Assembly (NCBI RefSeq): GCF_029815055.1
Contig: NZ_JAPPWA010000002.1
Coordinates: 930,001-994,000, forward strand
Origin: Ignatzschineria sp. RMDPL8A
GTDB taxonomy: Bacteria > Pseudomonadota > Gammaproteobacteria > Cardiobacteriales > Wohlfahrtiimonadaceae
Direction: 5' to 3'
Length of the DNA: 64,000 nt
Below the pieces are notes generated by a model. That model did not search any database. It was not told the DNA's origin and was given only the letters and a program-made list of their open reading frames with translations. How positions within the stretch are numbered: position 1 is the first letter of the stretch; each line of letters opens with the position of its first letter. Positions 1 through 64,000 of the stretch are shown piece after piece. The position numbers were made by a program, and so were the translations under genes.

Positions 1-11
1 GTTTAGTTAAT

Positions 12-44
12 AAAAAAACGCCTCGAGTCAATCGGGGCGTTTTT
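12..44. terminator. Bidirectional intrinsic terminator downstream of dnaQ
   Basis: A 9-bp GC-rich stem (18-26 with 32-40, one G:T pair) is flanked by an A-tract on the left and a T-tract on the right, so it can end transcripts from both directions. It lies about 30 nt past the dnaQ stop on the minus strand. Confidence 0.8.
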
Positions 45-72
45 GTGTGAGCATGTTTTAAATGTGGGAGTA

Positions 73-747
73 TTAATCTTTATTAAAAAAGGCTTCGTGG
101 GCTGCAAGCTCTTCAGTGTTGGCGTAGATCACTCGTGTACCGCCGGAAACCTTTTTCGCCGTTGCCATTAAAAGATCCTCATCGGCATCGCTCTCTTTTT
201 GGCTACCATCATCAAAGAGCAACAGCGATTCCTGACCGCCCGTCATCTTTAGATAGACTTGCGCGAGAAGCTCCGAGTCAATCAGAGCGCCGTGAAGCAC
301 ACGATTGGAGTTGTTCACATCTAAACGGCGACAGAGTGCGTCAAGAGTATTACGTTGCCCGGGATACATATCGCGCGCCATAATTAAGGTATCGATAACG
401 CTCGAGGTTTTACTCACTGGCGGAAGGCCCATGCGCTCAAGCTCAAAATCGAGGAATCCCACGTCAAACGCGGCGTTATGAATGATCAGTTCATCTCCAT
501 TGACGTAATCTAGAAAGGATTGTCCAACCGCTTCAAAGAGAGGCTTGTCGCGTAAAAACTCATCGCTCAACCCATGAACTTTAAACGCCTCTTCCGGCAT
601 ATCTCGCTCAGGATTAATATAGACATGGTAATGATTGTCGGTGATTTGGCGGTCGATCATCTCGATGCAACCGATCTCCACAATACGATCACCAGTTGCG
701 TGATCAAACCCTGTGGTTTCCGTATCGAGCACAATTTGTCTACTCAT
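73..747 (-). CDS. dnaQ: DNA polymerase III epsilon subunit (3'-5' proofreading exonuclease)
   Basis: The 224-residue protein is the proofreading subunit of the replicative polymerase; it binds the alpha and theta subunits in enteric bacteria. The DEDDh exonuclease motifs are all present: ExoI LDTETTG (D8, E10), ExoII NAAFD (D95) and ExoIII with H152 and D157. Residues after about 175 form the short tail that in E. coli tethers epsilon to alpha; it is somewhat shorter than the enteric one (243 residues total). A GGAG ribosome site precedes the ATG. It is the last gene of the minus-strand lgt-thyA-rnhA-dnaQ run, 18 nt after rnhA; in E. coli rnhA and dnaQ are divergent instead. Confidence 0.96.
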   Translation of the reverse strand: MSRQIVLDTETTGFDHATGDRIVEIGCIEMIDRQITDNHYHVYINPERDMPEEAFKVHGLSDEFLRDKPLFEAVGQSFLDYVNGDELIIHNAAFDVGFLDFELERMGLPPVSKTSSVIDTLIMARDMYPGQRNTLDALCRRLDVNNSNRVLHGALIDSELLAQVYLKMTGGQESLLLFDDGSQKESDADEDLLMATAKKVSGGTRVIYANTEELAAHEAFFNKD

Positions 748-765
748 GAATCTCTCCTTTTTTCG

Positions 766-1224
766 CTATTGTTCGCTACGAGCTTGTGCGATTGCGCCGG
801 TCGCGAGATCGTCGGCCCGTTCATTTTCAGGATGGCCAGCATGGCCTTTAACCCAGCGCCAATCCACCGATAGATGGCGTTTTTCGGCCTCTAATAGGCG
901 TTGCCATAGATCTTGATTGCTCACCGGTTTATTGCTCGCCGTTTTCCAGCCCTTTTTAATCCAGTTTTGCACCCAATTTAAGATGCCTTGCTGAACGTAG
1001 CGGGAATCGGTAGAAAGAGCCACATGACAAGGGCGATTGAGCGCTTCGAGCGCCATAATGGCGGCCATAAGTTCCATGCGATTGTTGGTGGTTTCAGGGG
1101 CAAAGCCTGAGAGCTCTTTTTCATGCCCTCGATATTTTAATAGAACGCCCCAACCGCCTGGGCCAGGGTTTCCACTGCAGGCGCCATCGGTGTAGGCGTG
1201 TACAAGATTATTTTCGTCGATCAT
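766..1224 (-). CDS. rnhA: Ribonuclease HI
   Basis: This 152-residue enzyme cuts the RNA strand of RNA-DNA hybrids, removing R-loops and primers. The four catalytic carboxylates are visible as D13 ([11 protein letters not shown]), E51 (NRMELMA), D73 (STDSRYV) and D138 (NERAD), with the auxiliary His in [10 protein letters not shown] (H128). Length and motif spacing match the E. coli enzyme (155 residues). It begins 6 nt after the thyA stop, so it is translated from the lgt-thyA transcript. Confidence 0.97.
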
Positions 1225-1230
1225 GATGAT

Positions 1231-2025
1231 TTATACGGCTACTTGAGCGCGAATGGCAGGGTGAGGATCGTACTCTTCGATGACAAAATCCTCAAATTCA
1301 AAGCTAAAAATATCGGTCGCTTGCGTATCGATTTTAAGTTTCGGCAGCGCGCGGGGTGAGCGAGAGAGCTGAAGATCCACCTGCTCTAAATGATTGCTAT
1401 AGAGATGGCAATCGCCCCCGGTCCAGATAAAATCACCCACCTCTAAGCCAGTCACATGGGCGACCATATGGGTTAAGAGTGAGTAGCTCGCGATATTAAA
1501 GGGCACGCCCAAAAAGAGATCGGCAGAGCGTTGATAGAGTTGGCACGAGAGTTTGCCATCGGCAACGTAAAATTGAAACAGAAGATGGCACGGTGGAAGC
1601 GCCATATTAGCAAGCTCGCCCACATTCCACGCACTGACAATAAGGCGGCGGGAATCGGGGGTGTGTTTTATCTCGTGAATGAGATTGGCGATCTGGTCGA
1701 TCGTTTTTCCATCACGGGTAGGCCAGCTGCGCCACTGCGCGCCGTACACCGGGCCTAAGTTCCCCGCTTCGTCAGCCCATTCATTCCAGATCCGTACGCC
1801 ATTATCTTGGAGATATTGCACGTTGGTATCGCCGTTTAAAAACCATAATAGCTCATAAATAATGGAGCGCAGATGAAGTTTTTTCGTGGTAACAAGGGGA
1901 AAACCCTCTTGCAGGTTGAAGCGCATCTGATGACCAAAGATCGAATAGGTGCCAGTTCCGGTGCGATCGTCCTTGAAGGTCCCTTCGTCGCGCACTTTTT
2001 TGATAAGATCAAGATATTGCTGCAT
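1231..2025 (-). CDS. thyA: Thymidylate synthase ThyA
   Basis: ThyA methylates dUMP to dTMP using methylene-tetrahydrofolate. I start it at the ATG at 2025 rather than an upstream in-frame ATG at 2064: this gives MQQYLDLI..., exactly 264 residues like E. coli ThyA, with a GAGG site 8 nt upstream. The active-site cysteine is C146 ([11 protein letters not shown]) and the folate/dUMP signatures DRTGTGT and [10 protein letters not shown] are intact. The first 17 nt overlap the end of lgt, so translation is probably coupled to lgt, as in the related lgt-thyA arrangement of enteric bacteria. Confidence 0.97.
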
Positions 2026-2845
2026 CGTGTTTTCCTCGATATGCATAGATAAATAGAAGCGCACCGCCGAGAATCATCGGGATGCAGAGAATCATGCCCA
2101 TAGTGAGCCAATCGCCGGCAAGATAGCCAAGATGGGCATCGGGTTCGCGGTAAAATTCCACGATAAAACGGAAAATGCCATAGCCCATTAAAAAGAGTGC
2201 GGAAGGCGCGAACGCCGGGCGCGGTCTACGGGTGTAGATCCATAAAATAAGAAAGAGAGCAAAACCTTCTAAGGCCGCCTCATAGAGCATCGATGGGTGG
2301 CGATAGATTCCGTAGAGATAATCGGGCGCAGTGTGAAAGAGAAATCCCCAAGTTTGATCGGTGGGCTTTCCCCATAATTCACTATTAATAAAGTTGCCTA
2401 ACCGGCCAAGCAACAAGCCAATCGGCGCAAGCGGGGCGATAAAATCGGCAATCTCGGCAAAGGATTTTTTAAATTTCCGCGTTGCGAAAAGGGCGGCAAT
2501 AATCACCCCTAACAGCCCGCCATGAAAGCTCATGCCTGCCCATGACAATCCATTTTCAGTAATGCCAAGCAGGTAGAGCGGGTTGTGAATAAAGGTCTCA
2601 AATTGATAAAAAAGCGTGTAGCCAATACGTCCGCCAAGCACCGCGCCTAAAAAGAGATAGAAGGCTAGATCGCTCACTTCGCTCTTTTTCCAGCCGGAAT
2701 CAGGTTGCTTTGCGCGATATGACCCGACAGCAATAATCACAAAGAGCGCGAGAATGTACATAAATCCGTACCAATGAATGGCGAGCGGACCGATCTTCAG
2801 CATGACAGGATCGAAGTTCGGCTCAAAAAAGAGAGATGATGTCAT
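2009..2845 (-). CDS. lgt: Prolipoprotein diacylglyceryl transferase Lgt
   Basis: Lgt adds diacylglycerol from phosphatidylglycerol to the lipobox cysteine of prolipoproteins in the inner membrane. The 278-residue protein has about seven membrane segments, the FHGG motif with H108, and the family signature [13 protein letters not shown] at 147-159. I chose the ATG at 2845 (MTSSLFFEP...), because the upstream extension to 2908 is not family-like and a GAGG lies just before this start. With lnt at 21.4 kb, two of the three lipoprotein maturation enzymes lie in the window; bamC is a local substrate. Confidence 0.96.
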
Positions 2846-2925
2846 AAGGCCTCGTTTTCGAAAATTAAAAAGCGATTTACCATTGTACAGAATGGCGCGC
2901 CTGAACAAAAGGGCTCAAAAAATTG

Positions 2926-2961
2926 AAATAAAAAAGGGACGGTGTTAAATCCCATCCCTTT
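2926..2961 (-). terminator. Intrinsic terminator of dsbA
   Basis: An imperfect stem (2933-2939 with 2955-2961) is followed on the minus strand by a run of U from the A-tract at 2930-2935. It separates dsbA from lgt. Confidence 0.65.
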
Positions 2962-2981
2962 GATGTTTCACTGGTAAAACG

Positions 2982-3683
2982 TTATTTTTCGTCAGCGTTA
3001 GCGTTAGTGTCACTGTTGGTATCAGCGTCTTTCTCGGAGAGCTGTTTTACGAGACCATCAAGTACCATAATAAATTGATCAAACGGTGAGACATTCGCAT
3101 TATTTAAGCGATTCGCTTTTTCGATATCGAGAACATATTCACCGTTTACAATCACCGCAGGGGTGTAGTTAACGCGATAATATTTACTCATATATTCCGC
3201 AGAGCGCTTAAATTTAAGATTGGTAGCAAATGAATCGTAGCCCGCTAAGAACGCTTTTTTGTCCATGTCATATTTTTTGGCGAAATAATCGGCAATGGCT
3301 TCTTTTTTGATAAAGCGCTGATTGTCGTTGAAGATCGCGTCAAAAAATGCAGAGTGATAGGGCTCAACTTTATCCATTGCTTCAAAGGCATAATAGGTTT
3401 TTGCGTAGAGCTCACTGGTGCGTGGCCCGGGATAGGGAAGGCGAACATAATTGACCTTCTCTTCATTCACTTTCGCCCATTTTTCGATATAGGGGTCTAA
3501 GCGATAGCAGGTGCCACAGGTGTAGGAAAATACCAAGACCACTTCCACTTTATTCGCTTCACCTTCAAGAAGGGGGGCTTTGTTTGAAAGGGTTTCGTAC
3601 AAGGTGGCATCGGTCGATTGAGCCGTTGCGACTTGCGTCACTAAGGTTAAAAGTGCAACAAACGAAAATAGTAGTCGTTTCAT
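2982..3683 (-). CDS. DsbA-like periplasmic thiol:disulfide oxidoreductase
   Basis: The 233-residue protein has a signal peptide (about residues 1-21, ending ATA-QS), a thioredoxin fold and the FSYTC..C context typical of DsbA. Its dithiol is C56-G-T-C59 rather than the usual CPHC; the cis-proline is in NYTPAVIV (T174-P175). A DsbA-like helical insertion lies between them. The C-terminal 15 residues are a polar D/N/T-rich tail that may be disordered. DsbA proteins introduce disulfides into exported proteins. The CGTC motif suggests a different redox potential; I call the family with confidence but not strict orthology to DsbA. Confidence 0.85.
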   Translation of the reverse strand: MKRLLFSFVALLTLVTQVATAQSTDATLYETLSNKAPLLEGEANKVEVVLVFSYTCGTCYRLDPYIEKWAKVNEEKVNYVRLPYPGPRTSELYAKTYYAFEAMDKVEPYHSAFFDAIFNDNQRFIKKEAIADYFAKKYDMDKKAFLAGYDSFATNLKFKRSAEYMSKYYRVNYTPAVIVNGEYVLDIEKANRLNNANVSPFDQFIMVLDGLVKQLSEKDADTNSDTNANADEK

Positions 3684-3847
3684 AGTCAGTTCGATCCTCT
3701 TTTAGTTATTACGGAGGGGAAAATAAAAACCCCTAGTTGAACAGTATACGACCTTTTAGGATTATCGTTCAAATAGGGGATTTATAGATTGTTCGCATAG
3801 CTAGCGCTCTCAATTAAAGCGAAGCGTCCAATGGATTCAAGGGCGAT

Positions 3848-4675
3848 TTAGTTGTTCGCTTGACGAATCGTTGGGCGTTTGATTTGGAGAGTTTCAATAT
3901 ATTTTGCTAACCCTTTAATCTCTTCATCAGTTAAGCGCTCGGCGATATCGCGCATCATGCGCTCTGGGTCGTTGCTACGAACCGCTTTTTCAGCGCGGCT
4001 ATTTTTAAATGCGAAGAGTTGTTTTTCGGTGTATTGCGCATATTGGCCTGCGATCATTGGATATTTTGCAGGGCCGTTCCCCATTCCTGATGGGCTATGG
4101 CATGATGAACACGCGGGGATGTTACGGTTAACGTCACCACCACGATAGAGGTAGTCGATGCGTGTTTCAAATTCGTTGCTAGGAGTTTTTGCTGCATCGG
4201 CAAGCACAGGTTTTTGTGATGAGAACCATGCAGCGATGTGTGCTGCCATTTCAGAGTCGAGCATTTTACCGCCCATCATTGGCATTGATACGTATGGCAT
4301 CATTTGCACTTCAACGCGGTAGATTCCCTCTTTTTTTGCACGCTCAGGATCCATGTGAGAAATCTGTAGTGAACGTAACTGCTGGAGGATATATTCAGGA
4401 TGTTGTCCTGCTAGACGTGGGAAGGTTGGGCCCATTGACATTGGCTCGCCCGCTTTATTTAAACGAGGATTGCCTTCTTTGTCGCGAATAATTCCATCTC
4501 CTTGAAGGCCGTGACAAGTTCCACAGGTGGTTCTAGCAAGCTCGAGGCCGATTTCTGCGCTAGGCACAAAGTTCGCAGGGAGGGGATTATCCAAGGGGAT
4601 TTCTTTGGCTTGTACGCTAGACAAAAGCAGCGTAGAAAGACCGATTCCTAGTAGAGTTTTATAATTGAAACGCAC
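3848..4675 (-). CDS. Dihaem c-type cytochrome (cytochrome c4-like)
   Basis: A signal peptide (residues 1-23, ...SSVQA-KE) is followed by two cytochrome c domains with haem sites CGTCH (C51-H55) and CSSCH (C189-H193). Domain two has the GNGPAKYPMIAGQ stretch typical of c4 cytochromes; the first domain has an insertion after its haem site, making the protein (275 residues) longer than classical c4 proteins near 200. It would shuttle electrons in the periplasm between the bc1 complex and a terminal oxidase. It is monocistronic as far as I can see. Methionine ligands cannot be assigned surely because domain one is very Met-rich (MMPYVSMPMMGG). Confidence 0.88.
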   Translation of the reverse strand: MRFNYKTLLGIGLSTLLLSSVQAKEIPLDNPLPANFVPSAEIGLELARTTCGTCHGLQGDGIIRDKEGNPRLNKAGEPMSMGPTFPRLAGQHPEYILQQLRSLQISHMDPERAKKEGIYRVEVQMMPYVSMPMMGGKMLDSEMAAHIAAWFSSQKPVLADAAKTPSNEFETRIDYLYRGGDVNRNIPACSSCHSPSGMGNGPAKYPMIAGQYAQYTEKQLFAFKNSRAEKAVRSNDPERMMRDIAERLTDEEIKGLAKYIETLQIKRPTIRQANN

Positions 4676-5003
4676 AGCTTTCTTATCTCCTAAAAAATTA
4701 TGATTTTCATACTGTTAATCTTGAGTAAGTTAACATTTCAACGAAATTATTTCTATATTCTAATATAATTTTTATAAAATATGTAGTGATTTAGGTAAAG
4801 AACCTAGGCTTTAGTTCGAAGAGATGACTTTATACATAGAGTTGAGTGAATAGTTAAGCGTATCACGGCTTGCGATCATTTATCGTTTATTCTCTATAAA
4901 TAAGCACAATATTGGGTTTGTGATCTAAAGCAGTTGGCTCTATAATTAAGGTTTGGCTGCATTTAAATAAGAAATAAGCAAATTTGATGATTGGAGTAAT
5001 TGA
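4676..5003. other. AT-rich divergent promoter region between the cytochrome c gene and thrS
   Basis: These 328 bases hold no gene. They carry the thrS promoter near the right end and presumably the cytochrome promoter near the left end. I looked for a tRNA-like operator such as the E. coli thrS leader and did not see a convincing one by eye. Confidence 0.6.
4918..4946 (+). promoter_or_regulatory. Sigma-70 type promoter of thrS
   Basis: TTGTGA (4918-4923) and TATAAT (4941-4946) are separated by exactly 17 nt, about 50 nt before the thrS start. A GGAG ribosome site lies at 4993-4996. Confidence 0.7.
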
Positions 5004-6929
5004 ATGCCTATAGTTAAATTACCAGATGGTAGTGAGCGTAAATACGACGGTGATGTCACTGGTTTTGATATTGTGAATGATATTGGGCCAGGCCTTGCGA
5101 AAGCAGCGGTCGGGATTGTAGTGGACGGCGTGGATAAGGATTTATCACACACCATTACGACCGATGTGGATTTCCGTGTACTGACGGGACGAGACGAAGC
5201 GGGTCTTGATATTATTCGTCATACGTTAGCCGCTCAAATTTTAGCGCGGGCAGTCAAAGATCTCTATCCGACGGCAAAACTTGCGATCGGACCAACGATT
5301 GAGCACGGGTTTTATTATGACGTGGATTTTGAAGAGCCGATCGTTCCTGAAGATCTTCCTGCGATTGAAAAGCGCATGCGTGAGATCATTAAAGAAGGTT
5401 TAGATGTCACCCGCGAAATGTGGGAGCGACAAGCCGCGATCGATTATTTCCTCAATAAAGGCGAAATCTACAAAGCCGATATCATTGAGCGTGCGCCAGA
5501 AGATCAAACGGAAATCTCGCTCTATCGTCAAGGCAATAATGGCGAGGATATCTTTATGGACCTCTGCTTTGGTCCGCATCTTCCCAATGTGAAAAAAGCG
5601 AACATCGCCTTTGCGTTAACGAACGTTGCCGGAGCGTATTGGCGCGGGGATTCAAACAATAAAATGTTAACCCGTATCTACGCGGTAGCATTTAATAGTG
5701 ATAAAGAATTAAAAGAGCATCTAAAACGCGTTGAAGAAGCGGTAAAACGTGACCATCGCCGTATTGGTCGTGCGCAAAATCTCTTCCATTTACAAGAAGA
5801 AGCACCAGGTATGGTGTTCTGGCATCCGAAAGGTTGGACCATTTGGCAAGTGGTTGAGCAATATATGCGTGAGCGTCAAAAAGAAGAGGGTTACCTTGAA
5901 ATTCGCACACCCATGATTGCGGACCGTTCACTTTGGGAGCGTTCAGGGCACTGGGCAAACTATAAAGAGAATATGTTCACCACCGCGTCTGAAAATCGTG
6001 ATTACGCGGTAAAACCGATGAACTGCCCATGTCACATTGAAGTATTTAATCATGGTCTTCACTCCTATCGTGACTTACCGCTACGTTTAGCGGAGTTTGG
6101 ATCGTGCCATCGTAACGAGCCATCAGGAGCACTTCACGGATTAATGCGCGTACGCGGATTCGTTCAAGATGATGCGCATATCTTCTGTCGTGATGATCAG
6201 ATCGTTGATGAAGTCCGCCGTTTCCATGCGTTTGCAATGAGCGTTTACAAACATTTCGGCTTTACTGATATCAGCATTAAATTATCGCTTCGCCCAGAGC
6301 AGCGTGCAGGATCCGATGAGATCTGGAACCACGCAGAATCAGGTCTACGCAGTGCATTAAACGCTGCAGGCATCGCTTGGGAAGAGCTTCCAGGCGAAGG
6401 GGCGTTTTATGGTCCTAAAGTGGAATATCACATCAAAGATGCGATCGGCCGTTCATGGCAAGTGGGTACGATTCAGTTAGACTTCGTACTTCCTGAGCGC
6501 CTTGGCGCAAGTTTTGTGGATGAAGACAATACCCGTAAAACACCGGTTATGCTTCACCGCGCAATTTTAGGTTCTTTTGAGCGTTTCATCGGGATCTTGA
6601 TTGAGCATCACGCAGGATCATTCCCGCTCTGGCTCGCGCCTGAACAAGTGATTGTGACCACCATCACCAATCATCAAGATGAGTATGCAACGCAAGTGGC
6701 AGAAACACTTCGAAATCGAGGCTTCCGCGTTAAGCTTGATACCCGTAATGAAAAGATCGGTTATAAGATTCGTGAAGCAACCGTAGGCCGCATTCCATAC
6801 ATCGTTGTGGTGGGTGCGCGCGAGGATGAGCTCGGCTTAGTGGCGGTTCGTACACGTGAAGGTCAAGATTTAAGTACCATGCAGATTAATGAATTTGTAG
6901 AATATTTAAACAAGAATCAGTATAATTAG
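5004..6929 (+). CDS. thrS: Threonyl-tRNA synthetase
   Basis: The 641-residue class II synthetase charges tRNA-Thr. The N-terminal TGS domain (about 1-62) is followed by the editing domain, the catalytic core and the C-terminal anticodon-binding domain (about 540-641). The zinc-ligand motif MNCPCH (C341) and motif 2 ([17 protein letters not shown]) are intact. Length equals that of E. coli (642). It heads the conserved thrS-infC-rpmI-rplT-pheST-ihfA order, with its own promoter and GGAG site. Confidence 0.98.
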
Positions 6930-6990
6930 AGATTATTATAAATTTAACGTAACTTTGATGATTAACATTAACCAATAGGAGAAATGAGTT

Positions 6991-7506
6991 ATCAGTAATC
7001 AAAACGAACACCGAATCAATGAAGCAATCTCATCACGTGAAGTACGCTTAATTGATGAAGCGGGCGAACAAAAAGGCATCGTAAGTCTTGCAGATGCGCT
7101 CGACATGGCTTATAATGATGGGCTTGATTTAGTGGAGGTGTCGCCCAACGCGAGACCGCCCGTATGCCGCATTATGAACTATGGTAAATTCAAGTTCGAG
7201 CAGCAGAAAAAGGCCGCTGAAGCACGTAAACGCCAGCGTCAAACACAGATCAAAGAAGTAAAATTCCGTCCTGCGACGGATGAAGGGGATTATCAGGTAA
7301 AACTACGCAACCTGATACGTTTCCTAAAAGATGGTGATAAAGCAAAAGTAACGCTTCGTTTTAGAGGGCGTGAAATGGCTCACCAAGAGTTGGGTATGGA
7401 ACTTCTTCTACGCGTAGAAGAAGATCTTAAAGAGTATGGTGTCGTTGAACAGCGCCCGCGTCTTGAAGGACGTCAAATGGTGATGGTTCTAGCGCCAACT
7501 AAATAA
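6991..7506 (+). CDS. infC: Translation initiation factor IF-3, apparent AUC start
   Basis: IF-3 binds the 30S subunit, prevents 50S joining and discriminates against non-AUG starts. Its first in-frame ATG (7105) would remove most of the N-terminal domain. Homology runs further up ([20 protein letters not shown]) to an in-frame stop at 6985-6987. The only start-like codon well placed after the AGGAG at 6977-6981 is ATC at 6991, 9 nt away, giving about 171 residues against 180 in E. coli. E. coli infC uses AUU so that IF-3 represses itself; an AUC here would allow the same control. A short ATG-led ORF (6984-6998, MSYQ) overlaps the start. Confidence 0.93.
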
Positions 7507-7549
7507 CCCAAATTTTTATTAATGTAATTTTGAATGCGAGTGGATTATT

Positions 7550-7747
7550 ATGCCAAAATTAAAAACGAATAGTAGTGCGAAAAAGCGCTTTGCCAAAAAT
7601 GGCGGCGGTAACTTTAAGCGCCATTCTTCACACAGAAGTCATATCCTCACAAAGAAATCAACTAAACGTAAAAGACATTTACGTGCAGATAAATTGGTTT
7701 CCGCTGCGGACAAAAAGTCAATTAGCAGATTAATGCCGTACGCATAA
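7550..7747 (+). CDS. rpmI: 50S ribosomal protein L35
   Basis: A 65-residue basic protein beginning MPKLKTNSSAKKRF, the L35 signature, with HILTKKSTKRKRHLR in the middle. It lies 43 nt after infC and 18 nt before rplT, as in nearly all bacteria. Confidence 0.98.
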   Translation: MPKLKTNSSAKKRFAKNGGGNFKRHSSHRSHILTKKSTKRKRHLRADKLVSAADKKSISRLMPYA

Positions 7748-7765
7748 GTTGAGGAGAAGTAAGAA

Positions 7766-8122
7766 ATGGCAAGAGTTAAACGTGGTACTATTACCAAAGC
7801 ACGTCACAAAAAGATTTTAAAGAAAGCAAAAGGTTACTATGGTGCACGCTCACGTACAATCCGTGCAGCACATCAAGCAGTAATCAAAGCAGGTCAATAC
7901 GCATATCGTGACCGCCGTCAAAACAAACGTAACTTCCGTTCACTTTGGATCGTACGTATTAATGCGGCAGCACGCGAATGTGGTCTTTCATACAGCCGTT
8001 TCATCAACGGTCTTAAGAAAGCGAACATCGAAATTGACCGTAAAGTTCTTGCGGACATGGCTGTTCATGATAAGGCGGGCTTTGAGGTTTTAGCAAACCA
8101 AGCTAAAGCAGCACTAGCTTAA
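7766..8122 (+). CDS. rplT: 50S ribosomal protein L20
   Basis: The 118-residue protein starts [16 protein letters not shown] and contains the [13 protein letters not shown] and [11 protein letters not shown] stretches of L20. L20 is needed for early 50S assembly and in E. coli represses rpmI-rplT by binding their mRNA. A GAGGAG ribosome site lies upstream. A strong hairpin follows 30 nt after the stop. Confidence 0.98.
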
Positions 8123-8152
8123 ACCTTTTAGGTTTTATAGCCGTATTATTAG

Positions 8153-8188
8153 AAAGGAAAAGGTGCACTATGCTTCTTTTCCTTTTTT
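8153..8188 (+). terminator. Intrinsic terminator between rplT and pheS
   Basis: A perfect 10-bp stem (8153-8162 with 8176-8185), possibly extended by GCA/TGC inside the loop, is followed by six T. It would end the rplT transcript or act as an attenuator of pheST, since pheS starts 43 nt later and no clear promoter lies between. Confidence 0.85.
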
Positions 8189-8231
8189 ATTTGTGGTTGA
8201 TTTGTGGTTACTTTTGATAGGTAGTTGATGA

Positions 8232-9245
<1,014 letters not shown>

Positions 9246-9297
9246 ATGATCCTTTTCGATTAATCTCCTTTAACGACAAAAATATATAGGCAAAAAT

Positions 9298-11676
9298 ATG
9301 AAAATATCAGTTTCTTGGTTAAAAGAGTGGGTTGCCACCCTTCCAGATCAATTAGCCGATCGCCTCACAATGGCGGGGTTAGAAGTCGAAGCGGAAGAGC
9401 TGGCTGCGCCCGAATTTACTCAAGTGGTGGTGGGTGAAGTTAAAACCGTTGAGCCGCATCCTGACGCAGACCGTCTCCGTGTGACGACGGTCGATGTGGG
9501 CGAAGATGAGCTTCTTCAAATTGTGTGCGGTGCGCCAAACGTAGCGGTTGGAATGAAAGTACCAACGGCAGTTGTGGGAGCCGTGCTTCCGGGCGGCTTT
9601 AAAATTAAAGCGGCAAAACTTCGTGGCGTTCCATCAAATGGGATGCTCTGCTCATCAAAAGAGCTAGGCGTTGACGAAGATGGTTCAGGTTTAATGGCGC
9701 TTGATCCTGCGGTAAAAGTCGGCACTTGCTTTAGAGAATTGTATGATTTAGACGATCGTATTGTGGATGTGGATTTAACGCCCAACCGCGGTGATTGCCT
9801 CAGCATTTTAGGGATCGCGCGCGATGTTGCAGCGATCTCAGCACAGTCCATCATTCAAAAAGAGATTACGCCGGTAGAGGTATCATTTGATGAGGTGAAA
9901 AATATCACTGTTGAGAATGACAATGATTGCCCGCGCTACATTGGTCGAATCGTCCGCGATCTTAATCCAAATGCAGAAACGCCGCTTTGGATGAGTGAGC
10001 GTCTACGTCGTTGTGGCATTCGTCCGCACGGAATTTTAGTCGATGTAACGAACTACGTTCTTTTAGAGCTTGGTCAACCGCTTCACGCCTTTGATGTTAA
10101 TAAGCTTGAAGGGGATATCACTGTTCGTCGTGCGAAAGCTGGGGAAACCTTAACGCTGATCAATGATGATAAAGCCGAACTTAAAGACGATACCTTAGTG
10201 ATTGCCGATGAGAAAAAAGTTGTGGCGATTGCCGGAATTATGGGCGGTAAAAACAGCGAATGCGGTGATGAGACAACGGATGTATTCTTAGAATCAGCGT
10301 GGTTTAATCCCGTGACCATCGCAGGACGTGCGCGTAACTACGGTCTTCATACCGATGCATCGCACCGTTTTGAGCGTGGCGTTGATTTTGCCTTAGCGGA
10401 AAAAGCCCTTGAACGTGCCACTGCGCTTTTAGTGGAATTTGCCGGCGGTAAAGCGGGTAAAATTAGCCGTTTTGAAGCGATCGATGCGCTGCCTAAACGC
10501 AATCCGATCAAGGTGCGTTTTGCGCGCGTTGAAAAAATCATTGGTAAAGCGTTCTCAAAAGAAGAGATTGTTACTTATTTAGAGCGAATTGGCGATCTGT
10601 CTGAGGTGGCCGATGACTATCTTATTTTTACGGCACCAAGCTATCGCTTTGATATCGAAATTGAAGAAGACCTCATTGAAGAGATCGCGCGTTTAAGCGG
10701 TTATAACGATGTGCCGGTCTGTTTTGATATGCAATCGAAAATCTCGATGCGCCGTGTGCCTGAAAATGAAGTGCCGTTAAAAGATTTTAAAAATATTTTA
10801 GTGGCGCGCGATTATCATGAAGTGATTGCGATGAGTTTCGTAAGCCCGAAATGGCAAGAAATTTTAGCGCCGGGCAGTACGCCGATTGCACTTAAAAACC
10901 CGATCTCAAGTGATCTATCGGTGATGCGTACTACGCTTCTTCCGGGGGTTTTAGGAGCGATGGAGCATAACTTAAAACGTCAACATACCCGTCTACGTTT
11001 CTTTGAATCGGGCTTAACCTATAACGGCACGCTTGAAAATGTGGAGCAAGAGCTTCATTTAGCTGGCGCGATCTGTGGGGAAGCCTTTGAGAAACAGTGG
11101 GGCGAGCCTGCGCGTAAACTGGATTTCTTCGATCTTAAAGGCGATGTTGAAGCGCTGTTAAATCGTACAGGGGTTCAGGATTTTCGTTTTGAAGCCTCTG
11201 AAAACAGCATCTTACACCCCGGTCAATCTGCACAAATCTTGACAAATGCAGGAACCGTTGTAGGATATTTGGGTAAACTTCATCCAACAGTCTCAAAAGC
11301 ACTCGATTTAAATACCGATGTTTTTGTTTTTGAGCTAAACTTTAACGCACTTAAAGTGTCTGCAACACCAACCTTTAGTGAGTTGTCGAAATTCCCAAGT
11401 TCACGTCGTGACTTAGCGTTAGTGGTTCCCAATAACGTGTCGCACGCAAATCTTGTGGATTCAATGATGCAGAGCGGTCAGCCACTTCTTCGTTCGGTCA
11501 ACTTGTTTGACCATTACCAAGGGGCTGAAAAAGGGGAAGTCAATGAGACGAGAAATGTGGCATATAGCCTAGTATTTCAAAATCTTAAAGAAAATCTCAA
11601 AGATTCAGAAATCGATACTATAATTGAATCGATCTTGAATGATTTAGGAAAATTAGACGTTCAATTGCGTCAATAG
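9298..11676 (+). CDS. pheT: Phenylalanyl-tRNA synthetase beta subunit
   Basis: This 792-residue subunit carries the OB-fold tRNA-binding domain (about 39-150, including PHPDADRLRVTTVDVG), the B3/B4 editing domain, the B5 domain and the C-terminal ferredoxin-like anticodon-binding domain that begins near FSELSKFPSSRRDLALVV. Length matches E. coli (795). It lies 52 nt after pheS and 37 nt before ihfA in the usual operon. Confidence 0.98.
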   Translation: MKISVSWLKEWVATLPDQLADRLTMAGLEVEAEELAAPEFTQVVVGEVKTVEPHPDADRLRVTTVDVGEDELLQIVCGAPNVAVGMKVPTAVVGAVLPGGFKIKAAKLRGVPSNGMLCSSKELGVDEDGSGLMALDPAVKVGTCFRELYDLDDRIVDVDLTPNRGDCLSILGIARDVAAISAQSIIQKEITPVEVSFDEVKNITVENDNDCPRYIGRIVRDLNPNAETPLWMSERLRRCGIRPHGILVDVTNYVLLELGQPLHAFDVNKLEGDITVRRAKAGETLTLINDDKAELKDDTLVIADEKKVVAIAGIMGGKNSECGDETTDVFLESAWFNPVTIAGRARNYGLHTDASHRFERGVDFALAEKALERATALLVEFAGGKAGKISRFEAIDALPKRNPIKVRFARVEKIIGKAFSKEEIVTYLERIGDLSEVADDYLIFTAPSYRFDIEIEEDLIEEIARLSGYNDVPVCFDMQSKISMRRVPENEVPLKDFKNILVARDYHEVIAMSFVSPKWQEILAPGSTPIALKNPISSDLSVMRTTLLPGVLGAMEHNLKRQHTRLRFFESGLTYNGTLENVEQELHLAGAICGEAFEKQWGEPARKLDFFDLKGDVEALLNRTGVQDFRFEASENSILHPGQSAQILTNAGTVVGYLGKLHPTVSKALDLNTDVFVFELNFNALKVSATPTFSELSKFPSSRRDLALVVPNNVSHANLVDSMMQSGQPLLRSVNLFDHYQGAEKGEVNETRNVAYSLVFQNLKENLKDSEIDTIIESILNDLGKLDVQLRQ

Positions 11677-11713
11677 GTTTAATTTAATATTTGTCTATTA
11701 AAAGGATTTTATT

Positions 11714-12013
11714 ATGACAACGGTAACAAAAGCCGATTTAACTGAAAATTTATATCACAACTTTAACGCTCAACGCGAAGACGCAAAAGAGTTTGTTGAA
11801 GCATTTTTCGAAGAAATTCGTGAATCACTCGCCTCGGGTGAGCCTGTAAAATTATCAGGTTTCGGAAGCTTTGAATTACGTGATAAAGCTGAACGTCCTG
11901 GTCGTAACCCAAAAACTGGGGAAGAGATTCCAATTTCTGCACGTCGTGTAGTCACTTTCCGCGCGGGTCAAAAACTTCGTGCGAAAATGGAAGAGCTCAG
12001 CGAGCGTAAATAA
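11714..12013 (+). CDS. ihfA: Integration host factor alpha subunit
   Basis: The 99-residue DNA-bending protein has the IHF/HU fold with the beta-arm tip [13 protein letters not shown], whose proline intercalates into DNA. The KADLTENLY start and 99-residue length match E. coli IhfA. Its place after pheT is conserved. It would dimerise with an IhfB encoded elsewhere. Confidence 0.97.
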
Positions 12014-12032
12014 GTAAGTTTTCAAAATGGTT

Positions 12033-12047
12033 TGATTGATTCAATCA
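12033..12047. repeat. 15-nt palindrome after ihfA
   Basis: TGATTGA-T-TCAATCA is perfectly self-complementary around a single central base, 20 nt past the ihfA stop. It could be a small operator or chance; no gene is visible in the following 240 bases before murJ apart from the terminator. Confidence 0.4.
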
Positions 12048-12068
12048 GCCGATAAAATGTATAACAGA

Positions 12069-12107
12069 AGCCTTGATCCGCGACGCTCGTGGGTTCAAGG
12101 CTTTTTT
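12069..12107 (+). terminator. Intrinsic terminator of the thrS-ihfA operon
   Basis: AGCCTTGA (12069-12076) pairs with TCAAGGCT (12095-12102), with further pairs inside, followed by six T. Confidence 0.9.
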
Positions 12108-12292
12108 ATGGGCACTTGAAAAAGGATTCCCAAATTGATTTTGGCAAAAATCGGCGGGCGATATCAGACTTTTGTGTGATCGATTCGGCGAAGCGGGGCG
12201 CTTTAGGATAAAATAGGGCGTTATTGTTTTATATGCCTGATTGTCGCTCGGTTGGCGTCAGGATAGATCCACGCTAAAGATATCAATTCAGT

Positions 12293-13837
12293 ATGAAAAA
12301 ATCTCTCTTTCGCTCACTCTTTACCGTGAGCGCGTTTACCTTTCTCTCTCGCATTATGGGGCTTGTGCGCGACATTGTCTTTGCGAGCTTTTTCGGCGCG
12401 TCGCTCTATATGGATGCCTTTAGTGTCGCGTTTCGGATCCCGAATCTCTTTCGCCGTTTTTTTGGGGAGGGGGCGTTTAACCAAGCCTTTGTGCCGGTCT
12501 TTAGTGAATATCGCATTAAAAAAGAGCGCGCGGAATTAAAGCTTTTTTTAGCGGAGATTAGTGGGACGCTCGGGATTGTTTTATTGCTGATTGCGGTGGT
12601 GGGCGTGCTTGCTTCTCCGCTTGTGGTGATGCTCTTTGCATCGGGCTTTATGAGCGATGCGTACGTGTTTGAGATCACCAATAATCTGCTTAAATGGATG
12701 CTCCCATATCTCTTTTTTATCTGTATGACGGCGATGTATTCAAGTACGCTCAATGCGCTCGATAAGTTTGCGGTGCCGGCAGGCGTGCCCATTTTGCTCA
12801 ATATCTGTTTAATTGGCGGAGCGTTTTTAAGCTCGCTTGCCGATGAGCCAATCTATGTGCTCGGATATGCGGTCTTTTTAGCGGGGATTGTGCAGTTACT
12901 CACGGTATTTTATGCGGTTTATCGGGAGGGTCTTATTGCTCGTCCGCGAGTGGCATTTAAATCGAAAGGCGTGCGCACGGTGATGTTTTTGATGATCCCA
13001 GCGATTATTGGTTCCTCGAGCAGTCAGATCAATATTTTGATCAATACTCAGCTCGCCTCTCGTCTGGAAACAGGGAGCATTACCTGGCTCTATTATTCTG
13101 ATCGTTTGGTTGAGTTTGCCATTGGGACTTTTGCCGTTGCGCTTGGTACGGTGGTACTTCCGCGCCTGTCACAGCTCAATGCGAAAGAGGATTATAAAAG
13201 CCTCGGGCAGACGATTGATTGGGGTTTAACCCTTGCGCTTGTGATCGGTTTACCCGCGACAATTGCGCTTGTGATTTTGGCCGAACCCCTCCTTGCGCTT
13301 CTCTTTATGCGTGGCGCTTTTACCGTTAATGATGTGATGATGGCCTCTCGCAGTTTGGTGACCTACGCGCTCAGTATTCCCGCCTTCTTTTTGATTCGAG
13401 TGTTAGCGCCGGTATTTTTCTCACGGCAAGACACGAAAACGCCGGTCAAATATAGTCTCATTGCGATCGCCACCAATATTATTTTGCAATTTATCTTGGT
13501 ACAGCATCTTCAGCATGCGGGGCTTGCGCTTTCGTCAGCCATTGCGGCGTGGGTCAATGCAGGATTACTCATGATGGGGATTGTCTCCCAAGGCATTCAC
13601 AACTTCAGTGGGCTGATGCGCTTTAGAAGTTTAGCGATTTTACCGGCGAATTTACTTTTAATTGCGGGATTAATGTGGGTCGCATCGTTCAGCGCTTTTT
13701 GGTTTGAGGCAGGATTAATGATGCGCTTTGGTGTGATGATGGGTGTGGTTGTTGTGGCGGTTGCGGGGTACTTTGCGCTCATACATCTAAGTGGCCTTAA
13801 ACTGCAAACCTTAAAAGAGCCGGATCGATTTATATAA
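12293..13837 (+). CDS. murJ: Lipid II flippase MurJ (MviN family)
   Basis: The 514-residue protein has about 14 hydrophobic segments and the MOP-superfamily N-terminus SAFTFLSRIMGLVRDIVFASFFGAS, with the FRIPNLFRRFFGEGAFNQAFVPVF block diagnostic for MurJ. It moves lipid II across the inner membrane for peptidoglycan synthesis, the step after the MurG reaction encoded at 27.6 kb. No strong ribosome site precedes the ATG. It stands alone, ending at a terminator shared with rarD. Confidence 0.96.
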   Translation: MKKSLFRSLFTVSAFTFLSRIMGLVRDIVFASFFGASLYMDAFSVAFRIPNLFRRFFGEGAFNQAFVPVFSEYRIKKERAELKLFLAEISGTLGIVLLLIAVVGVLASPLVVMLFASGFMSDAYVFEITNNLLKWMLPYLFFICMTAMYSSTLNALDKFAVPAGVPILLNICLIGGAFLSSLADEPIYVLGYAVFLAGIVQLLTVFYAVYREGLIARPRVAFKSKGVRTVMFLMIPAIIGSSSSQINILINTQLASRLETGSITWLYYSDRLVEFAIGTFAVALGTVVLPRLSQLNAKEDYKSLGQTIDWGLTLALVIGLPATIALVILAEPLLALLFMRGAFTVNDVMMASRSLVTYALSIPAFFLIRVLAPVFFSRQDTKTPVKYSLIAIATNIILQFILVQHLQHAGLALSSAIAAWVNAGLLMMGIVSQGIHNFSGLMRFRSLAILPANLLLIAGLMWVASFSAFWFEAGLMMRFGVMMGVVVVAVAGYFALIHLSGLKLQTLKEPDRFI

Positions 13838-13886
13838 TTGAATCATTACTCGATTGAGTCATTGAGATAAGATCGATCAGCACAAT

Positions 13887-13921
13887 AAAAAGCCCGCATC
13901 TTTTTTAAGAGCGGGCTTTTT
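13887..13921. terminator. Bidirectional terminator between murJ and rarD
   Basis: A perfect 11-bp stem (13887-13897 with 13911-13921) has A-tract and T-tract flanks and lies between convergent genes. Confidence 0.92.
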
Positions 13922-13938
13922 AATAAGCGGTAGATTGT

Positions 13939-14847
13939 TTATAGGGTAGCTTTTCCGCCTTTTGGGTGTTTTTTACGCCATTCGCCATAGAGAAATACCG
14001 CAATCGCCACCCACACCAGCGCAAAGCCAACAAAGCGGTTCGTCGAAAAAGTCTCTTTAAAGAGGAAAATTCCCATTAACAGTTGGAAGGTGGGCGAGAT
14101 ATATTGAAAAATTCCCACAAGTGAGAGCGGGATTCGGCGCGCGCCTTCGGAAAATAGGACAAGCGGAATGGTGGTCACCGCCCCTGAAAAGAGCAGAACC
14201 AGTAGGGGAATGGTATCGAGATTAAAGAGTTGCAGTTCGCCTTTGTTGATGACGATTGCAAGATAGACGATCGAGTAGGGCATCATAAAGAGCGTTTCCA
14301 GCGTGAGCCCGGGAATGGTTGGCAGTGACGCGACCCGTTTAATCAGTCCGTAAAACCCAAAGGATGTGGCAAGAATAATCGCAACAATTGGAATGGATTT
14401 GCCTAAAATCGCAAGCCAAAGCACGCCAAGCGTTGCAATGCCGATGGCGATATATTGCGGGCGACTGAGATACTCTTTTAAGAAAATTCGCCCGAGAAAA
14501 ATACTCACAAGGGGATTCATATAGTACCCAAGGCTCGCATCGAGCACGTGATTATTGCTGATCGCCCAGAGGTAGGTGAGCCAGTTAAAAAAGATAAAGA
14601 AGGAGGCGCCTAAAAAGGTGACGAAAATTCGCCGATTGGTGAGCCCATGGAGCACTACTTTAATCTGTCCGGTAAAGGTGACAACGCCAAGCAGAAATAG
14701 GAACGACCAGAGAACGCGCTGCGCCATAATTTGATAGGCATCCATCCCCTGTAGCGGATACCAATAGAGCGGAAAGCTTCCCCAAATGGTGTAACAGGCG
14801 ATGACGAGTAATATCCCTTTTTGATATTCAGTCGCAGGCTTTTTCAT
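13939..14847 (-). CDS. rarD: RarD-family EamA transporter
   Basis: The 302-residue protein has about ten membrane segments arranged as two EamA repeats and begins YQKGILLVIACYTIWGSFPLYWYPL, the RarD hallmark. RarD proteins belong to the drug/metabolite transporter superfamily; substrates are poorly defined. I use the ATG at 14847, which has an AGGAA site, rather than the in-frame one 60 nt upstream. It is divergent from tfpZ across 282 bases. Confidence 0.9.
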   Translation of the reverse strand: MKKPATEYQKGILLVIACYTIWGSFPLYWYPLQGMDAYQIMAQRVLWSFLFLLGVVTFTGQIKVVLHGLTNRRIFVTFLGASFFIFFNWLTYLWAISNNHVLDASLGYYMNPLVSIFLGRIFLKEYLSRPQYIAIGIATLGVLWLAILGKSIPIVAIILATSFGFYGLIKRVASLPTIPGLTLETLFMMPYSIVYLAIVINKGELQLFNLDTIPLLVLLFSGAVTTIPLVLFSEGARRIPLSLVGIFQYISPTFQLLMGIFLFKETFSTNRFVGFALVWVAIAVFLYGEWRKKHPKGGKATL

Positions 14848-15029
14848 ACGGTTCCTTTTTTGTGTGGTGTCGTAGTCTGAATGGATCGAACGATCGTCAA
14901 TGCGCACGAATGGCGCAGGTAGAATGGCTCATATTGTACGAGGATTTTTTGAGAATCACTAGCAAAACCCATAATTTTGCTTGAGCCCGATTGAATTATG
15001 ATTCCCTTAAACGGGCAATATATAGAGCT

Positions 15030-15059
15030 TTTCTATAGAAAGTCGGTTCAATATTGAAC
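15030..15059. promoter_or_regulatory. Two adjacent palindromes upstream of the tfpZ-like gene
   Basis: TTTCTATAGAAA (15030-15041, perfect 12-mer) and GTTCAATATTGAAC (15046-15059, perfect 14-mer) are separated by four bases. They sit 30 nt before a TAAAAT -10-like box at 15089-15094 and in the divergent region with rarD. They look like operator sites for dimeric regulators; no regulator gene lies next to them. Confidence 0.45.
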
Positions 15060-15129
15060 GGATGCTTATTTTTTTAGAGGGTTTAGTGTAAAATTAGACA
15101 CTTTATGACGCGATAAAGGATTAGCTAAA

Positions 15130-15885
15130 ATGAAGTTCAATTTCAAAGCATTTGGAATTCATTTCCTCTTTAGTATTCTGCTGGTTTCACTCTTTGCGCT
15201 GGTGATTTTAACGCTCTGGTATCCGAGCATTTGGTCAAAAGCACTGGGCGGGTATGATCTTTTTATTAAGATTGTGATTATCGACCTGATCGTCGGCCCA
15301 CTTTGTATGGGAATTGTTTATAAATCTCATAAAAGCCTTAAAGAGCGCATTGTCGATGCGACGACGATTTTAGCCTTTCAGCTCGCCTTTATGGGGTATG
15401 GGCTATGGGTACTCTATGAGTCGCGCCCGGTATTTATCGTGTTTGCGCAAGATCGCTATGATGTCTATGTTGCCAATGAAATTGAGCCTGAAATGCTTGG
15501 GGATCAAGCGCCGTTTGATCGCCTATCATTGACAGGGCCTGTCTATGGCGCGGTGGATTTAGCATCGATCTCAAGTGATACGCTCTTTGATTTGACAGTA
15601 TCGGGGCTTGATGTGAGTAATGTTCCTGAATATTACACCCCGATTGAAGAGTTTAAAGAGACTATTTCTGCACGAAAAGTGAGCTATCAAGAGATGGATG
15701 ACACGCTTTTAAAAAGTGCGCTAACAGCGTATATTGATAAGAATAAGTTGGATGAGAGAGCGGTCTACTGGCTCCCGGTAAAACATCGTTTTGGCTTTGT
15801 CACGGCGGTGCTTGTGGGAGATGAGTGGATTCCCCATGGTTATATCGATTTAGATTCGTATGAGACGAATCATTCAAGGGATTAA
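15130..15885 (+). CDS. TfpZ-like type IV pilin accessory protein
   Basis: The 251-residue protein has about three to four N-terminal membrane segments (roughly 8-30, 44-64, 75-97) and the family blocks HFLFSILLVSLFALVILTLWYP, DLIVGPLCMGIVYK and ESRPVFIVFAQDRYDV, followed by a soluble domain from about residue 110. TfpZ/FimB-type proteins help certain type IV pilins to be made or assembled and usually lie beside a pilin gene. Here no pilin is adjacent; instead thrC follows within 20 nt, suggesting co-transcription. An AAAGGA site precedes the ATG. Family placement is from pattern memory. Confidence 0.72.
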   Translation: MKFNFKAFGIHFLFSILLVSLFALVILTLWYPSIWSKALGGYDLFIKIVIIDLIVGPLCMGIVYKSHKSLKERIVDATTILAFQLAFMGYGLWVLYESRPVFIVFAQDRYDVYVANEIEPEMLGDQAPFDRLSLTGPVYGAVDLASISSDTLFDLTVSGLDVSNVPEYYTPIEEFKETISARKVSYQEMDDTLLKSALTAYIDKNKLDERAVYWLPVKHRFGFVTAVLVGDEWIPHGYIDLDSYETNHSRD

Positions 15886-15904
15886 TAGAGGATAAGTGAT
15901 TAGC

Positions 15905-17308
15905 ATGAAATATATCAGCACCCGTGGTGGCGCCGAGCCGAAGAGTTTTTGTGATGTTGTTTTAGAGGGATTATGCGTTGACGGCGGTTTGTCGATGCCA
16001 GAAACCATTCCAAGCATTGATGGCGAAACCTTACAGGTATGGAGCTCATTGCGCTATGCTGATTTAGCATTTGAGATTGCATCGCTCTATTGCACCGATA
16101 TTCCCGCGGATGATCTAAAAGGATTGATGGATCGTGCCTACAATAAAGAAAATTTCGGGACCGATTCCATCATCACCAATAAATCAATTGGGGGCGAGGT
16201 ACGCGTTCTTGAGATCTCAAACGGCCCAACCTTTGCCTTTAAAGATATGGCGATGCAGTTTTTGGGCGAGCTTTTCCCCTATGTTTTAGAGCGCGAGAAT
16301 AAAACCCTCAATATTTTAGGAGCAACCTCGGGCGATACGGGTTCAAGCGCGATCCATGCGATGAAAGGTAAAAATCGCATTAACGTCTTTATGTTAAGTC
16401 CTTTTGAGCGAATGAGTGCCTTCCAAACGGCGCAGATGTATTCCGTTCAAGATGAGAATATCTTCAATATCGCAGTCAAAGGCGTGTTTGATGATTGCCA
16501 AGATTTAGTTAAAGCGCTCAATAACGATGCGACCTTTAAAGCCGACAATAAACTCGGCGCGGTCAACTCCATTAACTTTGCCCGTATTTTGGCGCAAATT
16601 ATCTACTATTTCCGTGGCTATTTCATGAATGCTGAGTCGATCGGTGAGCCGGTTGATTTTGTCATTCCATCGGGGAACTTTGGCAATATTTTTGCGGGAA
16701 TTATGGCGCGTCATATGGGGCTTCCGATCCGTAAATTGATTCTAGCCACCAATGAAAATAATGTCCTCGATGAGTTTTTCAAAACGGGGATCTATAAACC
16801 GCGCGCTTCAAAAGAGGTGCATCTCACCTCAAGTCCCTCGATGGATATCGCGAAAGCAAGTAACTTTGAGCGCTTTATCTATCTGATTGCGGGTGCCGAA
16901 AAAACGAAAGCGCTTTGGGACGCCATTGACGAGCAAGGCTATTTTGATTTGACCGAAGATGCGCTTTGGGCAGATCGCACTGCTTGGAATATTGAGTCGG
17001 GTGAGAGCGATCATGAGAACCGTTTAGAGACGATTCGCCGTATCTATAAAGATTCAGGTGAGCTCATTGATCCGCATACGGCCGATGGGGTCTATGTGGG
17101 CGCGCAATATTTAGATGGCACGACCCAAGTCTGTCTTGAGACAGCTAAACCAATAAAGTTTTATGAAACGATTAAAACGGCGATTCCCAACGCGCCCTTT
17201 GATCTTTCATTAGTTGAGGCAATTGAGTCGCTACCTCAACGCTTCAAAGTGCTCGATAACAGCATTGAAGATCTAAAAGCATATATGACGACTGAGTTAA
17301 CGAAGTAA
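15905..17308 (+). CDS. thrC: Threonine synthase
   Basis: ThrC converts O-phosphohomoserine to threonine with PLP. The PLP lysine is in GPTFAFKDMAMQFLG, and GATSGDTGSSAIHAMKG and SGNFGNIFAG bind substrate and cofactor phosphate. I start at ATG 15905 (MKYISTRGG, the usual family N-terminus, 467 residues); a GTG at 15896 lies closer to the AGAGGA site (15887-15892) and would add three residues. It is followed 14 nt later by serA, so threonine and serine synthesis genes share a transcript. Confidence 0.97.
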   Translation: MKYISTRGGAEPKSFCDVVLEGLCVDGGLSMPETIPSIDGETLQVWSSLRYADLAFEIASLYCTDIPADDLKGLMDRAYNKENFGTDSIITNKSIGGEVRVLEISNGPTFAFKDMAMQFLGELFPYVLERENKTLNILGATSGDTGSSAIHAMKGKNRINVFMLSPFERMSAFQTAQMYSVQDENIFNIAVKGVFDDCQDLVKALNNDATFKADNKLGAVNSINFARILAQIIYYFRGYFMNAESIGEPVDFVIPSGNFGNIFAGIMARHMGLPIRKLILATNENNVLDEFFKTGIYKPRASKEVHLTSSPSMDIAKASNFERFIYLIAGAEKTKALWDAIDEQGYFDLTEDALWADRTAWNIESGESDHENRLETIRRIYKDSGELIDPHTADGVYVGAQYLDGTTQVCLETAKPIKFYETIKTAIPNAPFDLSLVEAIESLPQRFKVLDNSIEDLKAYMTTELTK

Positions 17309-17322
17309 GGATTAGAGTTACA

Positions 17323-18558
17323 ATGAAAAAAACATCATTCCCTAAGAGCGAAATTAAGGTTGTATTATTAGAAGGTGTGCATCAAGAAGCGGTAAAATAT
17401 TTTGAAAAAGAGGGCTACTCGAACATCGAATATCACCCGAAAGCGCTTGAAGGCGCAGAGCTTCTCGAAGCGATCAAAGACGCGCACATTCTAGGGATTC
17501 GCTCGCGTACTCAGTTAACGGAAGAGGTGCTTGCACACGCTGAGAAATTGATGGCGGTGGGCTGTTTCTGTATTGGAACCAACCAAGTGAATTTAGTGGA
17601 AGCGGAGCGCCGTGCGATTCCGGTATTTAACGCGCCGTACTCCAACACTCGCTCGGTGGCTGAACTTGTGATCGCTGAGATGATCATGCTCAAACGTGGT
17701 ATTCCTTACAAAAACTACATGTGTCATGAAGGCGGCTGGATGAAATCAGCGAAAGACTCCTTCGAGGTGCGCGGTAAAACCTTGGGTATCATCGGGTACG
17801 GTCACATCGGTACGCAGGTGGGGATCTTAGCGGAAAGCTTCGGTATGCATGTAATCTATTACGATATCGAATCGAAATTAGCGCTCGGAAATGCTCAACC
17901 TGCGAGCTCATTAAATCGCCTTCTTGAAGAGTCGGATATTGTGACGCTTCACGTTCCTGAAGATGCGACCACGAAAAACTTAATGAGCCGTGAACGCCTT
18001 GCGTTTATGAAGCAGAGCTCGGTCTTAATTAACGCATCGCGTGGAACGGTCGTTGACCTTGATGCGCTTGCGGAATTTATCGAAAAAGGGCATATCTCAG
18101 GGGCGGCGATCGACGTATTCCCCGTTGAGCCAAAATCCAATAACGATGAATTTATCTCACCGCTACGTAAATTACAAAACGTAATTTTAACCCCGCACAT
18201 TGGGGGATCAACGGTTGAAGCGCAGAAAAATATCGGGATTGAAGTGGCCTCGAAACTCGTGCTCTATTCAGATAATGGATCAACGCTTTCAGCGGTGAAC
18301 TTCCCCGAAGTATCGCTTCCAAAACAGCCAGGCAGCAATCGTATTTTACACGTGCATAAAAACCGCCCAGGCATTTTGCATGAGGTGAATCAGCATGTTT
18401 CAAAACTTGATTTAAATATCAATGCGCAATACCTCCAAACTTCCGCTGAGATGGGGTATGTCGTACTTGATGTATCAGGCTGTGAAGATGCGGCGCTCAA
18501 GCTCTATGAAGCGATGAAAGAGATCGATGGTACACTTAAGTGCCGAATTTTATACTAG
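17323..18558 (+). CDS. serA: D-3-phosphoglycerate dehydrogenase
   Basis: The 411-residue enzyme performs the first step of serine synthesis. The NAD-binding Rossmann motif GKTLGIIGYGHIGTQVG and the catalytic segments SRGTVVDLDAL and HIGGSTVEAQ are clear. The C-terminal ACT domain (about 335-411, RILHVHKNRPGILHEVN) is the serine feedback site in the E. coli-type enzyme, whose length is 410. Confidence 0.98.
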   Translation: MKKTSFPKSEIKVVLLEGVHQEAVKYFEKEGYSNIEYHPKALEGAELLEAIKDAHILGIRSRTQLTEEVLAHAEKLMAVGCFCIGTNQVNLVEAERRAIPVFNAPYSNTRSVAELVIAEMIMLKRGIPYKNYMCHEGGWMKSAKDSFEVRGKTLGIIGYGHIGTQVGILAESFGMHVIYYDIESKLALGNAQPASSLNRLLEESDIVTLHVPEDATTKNLMSRERLAFMKQSSVLINASRGTVVDLDALAEFIEKGHISGAAIDVFPVEPKSNNDEFISPLRKLQNVILTPHIGGSTVEAQKNIGIEVASKLVLYSDNGSTLSAVNFPEVSLPKQPGSNRILHVHKNRPGILHEVNQHVSKLDLNINAQYLQTSAEMGYVVLDVSGCEDAALKLYEAMKEIDGTLKCRILY

Positions 18559-18578
18559 TAACATAAAGGATTGATAAG

Positions 18579-19175
18579 GTGTCACTTCAGGATCAATTAC
18601 TCAAAGCGGGTCTTATTTCAAAAGATAAGGCAAAAAAGATCGTTTCGGATAAGAAGCGTCGCAAGCACCAATCCCATCGAGATAAGTCGGTGCGGGCAGA
18701 GCTTGAGACCGAGAAGAAGAGACGTCAGGAAGAGCTAAAAGCATTTGATGAAGCGAAGCGCGCGATGGATCGTGAGAAAAATCGTGAGATTCGGGAAGAT
18801 GAGGCGCGTAAAGCGGCTCGAATTGAAGCAAGACGCCTAATCGATACTGAACGCGTCGATAATGCGAAGGATAAGCGTTCTGAGAGCTCTGAGCGCTTTA
18901 ACTTTAGCTCTGATGGGAAAAAGGTGCGTTTTGTCACTGTCACGCCTGAGCAGAGCAAAATGCTCGCGGAAGGAAAGCTTGCGATCTGCCGTAATGATCG
19001 GGATGGATATGATTTTCCCATCGTGCCGAAAAAAGTGGCGGAGCGTCTCCTTGAGATTGAAGCGATCGAAAAGGGACGCTGGGTCTATTTTCTAGCGGAT
19101 CCAACGGAAGTGAGCGAAGTAGACGATGAATGGGCGGCGTGGGATGCCTATGAGGCTAGTTTAAAAGACGAATAG
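18579..19175 (+). CDS. DUF2058 (YaiL-like) protein, unknown function
   Basis: The 198-residue protein begins MSLQDQLLKAGLISKDKAKK and has a highly charged, coiled-coil-like stretch (about 20-105) and a compact C-terminal region ending VYFLADPTEVSEVDDEWAAWDAYEAS. This matches the DUF2058 nucleoprotein/polynucleotide-associated family by memory. It starts with GTG, with AAAGGA 8 nt upstream. It is the last gene of tfpZ-thrC-serA and is closed by a terminator. Confidence 0.85.
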   Translation: MSLQDQLLKAGLISKDKAKKIVSDKKRRKHQSHRDKSVRAELETEKKRRQEELKAFDEAKRAMDREKNREIREDEARKAARIEARRLIDTERVDNAKDKRSESSERFNFSSDGKKVRFVTVTPEQSKMLAEGKLAICRNDRDGYDFPIVPKKVAERLLEIEAIEKGRWVYFLADPTEVSEVDDEWAAWDAYEASLKDE

Positions 19176-19242
19176 TCTCTACTTAGAGTCTATAAAAGCC
19201 TTCACCGCGAATCTAAGCGCTGTGACGCGTTAAATTGTTTAT

Positions 19243-19271
19243 AAAGGAGAGTGAGTAGCTCTCCTTTTTTT
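19243..19271 (+). terminator. Intrinsic terminator after the DUF2058 gene
   Basis: AAAGGAGAG (19243-19251) pairs perfectly with CTCTCCTTT (19259-19267), loop of seven, then T-tract to 19271. Confidence 0.9.
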
Positions 19272-19357
19272 GTGCGCGTAAAAAGCTCTGAGACGGCTCA
19301 GAACGAGGTAGAAAAGAGAGAGGCTGGGGTCAGAGGTAGGGGAAATGGAAGGAACAT

Positions 19358-19402
19358 AAAAAAAGCCTTCGAAACTTTTTAACGTGTCTCGAAGGCTTTT
19401 TT
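19358..19402. terminator. Bidirectional intrinsic terminator
   Basis: A 14-bp stem (AAAGCCTTCGA core, 19358-19372 with 19389-19402) with A and T flanks. It lies on the downstream side of the minus-strand small ORF (19587-19721), 185 nt from its stop. Confidence 0.85.
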
Positions 19403-19586
19403 GGCAGAACGCCCATTTAAGTTATTTAAGCAATATACATATACATTTTACAAGCGGTGCACTGGTGAATCATGATACGAGGGGAAAATAGATTGTGAGC
19501 TTTAAAAGCGAGAGGGGTGCAGGCTAAGTGTAGTTATCATGCACAGCTTTTAGCTCAAGAGATCGATGATCACAGATGCGGAAAAA
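19403..19586. other. Stretch without visible gene
   Basis: These 184 bases lie between a bidirectional terminator and the small membrane-protein gene. I see no ORF with a ribosome site. They would be the 3' untranslated part of the small gene's transcript, or could hold an unrecognised small RNA. Confidence 0.4.
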
Positions 19587-19721
19587 TTATTTACTTTTAC
19601 GTTCCTCTTCTTCTTTTGCTTTTTTAAGGAAGAAGTAAGTCAGGAATCCGGCCATACCGAACATAAAGACTAATCCTAATGCGCTTGCTACTACTACCAG
19701 AAAATCACTCGACGCGACCAT
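19587..19721 (-). CDS. Small single-pass membrane protein (44 residues), unknown
   Basis: A strong AGGAG lies 7 nt before the ATG. The protein has a short polar N-terminus (MVASSD), one membrane helix (about residues 7-32, rich in V, A, G, F) and a charged tail KKAKEEEERKSK. The order of hydrophobic helix then basic and acidic tail suggests an inner-membrane protein with a cytoplasmic C-terminus. It resembles small DUF3149-like or oxidase-accessory proteins in size only; I cannot assign it. It is isolated from tRNA-Phe by a terminator. Confidence 0.7.
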   Translation of the reverse strand: MVASSDFLVVVASALGLVFMFGMAGFLTYFFLKKAKEEEERKSK

Positions 19722-19936
19722 ATGAGTTCTCCTATTTGAATGTGAAGGATCAATTCGAACTTTTTGCTATAGGGCTAGAACTTGTCAAGCTCTTCAACCC
19801 CTTGGCTTCTAAAGGAATCATGCCAAATTCAAGGATTAATAAATTGATTAATATCAAATGAGACTGTTTGGAGTGGCGATAAGAGGGGAAAGGTTGGCTA
19901 AGATCAAGGAAGGAGGGGGTATTTTCGATAGATAAG
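19722..19936. other. Upstream region of the small membrane-protein gene
   Basis: Between the small gene and the tRNA terminator there is no convincing gene. A promoter for the small gene on minus must lie here; a TTGACA on minus is seen near 19780 but without a -10 at the right distance. Confidence 0.35.
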
Positions 19937-19937
19937 A

Positions 19938-19971
19938 AAAAAGCACTAGACCGTGTGGAATAGTGCTTTTT
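19938..19971. terminator. Intrinsic terminator of tRNA-Phe
   Basis: A perfect 11-bp stem (19938-19948 with 19961-19971) with U-tract on the minus strand, five bases past the tRNA 3' end. Confidence 0.9.
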
Positions 19972-19976
19972 AAAGG

Positions 19977-20052
<76 letters not shown>

Positions 20053-20068
20053 GCTGTTGATGTAGAGT

Positions 20069-20097
20069 ATTAAACAGCTTTTTCGCCGTTTGGTCAA
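20069..20097 (-). promoter_or_regulatory. Promoter of tRNA-Phe
   Basis: On the minus strand TTGACC (20097-20092) and TTTAAT (20074-20069) are separated by 17 nt, ending 16 nt before the tRNA 5' end. Confidence 0.7.
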
Positions 20098-20171
20098 ATC
20101 TATTTTCGCTCAAAGATTGCGCAAGTGCTAGGTTTGGTCTTTTTTGTCGCTTATTATGAAGAGCTCGACCG

Positions 20172-21353
20172 GTGCAAAATAGGCTAAAACAGATGGGTTT
20201 CGCAAATTTAGAAAAAATCATCAAAGATTCGATAAAAGACGGATTTCCGAGTGCTCAAATCGCAATTGAGCACAAAAGTAGCAGAATCTACCAAAAGGCC
20301 TTCGGGCATCGAACCTTCATTCCGGCTAATAATTGTGCAAATTTAATGACGCATTACGATATCGCATCGCTCACGAAGGTATTTAGTCTGGCATTTGGCT
20401 ATCAATCGCTCCTGACAAAGGGGAAATGCAATCTTGATTGCTCGCTTTTTGATCTACTTACAGAAGAGAGAGAGCAGGGGCTTATCCTCCCGAGAGAAAA
20501 AGAGGCGATTACGCTCTATGACCTTTTAACTCACAGCGCCGGATTTGGACCGAATCCCCTTTTTTACGATCCTACCTACAGTGAAACGCTCTATTGTCAG
20601 GATCGGTCTCAGTTTTTACAAAAACTCTTGCTCACGCCTCTCGTGCATCCGCCAAAAACGACAGCGCTCTATTCCGATGTGGATTTTATGCTGCTGACAT
20701 TTCTGTTTGAGCGGATTGCCGGGGAGTCACTGCAGCATTATTTGAAAAAAACTTTTTGGACACCGCTTGGGATTGAGGATTCCATCGATTACCGGCCACT
20801 TGAAAATGCAGCGATGCGCGATAACATTGCCGCGACAGAGCTTGCGGGGAATCGTCGGGATGGTGTGATCGACTTTCCCAATATTCGTCAAGAGGTGATC
20901 TATGGTGAGGTGCAGGATGAAAAAGGCTTTCACTGCATGGATGGGATTTCAGGGCACGCGGGTCTTTTTGCTAATAGCGATGCGCTGTTAAAATTGATGG
21001 CGCTTATGCGGGGCAATAATGATTATTTCTCCAATCGCGTCATTGAGCAGTTTTTAACGCCGAATAGGCTCGATTCGACCTTTGGCGTCGGTTGGCGTCT
21101 TAATGGGGCGGATATGGGCTATATGTGCGGCGATTATGCCTCAAGCGAGGCCTATGGGCATACCGGTTGGACGGGCTGTCTGATTTTGCGCGATCCGAAA
21201 TATGATCTCACCATCAGTTATCTCACCAATCGCAAACATACGCACGTTATCGATCCCGGTAAAAATCCTAATCTTTTTTATGGCGATACGTTGCCGGCGG
21301 GGAAATATCGTATCATAGTGAATGAAATTTACCGTGAGCTTGGGCTAGCGTAG
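20172..21353 (+). CDS. Serine hydrolase, class C beta-lactamase fold
   Basis: The 393-residue protein has the penicillin-binding fold motifs: S66-L-T-K69 (ASLTKVF), Y167-S-D (the YxN position) and GHTGWTG near residue 340 (the KTG/HxG position). No signal peptide or membrane anchor is visible, so it seems cytoplasmic, unlike most beta-lactamases. Family members include esterases and D-peptidases; the substrate here is unknown. The start is uncertain: GTG at 20172 has GAAGAG 8 nt upstream, and ATG at 20193 has only AGG. It lies 37 nt before lnt. Confidence 0.82.
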   Translation: MQNRLKQMGFANLEKIIKDSIKDGFPSAQIAIEHKSSRIYQKAFGHRTFIPANNCANLMTHYDIASLTKVFSLAFGYQSLLTKGKCNLDCSLFDLLTEEREQGLILPREKEAITLYDLLTHSAGFGPNPLFYDPTYSETLYCQDRSQFLQKLLLTPLVHPPKTTALYSDVDFMLLTFLFERIAGESLQHYLKKTFWTPLGIEDSIDYRPLENAAMRDNIAATELAGNRRDGVIDFPNIRQEVIYGEVQDEKGFHCMDGISGHAGLFANSDALLKLMALMRGNNDYFSNRVIEQFLTPNRLDSTFGVGWRLNGADMGYMCGDYASSEAYGHTGWTGCLILRDPKYDLTISYLTNRKHTHVIDPGKNPNLFYGDTLPAGKYRIIVNEIYRELGLA

Positions 21354-21390
21354 CCTGCAGGCTCTTTTCTATTTCCTACAGGAGCATTGA

Positions 21391-22962
21391 ATGCCAAAGC
21401 GACTCTTTTTCTTAAAACTCTTGGTGGCCCTTGGTTTGGGCGGCTTAATGACGCTTGGATTTGCCCCCTTTAATTGGGGCTATGGCGTGCCGGTGTTGCT
21501 TGCGCTCTTTTTACTGCTGCTTCGCGGTGAGCAGGGTAAACGTGCCTTTATGCTCGGCAGTGGCTTTGGTTTTGGCTTTTTCGCGTTTGGGATTGCATGG
21601 GTTCATATTAGTCTGCATCAATTTGGGGGCGCGTCGCTTGGGCTATCGATGGGGATGGCGATGCTCCTTGCGCTCTATCTTGCGCTCTATTACGGCGTGC
21701 TGGCGTGGATTGTGGGGCGAAGCAAGCTCGGTTTAGTAATGACTTATGGCTTTCTCTTTCCGGTTGTGGGCGTTTTGCTTGAATTAGTGCGTGCGCATCT
21801 CTTTACTGGCTTTCCGTGGCTTGCGCTAGGATACAGTTTGACGGAGATGCCCTTTGCGCCGTTTCTATTTTCAACGATGGGAGCCCTTTTAAGCAGTTTT
21901 TGGGTCTATTTTGTGGCGGGGATTCTTGTTCTGTTTGTTTTACAGTTTGCAATGAAGATCGTGCTCGCGCGTCAGGTTCAGCTTTCTGGATGCGAAACAC
22001 TTCTCCGCTTTCCGCTTCTCTATGGTTTATTGCTCGCAGGAATTGTCGGGATTACCTATGAGTGGATTGGTGAGCCGATTGAGCCGAGTGGGAAGCCGGT
22101 TCGCGCGGGGTTATTGCAGGGGAATATTTCTCAAGACGCGAAGTTTCATGACGATTTTATCTATCACACGCTCGACACCTATTTTGACCTTATTGCCAAA
22201 GTGTCCGATCGCGTCGATCTCATTGTGATGCCGGAGACAGCGATTCCGATTGTTTATGATGGGCGCGATGGTGTGAGTGCGCATTTTCACCGGTTAGCGG
22301 AGCTCGATAATGCCGATATTATCAGCGGGATTTTTACCGGAGACCGGTTAAAGGAACGCTTTCGGAATGGGCTGGTGCATTATGGAAAGAGTGATCAAAC
22401 GGATCATTTTTATGAAAAATATCGACTGCTTCCATTTGGCGAATATATTCCGTTTCGCGGGATTTTAAGTCATTTTAATGATTGGGTAGAGATTCCCTAT
22501 AGCGACCTTGAGGCGGGGCAAAAAGAGCAAGCGCCGTTTCAGTTCCGTTCGACTGAGGCAAAAGGGAGCGCTTCGATCTGTTATGAGGCCGTTTTTGGCG
22601 ATATGCTCCGCTATCAAGCGGGGCAGAGCGAATTTTTAATTAATGTGAGTAATGATGCGTGGTTTGGCGAATCGATTGGCCCGTGGCAACATCTGCAAAT
22701 CGCTCGTGCGCGTAGCATTGAATTGGCGCGTCCTATGATTCGGGCCACGAATACCGGCGTGACTGCAATAATCGATCATCAAGGGAAAATATTGGGCGTA
22801 TTGCCTCAGTTTGAAACCGATGCATTAGTCGGAGAATTTCAGCCAATGACGGGATTAACTGCCTACGCTAAATTGGGCGATGGCATGTGGATTTTAATCT
22901 TATTGGGCGTGAGCGGATTGATGGTCTTTGTGACAAAGCGTTACGCTCGCCGTCTGCCTTAA
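21391..22962 (+). CDS. lnt: Apolipoprotein N-acyltransferase
   Basis: Lnt adds the third acyl chain to lipoproteins on the periplasmic side of the inner membrane. The 523-residue protein has about six N-terminal membrane segments, then a nitrilase-type domain with the triad E282 (MPETAIP), K343 (KYRLLPFGEY) and C397 (SICYEAVF), and a final membrane helix at the C-terminus. An AGGAG precedes the ATG. It probably shares a transcript with the serine hydrolase upstream. Confidence 0.96.
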   Translation: MPKRLFFLKLLVALGLGGLMTLGFAPFNWGYGVPVLLALFLLLLRGEQGKRAFMLGSGFGFGFFAFGIAWVHISLHQFGGASLGLSMGMAMLLALYLALYYGVLAWIVGRSKLGLVMTYGFLFPVVGVLLELVRAHLFTGFPWLALGYSLTEMPFAPFLFSTMGALLSSFWVYFVAGILVLFVLQFAMKIVLARQVQLSGCETLLRFPLLYGLLLAGIVGITYEWIGEPIEPSGKPVRAGLLQGNISQDAKFHDDFIYHTLDTYFDLIAKVSDRVDLIVMPETAIPIVYDGRDGVSAHFHRLAELDNADIISGIFTGDRLKERFRNGLVHYGKSDQTDHFYEKYRLLPFGEYIPFRGILSHFNDWVEIPYSDLEAGQKEQAPFQFRSTEAKGSASICYEAVFGDMLRYQAGQSEFLINVSNDAWFGESIGPWQHLQIARARSIELARPMIRATNTGVTAIIDHQGKILGVLPQFETDALVGEFQPMTGLTAYAKLGDGMWILILLGVSGLMVFVTKRYARRLP

Positions 22963-23033
22963 TCGGTATTCGTAAAGATTAGGGTCGATTCGGCAAGCGT
23001 CTCAATGGAATAGAGTATTGATTGGGTGGTGGG

Positions 23034-23441
23034 TTATTTTTGAGGGGTATTCTCTGAATTTGCGCGTTTACCAAATCCTACTCGGCCTTCTCGGAAGGGG
23101 AGTGGGCTATAGCGCGAATAGAGAACGCAGCCGGAAAAGAGCAGAATTGTTAAGAGAAAAATGACGCTCGAGACACCATGCTCGCCACTGCTCCAAAGAT
23201 CGGTCGCAACGACAAAATATAAGAGCGAAAGAAAGCTGGTCCAGGCGTGTGTATAGCGTTGCGCGCGTAAAATGCCTCTTGATGGAAATAGAAGCGGCAC
23301 TAACAGACCAATCACAAGCGGACCGCGCGGCAGTTCAGGATAAATCACGTTACCCACGATGAGATAGACAAGAAAAAAGAAGAGCGCAATGTAGGAAAAG
23401 AGCGCCATCAGGCGGGAAATGGAAACAATCGGTAAACGCAT
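23034..23441 (-). CDS. DUF2069 membrane protein
   Basis: The 135-residue protein has about four membrane helices and the block GILRAQRYTHAWTSFLSLLYFV typical of DUF2069 proteins, an uncharacterised inner-membrane family. Its C-terminal 25 residues are polar and unlike the family. It is convergent with lnt and divergent from mutM. Confidence 0.8.
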   Translation of the reverse strand: MRLPIVSISRLMALFSYIALFFFLVYLIVGNVIYPELPRGPLVIGLLVPLLFPSRGILRAQRYTHAWTSFLSLLYFVVATDLWSSGEHGVSSVIFLLTILLFSGCVLYSRYSPLPFREGRVGFGKRANSENTPQK

Positions 23442-23507
23442 AGCTACTCGTAAAATTACTGTATAATTGAAAGCGTTAAGTTTATCACAGATTTTAAGAG
23501 GAGCGTT

Positions 23508-24320
23508 ATGCCAGAACTGCCAGAAGTGGAAACCGTTAAGCGAGGTGTCTCACCCTATCTTTTGGGGAACAAAATTGCGCGGATTGAGGTGCGTAATGGT
23601 CGGCTGCGCTATCCGGTGGGAGAGGAGATTCATGCACTTGAAGGAGAAACAGTACAAACGGTATCGCGCCGGGCAAAATACCTTTTGATTGAGACGGATA
23701 ATTACAGGCTTGTCGTGCATTTAGGGATGTCAGGGGCGATCAGTGTTTTTGATTCTGATTTCCCGCCGCGTAAGCATGATCATCTCATTATCCACCTTGA
23801 GAGTGGCAAAGCGCTCTTTTATAACGATGCTCGGCGTTTTGGGTTTGCGCGAACTTATGGAATTGATGAGATGCCCGATTATTTGAATCAGCTTGCGCCA
23901 GAGCCACTGAGTGATGCGTTTAATCTCGCCTATTTTTCAGGACTACTTAAGGGTCGTAAACGGGCGATTAAAACGGTGTTGATGGATCAAAAAATGGTGG
24001 TGGGCGTTGGAAATATTTACGCCAATGAATCGCTCTTTCTCTCTAAAATTAATCCCCACAGGGAAGCCCGATCGCTGACGAAAGAAGAGCAGGAAACATT
24101 GCTAGGAAACATCAAAAAGGTCTTGGAAAAAGCGATTGAACAGGGCGGTACAACGCTGAAAGATTTCTCAAAACCTGATGGAACACCGGGTTATTTTGCG
24201 CAAGAATTATTGGTTTATGGACGGGAGGGGAAACCTTGCCCGAACTGCGATGCGCCTATTATTCGAACAGTAATCACACAGCGATCAACTTTTTATTGTG
24301 AAAGCTGTCAACGCGCATAA
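23508..24320 (+). CDS. mutM: Formamidopyrimidine-DNA glycosylase
   Basis: MutM removes 8-oxoguanine and formamidopyrimidines and cleaves the abasic site. The N-terminal catalytic PELPEVE (P2, E3) follows the initiator Met, K58-type lysine lies in the region SGAISVF upstream, and the C-terminal zinc finger CPNCDAPIIRT..FYCESC is complete. The 270-residue length matches the family. AGGAG precedes the start; a TATAAT at 23462-23467 without a clear -35 may be its promoter. Confidence 0.97.
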   Translation: MPELPEVETVKRGVSPYLLGNKIARIEVRNGRLRYPVGEEIHALEGETVQTVSRRAKYLLIETDNYRLVVHLGMSGAISVFDSDFPPRKHDHLIIHLESGKALFYNDARRFGFARTYGIDEMPDYLNQLAPEPLSDAFNLAYFSGLLKGRKRAIKTVLMDQKMVVGVGNIYANESLFLSKINPHREARSLTKEEQETLLGNIKKVLEKAIEQGGTTLKDFSKPDGTPGYFAQELLVYGREGKPCPNCDAPIIRTVITQRSTFYCESCQRA

Positions 24321-24401
24321 AAAGAGGTGGAATTTTTATAAAAACATGTTAACGTGAAGATACTTTAAAAAGATTGTTAATTGTAAAGATTCTTTAGCGT
24401 T

Positions 24402-24437
24402 TCAGGGGTTGCTAAGCATAAAACTAAAAGCCCCTGA
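24402..24437 (+). repeat. Inverted repeat in the hpf leader
   Basis: TCAGGGG (24402-24408) and CCCCTGA (24431-24437) could form a 7-bp hairpin 14 nt before the AAGGAG site of hpf. No T-tract follows, so it is not a terminator. Confidence 0.4.
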
Positions 24438-24462
24438 TCTTATATCAATAAAGGAGATAACT

Positions 24463-24792
24463 ATGAATGTAAGCTTAACAGGAAATGGTTTGGAATTAAC
24501 CGAAGCGCTTCGTAACTATGTTGAAGAGCGTTTCTCTAAATTAGAGCGTCATAGTGATAATATTACTAAGGTTCATATCGTATTATCGACGGAGAATAAG
24601 CGCCAAACAGCAGAGGTAAGTTTACATATTGCTAAAGCGAAAGATATCCACGCAGAATCGGTGTCGGAAGATATGTATGCATCGATCGATGATTTAGCTA
24701 ATAAAGTGGAGCGTCTCTTAGTGAAACAGAAAGAGAAAGCGCTTGATGCGAAACGTCAGCCAGGAACGGCTCCGGCAGTTGACGAAGAATAA
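24463..24792 (+). CDS. hpf: Ribosome hibernation promoting factor (short HPF/YfiA type)
   Basis: The 109-residue protein starts MNVSLTGNGLELTEALRNYVEERF and has the beta-alpha-beta S30AE fold of short HPF. It occupies the decoding channel of idle 70S ribosomes in stationary phase. I take the ATG at 24463, which has AAGGAG 6 nt upstream; an in-frame extension to 24409 is not family-like. In many gammaproteobacteria hpf follows rpoN; here it stands between mutM and murD. Confidence 0.93.
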   Translation: MNVSLTGNGLELTEALRNYVEERFSKLERHSDNITKVHIVLSTENKRQTAEVSLHIAKAKDIHAESVSEDMYASIDDLANKVERLLVKQKEKALDAKRQPGTAPAVDEE

Positions 24793-24834
24793 GTAAAAGA
24801 AGCTAAAAAAAGATTCTAAAAAATGAGATAATAG

Positions 24835-24863
24835 AAAAGCTCTGTACTGCACAGAGCTTTTTT
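24835..24863 (+). terminator. Intrinsic terminator of hpf
   Basis: AAAAGCTCTGT (24835-24845) pairs perfectly with ACAGAGCTTTT (24851-24861), then T-tract. murD starts 23 nt later. Confidence 0.92.
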
Positions 24864-24885
24864 ACGTTTTGCGAGGTAGATTGGG

Positions 24886-26262
24886 ATGAATGTGGCTACA
24901 CCTGAGATTAAGAGAGAGGCGACGCATTTAGTCGTTGGATTCGGTATTACCGGGCTTTCCATGGTGAAAGCATTGCGCAAATTGGGTGTCAAAACCCTCT
25001 GGGCGATCGATAGCCGTCAAACCCCTCCCAATCATGCTGATATTGAAGCGATTGCCGATCGCGTTGCCGTTGGTGGATTTGATGAAGTGATGCTTGATCA
25101 ATGTGATTATCTCTGGATAAGTCCCGGCGTTCCGCTTGCAACAGAGGCGCTTCAAAATGCGCTAGCACGTCTGCCAAAAGAGCAAACCGGCGGCGACATT
25201 GAGATTTTTGCACGTTTGGTTGACGATCCGATTATCGGAATTACAGGAACGAATGGCAAAAGTACGGTGACCACCATGGTGGGCAATATTGTTAAAGAGG
25301 CTGGGCGCTCGCTCTATATGGGCGGCAATTTAGGTGAGCCTGCGTTAAATCTTTGGATGCAATATGAGGAAGATCAGAGCGTTGCCAATGTAGAAAAGCC
25401 GGTATTTGTCCTCGAACTTTCAAGTTTTCAGCTTGAAACCACTTACAGTTTACAGGCAAGCGTTGGCATAATTTTAAACATTGCGCCCGATCATCTTGAC
25501 CGCTATCCCAATTTTAAAGCCTATCAAGATACTAAATTGACGCTGCTCGATCAGTCAGAGATCTCCATTGTTCCGAGCGATTGTCCTGCGGCGATCGAAT
25601 ATTGCGAAAAAGCAGGGTTTTCTTACCAAACATTTTCTCTAGAAGATCCTCAAAGCAATTATTACGCCGATATTGCGCGTAAAGTGATTATTAAACGCAC
25701 TCAAGCAATGCCGATTGTGGGCTATGGGCAGAGCCGTCTTGGGGGCTTTCATAATATTTTAAATATGGTGTCGAGCGTTGCAATTTGTGATGCACTTAAT
25801 CTTGCGCACACCGCGATCGAACGAGGCTTAGAGACCTATGAACCTCTTCCACACCGCTGCGTTTTAGCCCGTGAAAAAAATGGCGTTCGCTACTATAACG
25901 ACTCAAAAGCGACCAACATCCCGTCAACGGAAGCGGCGATCTCAGGCTTTGCGGAACCGAAATGGTTAATTTTAGGCGGCGTGACGAAAGGGCAGGATTT
26001 TTCTACCTTAACTCCTGAGCTTGATGATTCCATTAAAAAAGTCTACTTAATTGGAACGGAGATCTCTGCTATTATTTCCCATATTCCGAAAGAAATTCCA
26101 CATGAATATGTCGAAACGCTAGCGCGTGCTGTGGAAAAAATTGATCAAGAAGCAACTTCGGGCGATGTGGTACTTTTCTCACCGGCGTGCGCGAGCTTTG
26201 ATCAATTTAAAGGCTTTGAGGCGCGTGGCGATCATTTTATTGAGTTAGTTAACGCGCTATAA
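24886..26262 (+). CDS. murD: UDP-N-acetylmuramoylalanine--D-glutamate ligase
   Basis: MurD adds D-glutamate to UDP-MurNAc-L-Ala in the cytoplasm. The 458-residue protein shows the N-terminal Rossmann-like domain (VVGFGITGLS), the ATP loop GITGTNGKSTVT (about 118-129) and the C-terminal domain (from about 320) with NDSKATNIPSTEAA. It opens the division and cell-wall cluster here; mraY and murE/F, which normally precede it, are absent from the window. Confidence 0.97.
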   Translation: MNVATPEIKREATHLVVGFGITGLSMVKALRKLGVKTLWAIDSRQTPPNHADIEAIADRVAVGGFDEVMLDQCDYLWISPGVPLATEALQNALARLPKEQTGGDIEIFARLVDDPIIGITGTNGKSTVTTMVGNIVKEAGRSLYMGGNLGEPALNLWMQYEEDQSVANVEKPVFVLELSSFQLETTYSLQASVGIILNIAPDHLDRYPNFKAYQDTKLTLLDQSEISIVPSDCPAAIEYCEKAGFSYQTFSLEDPQSNYYADIARKVIIKRTQAMPIVGYGQSRLGGFHNILNMVSSVAICDALNLAHTAIERGLETYEPLPHRCVLAREKNGVRYYNDSKATNIPSTEAAISGFAEPKWLILGGVTKGQDFSTLTPELDDSIKKVYLIGTEISAIISHIPKEIPHEYVETLARAVEKIDQEATSGDVVLFSPACASFDQFKGFEARGDHFIELVNAL

Positions 26263-26278
26263 AACGAAGGGGGCGAGT

Positions 26279-27595
26279 TTGAACGACGAGAAAAGAATCC
26301 GGATTACTTTTGATCCGTGGCTATCGGTAGTGGTGGTATTGCTGCTCTGCATTAGCATGCTGATGGTCACCTCATCGTCGGCCTATGTGGCGCGTTCGTA
26401 CGATGTCGGCATCTATCATTACAGCATCCGCCAAGGAATCTATATCGGGGGCGGTATTTTGATGGCCTATCTGACCTTTAAAGTCCCCCTTGAAACGTGG
26501 TACCGTATCACGCCGCTCTTAATTATGCTCACTTTTGTGTTCCTTATATTGGTCTTGATTCCCGGCATTGGGCGAGAGATTAACGGGGCAATGCGCTGGA
26601 TTCCGATGAAATTTATGAACGTCCAGCCCGCTGAGATGGCCAAAGTATTCTGCATTATCTATATCGCCAGTTACTTGCATCGCCATCATGCGACGCTTAA
26701 AACCTCCACGATGGCGTTAGTTGCGCCGCTTTTTGTGCTCGGTGCGTTTGGGTTTTTCCTGCTGTTAGAGCCCGACTTTGGGTCAACCACGATTATTTTA
26801 GCCGTCGGTTTAACGATGATTTTTATCGCCGGCGTTTCACTGTGGCGCTTTGGCTTAATGCTCGCGATTACCCTTGGGCTTATGGTAGCGGCGCTCTATA
26901 GTTCTCCGTATCGTAAAGCTCGTCTCGCGGTCTTTTTGGACCCTTGGCAAGATATGTATAACCAAGGCTATCAGCTTATCAATTCGCTTATCGCTATCGG
27001 CCGCGGAAAACTTGGCGGCGTTGGCATTGGTGAGAGCGTGCAAAAACTTGGTTATCTGCCCGAATCGCATACGGACTTTATTTTTTCGATCTACGCAGAA
27101 GAGCTAGGCTTTTTTGGCGTGGTGGTCTTGATCGGGCTCTATCTCCTCTTTTTAAATCGTGCCTATCATATTGGTAATCGAGCAGAGCGTTTAGAACTTC
27201 GTTTTGCGGCGTATCTTGCTTATGGAATCGGGACACTTGTGACGCTCCAAGCCTTTACTCATATGGGCGTGACGCTAGGACTATTGCCCACAAAAGGGTT
27301 GACGCTCCCGCTTGTGAGTTATGGCGGATCGAGCATGGTTATGATGATTATTGCGGTGAGTATTCTTTTTAGAATAGACATTGACACACAGTCACTTCAA
27401 TATCAAAATTACTTAAAATATAGAGAAAAAGAGGCGCAGAAAGCGGCCAAGCAAGCTGAAAAAGAGGCGGCACTTGCGGCAAAAGAAGCGGCGCGTCTAA
27501 AAGAGCCGCTTATTTCACAATCCCCTGATGAGATGGAACTCTCTTCGGTTGAGCTTTCCTCGGCAGATTTTAAAGGAGTGCCACATCATGGCTGA
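26279..27595 (+). CDS. ftsW: Septal peptidoglycan glycosyltransferase FtsW
   Basis: The 438-residue SEDS protein polymerises lipid II at the septum with FtsI. About ten membrane helices are seen, with the family landmarks INGAMRWI, LLEPDFGS (conserved acidic residue) and LPLVSYGGSSM. It starts at TTG with AAGGGGG just upstream, which I accept because no ATG lies nearby. The last 55 residues form an unusual Lys/Ala/Glu-rich cytoplasmic tail. Its end overlaps murG by 8 nt. Confidence 0.96.
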   Translation: MNDEKRIRITFDPWLSVVVVLLLCISMLMVTSSSAYVARSYDVGIYHYSIRQGIYIGGGILMAYLTFKVPLETWYRITPLLIMLTFVFLILVLIPGIGREINGAMRWIPMKFMNVQPAEMAKVFCIIYIASYLHRHHATLKTSTMALVAPLFVLGAFGFFLLLEPDFGSTTIILAVGLTMIFIAGVSLWRFGLMLAITLGLMVAALYSSPYRKARLAVFLDPWQDMYNQGYQLINSLIAIGRGKLGGVGIGESVQKLGYLPESHTDFIFSIYAEELGFFGVVVLIGLYLLFLNRAYHIGNRAERLELRFAAYLAYGIGTLVTLQAFTHMGVTLGLLPTKGLTLPLVSYGGSSMVMMIIAVSILFRIDIDTQSLQYQNYLKYREKEAQKAAKQAEKEAALAAKEAARLKEPLISQSPDEMELSSVELSSADFKGVPHHG

Positions 27596-28649
27596 TACAA
27601 TTGTAATTATGGCCGGCGGAACGGGTGGACATATTTTTCCGGGGCTTGCGGTGGCGAAATCTTTAGAGGCAAAAGGGTACGAAATCCATTGGCTTGGTGC
27701 CTATGGACTTGAGACGACGCTGGTGCCAAACGCCGGAATTCCGCTCCATTCGGTGCCAATTAAAGGCTTACGTGGAAATGGGGTATTCGGTTGGATTAAG
27801 CTCCCATTTCAATTAACTCGCGCCGTTTGGAATGCGATGCGCTTTTTACAAAAAGTGAAGCCAAAATGTGTGGTGGGATTTGGCGGTTATGCGGCGGCGC
27901 CTGGCGGCATTGCCGCAAAATTATTGGGGATTCCTGTGATTATCCACGAGCAAAATGCAGTGGCGGGGATGGTCAATAAACTCTTATCGAAATTTAGTAC
28001 AAAAACCTTATCGGGCTTTCCCGTTGCGCTTCCGAATGTGGAAGTGGTGGGTAATCCCGTTCGTAAAGAATTACTTGAGATCAAACCCTATCAAGAGCGT
28101 TATGCTGCGCGTGGCAATGCGCCGCTTCGGCTTTTGATCATCGGGGGGTCTCAAGGGGCAAAGCGCCTTAATGAGATCGTTTTTGAGGCCATCGGATCGA
28201 TCGATCGTCCGGTGGAAATCTACCATCAAGTGGGCAAAAATTGGATCGAACATTATGCAGAATTAAAAGAGAGCGCAGGGCTTGATGGTCTTTATCGTCC
28301 TGTAGCGTTTATTGATGATATGAAGTCCGCGTATGAGTGGGCCGATCTTGTGATTTGCCGTGCCGGTGCGCTGACAGTTGCTGAGGTATTAGCGGTGAAT
28401 GTGGCGAGCTTTTTCGTGCCATTTCCCTATGCGGTGGATGATCATCAGACGGAAAACTGTCGCGGTGCATTTGAAGCGGGCGCTGCATTTTTAGTGCAAG
28501 AGCGTGATTTAACGAGCGCCGATCTAGCAGACACAATTAATCAATTTACGCGTGAAACCGCTGTTGAGATGGCGGGAAAAAGTGAGTCTTTAGCGAAAAA
28601 AGAGGCTACCAACACGATCGTAACAATTATTCAAAAGGTTATAAAATAG
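27588..28649 (+). CDS. murG: Undecaprenyl-PP-MurNAc-pentapeptide GlcNAc transferase MurG
   Basis: MurG makes lipid II on the inner face of the membrane. The 353-residue GT-B enzyme has the N-terminal GGTGGHIFPG loop (residues 10-19), HEQNAVAGMVNK, GGSQGAKRLNE and CRAGALTVAEV (UDP-GlcNAc binding). The start at 27588 follows AAGGAG and overlaps the ftsW stop, so the two are translationally coupled. Confidence 0.97.
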   Translation: MADTIVIMAGGTGGHIFPGLAVAKSLEAKGYEIHWLGAYGLETTLVPNAGIPLHSVPIKGLRGNGVFGWIKLPFQLTRAVWNAMRFLQKVKPKCVVGFGGYAAAPGGIAAKLLGIPVIIHEQNAVAGMVNKLLSKFSTKTLSGFPVALPNVEVVGNPVRKELLEIKPYQERYAARGNAPLRLLIIGGSQGAKRLNEIVFEAIGSIDRPVEIYHQVGKNWIEHYAELKESAGLDGLYRPVAFIDDMKSAYEWADLVICRAGALTVAEVLAVNVASFFVPFPYAVDDHQTENCRGAFEAGAAFLVQERDLTSADLADTINQFTRETAVEMAGKSESLAKKEATNTIVTIIQKVIK

Positions 28650-28651
28650 GC

Positions 28652-30070
28652 ATGAATCAGACAATTTATCTATCTCCTAACAGCATGCGTCGCATCAATC
28701 GTATTCACTTTGTCGGAATTGGCGGTTCGGGCATGTGTGGGATCGCAGAGGTCCTTATTAATCTTGGATATGAAGTGACCGGCTCTGATATTGCCGCCTC
28801 GCCGGTAGTTGAGCACTTAATTGAGCTTGGGGCACTGGTTTGGATTGGGCACGATGGCGAGCATGTCAGTGGCGCCGATGTGGTGGTAACGTCAACGGCG
28901 GTCAAAGAGGATAATCCGGAAGTGGTTCAGGCAAAAGCGGAGCACATTCCCATTGTCCCGCGCGCGATGATGCTCGGTGAATTGATGCGTTTTCGTTTTG
29001 GAATTGCGGTAGCGGGAACCCACGGAAAAACCACGACGACAAGTCTTTTAGCCTCGATTTTAGATGAGGCGGGCATGGACCCGACCTATGTGATTGGCGG
29101 GCGTTTAAATAGCTCAAATGCCAATGCGCGTTTGGGGCTTGGGCAATATCTCGTCGCGGAAGCGGATGAATCGGATGCCTCATTCCTTCATCTTCATCCG
29201 ATGTCGGCGATCATCACTAATATTGATCGCGACCATATGAGCACTTATGGCAATGACTTTGAAAAGTTACGCCAAACCTTTGTGGATTTCCTTCATCATC
29301 TGCCATTTTACGGGCTTGCGGTACTTTGCCTTGATGATGAAGAGGTGCGTAATTTAATTCCGCGCATTCATCGCCCGATCCTCACCTATGGGGAAGCAGA
29401 AGGGGCGGATTATCAGCTGATTGAATATAAATCGGAAGGCATGATGAGCTGTTTTACCGTTAAAATGCCAACGGGCGTGAGTGAGTTTAAAGTCGCGCTT
29501 CCAGGGCGTCATAGCGTGTTAAATAGTTTGGCCGCGATTGCGATTGCCACCGATTTAGGCGTGCCACAACCGGCGATTCGTCGTGCCTTGATGCGTTTTA
29601 AAGGGATTGGTCGCCGCTTCCAGATGCATCGCCCAGTTCGCTTTAAAGCAGGTGGTGAAGCCCTTGTCATGGAAGATTATGGTCATCACCCAACGGAAAT
29701 TCGCGCGGTCTATGATGCGCTGACAACGGCGTATCCTGAAAAACGCGTGGTAGTGGCGTTTCAGCCCCACCGTTATTCCCGTACCGAAGAGCTCTTTGAT
29801 GAGTTTGTTGAGGTATTAAGTGGCATTGATAATGTCTTAATTACTGATGTTTACTCGGTACATGAAAAAGTGCGTGAGCACGCAACCGGTGAAGCGCTTA
29901 CCAAAGCTGTGATTGCAAAAGGGGGCTCAAAGCCGCTCTTTGTAGGCTCGATCGATAATATTCGTACGGAATATCAAAAAGTGGCGACCCCGGATGATTT
30001 AATTGTGATGATGGGCGCGGGAAATATTGGTAATATTGCAGCGAATTTCTATAAAGGTGAGGAGTTTTAA
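28652..30070 (+). CDS. murC: UDP-N-acetylmuramate--L-alanine ligase
   Basis: MurC attaches the first amino acid of the stem peptide. The 472-residue Mur ligase has HFVGIGGSGMCGIAEVL at the N-terminus, the ATP loop GTHGKTTTTSL (about 119-129), EADESDASFL and the C-terminal DYGHHPTEI block. It begins 2 nt after murG and ends 3 nt before ddlB. Confidence 0.97.
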   Translation: MNQTIYLSPNSMRRINRIHFVGIGGSGMCGIAEVLINLGYEVTGSDIAASPVVEHLIELGALVWIGHDGEHVSGADVVVTSTAVKEDNPEVVQAKAEHIPIVPRAMMLGELMRFRFGIAVAGTHGKTTTTSLLASILDEAGMDPTYVIGGRLNSSNANARLGLGQYLVAEADESDASFLHLHPMSAIITNIDRDHMSTYGNDFEKLRQTFVDFLHHLPFYGLAVLCLDDEEVRNLIPRIHRPILTYGEAEGADYQLIEYKSEGMMSCFTVKMPTGVSEFKVALPGRHSVLNSLAAIAIATDLGVPQPAIRRALMRFKGIGRRFQMHRPVRFKAGGEALVMEDYGHHPTEIRAVYDALTTAYPEKRVVVAFQPHRYSRTEELFDEFVEVLSGIDNVLITDVYSVHEKVREHATGEALTKAVIAKGGSKPLFVGSIDNIRTEYQKVATPDDLIVMMGAGNIGNIAANFYKGEEF

Positions 30071-30073
30071 ATC

Positions 30074-31009
30074 ATGTTTGTTAAAAAAGTAACCGATCCC
30101 AAAGCGTTTGGGAAAGTGGCGGTTGTCTATGGTGGCGACTCTTCAGAGCGTGAGGTCTCAATCTGGTCGGCGGAAGCAATTTTAGCGGCGCTTCAGGCGA
30201 AAGGCATTGATGCGCACGGTGTGGATACGCAAAAAGTGGACCTTCTTTCGTATTTGATTGAAGAGCGATTTGATCGTGTCTTTATCGCGCTTCACGGGCG
30301 GGGTGGGGAAGATGGCGTGATTCAAGGCGCGCTTGAATATCTTAAAATCCCCTATACCGGCAGCGGCGTTTTAACCTCAAGTGTCGGCATGAATAAATTA
30401 AAAACTAAACAGATCTGGAAATCAGAAGGGCTACCGGTGCTCGATTCCTATCTGTTAACCGATCTTGAAACCGTTGAAAAGCTTCGCGATGAGCTCAATT
30501 ATCCGCTTGCAATTAAACCTTCTGAAGAGGGCTCAAGCATAGGGGTAAGTCGCGTGGATTACGATAGCGATCTTGTTGCGGCGTGGGAAAAAGCGGGCGG
30601 TTATGATTCGCCGGTGTTTGCGGAGAATTGGATTGAAGGGAACGGCGAGTATACCTGCGCGATTTTAGGGGATAAAGCGCTTCCGATTATCCGTATGGAG
30701 ACCGATCTTGCGTTTTATGATTATGAGGCGAAATATCTCCGTGATGATACGCGTTATTTCTGCCCATCGGGATTAGATGAGGAAGATGAGATGCTCTTTA
30801 GACGTCTCTCTGAAGATGCGTTTACCGCCCTTGATGGTTCGGGGTGGGGGCGCATTGATTTTGTCGTCGATAAAGAGAATAATCCGTGGCTATTAGAAAT
30901 CAATACCGTTCCCGGCATGACCGAGCATTCGCTTGTACCTCTTGCGGCCAAAGAGGCGGGATTAAGTTTTGAAGATTTATGCTGGCTGATTTTAGAAACC
31001 TCACTATAA
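30074..31009 (+). CDS. ddlB: D-alanine--D-alanine ligase
   Basis: The 311-residue ATP-grasp enzyme makes the D-Ala-D-Ala dipeptide. Visible are VVYGGDSSEREVSIWSA at the N-terminus, HGRGGEDGVIQGALE, KPSEEGSSIGVS and the C-terminal LLEINTVPGMTEHSLVP metal-binding segment. GAGGAG precedes the ATG. Position between murC and ftsQ is conserved. Confidence 0.97.
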   Translation: MFVKKVTDPKAFGKVAVVYGGDSSEREVSIWSAEAILAALQAKGIDAHGVDTQKVDLLSYLIEERFDRVFIALHGRGGEDGVIQGALEYLKIPYTGSGVLTSSVGMNKLKTKQIWKSEGLPVLDSYLLTDLETVEKLRDELNYPLAIKPSEEGSSIGVSRVDYDSDLVAAWEKAGGYDSPVFAENWIEGNGEYTCAILGDKALPIIRMETDLAFYDYEAKYLRDDTRYFCPSGLDEEDEMLFRRLSEDAFTALDGSGWGRIDFVVDKENNPWLLEINTVPGMTEHSLVPLAAKEAGLSFEDLCWLILETSL

Positions 31010-31063
31010 TAGCTCTCGACCCGGCAAGGGGATTGGCAGAGTTAGAGTTTAAAATAGAGCATT

Positions 31064-31933
31064 ATGCGTAGACCGAGTGAAGAGACGATAAAACGACGAA
31101 AAAAGGCGGGGGCAGCGAAAGCGGAAAAACCCGCCAAAAAGTCGTGGCGTGCCCGCCGAAAAGAGCGGCGTGGCGTTAAATTAAAAGAGAGTTTCGATTG
31201 GGGTGCGGCGCTTGCATATCTAAAAAAGCGCCTTAAGCTCATGTTTGTGCTCTTTTTGCTTGCGCTCGTGCTCGTTGGGCCATTTTTTGCGTGGCAATAT
31301 ATTCGCCCAAATAGTTCGCTGTTTTCCATTAATCGGGTTCACATTACCTGGAAAAATGATCTGCACTATTTAGATGTCGATGAGGTGAAAGTTTCTATCG
31401 GTCAGGCCCTTGAGTTTGAAAATTTTTTAACGGTTAATGTTGGCGAATTGCAAGAAAAATTACAAGCGAATCCATGGGTTAAAGAGGCAAGCGTTAAGCG
31501 AAAATGGTATAACGAGCTTGAGGTTGAGATCACTGAGGAAGAGCCTGTTGCGCGGTGGAACGATCAACTTGTCGACCTTGAGGGGAATCTTTTTAAGCCC
31601 AAGAATATCGATAAATTTGATTTTATTGCGATTGAATCAAATTATAAAAATCGTGCTAAAATTGTTCAAAAAGCGCTGGAGATTAACGCGGCACTTAACC
31701 GAGTGGGATTACATTTATCGCGCTTAAAGTTTGATGAACGCGAAGCATGGACTATACTATTGAAAGAGGATGTTCGGCTTCTGTTCGGGACAGAAGGGTT
31801 TGACGAAAAATTTGCACTCTTTATCGATAAATATCCGGAGCAGTTGCAACGGGATTTTAGTCGAATATCTCAGATAAATTTTCATTATAATAATAGCTCC
31901 TTTGCGATTACTCATAAAAAGCAGAGGAAATAG
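31064..31933 (+). CDS. ftsQ: Cell division protein FtsQ
   Basis: The 289-residue bitopic protein has a very basic cytoplasmic N-terminus (about 1-56), one membrane helix (about 57-78), a POTRA domain (about 84-155, with NPWVKEASVKRKWYNELEVEITEEEPVARW) and a beta domain. FtsQ links early and late divisome proteins with FtsB and FtsL. The cytoplasmic part is longer and more basic than in E. coli. It lies 54 nt after ddlB and 20 nt before ftsA. Confidence 0.94.
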   Translation: MRRPSEETIKRRKKAGAAKAEKPAKKSWRARRKERRGVKLKESFDWGAALAYLKKRLKLMFVLFLLALVLVGPFFAWQYIRPNSSLFSINRVHITWKNDLHYLDVDEVKVSIGQALEFENFLTVNVGELQEKLQANPWVKEASVKRKWYNELEVEITEEEPVARWNDQLVDLEGNLFKPKNIDKFDFIAIESNYKNRAKIVQKALEINAALNRVGLHLSRLKFDEREAWTILLKEDVRLLFGTEGFDEKFALFIDKYPEQLQRDFSRISQINFHYNNSSFAITHKKQRK

Positions 31934-31953
31934 AATGAGGCTGGTTTTAGAAG

Positions 31954-33204
31954 ATGACCGATGTATCAGAACGTTCATTTGTAGTAGGAATTGATATTGG
32001 CAGCAGTAAATTAGTTGCGGCAGTGGGAGAGTATATCGATGATACACTCCATATTCGCGCTTCCGCGACTGAAAAAATTCGTTGCGTGCGTGAGGGCACC
32101 ATTTCCGAGATTGAGCCTCTTATTAAAACCATTAATAAAGCCATTAAAGCGATTGAGAAAGAGTCAAAATGTGAAATTTATTCCCTCTCTTCAACCATTG
32201 CGGGCAAGCATATTCACGGTGAAACCTCCCATGGAAGTGCCTCGATTCGCGGCGGGAAAAGCCATGCGGTGAGTGAGCGCGATCTCTATGCGGTGCTCGA
32301 TACAGCGGGTGCAGTCCCTCTGCCAAAAGAACAGCGCGTTATCCATGTGCTCCCATCGACCTATAAAATTGATAACCAAGATGGTATTAAAAATCCACTT
32401 GGAATGTCCGGGGTGCGTTTAGAGGCGAATGTCTATGTGGTTGATGCGGCAGAAAATGCGATTCAAAACATTACCAACTGTTTTCAAAGCTGCGGGCGTA
32501 ATCTCGATAGCGTCGTATTTCAGGGACTTGCGTCAAGTTTTTCAGTCTTAACCGACGATGAAAAAGAACTTGGTGTATGCTTGATCGATATGGGAAGTGG
32601 AACGACGGATATCACCGTTTATTCGAAAGGCGCGGTGATCTACACAGAATCGCTTCCGCTTGCAGGTGATCGAGTGACGCTCGATATTGCCCTTGCAAAA
32701 CGCCTGCAATCAAATGTGGCAGAGATGATTAAAGTGGAATATGGATCATGCATGTCGGAGCATATTAGTACCGATGAGATGATCGAATTACCCGTGATCT
32801 CAAATCAAAGCGATGGTCGGAATATGCGCCGTCAAGAGCTTGCGCAGATTATCGAGGCACGTTATGACGAGATTTTCGAGATGATTAAGAAAAAGCTCGA
32901 AGCGAAAAAGATCGACTTTCTCTATGGTTCAAAAGTGGTGAAAGTGGTTCTCACAGGTGGCTCGGCGAATGTGCACGGCGTTGAGGCATTGGCAGAGCGA
33001 GTATTTCAGGTGCCAGCACGGGTTGGGACGGCACGGAATATCGATGGAAATATCGAGGAACTGGAAGGGCCTGAATATTCTGCTATCTTTGGGCTCTTAG
33101 CATTTCACCATCATCATGAGTCGTGGCAAAAAAAGATCCAAAATACCGTGTCAAAGCAAGGGATTTTTAGTAAGATGTACTCATTTATCAAAAAAACTTT
33201 TTAA
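31954..33204 (+). CDS. ftsA: Cell division protein FtsA
   Basis: The 416-residue actin-like ATPase tethers FtsZ to the membrane. Present are the phosphate-1 motif GIDIGSSKLVAAVGE, the 1C subdomain, phosphate-2 DMGSGTTDITVYSKG, the adenosine motif LTGGSANVHGV and a C-terminal amphipathic helix (FSKMYSFIKKTF). Conserved place before ftsZ. Confidence 0.97.
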   Translation: MTDVSERSFVVGIDIGSSKLVAAVGEYIDDTLHIRASATEKIRCVREGTISEIEPLIKTINKAIKAIEKESKCEIYSLSSTIAGKHIHGETSHGSASIRGGKSHAVSERDLYAVLDTAGAVPLPKEQRVIHVLPSTYKIDNQDGIKNPLGMSGVRLEANVYVVDAAENAIQNITNCFQSCGRNLDSVVFQGLASSFSVLTDDEKELGVCLIDMGSGTTDITVYSKGAVIYTESLPLAGDRVTLDIALAKRLQSNVAEMIKVEYGSCMSEHISTDEMIELPVISNQSDGRNMRRQELAQIIEARYDEIFEMIKKKLEAKKIDFLYGSKVVKVVLTGGSANVHGVEALAERVFQVPARVGTARNIDGNIEELEGPEYSAIFGLLAFHHHHESWQKKIQNTVSKQGIFSKMYSFIKKTF

Positions 33205-33251
33205 AAAAGTACTATTATACTAGTTAACAAATTCTTTAATGAGGGTTAAAC

Positions 33252-34373
33252 ATGTCCAAATTTGAACTGCATCAAGATTATTCTGATCAAAGACCTATTA
33301 TTAAAATCATTGGTGTAGGTGGAGCGGGCGGTAACGCTGTGACTCATATGGTTGAATCAGGAATGGAAGGCGTTTCTTTCATTGCTGCGAATACTGATGC
33401 GCAGGCTTTAAATAAGACGAAGGCTGAAATTTTAGTTCAGCTCGGTGCGGATTTAACAAAAGGCCTTGGCGCAGGAGCAGATCCTGAAGTTGGACGAAAT
33501 GCGGCACTTGAAGATTCAGATCGTTTACGCGAAGTATTAGACGGCGCGAATATGGTCTTTATCGCAGCAGGTATGGGAGGCGGTACCGGAACAGGTGCAG
33601 CCCCTGTCATTGCAGAGATTGCGCGTGAGCTTGGCATCTTAACGGTGGCCGTTGTTTCGCGTCCTTTTGCTTTCGAAGCGCGTGATGCAGCCGCTAACGA
33701 AGGGTTAAAAGTGCTCGCAGATCATGTGGATTCTCTCATTACGATTCCTAACGAACGTCTTATGACGGTATTAGGAAAAGGCGCCAGTTTAATCGATGCG
33801 TTTAAAGCAGCGAATAATGTGCTTTATAACGCGGTTCAAGGCATCACTGAAAGCATCGTTCAAGAGGGGATGATTAACCTCGACTTTAACGACGTGAAGA
33901 CCGTTATGAGCCAGCAAGGTATGGCCATGATGGGCGTTGGGGTATCAAGCGGTGATAACCGTGCCCGTGAAGCAACGCAAGAGGCGATCTCATCTCCATT
34001 ACTTGATGATATCGATCTTTCAGGTGCGAAAGGTATCTTAGTTAACATCACGGGTGGTCCTGGTCTTGCCATTGGTGAGTATTATGAAATTGGTGGTATG
34101 ATCCGTGAGTTTGTCAATGACGATCCGACCATTATTATTGGGGCGGCCATTGATGAAGAGCTTGGTGATGAGCTTCGCGTAACCATTATCGCAACTGGTT
34201 TAGGGCGTTTTAATGCACCTGCAGGTCGCGCACGCCGAAATACCAAAGAGAGTGCCACAACCTCCGTAACCGAGCGGGTTGAAAAAGCGCCGCGTGAAAA
34301 GAGCCGTACGCAAGATCAGCTCTTTACAGATATTTTAGATATTCCTGCATTTTTACGCCGTCAATCAGACTAA
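33252..34373 (+). CDS. ftsZ: Cell division protein FtsZ
   Basis: The 373-residue tubulin-like GTPase forms the Z ring. The GTP loop GVGGAGGNAVTHM, the tubulin signature GGGTGTGAAP and the T7 loop NLDFNDVKTVM are intact. A variable linker (about 318-355) leads to the C-terminal peptide DIPAFLRRQ, which binds FtsA and ZipA. It lies 47 nt after ftsA; a TATACT-like -10 at 33216-33221 in the gap may add transcription. Confidence 0.98.
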   Translation: MSKFELHQDYSDQRPIIKIIGVGGAGGNAVTHMVESGMEGVSFIAANTDAQALNKTKAEILVQLGADLTKGLGAGADPEVGRNAALEDSDRLREVLDGANMVFIAAGMGGGTGTGAAPVIAEIARELGILTVAVVSRPFAFEARDAAANEGLKVLADHVDSLITIPNERLMTVLGKGASLIDAFKAANNVLYNAVQGITESIVQEGMINLDFNDVKTVMSQQGMAMMGVGVSSGDNRAREATQEAISSPLLDDIDLSGAKGILVNITGGPGLAIGEYYEIGGMIREFVNDDPTIIIGAAIDEELGDELRVTIIATGLGRFNAPAGRARRNTKESATTSVTERVEKAPREKSRTQDQLFTDILDIPAFLRRQSD

Positions 34374-34467
34374 TCGTGTAGACGCTTTACGGAAAAACGG
34401 ATACGGATTGACCCAAGCAGGAATTGAATCGAGGAATCGATTTAAGTTAGTTAAAAATAGGATGAAG

Positions 34468-35385
34468 ATGTTAAAACAACGCACAATTAAAGAGGTTATT
34501 AAATCAACAGGGATCGGCCTCCATTCAGGGAAAAAAGTCTATTTGACCTTTTATCCTGCAGGCGCTGATCACGGGATTGTGTTTAGACGTAGCGATATTT
34601 CAGGAGCTCCTGGAATTAAAGTAAGCGCGACCTCCGTTGTCAGCACTCAGCTTGCAACCACGATCTCAACGGACGAGATGCCCGAGGCAAATATCTCGAC
34701 AGTTGAGCATGTGATGGCAGCTCTTTGCGGTCTTGGAATTGATAATATTTTAATCGAAGTGAGTGCGCCAGAAGTGCCCATCATGGATGGTAGTTCAGCG
34801 CCGTTTGTGTATCTATTGCAATCAGCAGGAATCGTTGAGCAGGATGCGCCAAAACGCTTTATTAAGATTAAAAAGGCGGTTGAGTATCGTCATGAGGATA
34901 AATTTGCAAAATTGCTCCCTCACGATGGCTTTATGCTCGACTTTACCATCGATTTCAATCATCCGGTATTAGATCAAACTGCGCCGCGCCATGTGTGTGA
35001 ATTCTCCAGCCAATATTTTATTGAAGAGATTTCCCGCGCGCGCACATTCGGTTTTATGCGTGATCTTGAAAAGATGCGTGAGCTTAATCTTGCATTAGGT
35101 GGAAGTGTTGATAATGCAATCGTTGTTGATGATTATCGCATCTTAAACAAAGATGGATTGCGTTATCAAGATGAGTTTGTTCGTCATAAAGTACTTGATG
35201 CCGTCGGCGACCTTTACCAGCTCGGGTATCCGATTTTAGGTAAATTCGTTGGCTATAAAGCAGGCCATATGATGAATAACATGTTAATTCGAGAATTGGT
35301 TAAAGATTCCAGTGCTTATGAGTTCGTCACCTTTGAGGATGCGCTCGAGTCACCGGTGAATTACTTTAGCCCTGCATGGAATTAA
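34468..35385 (+). CDS. lpxC: UDP-3-O-acyl-N-acetylglucosamine deacetylase
   Basis: LpxC is the committed step of lipid A synthesis. I choose the ATG at 34468 (MLKQRTIKEVIKSTGIGLHSGK), giving 305 residues as in E. coli, with AGG 6 nt upstream; upstream in-frame Met codons are not family-like. Zinc ligands are the His in STVEHVMAAL and the His and Asp in FVRHKVLDAVGDL. It closes the division cluster as in enterics; no terminator is obvious after it. Confidence 0.97.
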   Translation: MLKQRTIKEVIKSTGIGLHSGKKVYLTFYPAGADHGIVFRRSDISGAPGIKVSATSVVSTQLATTISTDEMPEANISTVEHVMAALCGLGIDNILIEVSAPEVPIMDGSSAPFVYLLQSAGIVEQDAPKRFIKIKKAVEYRHEDKFAKLLPHDGFMLDFTIDFNHPVLDQTAPRHVCEFSSQYFIEEISRARTFGFMRDLEKMRELNLALGGSVDNAIVVDDYRILNKDGLRYQDEFVRHKVLDAVGDLYQLGYPILGKFVGYKAGHMMNNMLIRELVKDSSAYEFVTFEDALESPVNYFSPAWN

Positions 35386-35386
35386 T

Positions 35387-35415
35387 TTTACATTTTACTT
35401 TAGATGCAGTAGAAT
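35387..35415 (+). promoter_or_regulatory. Promoter of rpsP
   Basis: TTTACA (35387-35392) and TAGAAT (35410-35415), each one base from consensus, are 17 nt apart. The 5' leader is about 85 nt. Confidence 0.65.
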
Positions 35416-35508
35416 TACGGGATTATAGATTTTTATATTTAAACGTGTCTCTAACAATATAAAAAATAATTCATTATTTATTTTAGAAGATATAGGATTT
35501 CAGGTTTT

Positions 35509-35766
35509 ATGGTTACAATTCGTTTAGCTCGTGGAGGCTCTAAAAAACGCCCTTTCTATCAAATCGTTGTGGCAGATAGCAGACGCGCTGCTACTAGCCG
35601 TTACATTGAGCGTGTAGGTTACTTCAACCCAATCGCAAAAGGTGGAGAGCAGCGTTTAGCGATCGATACAGATCGTATCGATTACTGGGTAGGCGTAGGT
35701 GCGCAACCTTCTTCACGTGTAACTTCATTGTTAGATGAGTTTAAAAAAGCAGCTGCTCAAGCTTAA
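35509..35766 (+). CDS. rpsP: 30S ribosomal protein S16
   Basis: The 85-residue protein begins [25 protein letters not shown], the S16 signature, and has GYFNPIA downstream. S16 is needed for 30S assembly. It is followed by a strong hairpin before rimM, which suggests that rpsP is made in excess over rimM and trmD. Confidence 0.98.
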
Positions 35767-35789
35767 TTTTTATTAGAATTGATAAGATT

Positions 35790-35822
35790 AGCCACTTTGC
35801 CCTTCAGCAAGGTGGCTTTTTT
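35790..35822 (+). terminator. Terminator or attenuator between rpsP and rimM
   Basis: AGCCACTTTGC (35790-35800) pairs with GCAAGGTGGCT (35807-35817, one G:U), followed by six T. rimM starts 8 nt after the T-tract with no room for a promoter, so partial read-through is likely. Confidence 0.88.
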
Positions 35823-35830
35823 ATGGGATT

Positions 35831-36346
35831 ATGGAAAAAGATAAAATTATAGAAATTGGGAAGGTCAACGGCTTTCACGGGGTTCGAGGCTTTGTAAAAG
35901 TCTTTTCTGAAACACGTCCACGCGAGGCGATTTTAGCCTATTCAAGCTTTTTAATTAAAAAAGGTAAAGAGTGGGAGACGATTGAGGTGAAAGAGGGGCG
36001 AGAGCATGGAAAAAATATCCTCTTTCTCTTTAAAGCGTATGAAGATCGTAATCTGGTGGAATCTTTGTTAGGTGCACCTCTAGCGGTATATCGCTCACAA
36101 ATGCCTGAGCTCCCCGAGGGCGAGTTTTATTGGGTTGACCTTATGGGGTTAACTGTTCGCAACGAATCGGGCGTAATCTTCGGTAAAATCGACTCTATGA
36201 TGGAAACGGGCGCAAATGATGTGCTCGTAGTCAAAGACGAAAAAGGTGCGCCAACTTATATTCCCTATGCGTATGGCGAGGTTGTATTGGATGTGGATTA
36301 TGATGCGGGCGAAATGATCGTTGATTGGAGCGAGGATGAGGCGTGA
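35831..36346 (+). CDS. rimM: Ribosome maturation factor RimM
   Basis: The 171-residue protein has the N-terminal RimM barrel (IEIGKVNGFHGVRGFVKVFSET) and a PRC-barrel second half (FYWVDLMGLTV to YIPYAYGEVVLDVD). It assists maturation of the 30S head and binds S19. The ribosome site is weak (GGGA). Its stop overlaps the trmD start by four bases (GTGA). Confidence 0.96.
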   Translation: MEKDKIIEIGKVNGFHGVRGFVKVFSETRPREAILAYSSFLIKKGKEWETIEVKEGREHGKNILFLFKAYEDRNLVESLLGAPLAVYRSQMPELPEGEFYWVDLMGLTVRNESGVIFGKIDSMMETGANDVLVVKDEKGAPTYIPYAYGEVVLDVDYDAGEMIVDWSEDEA

Positions 36347-37023
36347 CCTTAACGATTGATATCATTTCACTGCTGCCAGAAATTATCGAACCCACGCTGG
36401 AATATGGTGTTGTGGGGCGGGCGTATCAAAATGATCTCTTTAAGATTAAGTTTTGGAATCCTCGGAGTTACACCTCGGATCGTCACCATACGGTGGACGC
36501 GCGTCCTTTTGGTGGCGGGCCGGGCATGGTGATGATGTATGAGCCACTTAAAGCGACATTGGATGATATTACCGCGTTTCGCGGGAGTCGAGGGAAACGA
36601 ATTTTCCTTTCGCCTCAAGGGGAAACTCTCTCCCAAGCCTTTTTGCGCGAGCATGTAGGTGCGGATCATTTAGTCATTTTGTGTGGCCGATATGAAGGGA
36701 TTGATCAAAGAATTATTGACACAGAGATTGACATGGAGTTGTCGATTGGGGATTATGTCCTTTCAGGAGGAGAATTGGCGGCATCCGTTGTACTCGATGG
36801 GTTGGTGCGATTAATCCCTGGTGCTTTATCGAATCATGAGTCGCACGAAAACGATTCGTTTAGTGTGGAGGGTTTATTGGACCATCCACATTACACGCGC
36901 CCCCGCGTCATTAATAATCTAACGGTTCCCGAAGTCCTGTTTTCTGGGGATCATAAAAAAATAGCGGCCTGGCGACTCAACGAGGCAAAGAAGAAAACAG
37001 CGTTAAAGCAAAAAAAAGAGTGA
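36343..37023 (+). CDS. trmD: tRNA (guanine-37-N1) methyltransferase
   Basis: TrmD methylates G37 of tRNAs to prevent frameshifting. The 226-residue SPOUT enzyme starts with GTG in the overlap with rimM and contains PFGGGPGMVMMYEPL, LCGRYEGIDQR and the knot motif SIGDYVLSGGELAA. In most gammaproteobacteria rplS follows trmD; here csrA comes next and rplS is not in the window. Confidence 0.97.
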   Translation: MTLTIDIISLLPEIIEPTLEYGVVGRAYQNDLFKIKFWNPRSYTSDRHHTVDARPFGGGPGMVMMYEPLKATLDDITAFRGSRGKRIFLSPQGETLSQAFLREHVGADHLVILCGRYEGIDQRIIDTEIDMELSIGDYVLSGGELAASVVLDGLVRLIPGALSNHESHENDSFSVEGLLDHPHYTRPRVINNLTVPEVLFSGDHKKIAAWRLNEAKKKTALKQKKE

Positions 37024-37060
37024 TCTACGTCATGTAGTTAAGGAAAATGGAGCGCTCTCG

Positions 37061-37090
37061 TTGTTATTAAGTGCTTGATTGTCTTAATAT
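37061..37090 (+). promoter_or_regulatory. Possible promoter of csrA
   Basis: TTGTTA (37061-37066) and TAATAT (37085-37090) are 18 nt apart in the 126-nt gap after trmD. Both boxes match only four of six bases. Confidence 0.3.
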
Positions 37091-37149
37091 ATCAGTGCCT
37101 TATATGAATGAGGTATTGGCGAATTTATGTTTATTGGGAGATTGTGATC

Positions 37150-37338
37150 ATGTTGATACTCACAAGGAAGGTTGGCGAGAAACTCATCATTGACGATAAT
37201 ATTGAAGTGGTAATCCTTGAGATTAAAGGAAACCAAATTCGTGTCGGTATTGAAGCACCGAAGGAGATTTCAATTTTTCGTGAAGAGGTGTATGAGAAGA
37301 TTCAAGCCGAGCAAGTAATCAACAGTACGGAAGCTTAA
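37150..37338 (+). CDS. csrA: Carbon storage regulator CsrA
   Basis: The 62-residue RNA-binding protein starts [17 protein letters not shown] and contains [22 protein letters not shown] with the conserved Arg and the second RNA contact strand. CsrA binds GGA motifs in mRNA leaders and controls carbon flow, biofilm and motility; in bacteria with type IV pili it often affects twitching. Start chosen at 37150, with GGGAG 9 nt upstream; a longer in-frame ATG at 37108 lacks homology. Confidence 0.96.
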
Positions 37339-37554
37339 ACGTTTTTATTCATAAATAATGATACAAACGCGTAAGTCTACGGTATTTTGATTTTTAGTGT
37401 AGGTAATTAGGCAAACGATTATTTTATGCTTTTATCTATGGGCAATTAAAGCATTACTGGTTTTAAGTAGTGTTTTATTTTTGCTTTCTAAAGGATTTGT
37501 GCTCATCTCCCAAGCGTCTATTTTAGAGTTTCTAAGTTTTGAAATCCAAGTTAT

Positions 37555-37591
37555 AAAAAACCCAATGATGCAATGTTCATTGGGTTTTTTT
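37555..37591. terminator. Bidirectional terminator between csrA and glnA
   Basis: CCCAATGA (37561-37568) pairs with TCATTGGG (37577-37584), extended by A and T tracts on both sides. It serves the convergent csrA and glnA. The 37339-37554 gap before it shows no gene. Confidence 0.9.
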
Positions 37592-37621
37592 GCGTTAAGA
37601 GTGTATTTAAGTATTTTAGGG

Positions 37622-39034
37622 CTAGAGCGAATAATAGAGCTCATACTCAACGGGATGGGGCGTTTCATTGACGCGACGTACTTCATCTCGTTTTAGTGCG
37701 ATATAAGCATGGATCATATCCTCATCAAAGACATTGCCTTTTAAGAGATAGTGATGATCGGTTTCTAACGCTTTCAGCGCTTCATCTAAGTTTGCGCAGA
37801 CTTTCGGCATCGCTAAAAATTCAGCGGCAGAAAGATCGTATAAGTTTTTATCGAGCGCAGGGCCCGGTTCAATCTTATTTTCAATCCCATCAAGGCCCGC
37901 CATTAAAACGGCTGAAAAGGCTAAATAAGGATTGGCCGTTGAGTCGGGGAAGCGCACTTCAATACGGCGCGCTTTGGGATTGGGGATGTGCGGAATGCGG
38001 ATCGATGCGGTTCTATTTTTGCATGAATAAGCGAGCATCACTGGTGCTTCATAATGAGGCACTAAGCGTTTATAGCTATTGGTTGATGCATTGGTAAAGG
38101 CATTTAAACTGCGGGCGTGCTCGATGATGCCGCCAATAAAATAGAGCGCCGTTTGAGAAAGACCACCATACTGATCACCGGTAAAAAGGTTTACGCCATC
38201 TTTAACAAGCGATATGTGAATGTGCATTCCCGAGCCGCTTTCACCATGATAGGGTTTTGGCATAAAGGTAGCGGTTTTTCCAAATTGGAGCGCGGTATTT
38301 TTAATTGCATATTTAAACGTTTGCACTTCGTCCGCTTTTTGAAGGAGCGAATTGAAGGCAACACCAATTTCACATTGGCCTGCAGAGGCCACTTCACGAT
38401 GATGGATCTCAACTTTAATCCCCATCGCTTCGATCATTTCACACATTTCACTGCGAAGATCGTGGAGTTTGTCGCGGGGAGGCAGCGGTGAATACCCTTT
38501 TTGCCACGCCGAGCGATGTCCAAGTCCGCCATTTTCAAGGCCGGTTTCCCACATGCTTTCAGAGGAATGAAGGCGTACGCTTAAATTGTTCGGCTTATTG
38601 CTAAATTCGATCGCATCAAAAACAAAGAACTCATTTTCAGGGCCTAAGTTTGCGATATCGGCAATGCTCGTTGATTTAAGATACTCCTCGGCGCGAAGGG
38701 CAACAGAACGTGGGTCGCGCTGATAGCTTTTTAAGGTATCAGGTTCGATCACGTTACAGGTTAAAATTAAGGTTTTATGCTCAAGAAAAGGATCGATAAT
38801 GGCGGATCTAGGATCGGGCATTAAGATCATATCGGAGTTTTCTGTGTGCTTCCAACCGGCAAAACTTGAGCCGTCAAACATGCGTCCCTGTTCGAAAAAA
38901 TCTTGGTCAACCTGCTGTGCTGGAATGGTAAAGTGGTGTTGCTGTCCCTGTAAATCTGTAAAGCGTAAGTCTACAAATTTAATCTCATTATCCATTATTT
39001 TAGTCAGAACAGAGCTGATACTATAAGCAGGCAT
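37622..39034 (-). CDS. glnA: Glutamine synthetase type I
   Basis: The 470-residue enzyme makes glutamine from glutamate and ammonia as a dodecamer. Visible are MFDGSSFAGW, the active-site GPENEFFVFD and HIHISL segments, and NLYDLSAAE near residue 397-405, whose Tyr is the adenylylation site in GSI-beta enzymes. Length equals E. coli (469). AGGAG precedes the ATG. ntrB/ntrC do not follow it. A terminator-like hairpin lies in its leader, just upstream of the ribosome site. Confidence 0.98.
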   Translation of the reverse strand: MPAYSISSVLTKIMDNEIKFVDLRFTDLQGQQHHFTIPAQQVDQDFFEQGRMFDGSSFAGWKHTENSDMILMPDPRSAIIDPFLEHKTLILTCNVIEPDTLKSYQRDPRSVALRAEEYLKSTSIADIANLGPENEFFVFDAIEFSNKPNNLSVRLHSSESMWETGLENGGLGHRSAWQKGYSPLPPRDKLHDLRSEMCEMIEAMGIKVEIHHREVASAGQCEIGVAFNSLLQKADEVQTFKYAIKNTALQFGKTATFMPKPYHGESGSGMHIHISLVKDGVNLFTGDQYGGLSQTALYFIGGIIEHARSLNAFTNASTNSYKRLVPHYEAPVMLAYSCKNRTASIRIPHIPNPKARRIEVRFPDSTANPYLAFSAVLMAGLDGIENKIEPGPALDKNLYDLSAAEFLAMPKVCANLDEALKALETDHHYLLKGNVFDEDMIHAYIALKRDEVRRVNETPHPVEYELYYSL

Positions 39035-39054
39035 GTATTCTCCTTGAGCACAAT

Positions 39055-39119
39055 AAAAAGCCTCTTCAATGGCAGGTTGCCTTGAAGAATGTAAAAATCA
39101 TATCAAGCTATCTATTATA
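39055..39119 (-). promoter_or_regulatory. glnA leader: TATAAT box and terminator-like hairpin
   Basis: On the minus strand a TATAAT (39119-39114, no good -35) is followed by CTTCAA-GGCA / TGCC-TTGAAG, a 10-bp stem with one bulged base and a three-base loop (39087-39064), then GG and five U (39059-39055). Ten bases later comes the AAGGAG of glnA. The hairpin could terminate or attenuate glnA transcription. Confidence 0.5.
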
Positions 39120-39486
39120 GAGGAGTTTTCTCGATAAATGTACTCTTTCAGAAAAATAGTATTGATTCCTTTAAAAGGCGAAAAAAGCTTCTTTTTCAGA
39201 TAATTAAAAAGTAGTTAAACCCCACATAAATAGCGGTGAATCATCGCTTTCAATTCGTGAAACATTCAAAGGGCTAAAAAATGGGAAATCTCAAACATTG
39301 GGCGCGCTGATTTTGTCCCTCACTTTTTCACGCCTTTTTTATTAATTTTTTTGAAGAGTTGGGTGCGATTTATAAAGAAAATAAAAGAAGCCACGTTTCT
39401 TTGAATAACCTTTAGCCGAATTGTTCTTAAATTGCCCATAAATTAGCGTAAATTTGAATTAAACGGGCGAAATGCATGCGGAGTGA
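39120..39486. other. Long AT-rich gap between glnA and trpB
   Basis: No ORF with a ribosome site is seen on either strand. I searched by eye for a sigma-54 type GG-N10-GC element for glnA and did not find a convincing one. The region is rich in A- and T-tracts and may hold further glnA promoters. Confidence 0.45.
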
Positions 39487-39515
39487 TTGACGAGATATGG
39501 CTAAAACTCTATGAT
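39487..39515 (+). promoter_or_regulatory. Promoter of trpB
   Basis: TTGACG (39487-39492) and TATGAT (39510-39515), each one base from consensus, are 17 nt apart. The transcript leader would be about 75 nt. Confidence 0.7.
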
Positions 39516-39597
39516 GATCAATGGATTGATTTCTCATGGGCGATTCGGTTCGGCCTGAGAGATGCGAAAATCAAATATATGATGAGGAGAGAGTTGA

Positions 39598-40812
39598 GTG
39601 AGTGAGGTTAAAACCTGTTTGCCTGCCTATTTTGGCGAGTTTGGCGGAATGTATGTGCCGGAAGATTTGGAAGTTGCGTTATTGGCGTTAGAGAAGGCGT
39701 ATGCTGAGATTCGTCACGATGAGAGCTTTCAAAAAGAGCTTTATGAGCTATTAACTGATTATGCCGGTCGTCCAACCCCTTTGACGCTTTGCCGAAATTT
39801 AACGGAAGGCACGAAGGCGAAAATCTATCTCAAACGGGAAGATCTGTTACACGGCGGTGCACACAAAACCAATCAGGTATTAGGGCAGGTGCTCCTTGCA
39901 AAACGCATGGGCAAAAAAGAGATTATCGCGGAGACGGGTGCAGGTCAGCACGGTGTCGCAACGGCATTAGGTTGCGCACTTTTGGGTTTAAAATGCCGTA
40001 TCTATATGGGTGCAAAAGATATTGAGCGTCAAAAGCCGAACGTCTTTCGTATGCGTCTGATGGGGGCGGAAGTGATTCCGGTCACGCACGGAGAGGCGAC
40101 CCTTAAAGCAGCCTGTGATGAGGCGCTTCGCGTCTATGCTAAAGAGTATAAAACGACGCATTACCTGTTAGGAACGGCGGCCGGTCCGCATCCTTATCCC
40201 CTTATGGTTAAAGAGTTTCAAAAAATTATTGGCGAAGAGATGAAGCGCCAAATTATGGAAAAAGAGGGGCGTCTTCCGGATGCCGTGATTGCATGTGTGG
40301 GCGGCGGTTCAAATGCGATTGGCGCCTTTACTGAGTTTGTTGATGATGAATCGGTTGCGTTAATTGGCGTTGAGCCTGGTGGGTTGGGCGTTGAGACGGG
40401 TAAACATGGTGCGGCGATTCAAACCGGTACTCCGGGTGTCTATTTTGGTATGCGCGCGCCGTTAATGCTTAATGATGCAGGCGAGGTAGGGGAATCCTAT
40501 TCCGTTGCCGCGGGACTTGATTTCCCGTCAGCTGGGCCTGAACACGCCTATTTACAGTCGATCGGCCGTGCAAAATATGTGGCGATTGATGATGCGGAAG
40601 CGTTATCGGCGTTCCAAGAGCTTTCAGAGCATGAAGGGATTATTCCCGCGCTTGAATCATCGCATGCATTGGCGTACGCCCTTAAACTGGTGCGTGAAAA
40701 CCCTGATAAAGAGCAGACCTTAATTGTCAATCTTTCAGGTCGTGGCGATAAAGATATATTCACCGTTTACGAGCTATTAAATGATAAACTGATGCCATCG
40801 CACGAAGGCTAA
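39598..40812 (+). CDS. trpB: Tryptophan synthase beta chain
   Basis: TrpB joins indole and serine using PLP. The 404-residue protein has [11 protein letters not shown], the PLP-lysine motif [23 protein letters not shown] and the phosphate loop [12 protein letters not shown]. It begins at GTG, with AGGAG about 9 nt upstream. No trpA follows; the next gene is xthA, so the alpha chain must be elsewhere or missing. Confidence 0.96.
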
Positions 40813-40860
40813 ACGCTGGCGCGCATCACACTAAATTAATAAGGATCAAAAAGAGTTTTA

Positions 40861-41625
40861 ATGGAAATTGCAACGTGGAATCTTAATTCAATAACGGTTC
40901 GTTTACCTCAATTGCTGGAGTGGCTAGAGGAGAGCAAAATCGATGTCGCAGGGCTGCAAGAGCTTAAATGCGATACCGATAAATTCCCCTATGATGAGCT
41001 TAAAGCGGCGGGGTATCATGTCGCGGTAAATGGGCAGCCTACTTATAATGGCGTCGCGCTCGTGAGTCGTTCTGAAATTACCGATGTGAGTTATGATCTA
41101 CCCGGATTTGAAGATGATGAAAAACGCGTTATCGCGGGAACCATCGACGGCATTCGGGTGATTAATCTCTACGTTGTGAATGGGCAAGATCCTAAATCAG
41201 ATAAATACAGCTATAAACTCGCTTGGCTAAAAGCGCTTACAGCCTATCTAAAAACAGAGCTTGAGGCGCATGAATCGGTCGTGGTGTTGGGGGATTTTAA
41301 TATTGCCCCCACGGATGATGACGTTCATAACCCCAAAGCGTGGAAAGATCGCATCTTATGTACCGATGAAGAGCGTGCAGCCTTTAATGAATTACTAGCG
41401 CTTGGACTTACCGATGGGTTACGCATTTTTGCTGAGCCAAAAGGGCAATTCACCTGGTGGGATTACCGCAGTCAAGGCTTTGATAAAAATCATGGAATCC
41501 GAATTGATCATCTGCTCTTGTCCCCACGGGTGAGTGCGCGGGTGATGGAGACGAAGGTCTATCTCAATGTTCGCGCGAATGAGCGCCCATCGGATCACGC
41601 ACCGGTAAGTGTTGTGTTACGTTAA
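40861..41625 (+). CDS. xthA: Exodeoxyribonuclease III
   Basis: The 254-residue EEP-fold enzyme is the main AP endonuclease and a 3' exonuclease. WNLNSITVRLPQL (with the metal-binding Asn), LQELKCD (E), LGDFNIAPTDDDVHNPKAW (D, N), and the C-terminal RIDHLLLS and ERPSDHAPV catalytic blocks are complete. Confidence 0.96.
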   Translation: MEIATWNLNSITVRLPQLLEWLEESKIDVAGLQELKCDTDKFPYDELKAAGYHVAVNGQPTYNGVALVSRSEITDVSYDLPGFEDDEKRVIAGTIDGIRVINLYVVNGQDPKSDKYSYKLAWLKALTAYLKTELEAHESVVVLGDFNIAPTDDDVHNPKAWKDRILCTDEERAAFNELLALGLTDGLRIFAEPKGQFTWWDYRSQGFDKNHGIRIDHLLLSPRVSARVMETKVYLNVRANERPSDHAPVSVVLR

Positions 41626-41687
41626 GAACTTAGGTAAATTAAACAGAAATTAACTGAAAAACGACAATCATTTTGAGGAGTCATTTT

Positions 41688-42560
41688 ATGTATAGTGGAA
41701 GTATAGTCGCAATTGTCACCCCGATGTTTCCCGACGGCCGTATCGATTACGATACCTTAGAAAAACTCGTTGAGTTTCACGTTGAGAACAAGACCGATGC
41801 GATCGTTGCTGTCGGTACGACCGGAGAATCGGCAACCATCAACTTTGATGAGCATCGTGATGTGGTGAAGCGCATGGTCGCTTTCGCTAACGGACGGATT
41901 CCTATTATTGCCGGAACCGGTGGAAACTCTACCGAAGAGGCGATTCGCTTAACCCATTGGGCAGCAGAAGATGGTGCAGAAGCCTGTCTTTTAGTGACGC
42001 CATACTATAACCGTCCACCTCAAGAAGGGCTCTATCAGCACTATCGTTTAATTGCCGAAACCGTGGATATCCCCCAAATTCTCTATAACGTTCCAAGCCG
42101 CTGTGGCTGTGATCTCTTGCCTGAAACTGTTGAGCGTCTCTGTGAATTTGATAATATCGTCGCGATTAAAGAGGCGAGCACATTGGAACGCGTTGAGCAA
42201 TTAGTTCGCCGTGTTGGTGATAAAATTGCTGTTTTCTCAGGAGAAGATGGGTTGGCCGCTGAGTCCGTTTTAGCGGGTGCGAAAGGCGTTATCTCAGTAA
42301 CGGCAAACATTGCGCCGCTGCAAATGCATAATATGATTCATGCAGCATTGGAAGGTGATCGTGAAAAAGCGTTAGCGCTCGACAAAGAGATTGCGGAGCT
42401 TCATCACGTACTTTTCTTACAAGCCAATCCGATTCCAGTTAAATGGGCACTGCAACGCATGGGTAAAATCCAGCCAGGTATCCGTTTACCGTTAGTACCG
42501 CTTGATAAGCAATTTCATCTAACGGTGGAAGAGGCGTTACGCAAAGTTTCGTTAATTTAA
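41688..42560 (+). CDS. dapA: 4-hydroxy-tetrahydrodipicolinate synthase
   Basis: DapA condenses pyruvate with aspartate semialdehyde in lysine and diaminopimelate synthesis. The 290-residue TIM barrel has VGTTGESATIN, YNVPSRCGCDL (the catalytic Tyr) and the Schiff-base lysine in AIKEAST. Start at 41688 follows TGAGGAG; the upstream TTG in frame lies inside that site. dapA-bamC order is as in E. coli. Confidence 0.97.
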   Translation: MYSGSIVAIVTPMFPDGRIDYDTLEKLVEFHVENKTDAIVAVGTTGESATINFDEHRDVVKRMVAFANGRIPIIAGTGGNSTEEAIRLTHWAAEDGAEACLLVTPYYNRPPQEGLYQHYRLIAETVDIPQILYNVPSRCGCDLLPETVERLCEFDNIVAIKEASTLERVEQLVRRVGDKIAVFSGEDGLAAESVLAGAKGVISVTANIAPLQMHNMIHAALEGDREKALALDKEIAELHHVLFLQANPIPVKWALQRMGKIQPGIRLPLVPLDKQFHLTVEEALRKVSLI

Positions 42561-42577
42561 TCATTTTGACAAATTAC

Positions 42578-42586
42578 TGGTATAAT
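42578..42586 (+). promoter_or_regulatory. Extended -10 promoter of bamC
   Basis: TGGTATAAT is an extended -10 element 34 nt before the bamC start. Confidence 0.5.
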
Positions 42587-42620
42587 TGGCCGAATTATTA
42601 ATCAATAGGTATCGATTTAT

Positions 42621-43640
42621 ATGTCTAAAACTAAGATTGTTACGGCGCTGATCGTGGGCGGATTTGTCCTCTCAGCGTGTTCAACAAGCGATATTCAAGC
42701 GCGCGACCGTTTAAACTATACGAAAGCACAACAAGCGAATCCACTTGAGTTGCCGCCTAATTTAGCAAACCGCACCCGTGATGCAAATTACGCAACGAAT
42801 GTGTTGAGTGAATACAATAAAAATCACGGTAAGAGCAAAACGGCTGGGGTCAATGTTCTGCCCAATTCAGCGGATGTGAAGCTCGTTCGTGCAGGAGAGA
42901 ATCGTTGGATTTCAGCGAAACTCCCAGCTGAATTTGTTTGGACGCAATCGGTACAACTCTTCCAAGAGCTTGGTTTAGAGGTGGAAAACTCCAACCCTGA
43001 AGCAGGTACGCTTGAGAGTAAATGGATGAGTAATCGCGCCGATGTGCCTGAAACATTCTTGCGTAAATTGATGTCGGGCATTGCCGATCAGCTCTTCTCA
43101 TCGCCAACGCGTGATAAGTTTAAACTCCGTTTAGAGCGTGAGGGCGATCGAGTATTGGTGCATGTCACCCATTATGGGCTGAAAGATAAAGCGTCGGGTT
43201 ATGATGACCAATATCATACTTGGGTTGAGCGCCCACGCGATCCTGAACTTGAAGCTGAATTTTTATCACGCTTAATGGTAAAATTAGGTGGTACTGAAGG
43301 GGCTGAGGTGAAAGCACAAGGCACACTCAATATTGAGACCCTTGCCGATAACCGCTTTACCATCAATCGTCCTTATAATTCAGTATGGTTACAAGTGGGC
43401 AACCTCTTTGATGATGGGGCAGACTTTAGAGTCGATGAGCTTGATCGTGGTGCGCGAACCTATACTGTTCTCCGCGCGGCAAAAACGAAAGGCTTCTTCA
43501 AGAAAACGACGGTCTATGATACCTATAGCGTGGTGTTAACGGAGCAGGGTAACAATCAAACCTTGATTGAAATTACGCCGAAAGAACCGAATATGCCGGT
43601 TGAGCCGTTAGTGAAGAAACTTACCTCAAGTCTCTACTAA
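42621..43640 (+). CDS. bamC: Outer membrane assembly lipoprotein BamC
   Basis: The 339-residue protein has a lipoprotein signal peptide with lipobox LSAC (Cys about residue 20), a disordered N-terminal stretch (LNYTKAQQANPLELPPNL, like the part of BamC that contacts BamD) and two helix-grip domains (about 85-190 and 225-335). It is an accessory lipoprotein of the BAM beta-barrel assembly machine. A terminator follows. Confidence 0.92.
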   Translation: MSKTKIVTALIVGGFVLSACSTSDIQARDRLNYTKAQQANPLELPPNLANRTRDANYATNVLSEYNKNHGKSKTAGVNVLPNSADVKLVRAGENRWISAKLPAEFVWTQSVQLFQELGLEVENSNPEAGTLESKWMSNRADVPETFLRKLMSGIADQLFSSPTRDKFKLRLEREGDRVLVHVTHYGLKDKASGYDDQYHTWVERPRDPELEAEFLSRLMVKLGGTEGAEVKAQGTLNIETLADNRFTINRPYNSVWLQVGNLFDDGADFRVDELDRGARTYTVLRAAKTKGFFKKTTVYDTYSVVLTEQGNNQTLIEITPKEPNMPVEPLVKKLTSSLY

Positions 43641-43655
43641 TCAGATAATGAGAAG

Positions 43656-43681
43656 ACGCCTGCTTGGTCAGGCGTTTTTTT
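43656..43681 (+). terminator. Intrinsic terminator of bamC
   Basis: ACGCCTG (43656-43662) pairs with CAGGCGT (43669-43675), loop of six, then seven T. Confidence 0.9.
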
Positions 43682-43695
43682 ATGGATGGAAAAAG

Positions 43696-45624
43696 ATGAA
43701 GATTGCAAAACTCCCCCCGCATGTGATTAACCAAATTGCCGCTGGCGAGGTGGTGGAACGGCCGGCATCGATTGTGAAAGAGCTGGTGGAAAATAGTATC
43801 GATGCGGGCGCAACCGCCATTACCATTGATATTAAATCGGGCGGCATTGAGCAGATTTTAGTGCGCGATAATGGGTGCGGAATTGATCAAGAGGATTTAA
43901 GCCTTGCGCTCTCAAGTCACGCCACGAGTAAAATTCGATCGGTAAATGATCTTGTTGAGGTGACAAGCCTTGGTTTTCGTGGTGAGGCACTTCCGAGCAT
44001 TGCGGCGGTTTCGCGACTTCGGATCACCTCAAAAACCCGTGAGGCGGATTATGCTTTTACGGTGACAGGTGAGGGGCGTGATGAGGTGAACGAACCGATG
44101 CCGGCTTCGCATTTAGATGGAACCACCGTTGAAGTGCACGATCTTTTTTACAATGTCCCCGCACGGCGGAAGTTTTTACGCACCGAACGCACCGAATTTG
44201 GGCATATTGATGAGCTCGTTAAACGCTTAGCGCTCGTTCGATTTGATATTGGGTTTACCTTAATTCATAACGGGCGCGCCGTTTTTGAAAGCCTGATTGC
44301 CAATGATATGGCCTCTAAAGAAGCGCGGATTGAAGCGATTTTTAGTCGAGATTTTTTAGAGGCGAGCTTTCATTTTGAGCATAGCCAAGAATTTTATCCC
44401 AATGAATACTCCGATCCTCGTACCCTGACGCTTTCGGGCTGGATCGCGAAACCAACTTTTCATCGCAATAATGCCAATTGGCAATTTGTCTATGTTAATG
44501 GACGCATGGTGAAAGATCGGCTTGTGGCGCACGCGATTCGTCAGGCTTATCGCGATGTAATGTATGGGGATAAATTCCCCTCCTTTATTGTCTATTTAAC
44601 GCTCGATCCGAGTGCGGTGGATGTCAATGCCCATCCGGCAAAACATGAGGTACGCTTTCGTGAATCGCGCATGGTACACGACTTTTTATTTCGTACGCTC
44701 CATCATGTGATCTCAAAGCCGGAGGTGATTGGTGATCTTGAGCAAGAAGTAGCGGAAACGATAGCGCTCTCTCGCCCGCGCGGGCCCATTGAAGAGGACA
44801 GTTCTCATCGTCAGATTGGCTTGTCGTTCGGATCACGCCGAGAGTTGCCGTCACAAAATCCGATCAATGTGTATGAGGCGATTGGCGGTGCGCGTGAAGT
44901 ATTGCAGGGTGATCGCGGATTGTCGTTACGATTTGATCCTGAATCGGGTGAAGTGATTGAAGAGGGGAATCGCCCTGAGAATCTCAATGATTATGAAGAT
45001 GAGACGAGCGAAAAACTCGAGCTTAATCCCGATGAGGCCCCTTTAGGCTACGCGCTTGGGCAATTGCATGAGGCCTATATTTTGGCTGAAAATCGCGATG
45101 GTTTAGTGCTCGTTGATATGCATGCCGCTCACGAACGGATTATTTATGAGCGGTTTAAATCGGCGATTCATACCGGTGAGCCCATTGTGCGGCAAGCGCT
45201 CCTGATTCCAAAAACGATGGAAGCCTCGTCGCGAGAGATTGCGATGGTGGAGGAGTTTGGGGAAGAATTATTAAAATTGGGATTGCTTGTTGAGGTGCTC
45301 AGTCACGATAGTTTAGTGATTCGAGAAGTGCCGGCAAGTCTAATGAATGCCAAAGCGATCGAGCGATTGGTGGCCGATGTGCTTGCTGATTTTGAAAATT
45401 ATGGCTCGAGCAAAAAAATTGAAGATCATATGAATGAGATTTTATCGACGATGGCGTGCCACAGTGCGATTCGTCACCACCGCCGTTTGACGCTGCCGGA
45501 GATGAATGCGTTACTCCGGGATATGGAGCGCACCTATCGCGCCGATCAATGCAATCATGGCCGGCCGACCTGGACATCCCTTGGTATGGGCGATCTCGAT
45601 AAACTCTTTTTACGCGGACAATAA
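43696..45624 (+). CDS. mutL: DNA mismatch repair protein MutL
   Basis: The 642-residue protein links MutS to MutH or nicking. The N-terminal GHKL ATPase is clear: AAGEVVERPASIVKELVENSIDAGA, RDNGCGI, GFRGEALPSIAAVS. The C-terminal dimer domain (about 450-642) ends in HHRRLTLPEMNALLRDMERT and CNHGRPT. Start at 43696 is chosen because the upstream in-frame extension crosses the bamC terminator. It is followed 15 nt later by aroE. Confidence 0.96.
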   Translation: MKIAKLPPHVINQIAAGEVVERPASIVKELVENSIDAGATAITIDIKSGGIEQILVRDNGCGIDQEDLSLALSSHATSKIRSVNDLVEVTSLGFRGEALPSIAAVSRLRITSKTREADYAFTVTGEGRDEVNEPMPASHLDGTTVEVHDLFYNVPARRKFLRTERTEFGHIDELVKRLALVRFDIGFTLIHNGRAVFESLIANDMASKEARIEAIFSRDFLEASFHFEHSQEFYPNEYSDPRTLTLSGWIAKPTFHRNNANWQFVYVNGRMVKDRLVAHAIRQAYRDVMYGDKFPSFIVYLTLDPSAVDVNAHPAKHEVRFRESRMVHDFLFRTLHHVISKPEVIGDLEQEVAETIALSRPRGPIEEDSSHRQIGLSFGSRRELPSQNPINVYEAIGGAREVLQGDRGLSLRFDPESGEVIEEGNRPENLNDYEDETSEKLELNPDEAPLGYALGQLHEAYILAENRDGLVLVDMHAAHERIIYERFKSAIHTGEPIVRQALLIPKTMEASSREIAMVEEFGEELLKLGLLVEVLSHDSLVIREVPASLMNAKAIERLVADVLADFENYGSSKKIEDHMNEILSTMACHSAIRHHRRLTLPEMNALLRDMERTYRADQCNHGRPTWTSLGMGDLDKLFLRGQ

Positions 45625-45639
45625 TTGGTAGGAATGGAT

Positions 45640-46473
45640 ATGACACAGATGTTAGCGCTCTTTGGACATCCGGTGAGTCACTCGAAATCACCGGCGATTC
45701 ACGGGGTGTTTGGTAAGGAAAATGGGATTGATCTAGAGTACGATCTTTGGGATGTTCCGCCTGAAACGCTCGTTGAAACGGTGCGACATGCCTTTGAAAC
45801 GGGGAAAATTGTGGGGGCGAATGTTACCGTTCCTCATAAAGAGGGGGTTATCTTAGCGTGCGATCATTTAACGAGTGAAGCGAAACTTGCGGGCGCGGTC
45901 AATACTCTACATTTTCGTGATGGAAAACTTTGGGGGCACAATACCGATGGTATTGGACTTGTGCGCGATCTAAAAGCAAAAGGCTCGATCTTATCGGGAA
46001 AACGGATCTTAATTTTAGGTGCAGGCGGGGCAACTCGTGGCGCATTAAAACCAATTTTAGATGAATTGCCAGAAGCGGTTGTGTTAGTGAATCGAACCGT
46101 CTCGCGGGCAGAACAATTGGTGAATGAGTATTATGCTCATGATGCGACATATCAGCGTGTGTTAACTGCAACCTCGTGGCAAGATGAGATGCTTGGAGAG
46201 CGAGCCTTTGATGTGATCATTAATGCAACGAGTAGCTCGCTATCCAATACGTTTACCCCGCTTCCGAAAGGCGCAATTGGGGGTGATACGATCGGGTATG
46301 ATCTGATGTATTCCGATGAGCCCACAGTTTTTATGGAATATCTCCTTGAAAAGGGCGGGAAAGCGGTGTTTGATGGCATTGGAATGCTGATTGAGCAAGC
46401 GGCCTATGCGTTCCAATTTTGGTTTAATTGCCTGCCCGATACGGCGGGCGTCTATCAATTATTGCGCAATTAA
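45640..46473 (+). CDS. aroE: Shikimate dehydrogenase
   Basis: AroE reduces 3-dehydroshikimate with NADPH. The 277-residue protein has GHPVSHSKSPAIH, the catalytic lysine in NVTVPHKEG, NTDGIGLVRDL and the NADP loop GAGGATRGA. The start at 45640 is 6 nt from AGGA (45630-45633); ATG 45634 is too close. mutL-aroE may be one transcript. Confidence 0.96.
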   Translation: MTQMLALFGHPVSHSKSPAIHGVFGKENGIDLEYDLWDVPPETLVETVRHAFETGKIVGANVTVPHKEGVILACDHLTSEAKLAGAVNTLHFRDGKLWGHNTDGIGLVRDLKAKGSILSGKRILILGAGGATRGALKPILDELPEAVVLVNRTVSRAEQLVNEYYAHDATYQRVLTATSWQDEMLGERAFDVIINATSSSLSNTFTPLPKGAIGGDTIGYDLMYSDEPTVFMEYLLEKGGKAVFDGIGMLIEQAAYAFQFWFNCLPDTAGVYQLLRN

Positions 46474-46507
46474 TCTCGGGGATTAATCGCCTGAATTATT
46501 CAAATTT

Positions 46508-46516
46508 TGTTATGAT
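46508..46516 (+). promoter_or_regulatory. Extended -10 promoter of ubiE
   Basis: TGTTATGAT is an extended -10 element 38 nt before the ubiE start; no good -35 box is seen. Confidence 0.4.
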
Positions 46517-46554
46517 ACTTAGCTATATCGTAAATATGCGGAAGGAAGAGAGCT

Positions 46555-47301
46555 ATGTCTGAAGAAAAGACCCATTTTGGATACGAAACCATCGATAAAG
46601 ACCAAAAAGAAGAGCGCGTTGCCGAAGTGTTTCACTCCGTTGCGAGCAAATATAATGTCATGAATGACGTGATGAGTTTTGGAATTCATCGCTTATGGAA
46701 AAACACTACCATGCAATTGGCAGCCGCAAAACGGGGCGATCAAGTGCTCGATCTTGCCGGCGGAACGGGAGATTTAACTATTTTGTTAAGTCGCCGTGTT
46801 GGGCCAAAAGGGCGTGTGGTGCTTTCGGATATTAATAGCTCAATGCTCGAAGAGGGGCGCAAACGCCTTATCAATAAAGGCATTGTTGAAAACGTTGAAT
46901 TTAAACAGATCAACGCCGAACACATTCCCTTTGAAGATAATACTTTTGATATTGTCACTATCGGCTTTGGTCTGCGCAACGTCACCGATAAATTAGCGGC
47001 ACTCAAAGAGATGAAACGTGTGCTTAAACCCGGTGGGCGAGCGGTAATACTAGAATTTTCTAAACCAACGGTTCCCGGTCTTGGATCGCTCTATGATTTC
47101 TACTCATTTAATATCATTCCTAAAATGGGAAAATTGATCGCCGATGATGAAGCGAGCTATCGTTATTTAACGGAATCGATCCGGATGCATCCTGGCCAAG
47201 AAGAGCTTAAAGCGATGATGCTTGAAGCGGGTTTTGATGAGGTGGATTATAAAAACTTAACGGGCGGAATTGTCGCGGTGCATCGCGGATTTGTCTATTA
47301 A
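46555..47301 (+). CDS. ubiE: Ubiquinone/menaquinone C-methyltransferase
   Basis: The 248-residue class I SAM methyltransferase methylates the quinone ring at C2. [40 protein letters not shown] is the UbiE N-terminus; motif I is [12 protein letters not shown] and [10 protein letters not shown] lies in the middle. GGAAGGAAGAG precedes the ATG. ubiJ, which lies between ubiE and ubiB in E. coli, is absent here. Confidence 0.97.
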
Positions 47302-47312
47302 GAGAGTCAAAA

Positions 47313-47360
47313 GCGCTTAAGCTCGGGATACCCGATTCAAACTGGATCGAGGTTAAGCGC
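47313..47360 (+). repeat. Long inverted repeat between ubiE and ubiB
   Basis: GCGCTTAAGCTCG (47313-47325) and CGAGGTTAAGCGC (47348-47360) form a 13-bp stem with one mismatch and a 22-base loop. No T-tract follows, so it is not a standard terminator; it may set the ratio of ubiE to ubiB mRNA or bind a regulator. Confidence 0.55.
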
Positions 47361-47388
47361 CGATCTGAGTATAAATAAAGGATAGAGC

Positions 47389-49026
47389 ATGATTTCACGC
47401 TGGTTGCGCATGGTAAAGATTTGGTGGGTTCTTCTTCGATATGGACTCTACGACCCATTCTTTGCCCTCCCCATTCTCCGCTATTTTGGTTTTTTAAAAC
47501 CGTTATTGCAGCTCTTTAATGGGTATAAAAATGAGTCGTTACCAGTGCGAATTCGCCTTGCGATTGAATCGTTGGGCCCGACCTTTATTAAGCTTGGGCA
47601 AGCCCTTTCAACGCGGTATGACCTTTTAGATGAGGCGGTTGTCGATGAGCTGGTTAAACTGCAAGATCAGGTGCCGCCATTTGATAGCAAAAAAGCCCGC
47701 GAGATTATTGAATCATCGCTTAAAGCGCCGGTGGAAGAGCTCTTTTTAGAGTTTGAAGAAGAACCGATGGCAGCAGCTTCCATCGCTCAGGTCCATGGCG
47801 CGGTGTTAAAAAATGGGAAGCGCGTGGTGGTAAAAGTGGTGCGCCCGAATATTCGCAAAGTGATCATGCGTGATATTCAGCTCATGGAGACGCTCGCTTA
47901 TTTGCTTGAGCGTTACTATAAAGATGGCAAACGACTGCGCCCGATTGAGGTGGTTGAAGAGTATTCACGCACTATTTTAAATGAGCTTGATTTAACGATT
48001 GAAGCGGCAAACGGCACGCAACTTCGTCAAAACTTTAAGGATTCTGAAATCCTCTATGTGCCCGAAATTTATTGGGATTACACCCGTAAAAATGTGATGG
48101 TGATGGAGCGCATTAGTGGTGTTCCTGTGGGTGAAGTGGAGACGCTTAAAGCGCTTGGGGTTGATATTCCCCTTCTTGCAAAACGCAGTGTCGAGATCTT
48201 CTTTACCCAAGTCTTTGTGCACAGTTTTTTCCATGCGGATATGCATCCCGGGAACATCTTTGTCGATGTCACCAATCCGAAAGACCCTACCTACATTGCG
48301 CTCGATTTTGGCATTATCGGTACGCTCAACGAGCGTGATCAACACTACCTTGCCAGTAACTTTTTAGCCTTTTTTAATCGAGATTATCTTCGCGTTGCGG
48401 AACTCCATGTGGAATCCGGTTGGGTTCCCGCCGATACGCCGGTGAATGATTTTGAGGCGGTGATTCGCTCGCTCTGTGAGCCAATTTTCAATAAACCCCT
48501 TAAAGATATCTCGTTTGGGGCCTTTTTGCTCTCACTCTTTCAGACGGCGCGCCGGTTTAAGATGGAGATGCAACCGCAATTGATGCTCCTACAAAAGACG
48601 CTCTTTGCCGTTGAAGGTGTAGGACGAAAACTCTATCCTGAGCTTGATCTTTGGGAGACGGCAAAACCGTTTTTAGTCAATTTTGTTAAAGAAAAACGCG
48701 GGATTAAAGCCACTGCGATGCGCTATAAGCGGGATATCCCCAATTGGATTGAGCAATTTCCTGAGGTGATGCAAAACGCCAATGTGGCGCTTCGCGAGCT
48801 GGTTAAAGGAGAGGCGAAAGTGGTGCTCTCGGAAGGGGAGTGGGAGAAATATGAAGCGGCGCGACGCAGTGAATCACTCCGGTTAATCTCTGGGATGATT
48901 GGTGTCGTATTTCTCGTTTTCTTCTGCCTTGGACTTGAAAGCGAAGCGGGCTTTAGTTTTAAAACGGCGAGCTATGGGATTGTTTCAATTCTGATCTTTT
49001 TAATAACCTTTAGAAACAAAAAATAA
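47389..49026 (+). CDS. ubiB: UbiB ubiquinone biosynthesis kinase-like protein
   Basis: The 545-residue ABC1/ADCK atypical kinase has the KxGQ-type motif FIKLGQALSTRYDLL, the Ala-rich nucleotide loop AAASIAQVHGA, the invariant Lys in VVVKVVRP, HADMHPGNIFVD and DFGIIGTL. Two membrane helices lie at the C-terminus (about 495-540). UbiB family ATPases assist extraction of ubiquinone precursors from the membrane. Confidence 0.96.
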   Translation: MISRWLRMVKIWWVLLRYGLYDPFFALPILRYFGFLKPLLQLFNGYKNESLPVRIRLAIESLGPTFIKLGQALSTRYDLLDEAVVDELVKLQDQVPPFDSKKAREIIESSLKAPVEELFLEFEEEPMAAASIAQVHGAVLKNGKRVVVKVVRPNIRKVIMRDIQLMETLAYLLERYYKDGKRLRPIEVVEEYSRTILNELDLTIEAANGTQLRQNFKDSEILYVPEIYWDYTRKNVMVMERISGVPVGEVETLKALGVDIPLLAKRSVEIFFTQVFVHSFFHADMHPGNIFVDVTNPKDPTYIALDFGIIGTLNERDQHYLASNFLAFFNRDYLRVAELHVESGWVPADTPVNDFEAVIRSLCEPIFNKPLKDISFGAFLLSLFQTARRFKMEMQPQLMLLQKTLFAVEGVGRKLYPELDLWETAKPFLVNFVKEKRGIKATAMRYKRDIPNWIEQFPEVMQNANVALRELVKGEAKVVLSEGEWEKYEAARRSESLRLISGMIGVVFLVFFCLGLESEAGFSFKTASYGIVSILIFLITFRNKK

Positions 49027-49089
49027 ATTTTATGCGATAATACGGTGAGTATTGAGCGTAAGTCTGGAGAGGCATTATAGTTTATAAAA

Positions 49090-49098
49090 TGATATAAT
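49090..49098 (+). promoter_or_regulatory. Extended -10 promoter of the cytochrome c' gene
   Basis: TGATATAAT is an extended -10 element 41 nt before the ATG. Confidence 0.5.
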
Positions 49099-49139
49099 GT
49101 GATCCGCTGTATTTTTAAAGCAAAAGGAGTAATAGAAAA

Positions 49140-49574
49140 ATGAAACGTTTAGCATTAGTAGCCATGTTAGGCATGGGATTAGCAGGATTTGTTCACGCAG
49201 AAGTGGACGCAGACCAAGTCACCTACTATCGTCAAAGCATTTTTGGCGTGGTTAGCGGTCAAATGGGCGTTCTTTCAGGCATGGCAAAAGGCGATATCGC
49301 ATTTGACGCAGATAAAGCGAAACTTGCGGCAGAGCGCTTAAATATGATGGCAATCGCTTCATCAGAAACCTTCATCGACGGCACCTATGAGAGCAGTAAT
49401 GTAAAAACTGCAATCAACCGAGATCGTGCTGATTTCGATAAAAAAATGACGGCGTTCCAAACCGAAGCAGCAGCGATGGTTGACGCAGCGGCGGATCTTA
49501 AAACATTACGTCCACAACTTGGTAAACTTGGTGGCACATGTAAATCATGCCACGACGTCTACAAAGCAGACTAA
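49140..49574 (+). CDS. Cytochrome c' (class II c-type cytochrome)
   Basis: The 144-residue protein has a signal peptide (about 1-20, ending VHA-EV), a four-helix bundle pattern (YYRQSIFGVVSGQMGVL start) and a C-terminal haem site C-K-S-C-H near residue 136-140, the layout of cytochrome c'. Such proteins bind NO and are tied to nitrosative stress or denitrification. AAGGAG precedes the ATG; a terminator follows. Confidence 0.9.
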   Translation: MKRLALVAMLGMGLAGFVHAEVDADQVTYYRQSIFGVVSGQMGVLSGMAKGDIAFDADKAKLAAERLNMMAIASSETFIDGTYESSNVKTAINRDRADFDKKMTAFQTEAAAMVDAAADLKTLRPQLGKLGGTCKSCHDVYKAD

Positions 49575-49656
49575 TCTCGATATTTCACGATATTTAGGTT
49601 GCAGTTAGACTAAATTTATCGCACAATCGCGATAATCGTAAAAGAATAAAGCTTTT

Positions 49657-49694
49657 AAAACGATTAATTCTATAATGGAGTTAGTCGTTTTTTT
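49657..49694 (+). terminator. Intrinsic terminator of the cytochrome c' gene
   Basis: AAAACGATTAA (49657-49667) pairs with TTAGTCGTTTT (49681-49691, one G:U), then T-tract to 49694. Confidence 0.85.
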
Positions 49695-49715
49695 GTCACG
49701 TGAGAGGAAATAATC

Positions 49716-50795
49716 ATGAAGAAATTATTAAGCGCGGCACTTTTGACCGCTCTTGTGGGTACGGCAGGAGTTTCGGCAAAGGAAGTTCGAGTCTATAACT
49801 GGACCGATTATATCGACCCCGAATTGATCGATGAATTTACTGCACAAACCGGCATCAAAGTGATCTATGACACCTTCGATAGCAACGAGGTGTTATTGGC
49901 TAAAACCTTAACCGGAAACTCAGGGTATGACATCGTTGTTCCTTCGGAATATACGGTGAAATATATGATTCAAGCAAACCGTTTGCATAAGATTGACCCC
50001 GCAAAACTCTCGAATTATAAAAATATCTGGCCTTACGTGCACGATAAACTAGAAGAGCTCGAAGGGGTGAATGAATATTCCGTGCCCTATATGTGGGGAA
50101 CGACGGGCATTGCCTACGATGAGAATAAAATTAACGCATTAGTGCCCGATGCGCCGACCGATTCGCTCGAGCTGATGTTTAATCCCAAATATGCGGAAAA
50201 ATTAGCGAGCTGCGGGATCTATATGGTGGATTCTCCCAGTGAAACTTTCCCGATTGTATTGCGCTATTTGGGGCTTCCACCTGAATCAACCGATGATAAA
50301 GATCTTGCGAAGGTGGAAGAGGCCTTTAAGCAAATTCGCCCCTACATTAAAAAATTCCACTCATCGGAATATATCAATGCGCTCGCAAATGGGGATGCCT
50401 GTCTGGCGCTCGGCTGGTCGGGGGATATCTATCTTGCGAAAGCGCGTGCAGAAGAGTTTAACCCGGATATTAAGATTGAGTATCGCATTCCGAAAGAGGG
50501 CTCGCTTCTTTGGTTTGACCAATTTGCGATCTTAAACGATGCGAAAAATGTGGATGAAGCCTATGCCTTTATCGATTTCTTGCTCGATGCGAAAGTGAAC
50601 GCGCGTGCAGCGGATTACGTTGAGTATTCAACCTCTGTGGAAGCGGCGTTTCCCTTTGTGAAACCGCATCTTTATAACGACCCAAATCTCTATCCACCCG
50701 AAGAGATTCGCTCAAACTTAAACGTGAAGCAGCCCTACACGCAGCGCGAGCAGAAAAAATTGATGAAAATTTGGCTTAAAATTAAAAATAATTAA
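49716..50795 (+). CDS. Periplasmic polyamine-binding protein (PotF/PotD family)
   Basis: The 359-residue solute-binding protein has a signal peptide (about 1-21, VSA-KE) and the polyamine-binding protein start VRVYNWTDYIDPELIDEFTAQTG, with DIVVPSEYTVKYM and MWGTTGIAYDENKI. The pattern is nearer PotF (putrescine) than PotD, but specificity is a guess. No ATP-binding or permease genes are adjacent, so it must use a transporter encoded elsewhere or act as a sensor. Confidence 0.88.
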   Translation: MKKLLSAALLTALVGTAGVSAKEVRVYNWTDYIDPELIDEFTAQTGIKVIYDTFDSNEVLLAKTLTGNSGYDIVVPSEYTVKYMIQANRLHKIDPAKLSNYKNIWPYVHDKLEELEGVNEYSVPYMWGTTGIAYDENKINALVPDAPTDSLELMFNPKYAEKLASCGIYMVDSPSETFPIVLRYLGLPPESTDDKDLAKVEEAFKQIRPYIKKFHSSEYINALANGDACLALGWSGDIYLAKARAEEFNPDIKIEYRIPKEGSLLWFDQFAILNDAKNVDEAYAFIDFLLDAKVNARAADYVEYSTSVEAAFPFVKPHLYNDPNLYPPEEIRSNLNVKQPYTQREQKKLMKIWLKIKNN

Positions 50796-50831
50796 CGACA
50801 AAAACCCTTTCGATTTGAGGGAGTAAAAAGG

Positions 50832-50858
50832 GATGGCCAGAAACGGTCATCTTTTTTT
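50832..50858 (+). terminator. Intrinsic terminator of the polyamine-binding protein gene
   Basis: GATGGCC (50832-50838) pairs with GGTCATC (50845-50851, one G:U), then seven T. Confidence 0.85.
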
Positions 50859-51206
50859 GATCGAATTAAAATAAAGCGGCAAATGCGCCTAATTTACGAT
50901 AAGATGATAGGCGTTGTATGCTGTTAAAAACAGTCAATTTACACCAGTATCATAATTGTGCAACGAAGATGATATAGATTAGTAAAATGATGGATTATAA
51001 GCCGCTTAACTAAAAAAACGATTATGATAGATCGAACGTGGTAGGCGACACACACCCTTGTATTCCCCATGCCATAAATGGGTTTGTCATCAGAATAAGA
51101 GCGGAATCGAGCGGGCTATTGACCAGTATCAAAGGGGATAAATAGACGTTTGATTCATGAGGCTATAGTAGGGTAATCTATCGTTTAAATAGATGGAATA
51201 TATTGA
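50859..51206 (+). other. Upstream region of the GTPase/roadblock operon
   Basis: These 348 bases contain no credible gene. They hold several small inverted repeats: CGCCT/AGGCG (50886-50890, 50909-50913), CTGTT-AAA-AACAG (50921-50933) and CCCAT/ATGGG (51066-51070, 51078-51082). A weak promoter TTGATT (51150-51155), 18 nt, TAATCT (51174-51179) ends 27 nt before the first gene. The length suggests regulated transcription or a small RNA. Confidence 0.4.
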
Positions 51207-51578
51207 ATGGAAGATAAACATACAGAGTCAAACAATGCCCGTCGGCAAGCGTTTATATATACGCTCCTCAATCGAGCAGATTCGATGGGAGATCATGCCG
51301 TTCGAATTCGTTTTGAAATAGAGCGTGGTACGGAGTCGACGCTCGCCGGTGCGCTGACAGATTATTACATCTGCTCTAAACCGAAAGATTACCTCCAACG
51401 TCTCGACTTTTTAAAAGAATCACTTAATGTGTTAGGGGACGATTGGTTGCTTCTCTTTTACGATAATTTAGAAGAAGAGTTTAGTTCTGCAACCGTTTTA
51501 CCCTATAACCAATGGAGTATCTTTACTGAAGATGTGCAAGGTCATTTTAATTTCATTGACAATCCCTATGCATCATAA
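51207..51578 (+). CDS. Unrecognised 123-residue protein, first gene of the GTPase operon
   Basis: I do not recognise a family. The protein is soluble and acidic, with no signal peptide or membrane helix. It is mainly helical by appearance: RRQAFIYTLLNRADSMGDHAVRIR, then PKDYLQRLDFLKESLNVLG, then DDWLLLFYDNLEEEF; the C-terminus is aromatic (YNQWSIFTEDVQGHFNFIDNP). A GGAA sequence about 8 nt upstream is a weak ribosome site. It ends 15 nt before the next gene, so it is part of the operon. A regulatory or adaptor role to the GTPase is inference from position. Confidence 0.75.
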   Translation: MEDKHTESNNARRQAFIYTLLNRADSMGDHAVRIRFEIERGTESTLAGALTDYYICSKPKDYLQRLDFLKESLNVLGDDWLLLFYDNLEEEFSSATVLPYNQWSIFTEDVQGHFNFIDNPYAS

Positions 51579-51593
51579 GGCTGAGATATAGTT

Positions 51594-53078
51594 ATGAGTA
51601 ATGCAGTGAGAGTTAAGTTAGTAGGGGTCGATTCGCGGACAGAGGCGGGGATTAAGCTCGTCTTGTCACGTAACCAGCAACAAAAATTTATTATCGATCA
51701 GAGCGCATCACTTCTCTTAATTGATGGGGACTCGGTTGATGGGATTCGTTATATTCGTGACGAATCGATGGAATATGCGGTCATTATGACAGTGATGGTG
51801 AGTCGTTATAACGAATATTCTCATGTAATCCAAAAGCCGCTTAAAAGCGAAGATCTCGTCAAGACATTATTAGATGTTTCCAAAGAATTAGCCAATCATG
51901 AAATGGGCGCGGGTGAAGCGAAAGCGCAAGGCAATCCCTTTGCGAAATTTCACAGCGACCAATATTTAGCCTCATTACAGCAAGCTCATAAAGCGGGAAA
52001 TGACCGTGAAAAAGCAGAGGAAGAAGCGCGCCTAAAAGCGGAAGCGGAAGCCAAAGCAAAAGCCGAAAAAGAGGCCGCCGAGCGTGCTGCGATTGAAGCT
52101 GAGAAAGCCCGAGCCGAAAAAGAAGCAGCGGAACGTGATGCAGAAGAGCGTGTAGCTAAAGCCACAGCTGAGGCTGCTCGTAAGGCGGAAGCTGAAGCAA
52201 AAGTTGCTGCGGAAAAAGCGGAACAAGCAAAGCGTGACCTCGCTACAGCAAGTTTTACCCCTGCTGACACCGGACCTGCTAAAGAAGAGGCGGATGCGGA
52301 AAAAGAGAAAGGGCGTGATAAATTTTCACCGGGTGCGGCGCTTTATGGTGTACGACTCTATCCATTTGAATATAAACAAGCAGCAGACAGTAAGAAAATC
52401 TGTGGTCAATCACAAGATGTGAGCCTTGATCATCTCCCGCTCCAAACATTTTTTAATGTGACCGATTATTTAGGTCATTACGTTGCGGAAGCAAAATCAA
52501 TTGCGCTTGAAGCGATGCGTCCTGTGGTGCTCACAATTGATAATGACTATATGCTGATTCATCCAAAAGATCAGTCTATTTACACCAGTCTTCCGGAAAC
52601 CAGTTTATATGCAATTTCATTGATGCCTCTACGTGATGCCCCTGAAATTGACATCTTAGAAACATCTCAGGCACAAGCGGAATATGTCCAAAAGTATGAT
52701 GTGGTCTATTATTCCAATCTTGATTATCTGATTGCTGTACTAGCGCTCTGGTCATCCCGTGGTCGTCTTCCTGAAGGCACAAGCGTTGATGAGCCCTATC
52801 AGCTCTTGCAACCTGATCACAAGATCTTTACGCAACTGAAACTTCCCGAGATTAATCGAGTGAAAGAGGCTTGGGCAAATGCACCAATGACCTTAAAAGA
52901 GCTCGTAGGGCAGTTGCTTCTTCCACAGCGATATATCTTTTCATTTTATATTGTGGCGGCGATCTTAGGGCTTTTTAACGAGCGTGATCGCACCGCTGAG
53001 CTCGAAGAAGAAGCTGCGCGTGAGCAAAATAAGCAAGATGACCTGAACATGTTATTAGAAGAATTGAAACAATTGTAG
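51594..53078 (+). CDS. Receiver-like / coiled-coil protein of the GTPase operon
   Basis: The 494-residue protein has three parts. Residues about 5-100 look like a shortened or degenerate receiver domain: LVGVD (D13), LLLID (D44 at the phospho-acceptor position) and QKPLKSEDLVKTL (K81-P82, the conserved Lys-Pro). Residues about 136-222 form an Ala/Glu/Lys/Arg-rich coiled coil. Residues about 250-494 form a soluble C-terminal module ending in MTLKELVGQLLLPQRYIFSFYIVAAILGLF, which resembles the winged-helix-like end of DUF4388/PATAN-type proteins, and then a short acidic coiled tail. No family is certain. The GTPase gene starts 17 nt later. Confidence 0.8.
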   Translation: MSNAVRVKLVGVDSRTEAGIKLVLSRNQQQKFIIDQSASLLLIDGDSVDGIRYIRDESMEYAVIMTVMVSRYNEYSHVIQKPLKSEDLVKTLLDVSKELANHEMGAGEAKAQGNPFAKFHSDQYLASLQQAHKAGNDREKAEEEARLKAEAEAKAKAEKEAAERAAIEAEKARAEKEAAERDAEERVAKATAEAARKAEAEAKVAAEKAEQAKRDLATASFTPADTGPAKEEADAEKEKGRDKFSPGAALYGVRLYPFEYKQAADSKKICGQSQDVSLDHLPLQTFFNVTDYLGHYVAEAKSIALEAMRPVVLTIDNDYMLIHPKDQSIYTSLPETSLYAISLMPLRDAPEIDILETSQAQAEYVQKYDVVYYSNLDYLIAVLALWSSRGRLPEGTSVDEPYQLLQPDHKIFTQLKLPEINRVKEAWANAPMTLKELVGQLLLPQRYIFSFYIVAAILGLFNERDRTAELEEEAAREQNKQDDLNMLLEELKQL

Positions 53079-53095
53079 ATTGTAGGATTGGGTAG

Positions 53096-53620
53096 ATGAA
53101 GCAATATAAGATTTTATTTGTCGGACCGGTAGCCTCGGGAAAAACAGAGGCTGTTAAAACATTATGTGGCGATAATGTGTTAACTACAGAGGTAAAGCCT
53201 ACAGACGATGTTAAAAATATTAAACATGAAACTACGGTAGCGATGGATTATGGTACGCTTCCGTTTGGTAGTGAAAAAAAGCTTCATATCTATGGAGCGC
53301 CAGGGCAAGGGCGATTTGAATTTATGCTCGATATCCTTTCCGAAGGATGCCTTGGGGTTATTATTCTTGTAGATCTTTCAACCGTCACATCAGAAGAGCA
53401 TCTCTACAAAATTGTAGGCGAGTATACACGCTTTATCGAACGTATGCCATTTATGGTAGGATTTACCCACGTCGATTTAGTGGACCGAGCGGTCGCAGAA
53501 CAGTATTGCGGAGCGCTCAATAATCGCTATGGTGGGCAGGATTTAACACGTTGTGTGGATCCTCGGAGTCGTGCTGAGGTGGCAAGACTGGTTGAAGAGA
53601 TCGTATTACGGGTTAAGTAA
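53096..53620 (+). CDS. Small Ras-like GTPase of the MglA/COG2229 type
   Basis: The 174-residue protein has the P-loop GPVASGKT (residues 10-17), a switch I threonine (HETTVAMDYG, T46/T47), the G3 region YGAPGQGRF (67-73) and a G4-like THVD (124-127) instead of NKxD. The usual G3 aspartate is replaced (GAPGQ); a non-Asp residue before PGQ is also known in MglA, which takes Arg and Asn from a dimeric roadblock partner context. It is the size of a bare G domain. Neighbours are two roadblock-type proteins, the standard partners of such GTPases. Role in polarity, motility or surface control is inferred. Confidence 0.88.
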   Translation: MKQYKILFVGPVASGKTEAVKTLCGDNVLTTEVKPTDDVKNIKHETTVAMDYGTLPFGSEKKLHIYGAPGQGRFEFMLDILSEGCLGVIILVDLSTVTSEEHLYKIVGEYTRFIERMPFMVGFTHVDLVDRAVAEQYCGALNNRYGGQDLTRCVDPRSRAEVARLVEEIVLRVK

Positions 53621-53623
53621 GAT

Positions 53624-54259
53624 ATGGAAAAAAAGGAAGCTCAATATTTAACGGTGACCCCGCGAGGCGCACTGTTTGCAACAAGTACAACAGAAGAGAG
53701 TAAGACCAAAGAGGTCTTAATGAAACTTCTGAATATGAAAGTGAGTCCTAAATTAACTCAAGAATCGCTGTTAGAACTTACCGAGCTTCATGATGAAAAG
53801 CTCGCGGAAGCGGTTCTATATCAGCTTCAGGTGCGCCACTTTGTGCAAGCAGAGAGTGAGCCAGTTGGAGTTCCTGATATCAATATTCATAAAGAATTAC
53901 CCACTCTTTTACGTCTTCTTTCAAGTTCAGGGAAGACACTTTTAATCGACAGTAACGGTTTTCAAATTAGTAGTACAGGATTTGCTCCTGAAGATATTGA
54001 ACAGTTAGCGGTCGTGAGTAGTGAGTTCAGTACAATTTTCTCAACGTACAAAAACTTCTTATCGCAATCGTTAAACAAGGAGTATGCTGCAACGGCCGTA
54101 GTTAATAACCAAGGAATTAGTAAACTTGGGTTTGTTATGTTAGATGTCTCGGGCGTAGTATTTACGCTCACGATTGGGGATACTCCCTTTTTAAATCAAC
54201 GAACATTTAGAGACATCGTTTGGCTTTTAACCTACCGTTATGGCAATTCTGTAGTATAA
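53624..54259 (+). CDS. Winged-helix plus divergent roadblock-like protein
   Basis: The 211-residue protein starts 3 nt after the GTPase. Residues about 20-85 look helical with a winged-helix feel (LTQESLLELTELHDEKLAEAVLYQLQVRHFV). Residues about 90-205 have the roadblock pattern: a helix (ELPTLLRLLSSS), a strand with LLIDSNGFQISSTGF, a helix (PEDIEQLAVVSSEFSTIFS), then strands (GISKLGFVMLDVSGVVFTLTIG) and a final helix. The similarity is by shape rather than by a signature. It may be a second, heteromeric partner of the GTPase. Confidence 0.65.
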   Translation: MEKKEAQYLTVTPRGALFATSTTEESKTKEVLMKLLNMKVSPKLTQESLLELTELHDEKLAEAVLYQLQVRHFVQAESEPVGVPDINIHKELPTLLRLLSSSGKTLLIDSNGFQISSTGFAPEDIEQLAVVSSEFSTIFSTYKNFLSQSLNKEYAATAVVNNQGISKLGFVMLDVSGVVFTLTIGDTPFLNQRTFRDIVWLLTYRYGNSVV

Positions 54260-54303
54260 TAATTTTTGAGGGTAAAATTTACATAAATTAATATGAGGTT
54301 TGT

Positions 54304-54666
54304 ATGCGCGAAGAAGTATTAACATCAATTTTAAGTGAATTGAACGGAACATCAGCGGATGTTGAAGCATCGGCTATTCTGTCAACGGATGGTTTAATTA
54401 TTAGTTCACTTTTACCATCGAATGTGGATGAGGACCACGTAGCAGCGATGAGTGCTGCGATGCTCTCACTTGGTATCCGCACATCTGAAGAGCTTGTTCG
54501 TGGTGAACTCGAGCAGGTATTGGTAAAAGGATCGCAAGGATATGTGATTTTGACCTCGGCCGGCCCAGATGCAGTACTCTCTGTATTGGCTAAATCAAAT
54601 GCACGTTTAGGTCTAATCTTCCTTGATATCAAACGAGCATCAGAAGCGATTAAACCTCTATTATAA
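54304..54666 (+). CDS. Roadblock/LC7 domain protein (MglB-like)
   Basis: The 120-residue protein is a single roadblock/LC7 domain: ILSELNGTSADVEASAILSTDGLIISSLLP, then a long helix DEDHVAAMSAAMLSLGIRTSEELV, then QVLVKGSQGYVILTSAGPDAVLSVLAKSNARLGLIFLDIKRA. In MglB this fold is the GTPase-activating partner of MglA; other bacterial roadblock proteins regulate or scaffold small GTPases. GAGG lies 5 nt upstream. It is the last gene of the operon, 44 nt after the preceding one, and is followed by a terminator. Confidence 0.9.
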   Translation: MREEVLTSILSELNGTSADVEASAILSTDGLIISSLLPSNVDEDHVAAMSAAMLSLGIRTSEELVRGELEQVLVKGSQGYVILTSAGPDAVLSVLAKSNARLGLIFLDIKRASEAIKPLL

Positions 54667-54698
54667 TTGGGATTTTTCTGAAGTCCTGAGAGTTTTTG

Positions 54699-54724
54699 AA
54701 AGCCTGCGATTTGCAGGCTTTTTT
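54699..54724 (+). terminator. Intrinsic terminator of the GTPase/roadblock operon
   Basis: AAAGCCTGC (54699-54707) pairs perfectly with GCAGGCTTT (54713-54721), loop of five, then T-tract. Confidence 0.92.
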
Positions 54725-54771
54725 ATTGTATAATAAGGGTTTCAATTTTTGTAAAATTTCAGGAAGAATAA

Positions 54772-55731
<960 letters not shown>

Positions 55732-55752
55732 TGTAACCAGAAGGAAAACTAG

Positions 55753-56928
55753 ATGAAATTTAATGAATTAACCGCGTTAGACTTAAATGGCAAGCGCGTT
55801 CTGATCCGTGAAGATTTAAACGTTCCGCTTGAAAATGGCGCGATTACCTCAGATGCACGCTTAGTGGCCTCCCTTCCGACCATCAAAAAAGCGCTTGAAA
55901 TGGGCGCGGGTGTCCTTGTGATGAGTCATTTAGGTCGCCCAACGGAAGGGGAGTATAGTGATGAGTTTTCCCTCGCTCCTGTGGCGGCATGGCTTTCAAA
56001 TGCACTCGGTTTTGACGTGCCGTTAGTTAAAGAGTGGATCGACGGCGTTGAGGTTAAGGTCGGCGAGGTTAAATTATTAGAAAATTGCCGTTTCTTAGCG
56101 GGCGAAAAAGCCTGTGATGAGGCGCTTTCTAAAAAAATGGCCGCGCTGTGTGATGTCTATGTGATGGACGCATTTGCAACGGCGCACCGTAAAGCAGCAT
56201 CGACTTATGGTGTCGGTCTTTACGCCGACGAAGTGGCGGCGGGCCTTCTTTTAGCCGATGAATTAACGGCGCTTGGACAAGCGCTTCACGCACCGAAATC
56301 GCCAATGGTTGCGATCGTAGGCGGCGCGAAAGTCTCGACAAAACTCACTGTGTTAAATCATCTTTTAGATAAAGTTGACGCGCTTATTCCAGGCGGCGGA
56401 ATTACCAATACGCTTCTCGCGGCGAAAGGTTATAGCGTTGGCAATAGCTTGGTTGAGATGGATTTAGTGGATGATGCGAAAGCCCTCTTTGCAAAAGCAG
56501 AGGCGCAAGGCAAAGAGATCCCCCTTCCAATCGATGTAGTGGTAGGAAAAGCGTTTTCAAAAGATGCAGAAGCGATTGTGAAAGCCGCTGACGATGTCGC
56601 GGACGATGAGATGATTCTCGATATTGGGCCAAAAACCGCTGAACTTTACGCAAAAATTATGTTAGATGCGAAAACCATCGTTTGGAACGGTCCTGTAGGT
56701 GTGTTTGAATTCCCGCAATTTGCCAACGGTACCAAAGTATTGGGCGAAGCGATTGCAAAAAGTGATGCGTTTTCCATTGCCGGCGGTGGCGATACGGTTG
56801 CGGCGGTTGAAACCTTTGGATTGACGGAGAATATCTCCTATATCTCAACGGCGGGCGGTGCATTCCTTGAGTTATTGGAAGGAAAAGTATTGCCTGCAGT
56901 TGAAATGTTAGAAAAAAGAGCAAAATAA
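55753..56928 (+). CDS. pgk: Phosphoglycerate kinase
   Basis: The 391-residue glycolytic kinase has [26 protein letters not shown], the C-domain [12 protein letters not shown] and the nucleotide loop [10 protein letters not shown] near the C-terminus. AAGGA precedes the ATG. gapA and fba, common neighbours, are not present; rng follows at once. Confidence 0.97.
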
Positions 56929-56934
56929 GTGATT

Positions 56935-58437
56935 ATGAACAACGAAATCCTCATTAATATTACGCCTAAAGAGACGCGTGCAGCGGTAATTACCGACGGA
57001 ACCCTTCAAGAGATATTGATCGAACGCGAAGAGAAGCGTGGTCTAGTGGGCAATATTTATAAAGGGGTCGTTGTTCGCGTTTTGCCTGGCATGGAGGCAG
57101 CGTTTGTCGATATCGGCCTTGAACGCGCTGCCTTTTTGCATGTAAGCGATATCCAAAAACGCTTTGATCTAACGGATGATAAAGAGACGCTTGAGCATGA
57201 GCTTGGTGGTTCGCAGGAGCCCAAAAAACCGATCGATATTAGCCAGCTCGTCCGTCAAGGGCAAGAGCTTATCGTACAGGTGATTAAAGATCCGCTCGGG
57301 ACGAAAGGGGCGCGAATTACGACGCAAATTTCGATTCCCTCATGCTATTTAGTCCATCTTGCGGATTCCGATATTATCGGCGTTTCTATCCGAATTGATG
57401 ACGAAGAGGAGCGCGATCGTCTTAAAACCTCGCTCCAGTTTTTCCAAGAAGAGATTGGCGGAGCCTATATTGCGCGAACGGCAGCGGAAGGGGTTGATCC
57501 TTGGGTGCTGCGTGCTGATATGCAGTTTCTAAGCCGTCTTTGGGGAAATATCACCGGCCGCATGAAAAAGGCGAAAGTCGGTGAGATTATTTATGGGAAT
57601 TTCCCGCTTGAGATGCGCATTTTGCGTGACTATATCAGTAAAGATATTAAGCGCGTTCGCATCGACTCTCATGAAGCTTATGAGAATATGATCGAGTTTA
57701 CTCAGAGTTTTTTACCTGAATTAACCGAACGGATTGAGGTCTACCAAGGCTCTCGTCCGATCTTTGATCTTTTCAATATTGAAGAAGAGATTGAACGCGC
57801 GCTTGAAAAACGCGTTCCCCTTAAATCGGGCGGATATCTGATGATTGAACAGACCGAAGCGATGACGACGATCGACGTGAATACCGGTGCATTTGTCGGC
57901 TATCGCAATCTCGAAGAGACCATTTTTAAGACTAATTTAGAGGCGGCGCAAGCCCTTGCTCGCCAAGTGCGATTACGCAATCTCGGCGGCATTATTATCA
58001 TCGACTTTATCGATATGCAGAGTGAGGCGCATAAACAGGGCGTTCTTGATGAGCTTGCCTTTTATCTCTCGCAAGATTACGCGCGCACCACAATTAGTGA
58101 AGTGACGAGCCTAGGACTTGTGCAGATGACGCGGAAACGTACGCGAGAAAGCCTTGAACATGTACTCTGTGAGCCGTGCCCGAAATGCCAAGGGAAAGGC
58201 TATGTGAAAACGAGTGAAACGGTCTGTTTAGAGGTATTTCGTGAGCTATTACGTGAGTCGCGCCAGTATCCAAATGTGAAAGAATTTTTAGTATTAGCAT
58301 CAACGCAAGTGGTTGAAAGGCTTCTTGATGAGGAAGCTCATAGCGTTGCGGAATTGCAAAATATTATCGATACCAATATTCGTCTGCAACCGGAAGAGCT
58401 CTACAGTGTCGAGCAGTTCGATATTGTGCCGATGTAG
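56935..58437 (+). CDS. rng: Ribonuclease G
   Basis: The 500-residue RNase E/G family endonuclease matures 16S rRNA 5' ends and decays some mRNAs. An S1 domain (about 37-125, GLVGNIYKGVVVRVLPGMEAAFVDIGLERAAFLHVSD), the catalytic aspartates in TIDVNTGAFVG and IIIDFIDM, and the zinc-link CEPCPKCQGKGY are present. The long C-terminal RNA degradosome scaffold of RNase E is missing, so this is RNase G. I prefer ATG 56935 to the GTG at 56929, which abuts the pgk stop. Confidence 0.94.
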   Translation: MNNEILINITPKETRAAVITDGTLQEILIEREEKRGLVGNIYKGVVVRVLPGMEAAFVDIGLERAAFLHVSDIQKRFDLTDDKETLEHELGGSQEPKKPIDISQLVRQGQELIVQVIKDPLGTKGARITTQISIPSCYLVHLADSDIIGVSIRIDDEEERDRLKTSLQFFQEEIGGAYIARTAAEGVDPWVLRADMQFLSRLWGNITGRMKKAKVGEIIYGNFPLEMRILRDYISKDIKRVRIDSHEAYENMIEFTQSFLPELTERIEVYQGSRPIFDLFNIEEEIERALEKRVPLKSGGYLMIEQTEAMTTIDVNTGAFVGYRNLEETIFKTNLEAAQALARQVRLRNLGGIIIIDFIDMQSEAHKQGVLDELAFYLSQDYARTTISEVTSLGLVQMTRKRTRESLEHVLCEPCPKCQGKGYVKTSETVCLEVFRELLRESRQYPNVKEFLVLASTQVVERLLDEEAHSVAELQNIIDTNIRLQPEELYSVEQFDIVPM

Positions 58438-58543
58438 TTTCCGATCGAATTGTTGCGATCTCGTTGGATTGATCCAATAAAAAACAGAAATAGAAACAAA
58501 GCTAGAAAACAGAAAAAGATTGCCCCTCTAAAAAGGAGTGAAA

Positions 58544-59755
58544 ATGAAGATTGTTGTTGGTGTTGCGGGCAGCATTGCCGCCTATAAAACCCCCGATTTA
58601 GTGCGCCGTTTAAAAGAGCAAAATTGCGAGGTGCGCGTGGTGATGACCGATGGTGCGCGTGCATTTATTTCGCCACTCACACTGCAGGCGGTATCGGGAA
58701 ATCCAGTGGTCTATGATCTTCTCGATCCTGCTCATGAGGCGGGGATGGGGCACATTGAATTATCCCGCTGGGCGGATCTAATTGTGATTGCGCCAGCAAG
58801 TGCCAATACGATTTCTAAACTCGCCTGCGGGCTTGCCAATGATCTATTGGGCGCGATCTGCTTAGCGGCGCCATGCCCGATTGTGATCGCTCCGGGAATG
58901 AATCGGCTCATGTGGGATAATCCGGCGATTCAAGATAATTTAGCGCTTTTGCGTGAGCGTGGCCTTGATATTATGGAGCCCGGCAGTGGCTCGCAAGCCT
59001 GTGGTGAAGTGGGAAAAGGGCGCATGCCTGAACCGCTCGAAATTCGGGATTATCTGATGGGTCATTACGGTAAAAAAGCGCAAGCACGCGCGACTCTATT
59101 GGCGGGAAAGCGCGTTGTGATTACCGCAGGGCCCACCGTTGAAGAGATCGATCCTGTACGTTACATCAGCAATTATTCCAGTGGGAAAATGGGCTATGCG
59201 CTCGCGGAAAGTGCGAAAAAAGCCGGTGCTGAGGTGACATTAATTTCAGGGCCTGTTGCGTTAACACCGCCTGCGGGCGTTGAGTTTATCTCAATTAAAA
59301 CGGCTGCAGAACTGCTAGATGCCTCACTCAAAAGTGTTGATGCTGATGGAATCTTTATTGCCGCCGCTGCTGTTGCGGATTATCGTGTTGCTAATCCCGC
59401 TGTGCAAAAACTTAAAAAGACCGATGATAGTGACACAATGACGCTCGTACTCACAAAGAATCCTGATATTTTAGCAAGCGTTTCAAGCCTTCCCCAAAAT
59501 AAACGCCCTTTTTGTATCGGGTTCGCCGCGGAAACCAATGACGTACTTCAGCACGGAAAAGAAAAGCGTGCGCGTAAAAACCTCGATATGATCTGCATTA
59601 ATGATGTCTCCGGCGGTAAAGTTTTCGGGCAAGATAGTAACGAGATGATTATTCTTGATCGAAGCGATAGAGAATACCTCCTTAAAAAAGCCTCAAAAGA
59701 GACGATTGCTGATGAAATTATTACGCTAGTGAGTGCGCAATTGAATCCGGCATAA
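58544..59755 (+). CDS. coaBC: Bifunctional phosphopantothenoylcysteine decarboxylase / synthetase (CoaBC, Dfp)
   Basis: The 403-residue protein has an N-terminal flavoprotein decarboxylase (CoaC, about 1-190: VGVAGSIAAYKTPDLVRRL, APASANTISKLACGLANDLL, APGMNRLMWDNPA, GSQACGEVGKGRM) and a C-terminal CTP-dependent synthetase (CoaB, ITAGPTVEEIDPVRYISNYSSGKMG, AAAVADYR). Together they make 4'-phosphopantetheine for CoA. AAAAGGAG ends 5 nt before the ATG at 58544; the upstream GTG overlaps that site. Confidence 0.97.
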   Translation: MKIVVGVAGSIAAYKTPDLVRRLKEQNCEVRVVMTDGARAFISPLTLQAVSGNPVVYDLLDPAHEAGMGHIELSRWADLIVIAPASANTISKLACGLANDLLGAICLAAPCPIVIAPGMNRLMWDNPAIQDNLALLRERGLDIMEPGSGSQACGEVGKGRMPEPLEIRDYLMGHYGKKAQARATLLAGKRVVITAGPTVEEIDPVRYISNYSSGKMGYALAESAKKAGAEVTLISGPVALTPPAGVEFISIKTAAELLDASLKSVDADGIFIAAAAVADYRVANPAVQKLKKTDDSDTMTLVLTKNPDILASVSSLPQNKRPFCIGFAAETNDVLQHGKEKRARKNLDMICINDVSGGKVFGQDSNEMIILDRSDREYLLKKASKETIADEIITLVSAQLNPA

Positions 59756-59789
59756 GCAGGTTTTTAGCGTTAAAAGATTGCAGTTTATT

Positions 59790-59825
59790 GCAAAAAAAGA
59801 CATCTTAAGAGGGTGTCTTTTTTTA
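59790..59825 (+). terminator. Intrinsic terminator of coaBC
   Basis: AAAGACATC (59796-59804) pairs with GGTGTCTTT (59812-59820, one G:U), followed by T-tract. Confidence 0.85.
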
Positions 59826-59848
59826 TGGGTGAATCAAAGGGAGGAGTG

Positions 59849-60688
59849 ATGAGAAAAAATATAACGATCGGGGTGATCCAGCTCGATACGCAGAATGATA
59901 AAGCGAAAAATTTAGAGGCGATTGCAGGATTTATCGGTGAGGCAAAAGAGAAGGGCGCATCGCTGGTTGCATTGCCAGAGATGGCAAATTTTATCGGGCG
60001 CGGATTTCGTGATGAAGCGGAAGAACTTGCGACAGGGGTGACCTTTAAACATCTTTCGGCGCTTGCCAAAAAGCATCAGCTCTGGATTCATGGGGGAAGT
60101 ATCTATGAGATTAACCCTAAAGATCCCGCTAAACCTTTTAATAGCACGATGCTGATTAATCCTGATGGGGCGCTTGTGAGTGTGTACCGCAAGATTCATC
60201 CCTTTGATGTGGAGCTAAAAGAGGGACCAAGCTACCGCGAATCGGATCAGATCTCGGTAGGCAATAAGATTGTTACCGTTGATACGGGCGCGGTTGGGCA
60301 TTTAGGATTTTCGATCTGTTACGATCTTCGTTTTGGTGAGCTATTTCGATTAATGGCGCTGCAAGGTGCGGAGATTTTATTTGTGCCGGCGAACTTTGTC
60401 TTAAATACGGGAAAAGATCACTGGGAGGCGTTGCTTCGTGCGCGTGCGATTGAAAATGGCTGTTATGTGGTCGCGCCTGCGCAATGTGGGGTGAAGCCAG
60501 CATTTACTGCCTATGGAAAATCGCTTGTGGTGGATCCGTGGGGAAATGTGATTGCTAAAGCGCCGGATAAGCCCGGTGTGATTCTGGCGGAGATCGATTT
60601 TGCGTATCTTGAGAGCGTGCGCAATCAAGTGATGACGTTACCAAATCGCCGTGATGATCTCTATGAATTGGCGCTTAAAAAGCGGTAA
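59849..60688 (+). CDS. Nitrilase-family amidase (Nit1/Nit2-like)
   Basis: The 279-residue cytoplasmic carbon-nitrogen hydrolase has the triad E44 (LPEMAN), K115 (YRKIHPFD) and C158 (SICYDLRFGEL). The sequence style is that of Nit1/Nit2 and YbeM-type enzymes, which hydrolyse deaminated glutathione or alpha-keto-amides, a metabolite repair task. The start at 59849 follows GGGAGGAG; an in-frame GTG at 59813 lies in the coaBC terminator. The exact substrate is not proven. Confidence 0.87.
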   Translation: MRKNITIGVIQLDTQNDKAKNLEAIAGFIGEAKEKGASLVALPEMANFIGRGFRDEAEELATGVTFKHLSALAKKHQLWIHGGSIYEINPKDPAKPFNSTMLINPDGALVSVYRKIHPFDVELKEGPSYRESDQISVGNKIVTVDTGAVGHLGFSICYDLRFGELFRLMALQGAEILFVPANFVLNTGKDHWEALLRARAIENGCYVVAPAQCGVKPAFTAYGKSLVVDPWGNVIAKAPDKPGVILAEIDFAYLESVRNQVMTLPNRRDDLYELALKKR

Positions 60689-60690
60689 AG

Positions 60691-60729
60691 AAAAAGGCAT
60701 CGAATGGGGTAACCGCTCGATGCCTTTTT
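60691..60729. terminator. Bidirectional terminator between the nitrilase gene and valS
   Basis: A perfect 13-bp stem (60691-60703 with 60717-60729) with A and T flanks lies between the convergent genes. Confidence 0.93.
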
Positions 60730-60764
60730 AGTTTTACGTTTATTTAATCAGTAATAGGTGCCGA

Positions 60765-63518
60765 TTAAAGCGCTTTGATTTTCTCAAATTGCTGTTTAAG
60801 TTCAGCGAGTTTATTCTCGAAATCTTCAAGCTTCGCTTTTTCACCGGCCACAACCGCTTCAGGGGCATTATTTAAGAATCCAGGATTCCCAAGTTTGCCT
60901 TGAAGACCTTTAATTTGTGGCTCAATTTTAGCGATCTCGCGCTCAAGACGTTTAAGCTCTTGGTCTTTATCGATTAAGTCCGCAAGCGGAATTAAAAGAC
61001 GCATACGACCGACAACGGCGACCGCTGATTCAGGCGCATCCCCTTCGCACGCAGTGAGTGACTCAATGCGTCCCATGCGTTTAATAAAGAGGAGGTTGCT
61101 CTCGATGCGTTTAAGGTCATCAGCACTCGCATTTTCAAAAAGAACATCGAGCGGACGGCTTGGTGCAATGTTCATTTCACCGCGGATACGGCGTACGGCA
61201 AGCAGAACTTCTTGGAGCCAATCGACTTCTTTCTCAAGCGCGGCATCTTTCGCGTTAACGCTTGGGAATGGGGCGATCGAGATACTCTCTGTAGTTTTAA
61301 ATTGCGGTGCAATTACCACGAGTTTTTGCCAAATCTCTTCGGTAATGTAAGGCATAAAGGGATGCATCACTTTTAAAATCGCATCGAGAACAAAGAGGAG
61401 ATTGTGGCGCGTTGCCGCTTTCTCATCTTCGCTAAAATCGCCGTTTAAGATTGGTTTAGTGAGCTCTAAATACCAGTCACAGAAGGCGTGCCAAGTAAAG
61501 TCGTAGATCTCTTGAGAGGCCAAATCAAAGCGATAGGATTCGATGTAGCGTTTTACTTCGCTGAGCGTGGTATCAAGGCGTGAGAGAATCCATTTGTCGA
61601 TGTGCGACAGTTTGCTCTCATCGTGTTTGATCGCTTTTCCTTCGGCATTCATAAAGACAAAGCGTGAGGCATTCCAGATCTTGTTACAGAAGTTTGAATA
61701 GCCTTCAACGCGGCCGGTATCAAAGTTGATATCGCGTCCATTTGTTGCAAGCGAGGTAAAAGTAAAGCGGAGTGCATCGGTTCCGAATGCTTTAATCCCA
61801 TCAGGGAAGTGACGGCGAGTCTCTTCTTCAATGCGAGGCGCCATTTGTGGTTGCATCAGGCCGGTGGTGCGCTTTTGCACGAGCGATTCAAGATCGATTC
61901 CGTCGATAAGATCGATTGGGTCGAGCACGTTTCCGCGCGACTTACTCATTTTTTGACCTTCTTGGTCGCGAACGAGTCCGTGGAAATAGACCTCTTTGAA
62001 CGGAATTTCCTTCATAAAGTGGAGGCCAAACATAATCATGCGCGCCACCCAGAAGAAGATAATATCAAACCCGGTCACAAGCACAGAAGTAGGATAATAT
62101 TTCTCAAGTTCAGGGGTTTTATCGGGCCAGCCTAAAGTTGAAAAAGGCCAGAGCGCCGATGAGAACCAAGTGTCTAATACGTCGTCATCTTGTTTAAGAG
62201 TGATATCGCCTAAATCATATTTTGCGCGAACATCGGCTTCTGATTTGCCTACATAGATGTTGCCTTCCTCGTCAAACCACGCAGGAATTCGGTGACCCCA
62301 CCAGAGCTGACGCGAAATACACCAATCTTGAATGTTGTTCATCCACTCAAAGTAGGTATTTTCCCAGTTTTGAGGAATGAATTTGATGTCGCCATTTTTA
62401 ACCGCATCGATCGCCGGTTTAGCGAGCGTTTTCGCATCCACAAACCATTGGTCAGTGAGGTAAGGTTCGATAATTTGGTTCGTACGATCACAGCGTGGAA
62501 TCATCAGCGTATGTGGCTCAATTTTCTCTAAAAGGCCGGCTTCTTTAAAGTCATTGACGAGTTGTTTACGTGCATCAAACCGATCAAGTCCGCGATAGGC
62601 TTCCGGCATCTCATCGTTAATTTTCGCATCATCGGTAAAGATGTTAATGAGCGGGAGATTGTGGCGAACGCCCATCTCATAGTCATTAAAGTCGTGCGCA
62701 GGGGTGATCTTAACGCAGCCGGTACCAAATTCAGGATCGACATATTCATCGGCAATGATCGGGATTTGACGATCGCAGAAAGGAAGATCAATCATTTTTC
62801 CGATAAAGCTTGCGTAGCGCTCATCTTCAGGATGAACCGCAACGGCAGTATCCCCGAGCATGGTTTCAGGGCGCGTAGTTGCTACGATCATATGCTCATC
62901 GGTGCCTGCGATCGGATAGCGTAGATGCCACATCGAGCCTTGCTCTTCGTTGGATTCCACTTCAATGTCCGACACAGCGGTTTTAAGAACAGGGTCCCAG
63001 TTAACAAGGCGTTTACCGCGATAGATTAAGCCCTCTTCATAGAGCTCAATAAAGACTTTATGCACCGCCGCCGATAGACCTTCATCCATGGTAAAGCGTT
63101 CGCGCGTCCAGTCGGGGCTTGCGCCCATACGGCGTAACTGTTTAGTGATGTTTCCGCCGGATTGCTCCTTCCATTCCCAAATTCGATCAACAAAGGCATC
63201 ACGGCCAAGATCGTGGCGCGTTTTTCCTTCCGCATTGAGTTGACGCTCGACCACCATCTGCGTTGCAATGCCCGCGTGGTCCGTTCCCGGTTGCCAGAGC
63301 GTGTTGTAGCCTTGCATACGATGATAGCGCGTTAAAAGGTCCATAATAGTATCTTGGAATGCGTGGCCCATATGGAGGCTACCGGTAATATTCGGCGGGG
63401 GAATTACGATACAGTAATTCGGTGCATTCTCGTCATTGGTGGGTTTAAAGAGATTTTTCTCTTCCCAATATTGATACCACTTTTTCTCAATATTTTGGGG
63501 TTGATAGGTCTGTTCCAT
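60765..63518 (-). CDS. valS: Valyl-tRNA synthetase
   Basis: The 917-residue class I synthetase charges tRNA-Val and edits threonine. The HIGH-type motif is in [13 protein letters not shown], the editing domain contains [25 protein letters not shown] is the second ATP motif, and a C-terminal coiled coil (about 850-917) binds tRNA. I start at ATG 63518 ([16 protein letters not shown]); a TTG at 63530 would add four residues. It is monocistronic. Confidence 0.97.
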
Positions 63519-63619
63519 TTGATATTCCAAATCTAAAGATAAACGAAATGTACTCTTAAAATTAATCTTAAAAGTATATCATTTAAGAGGGGGTGGTGGG
63601 GGAATTCAGATTATTTTAG

Positions 63620-63651
63620 GCCAAAAAAAACTAGCTATAAAAGCTAGTTTT
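63620..63651 (-). terminator. Intrinsic terminator of rpmB-rpmG
   Basis: On minus, AAAACTAGCT (63651-63642) pairs with AGCTAGTTTT (63636-63627), then a run of U. It separates the ribosomal genes from valS. Confidence 0.9.
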
Positions 63652-63677
63652 CTCACTATTGATCACTAAATTTGCGA

Positions 63678-63833
63678 TTATTTTAAGCGCGCTTCAGTGT
63701 AAAGAACGTGTTTACGGATCGTAGGATCGTATTTTTTAAGTTCTAATTTCTCAGTCATAGTACGTTTGTTTTTGGTCGTTGTGTAGAAATGACCGGTACC
63801 TGCTGATGATACTAATTTAATTTTTTCTCTCAT
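63678..63833 (-). CDS. rpmG: 50S ribosomal protein L33
   Basis: A 51-residue protein beginning [20 protein letters not shown] and ending [11 protein letters not shown], the L33 pattern. No zinc cysteines are present, so it is the Cys-minus form. AGGAG lies 5 nt before the ATG. It follows rpmB by 10 nt. Confidence 0.96.
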
Positions 63834-63843
63834 GGTCTACTCC

Positions 63844-64000
63844 TTAGATTTTTTCGCCTTTCGCGCGAAGTTCAGCTAAAACCGCATCAATGCCTTTTTT
63901 ATCGATTGTGCGAAGACCTGCTGGAGATACACGTAATGATACAAAACGGTTCTCGCTCGCAACCCAAAGACGATGAGTCTGTAAGTTGGGAAGAAAACGA
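63844..64000 (-). CDS. rpmB: 50S ribosomal protein L28, N-terminus cut by the window end
   Basis: The visible C-terminal 51 residues ([19 protein letters not shown], then [16 protein letters not shown] and ending LRAKGEKI) match L28 from about residue 28 of 78. The start lies beyond position 64000. It forms the standard rpmB-rpmG pair. Confidence 0.96.

Follow-up and report, generated by a model that had tools for sequence, protein, structure and literature searches.

A Group 3 MglA-type GTPase/roadblock operon of Ignatzschineria with candidate sensor partners and a possible link to type IV pili

The Group 3 MglA systems were catalogued in 2015 by Wuichet and Søgaard-Andersen, and in the available part of that survey they are defined as beta- and gammaproteobacterial loci in which MglA is accompanied by one or two MglB proteins and by a protein with a receiver-like domain, a variable linker and a winged helix (PMC4316618). 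The same text gives their signature motifs: a Thr in G2 that replaces the Arg finger of Group 1, GTPGQ in G3, a G4 motif without Lys, DAR in G5, and an Asp-Gly pair in the coupled MglB. These systems are widespread in beta- and gammaproteobacteria, and almost no function has been assigned to them. One functional lead was found, in Snodgrassella, where mutation of an orphan Group 3 mglB altered both soft-agar spreading, which was read as pilus motility, and gut competition (PMC11112851, from the part of the paper available). The locus described here now provides a concrete circuit for study, in which the sensors, the roadblock, the contact with the GTPase and the output can each be probed.

The locus lies in a 64,000-nucleotide stretch of the genome of Ignatzschineria sp. 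RMDPL8A, the whole of which is called the window below. By ORF calls it is a plus-strand run of five genes, A-B-G-W-R (51207-54666), with gaps of 15, 17, 3 and 44 nt (Table 1). The host genome measures 2.18 Mb and belongs to the Wohlfahrtiimonas family of the Gammaproteobacteria; R is its sole Pfam-detectable roadblock, and the only RNA element found in the whole window is a tRNA-Phe. The five genes recur in identical order and identical surroundings in Wohlfahrtiimonas (loci L042-L045), where the shared neighbors, recognized by sequence, are ubiB, cytochrome c', a binding protein, trxB, pgk and rng. A mobile cassette is thereby ruled out. Farther afield, the order A-B-(G)-W-R is conserved across beta- and gammaproteobacteria, and the GTPase and a roadblock occur together in 22 of 24 genomes (Fisher 2e-18). 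This co-occurrence and the conserved place in Wohlfahrtiimonas argue that the five-gene grouping is not due to chance. An earlier reading made from the sequence only had described five tight genes closed by a terminator, and had taken them for a vertically kept lineage trait; both agree with the results.

Table 1. Features of the A-B-G-W-R operon (positions are those of the window)
Feature	Position	Strand	Length	Description	Evidence
Gene A	51207-51578	+	123 aa	Short member of its family; the longer ones have a TPR tail	
Gene B	51594-53078	+	494 aa	Receiver-like + coiled coil + winged-helix-like	AF2 model, Foldseek
Gene B C-terminal helix (residues 466-493 + preceding linker)	52989-53075	+		Proposed GTPase-binding element	
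Gene G	53096-53620	+	174 aa	Group 3 MglA-type small GTPase	Pfam, PDB match, G motifs
Gene W	53624-54259	+	211 aa	Divergent roadblock preceded by a winged-helix-like N-terminal part	AF2 model, Foldseek
Gene R	54304-54666	+	120 aa	Canonical roadblock	PF03259
Intrinsic-terminator-like hairpin	54698-54722	+		Operon end	11-pair stem, loop 3, T-rich tail

The motifs and architecture of B, G, W and R appear to fit the Group 3 systems with one departure. The product of gene G is Ras-like by Pfam (Ras 2e-6, ATP_bind_1 5e-9) and matches MglA in the PDB (4e-4); ubiquitin matches in the PDB contained no significant stretch and were discarded. Its motifs are GPVASGKT (G1), TT (G2), GAPGQ (G3), THVD (G4) and DPR (G5). 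The TT of G2 agrees with the Group 3 Thr, and THVD, which has no Lys, and DPR, which has the Arg, follow the Group 3 pattern for G4 and G5. The departure is in G3, where the Group 3 systems have GTPGQ (PMC4316618, available part), as do most other relatives, whereas the window has GAPGQ and Wohlfahrtiimonas AAPGQ. Residues D29-G30 of R are invariant in the alignment and correspond to the Asp-Gly of coupled MglB. Both W and R are MglB-type roadblocks within four genes, and B, beside mglA, shows in its model and alignment the receiver-like N terminus, variable linker and winged-helix C terminus of Group 3. Because B, G, W and R match this definition, the system is not an undescribed one, as the sequence-only reading had supposed.

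Assignment to the other groups was rejected. G has neither the G2 Arg nor the TVPGQ G3 of Group 1 MglA (the Myxococcus/Thermus type), and the catalytic Gln of G3, which Group 1 Rup GTPases lack, is kept in the window's GAPGQ. As for the Group 2 (conservon) systems, no histidine kinase CvnA is found among the ORFs at 47-58 kb, and G4 is THVD and not NxFD.

R is the best-conserved component, with 60-83% identity to its relatives and a clear match to Robl_LC7 (PF03259, 7e-17). A Pfam search with W gave no match, and a direct roadblock profile comparison of W with R failed (hhalign probability 0.2%). The AF2 model of W (pLDDT 90.8) consists of a helical/winged N-terminal part followed by a roadblock fold at residues ~88-207; Foldseek matches this model to MglB and LAMTOR (probability 1.0), and the W profile matches the roadblock cvnB5 (6e-4). 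Model and Foldseek results together point to a roadblock fold for W. The AF2 model of B comprises a receiver-like domain (1-104), a coiled coil (115-214), an alpha/beta and winged-helix-like region (246-460) and a C-terminal helix (466-493). The receiver matches in Foldseek reach at best E 0.005, and a homologue of B scores 0.014 against Response_reg and 5e-4 against RssB. The small GTPase switch, the two roadblock partners and the receiver-like scaffold postulated from the sequence are thus all recognizable, R by PF03259 and W by its model.

The receiver and winged-helix-like architecture of B and W, along with a published fold prediction, raises the question of whether the winged-helix parts are DNA-binding and genes are under the control of the GTPase switch, as suggested in the available part of the Group 3 survey (PMC4316618). 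We consider such a transcription regulator unlikely: in W a winged helix and a roadblock are fused, B has a GTPase-linked tail, and the module co-varies with the pilus gene PilM (see below). In the vicinity of MglB genes, winged helices of the PATAN type are regarded as domains for interaction, which also speaks against gene control.

The GTPase-linked tail of B became apparent when loci with and without G were compared. Wherever a locus has the GTPase, B continues past the winged-helix motif into a short helix-like tail, typically RGLLxRLLxxL, which measures 36-54 residues in the 42 GTPase-bearing B proteins parsed by motif scan (the rest were judged by eye). Another 28 loci have A-B-W-R without G, one of them with a broken B; 27 of these belong to one Oceanospirillaceae clade (SH-aLRT 99; Amphritea, Marinobacterium, Nitrincola, Pontibacterium and Motiliproteus), and the remaining one is from a Halothiobacillus MAG (L118). 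In the GTPase-less Oceanospirillaceae loci with an intact C terminus the tail is missing; B ends 7-9 residues beyond the winged-helix motif in 22 GTPase-less loci, and in more by eye. The co-loss of tail and G amounts to essentially one event in one clade. The Halothiobacillus MAG has no G and yet keeps the tail.

Since G and the tail were lost together in the Oceanospirillaceae clade, the C-terminal helix of B is proposed to bind the GTPase. Such a contact would parallel those of the MglB Ct-helix, which binds MglA in Myxococcus (PMC6785124), and of the RomR C-terminal helix, which binds MglC (PMC12719032). Charge complementarity between the tail and helix 5 of the GTPase has its sign reversed in the window's family relative to other families, but this is one contrast only, with no correlation within the other families (rho -0.04).

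Small soluble sensors, presumably of oxygen or of ligands, accompany the last roadblock, R, in distant relatives; the sequence-only reading overlooked them. An Aer-type PAS protein follows R in 48 named loci from many families, and a PhnD-like binding protein, judged by eye to have no signal peptide, does so in 50 loci, again from many families; a protoglobin is found between W and R in 8 loci and a CZB protein in 8. The host genome has two Aer-type PAS genes on contig C2 (417.9-419.0 kb; 61% and 51% identity) and one PhnD-like gene on contig C1 (62.06 kb; 32% identity), all apart from the operon, and one of the two PAS proteins has a match to the structure of the Aer PAS (1e-32). Among 96 genomes, a close PAS is present in 17 of the 24 with the GTPase and in 2 of the 72 others (p 2e-11, a figure inflated by relatedness). 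In a genome of the same order (G026), R homologues (38 and 43% identity) occur in a run R-PAS-R-PhnD away from the GTPase. A literature search for a PAS/aerotaxis-roadblock link found nothing relevant beyond a paper on a globin-roadblock protein (PMC4476040).

The GTPase-less Oceanospirillaceae clade keeps A, B, W, R and the sensors, and this version shows that in one lineage the module can do without its GTPase. One could therefore suppose that a hub of roadblocks and sensors is the real core, with the GTPase an optional addition and the main output independent of GTP. The 27 loci of the clade would fit this idea, as would the genome-wide absence of the GTPase family from 6 of 9 GTPase-less genomes searched (it is elsewhere in the genome in 3 of 9), the ~70% identity to the window's R that R retains in GTPase-less loci, and the GTPase-free run in G026. 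However, G is nearly always present outside the Oceanospirillaceae clade, and genomes without G may have a different, divergent GTPase that R serves, so that we find the idea doubtful. A variant that we hold tentatively, as possible but short of probable, is that the sensor-coupled A-B-W-R platform, with interchangeable PAS, PhnD-like, globin or CZB partners, is an ancestral core controlling type IVa pili, and that the GTPase serves as an output or timer which the B helix plugs in and which can be detached, one marine lineage making do with the platform alone. If true, bacterial roadblock proteins would be sensory hubs themselves, beyond regulating GTPases. A GTPase-less lineage that keeps its roadblocks and sensors is in any case a natural experiment.

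Gene A was also overlooked earlier. A profile built from its family only, searched against 4853 ORFs, listed as its first 26 matches outside the family, without exception, the ORF that immediately precedes gene B (E 4e-8 to 5e-3), which argues that gene A is a component of the operon module. In nearly all relatives the place just before B is taken by a longer homologue that has a TPR tail, and hhalign relates gene A to these long forms (96%, E 4e-9). The long members have 150-250 aa, and one has 518 aa with an N-terminal membrane segment predicted by eye. Their TPR matches (E 2e-5 to 2e-4) fall under the curated cut-offs, as does a weak similarity (0.01-0.05) to the FimV/HubP C terminus. SgmX, the Myxococcus pilus effector of MglA, is a TPR protein (PMC7519303, available part), and by analogy gene A might encode its counterpart.

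The distribution of PilM, taken as a marker for T4aP, suggests an output. PilM is present in 52 of 55 GTPase-bearing Gammaproteobacteria and in 158 of 221 others (p 1.5e-4); with families as the unit of counting, a smaller sample shows no significant association (p 0.25). The assemblies of the three GTPase-bearing genomes without PilM are fragmented, and relatives from the same families do carry PilM; the gene is found in 12 of 12 named module genomes tested, GTPase-less ones among them. In the sister genus (g4, 9 genomes), the GTPase, roadblock, PAS, PhnD-like protein and PilM are all absent. Most pilus-bearing genomes lack the module. The pilus link that the sequence-only reading had called conceivable is plausible on this co-distribution.

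The same operon might instead position the pole or cell envelope with no specificity for pili, the GTPase marking the pole and the TPR protein A acting as an adaptor akin to a polar landmark. The MglA paradigm, the TPRs of the long A forms and their resemblance to FimV/HubP lean that way, but this resemblance is weak, and the joint absence of module and PilM from the sister genus favors a pilus output over general polarity; we judge the polarity alternative quite improbable.

The best reading, to which we give somewhat better than even credence, is that the operon encodes a sensor-fed roadblock/GTPase switch, a Group 3 MglA-type module, that acts on type IV pili. Soluble cytoplasmic sensors, here the two Aer-type PAS proteins and the PhnD-like protein and in other bacteria globin or CZB proteins, would respond to their ligands by acting on R. 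R and W would form a GAP/regulatory platform for G, conceivably with GEF activity as well, and scaffold B, with its degenerate receiver, coiled coil and winged-helix-like domain, would hold the parts together in a complex, its C-terminal helix contacting G much like the MglB Ct-helix in Myxococcus. GTP-bound G would then adjust type IVa pilus activity, probably via protein A of the TPR family or through different effectors, with control presumably running from sensor to pilus. What is most surprising, and most testable, is that the sensors next to R are exchangeable and that the module survives without its GTPase.

Compared with the Group 3 systems as catalogued, the additions are gene A, the sensors, the GTPase-less form and the B tail, none of which is described in the available part of that survey (PMC4316618); so far as the literature searched goes, this is a system of known kind with undescribed parts. 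The Snodgrassella mgl locus is likewise of Group 3, with one mglA, two coupled mglB and one orphan mglB of 121 aa; the phenotype is that of a point mutant of the orphan, and the available part of that paper does not discuss sensors or gene A (PMC11112851). The Myxococcus MglA/MglB/RomR/SgmX module (Group 1) shares a Ras-like GTPase, a roadblock GAP, a receiver-linker-helix protein and a TPR effector, and there controls pili, but its G2 and G3 motifs differ and its genes are scattered; MglB (PMC6785124) or RomR (PMC12719032) carries its acidic Ct-helix, whereas the window has a helix on B. The actinobacterial conservon (Cvn, Group 2) resembles the locus as a four- to five-gene GTPase-roadblock operon with an odd G4, and differs in that the window's operon has neither the histidine kinase nor the NxFD motif. 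HGbRL of Methylacidiphilum also couples a globin sensor to a roadblock, but as a fusion and with another globin type (PMC4476040), whereas Thiodiazotropha and its relatives have separate protoglobin and roadblock genes.

Directly upstream of the operon are genes for cytochrome c' and for a binding protein of the polyamine type, and both keep this position in Wohlfahrtiimonas. The sequence-only reading had also placed tfpZ and csrA in the window, and ORFs that by eye resemble the two are present there. Elsewhere in the window's own genome, the gene two places ahead of the one for the PhnD-like sensor encodes a large protein that by eye resembles PilY1.

Coordinates of the features discussed
Feature	Location	Remark
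Cytochrome c' and polyamine-type binding protein	window 49140-50795	immediately upstream of operon
tfpZ-like ORF	window 15130-15885	identity by eye
csrA-like ORF	window 37108-37338	identity by eye
PilY1-like large protein	L138:2298-5822 (G000:C1, about 57-61 kb)	window's own genome; identity by eye
Additional 110-aa ORF	L044:5424-5756	Wohlfahrtiimonas populi; between B and G
G-B-G-R gene order	L034:3713-5882	genome G062

The additional ORF of Wohlfahrtiimonas populi aligns with GTPase residues 1-36 and is a partial duplication of the GTPase. At this locus of genome G062 (L034), one gene for the proposed scaffold protein B has a GTPase gene on either side. Because the Asp of the G4 motif is lost in the Wohlfahrtiimonas GTPases (loci L042-L045), their guanine specificity is in question; the motif reads TQTE, TQSE or TRSE in these proteins, as against THVD in the window.
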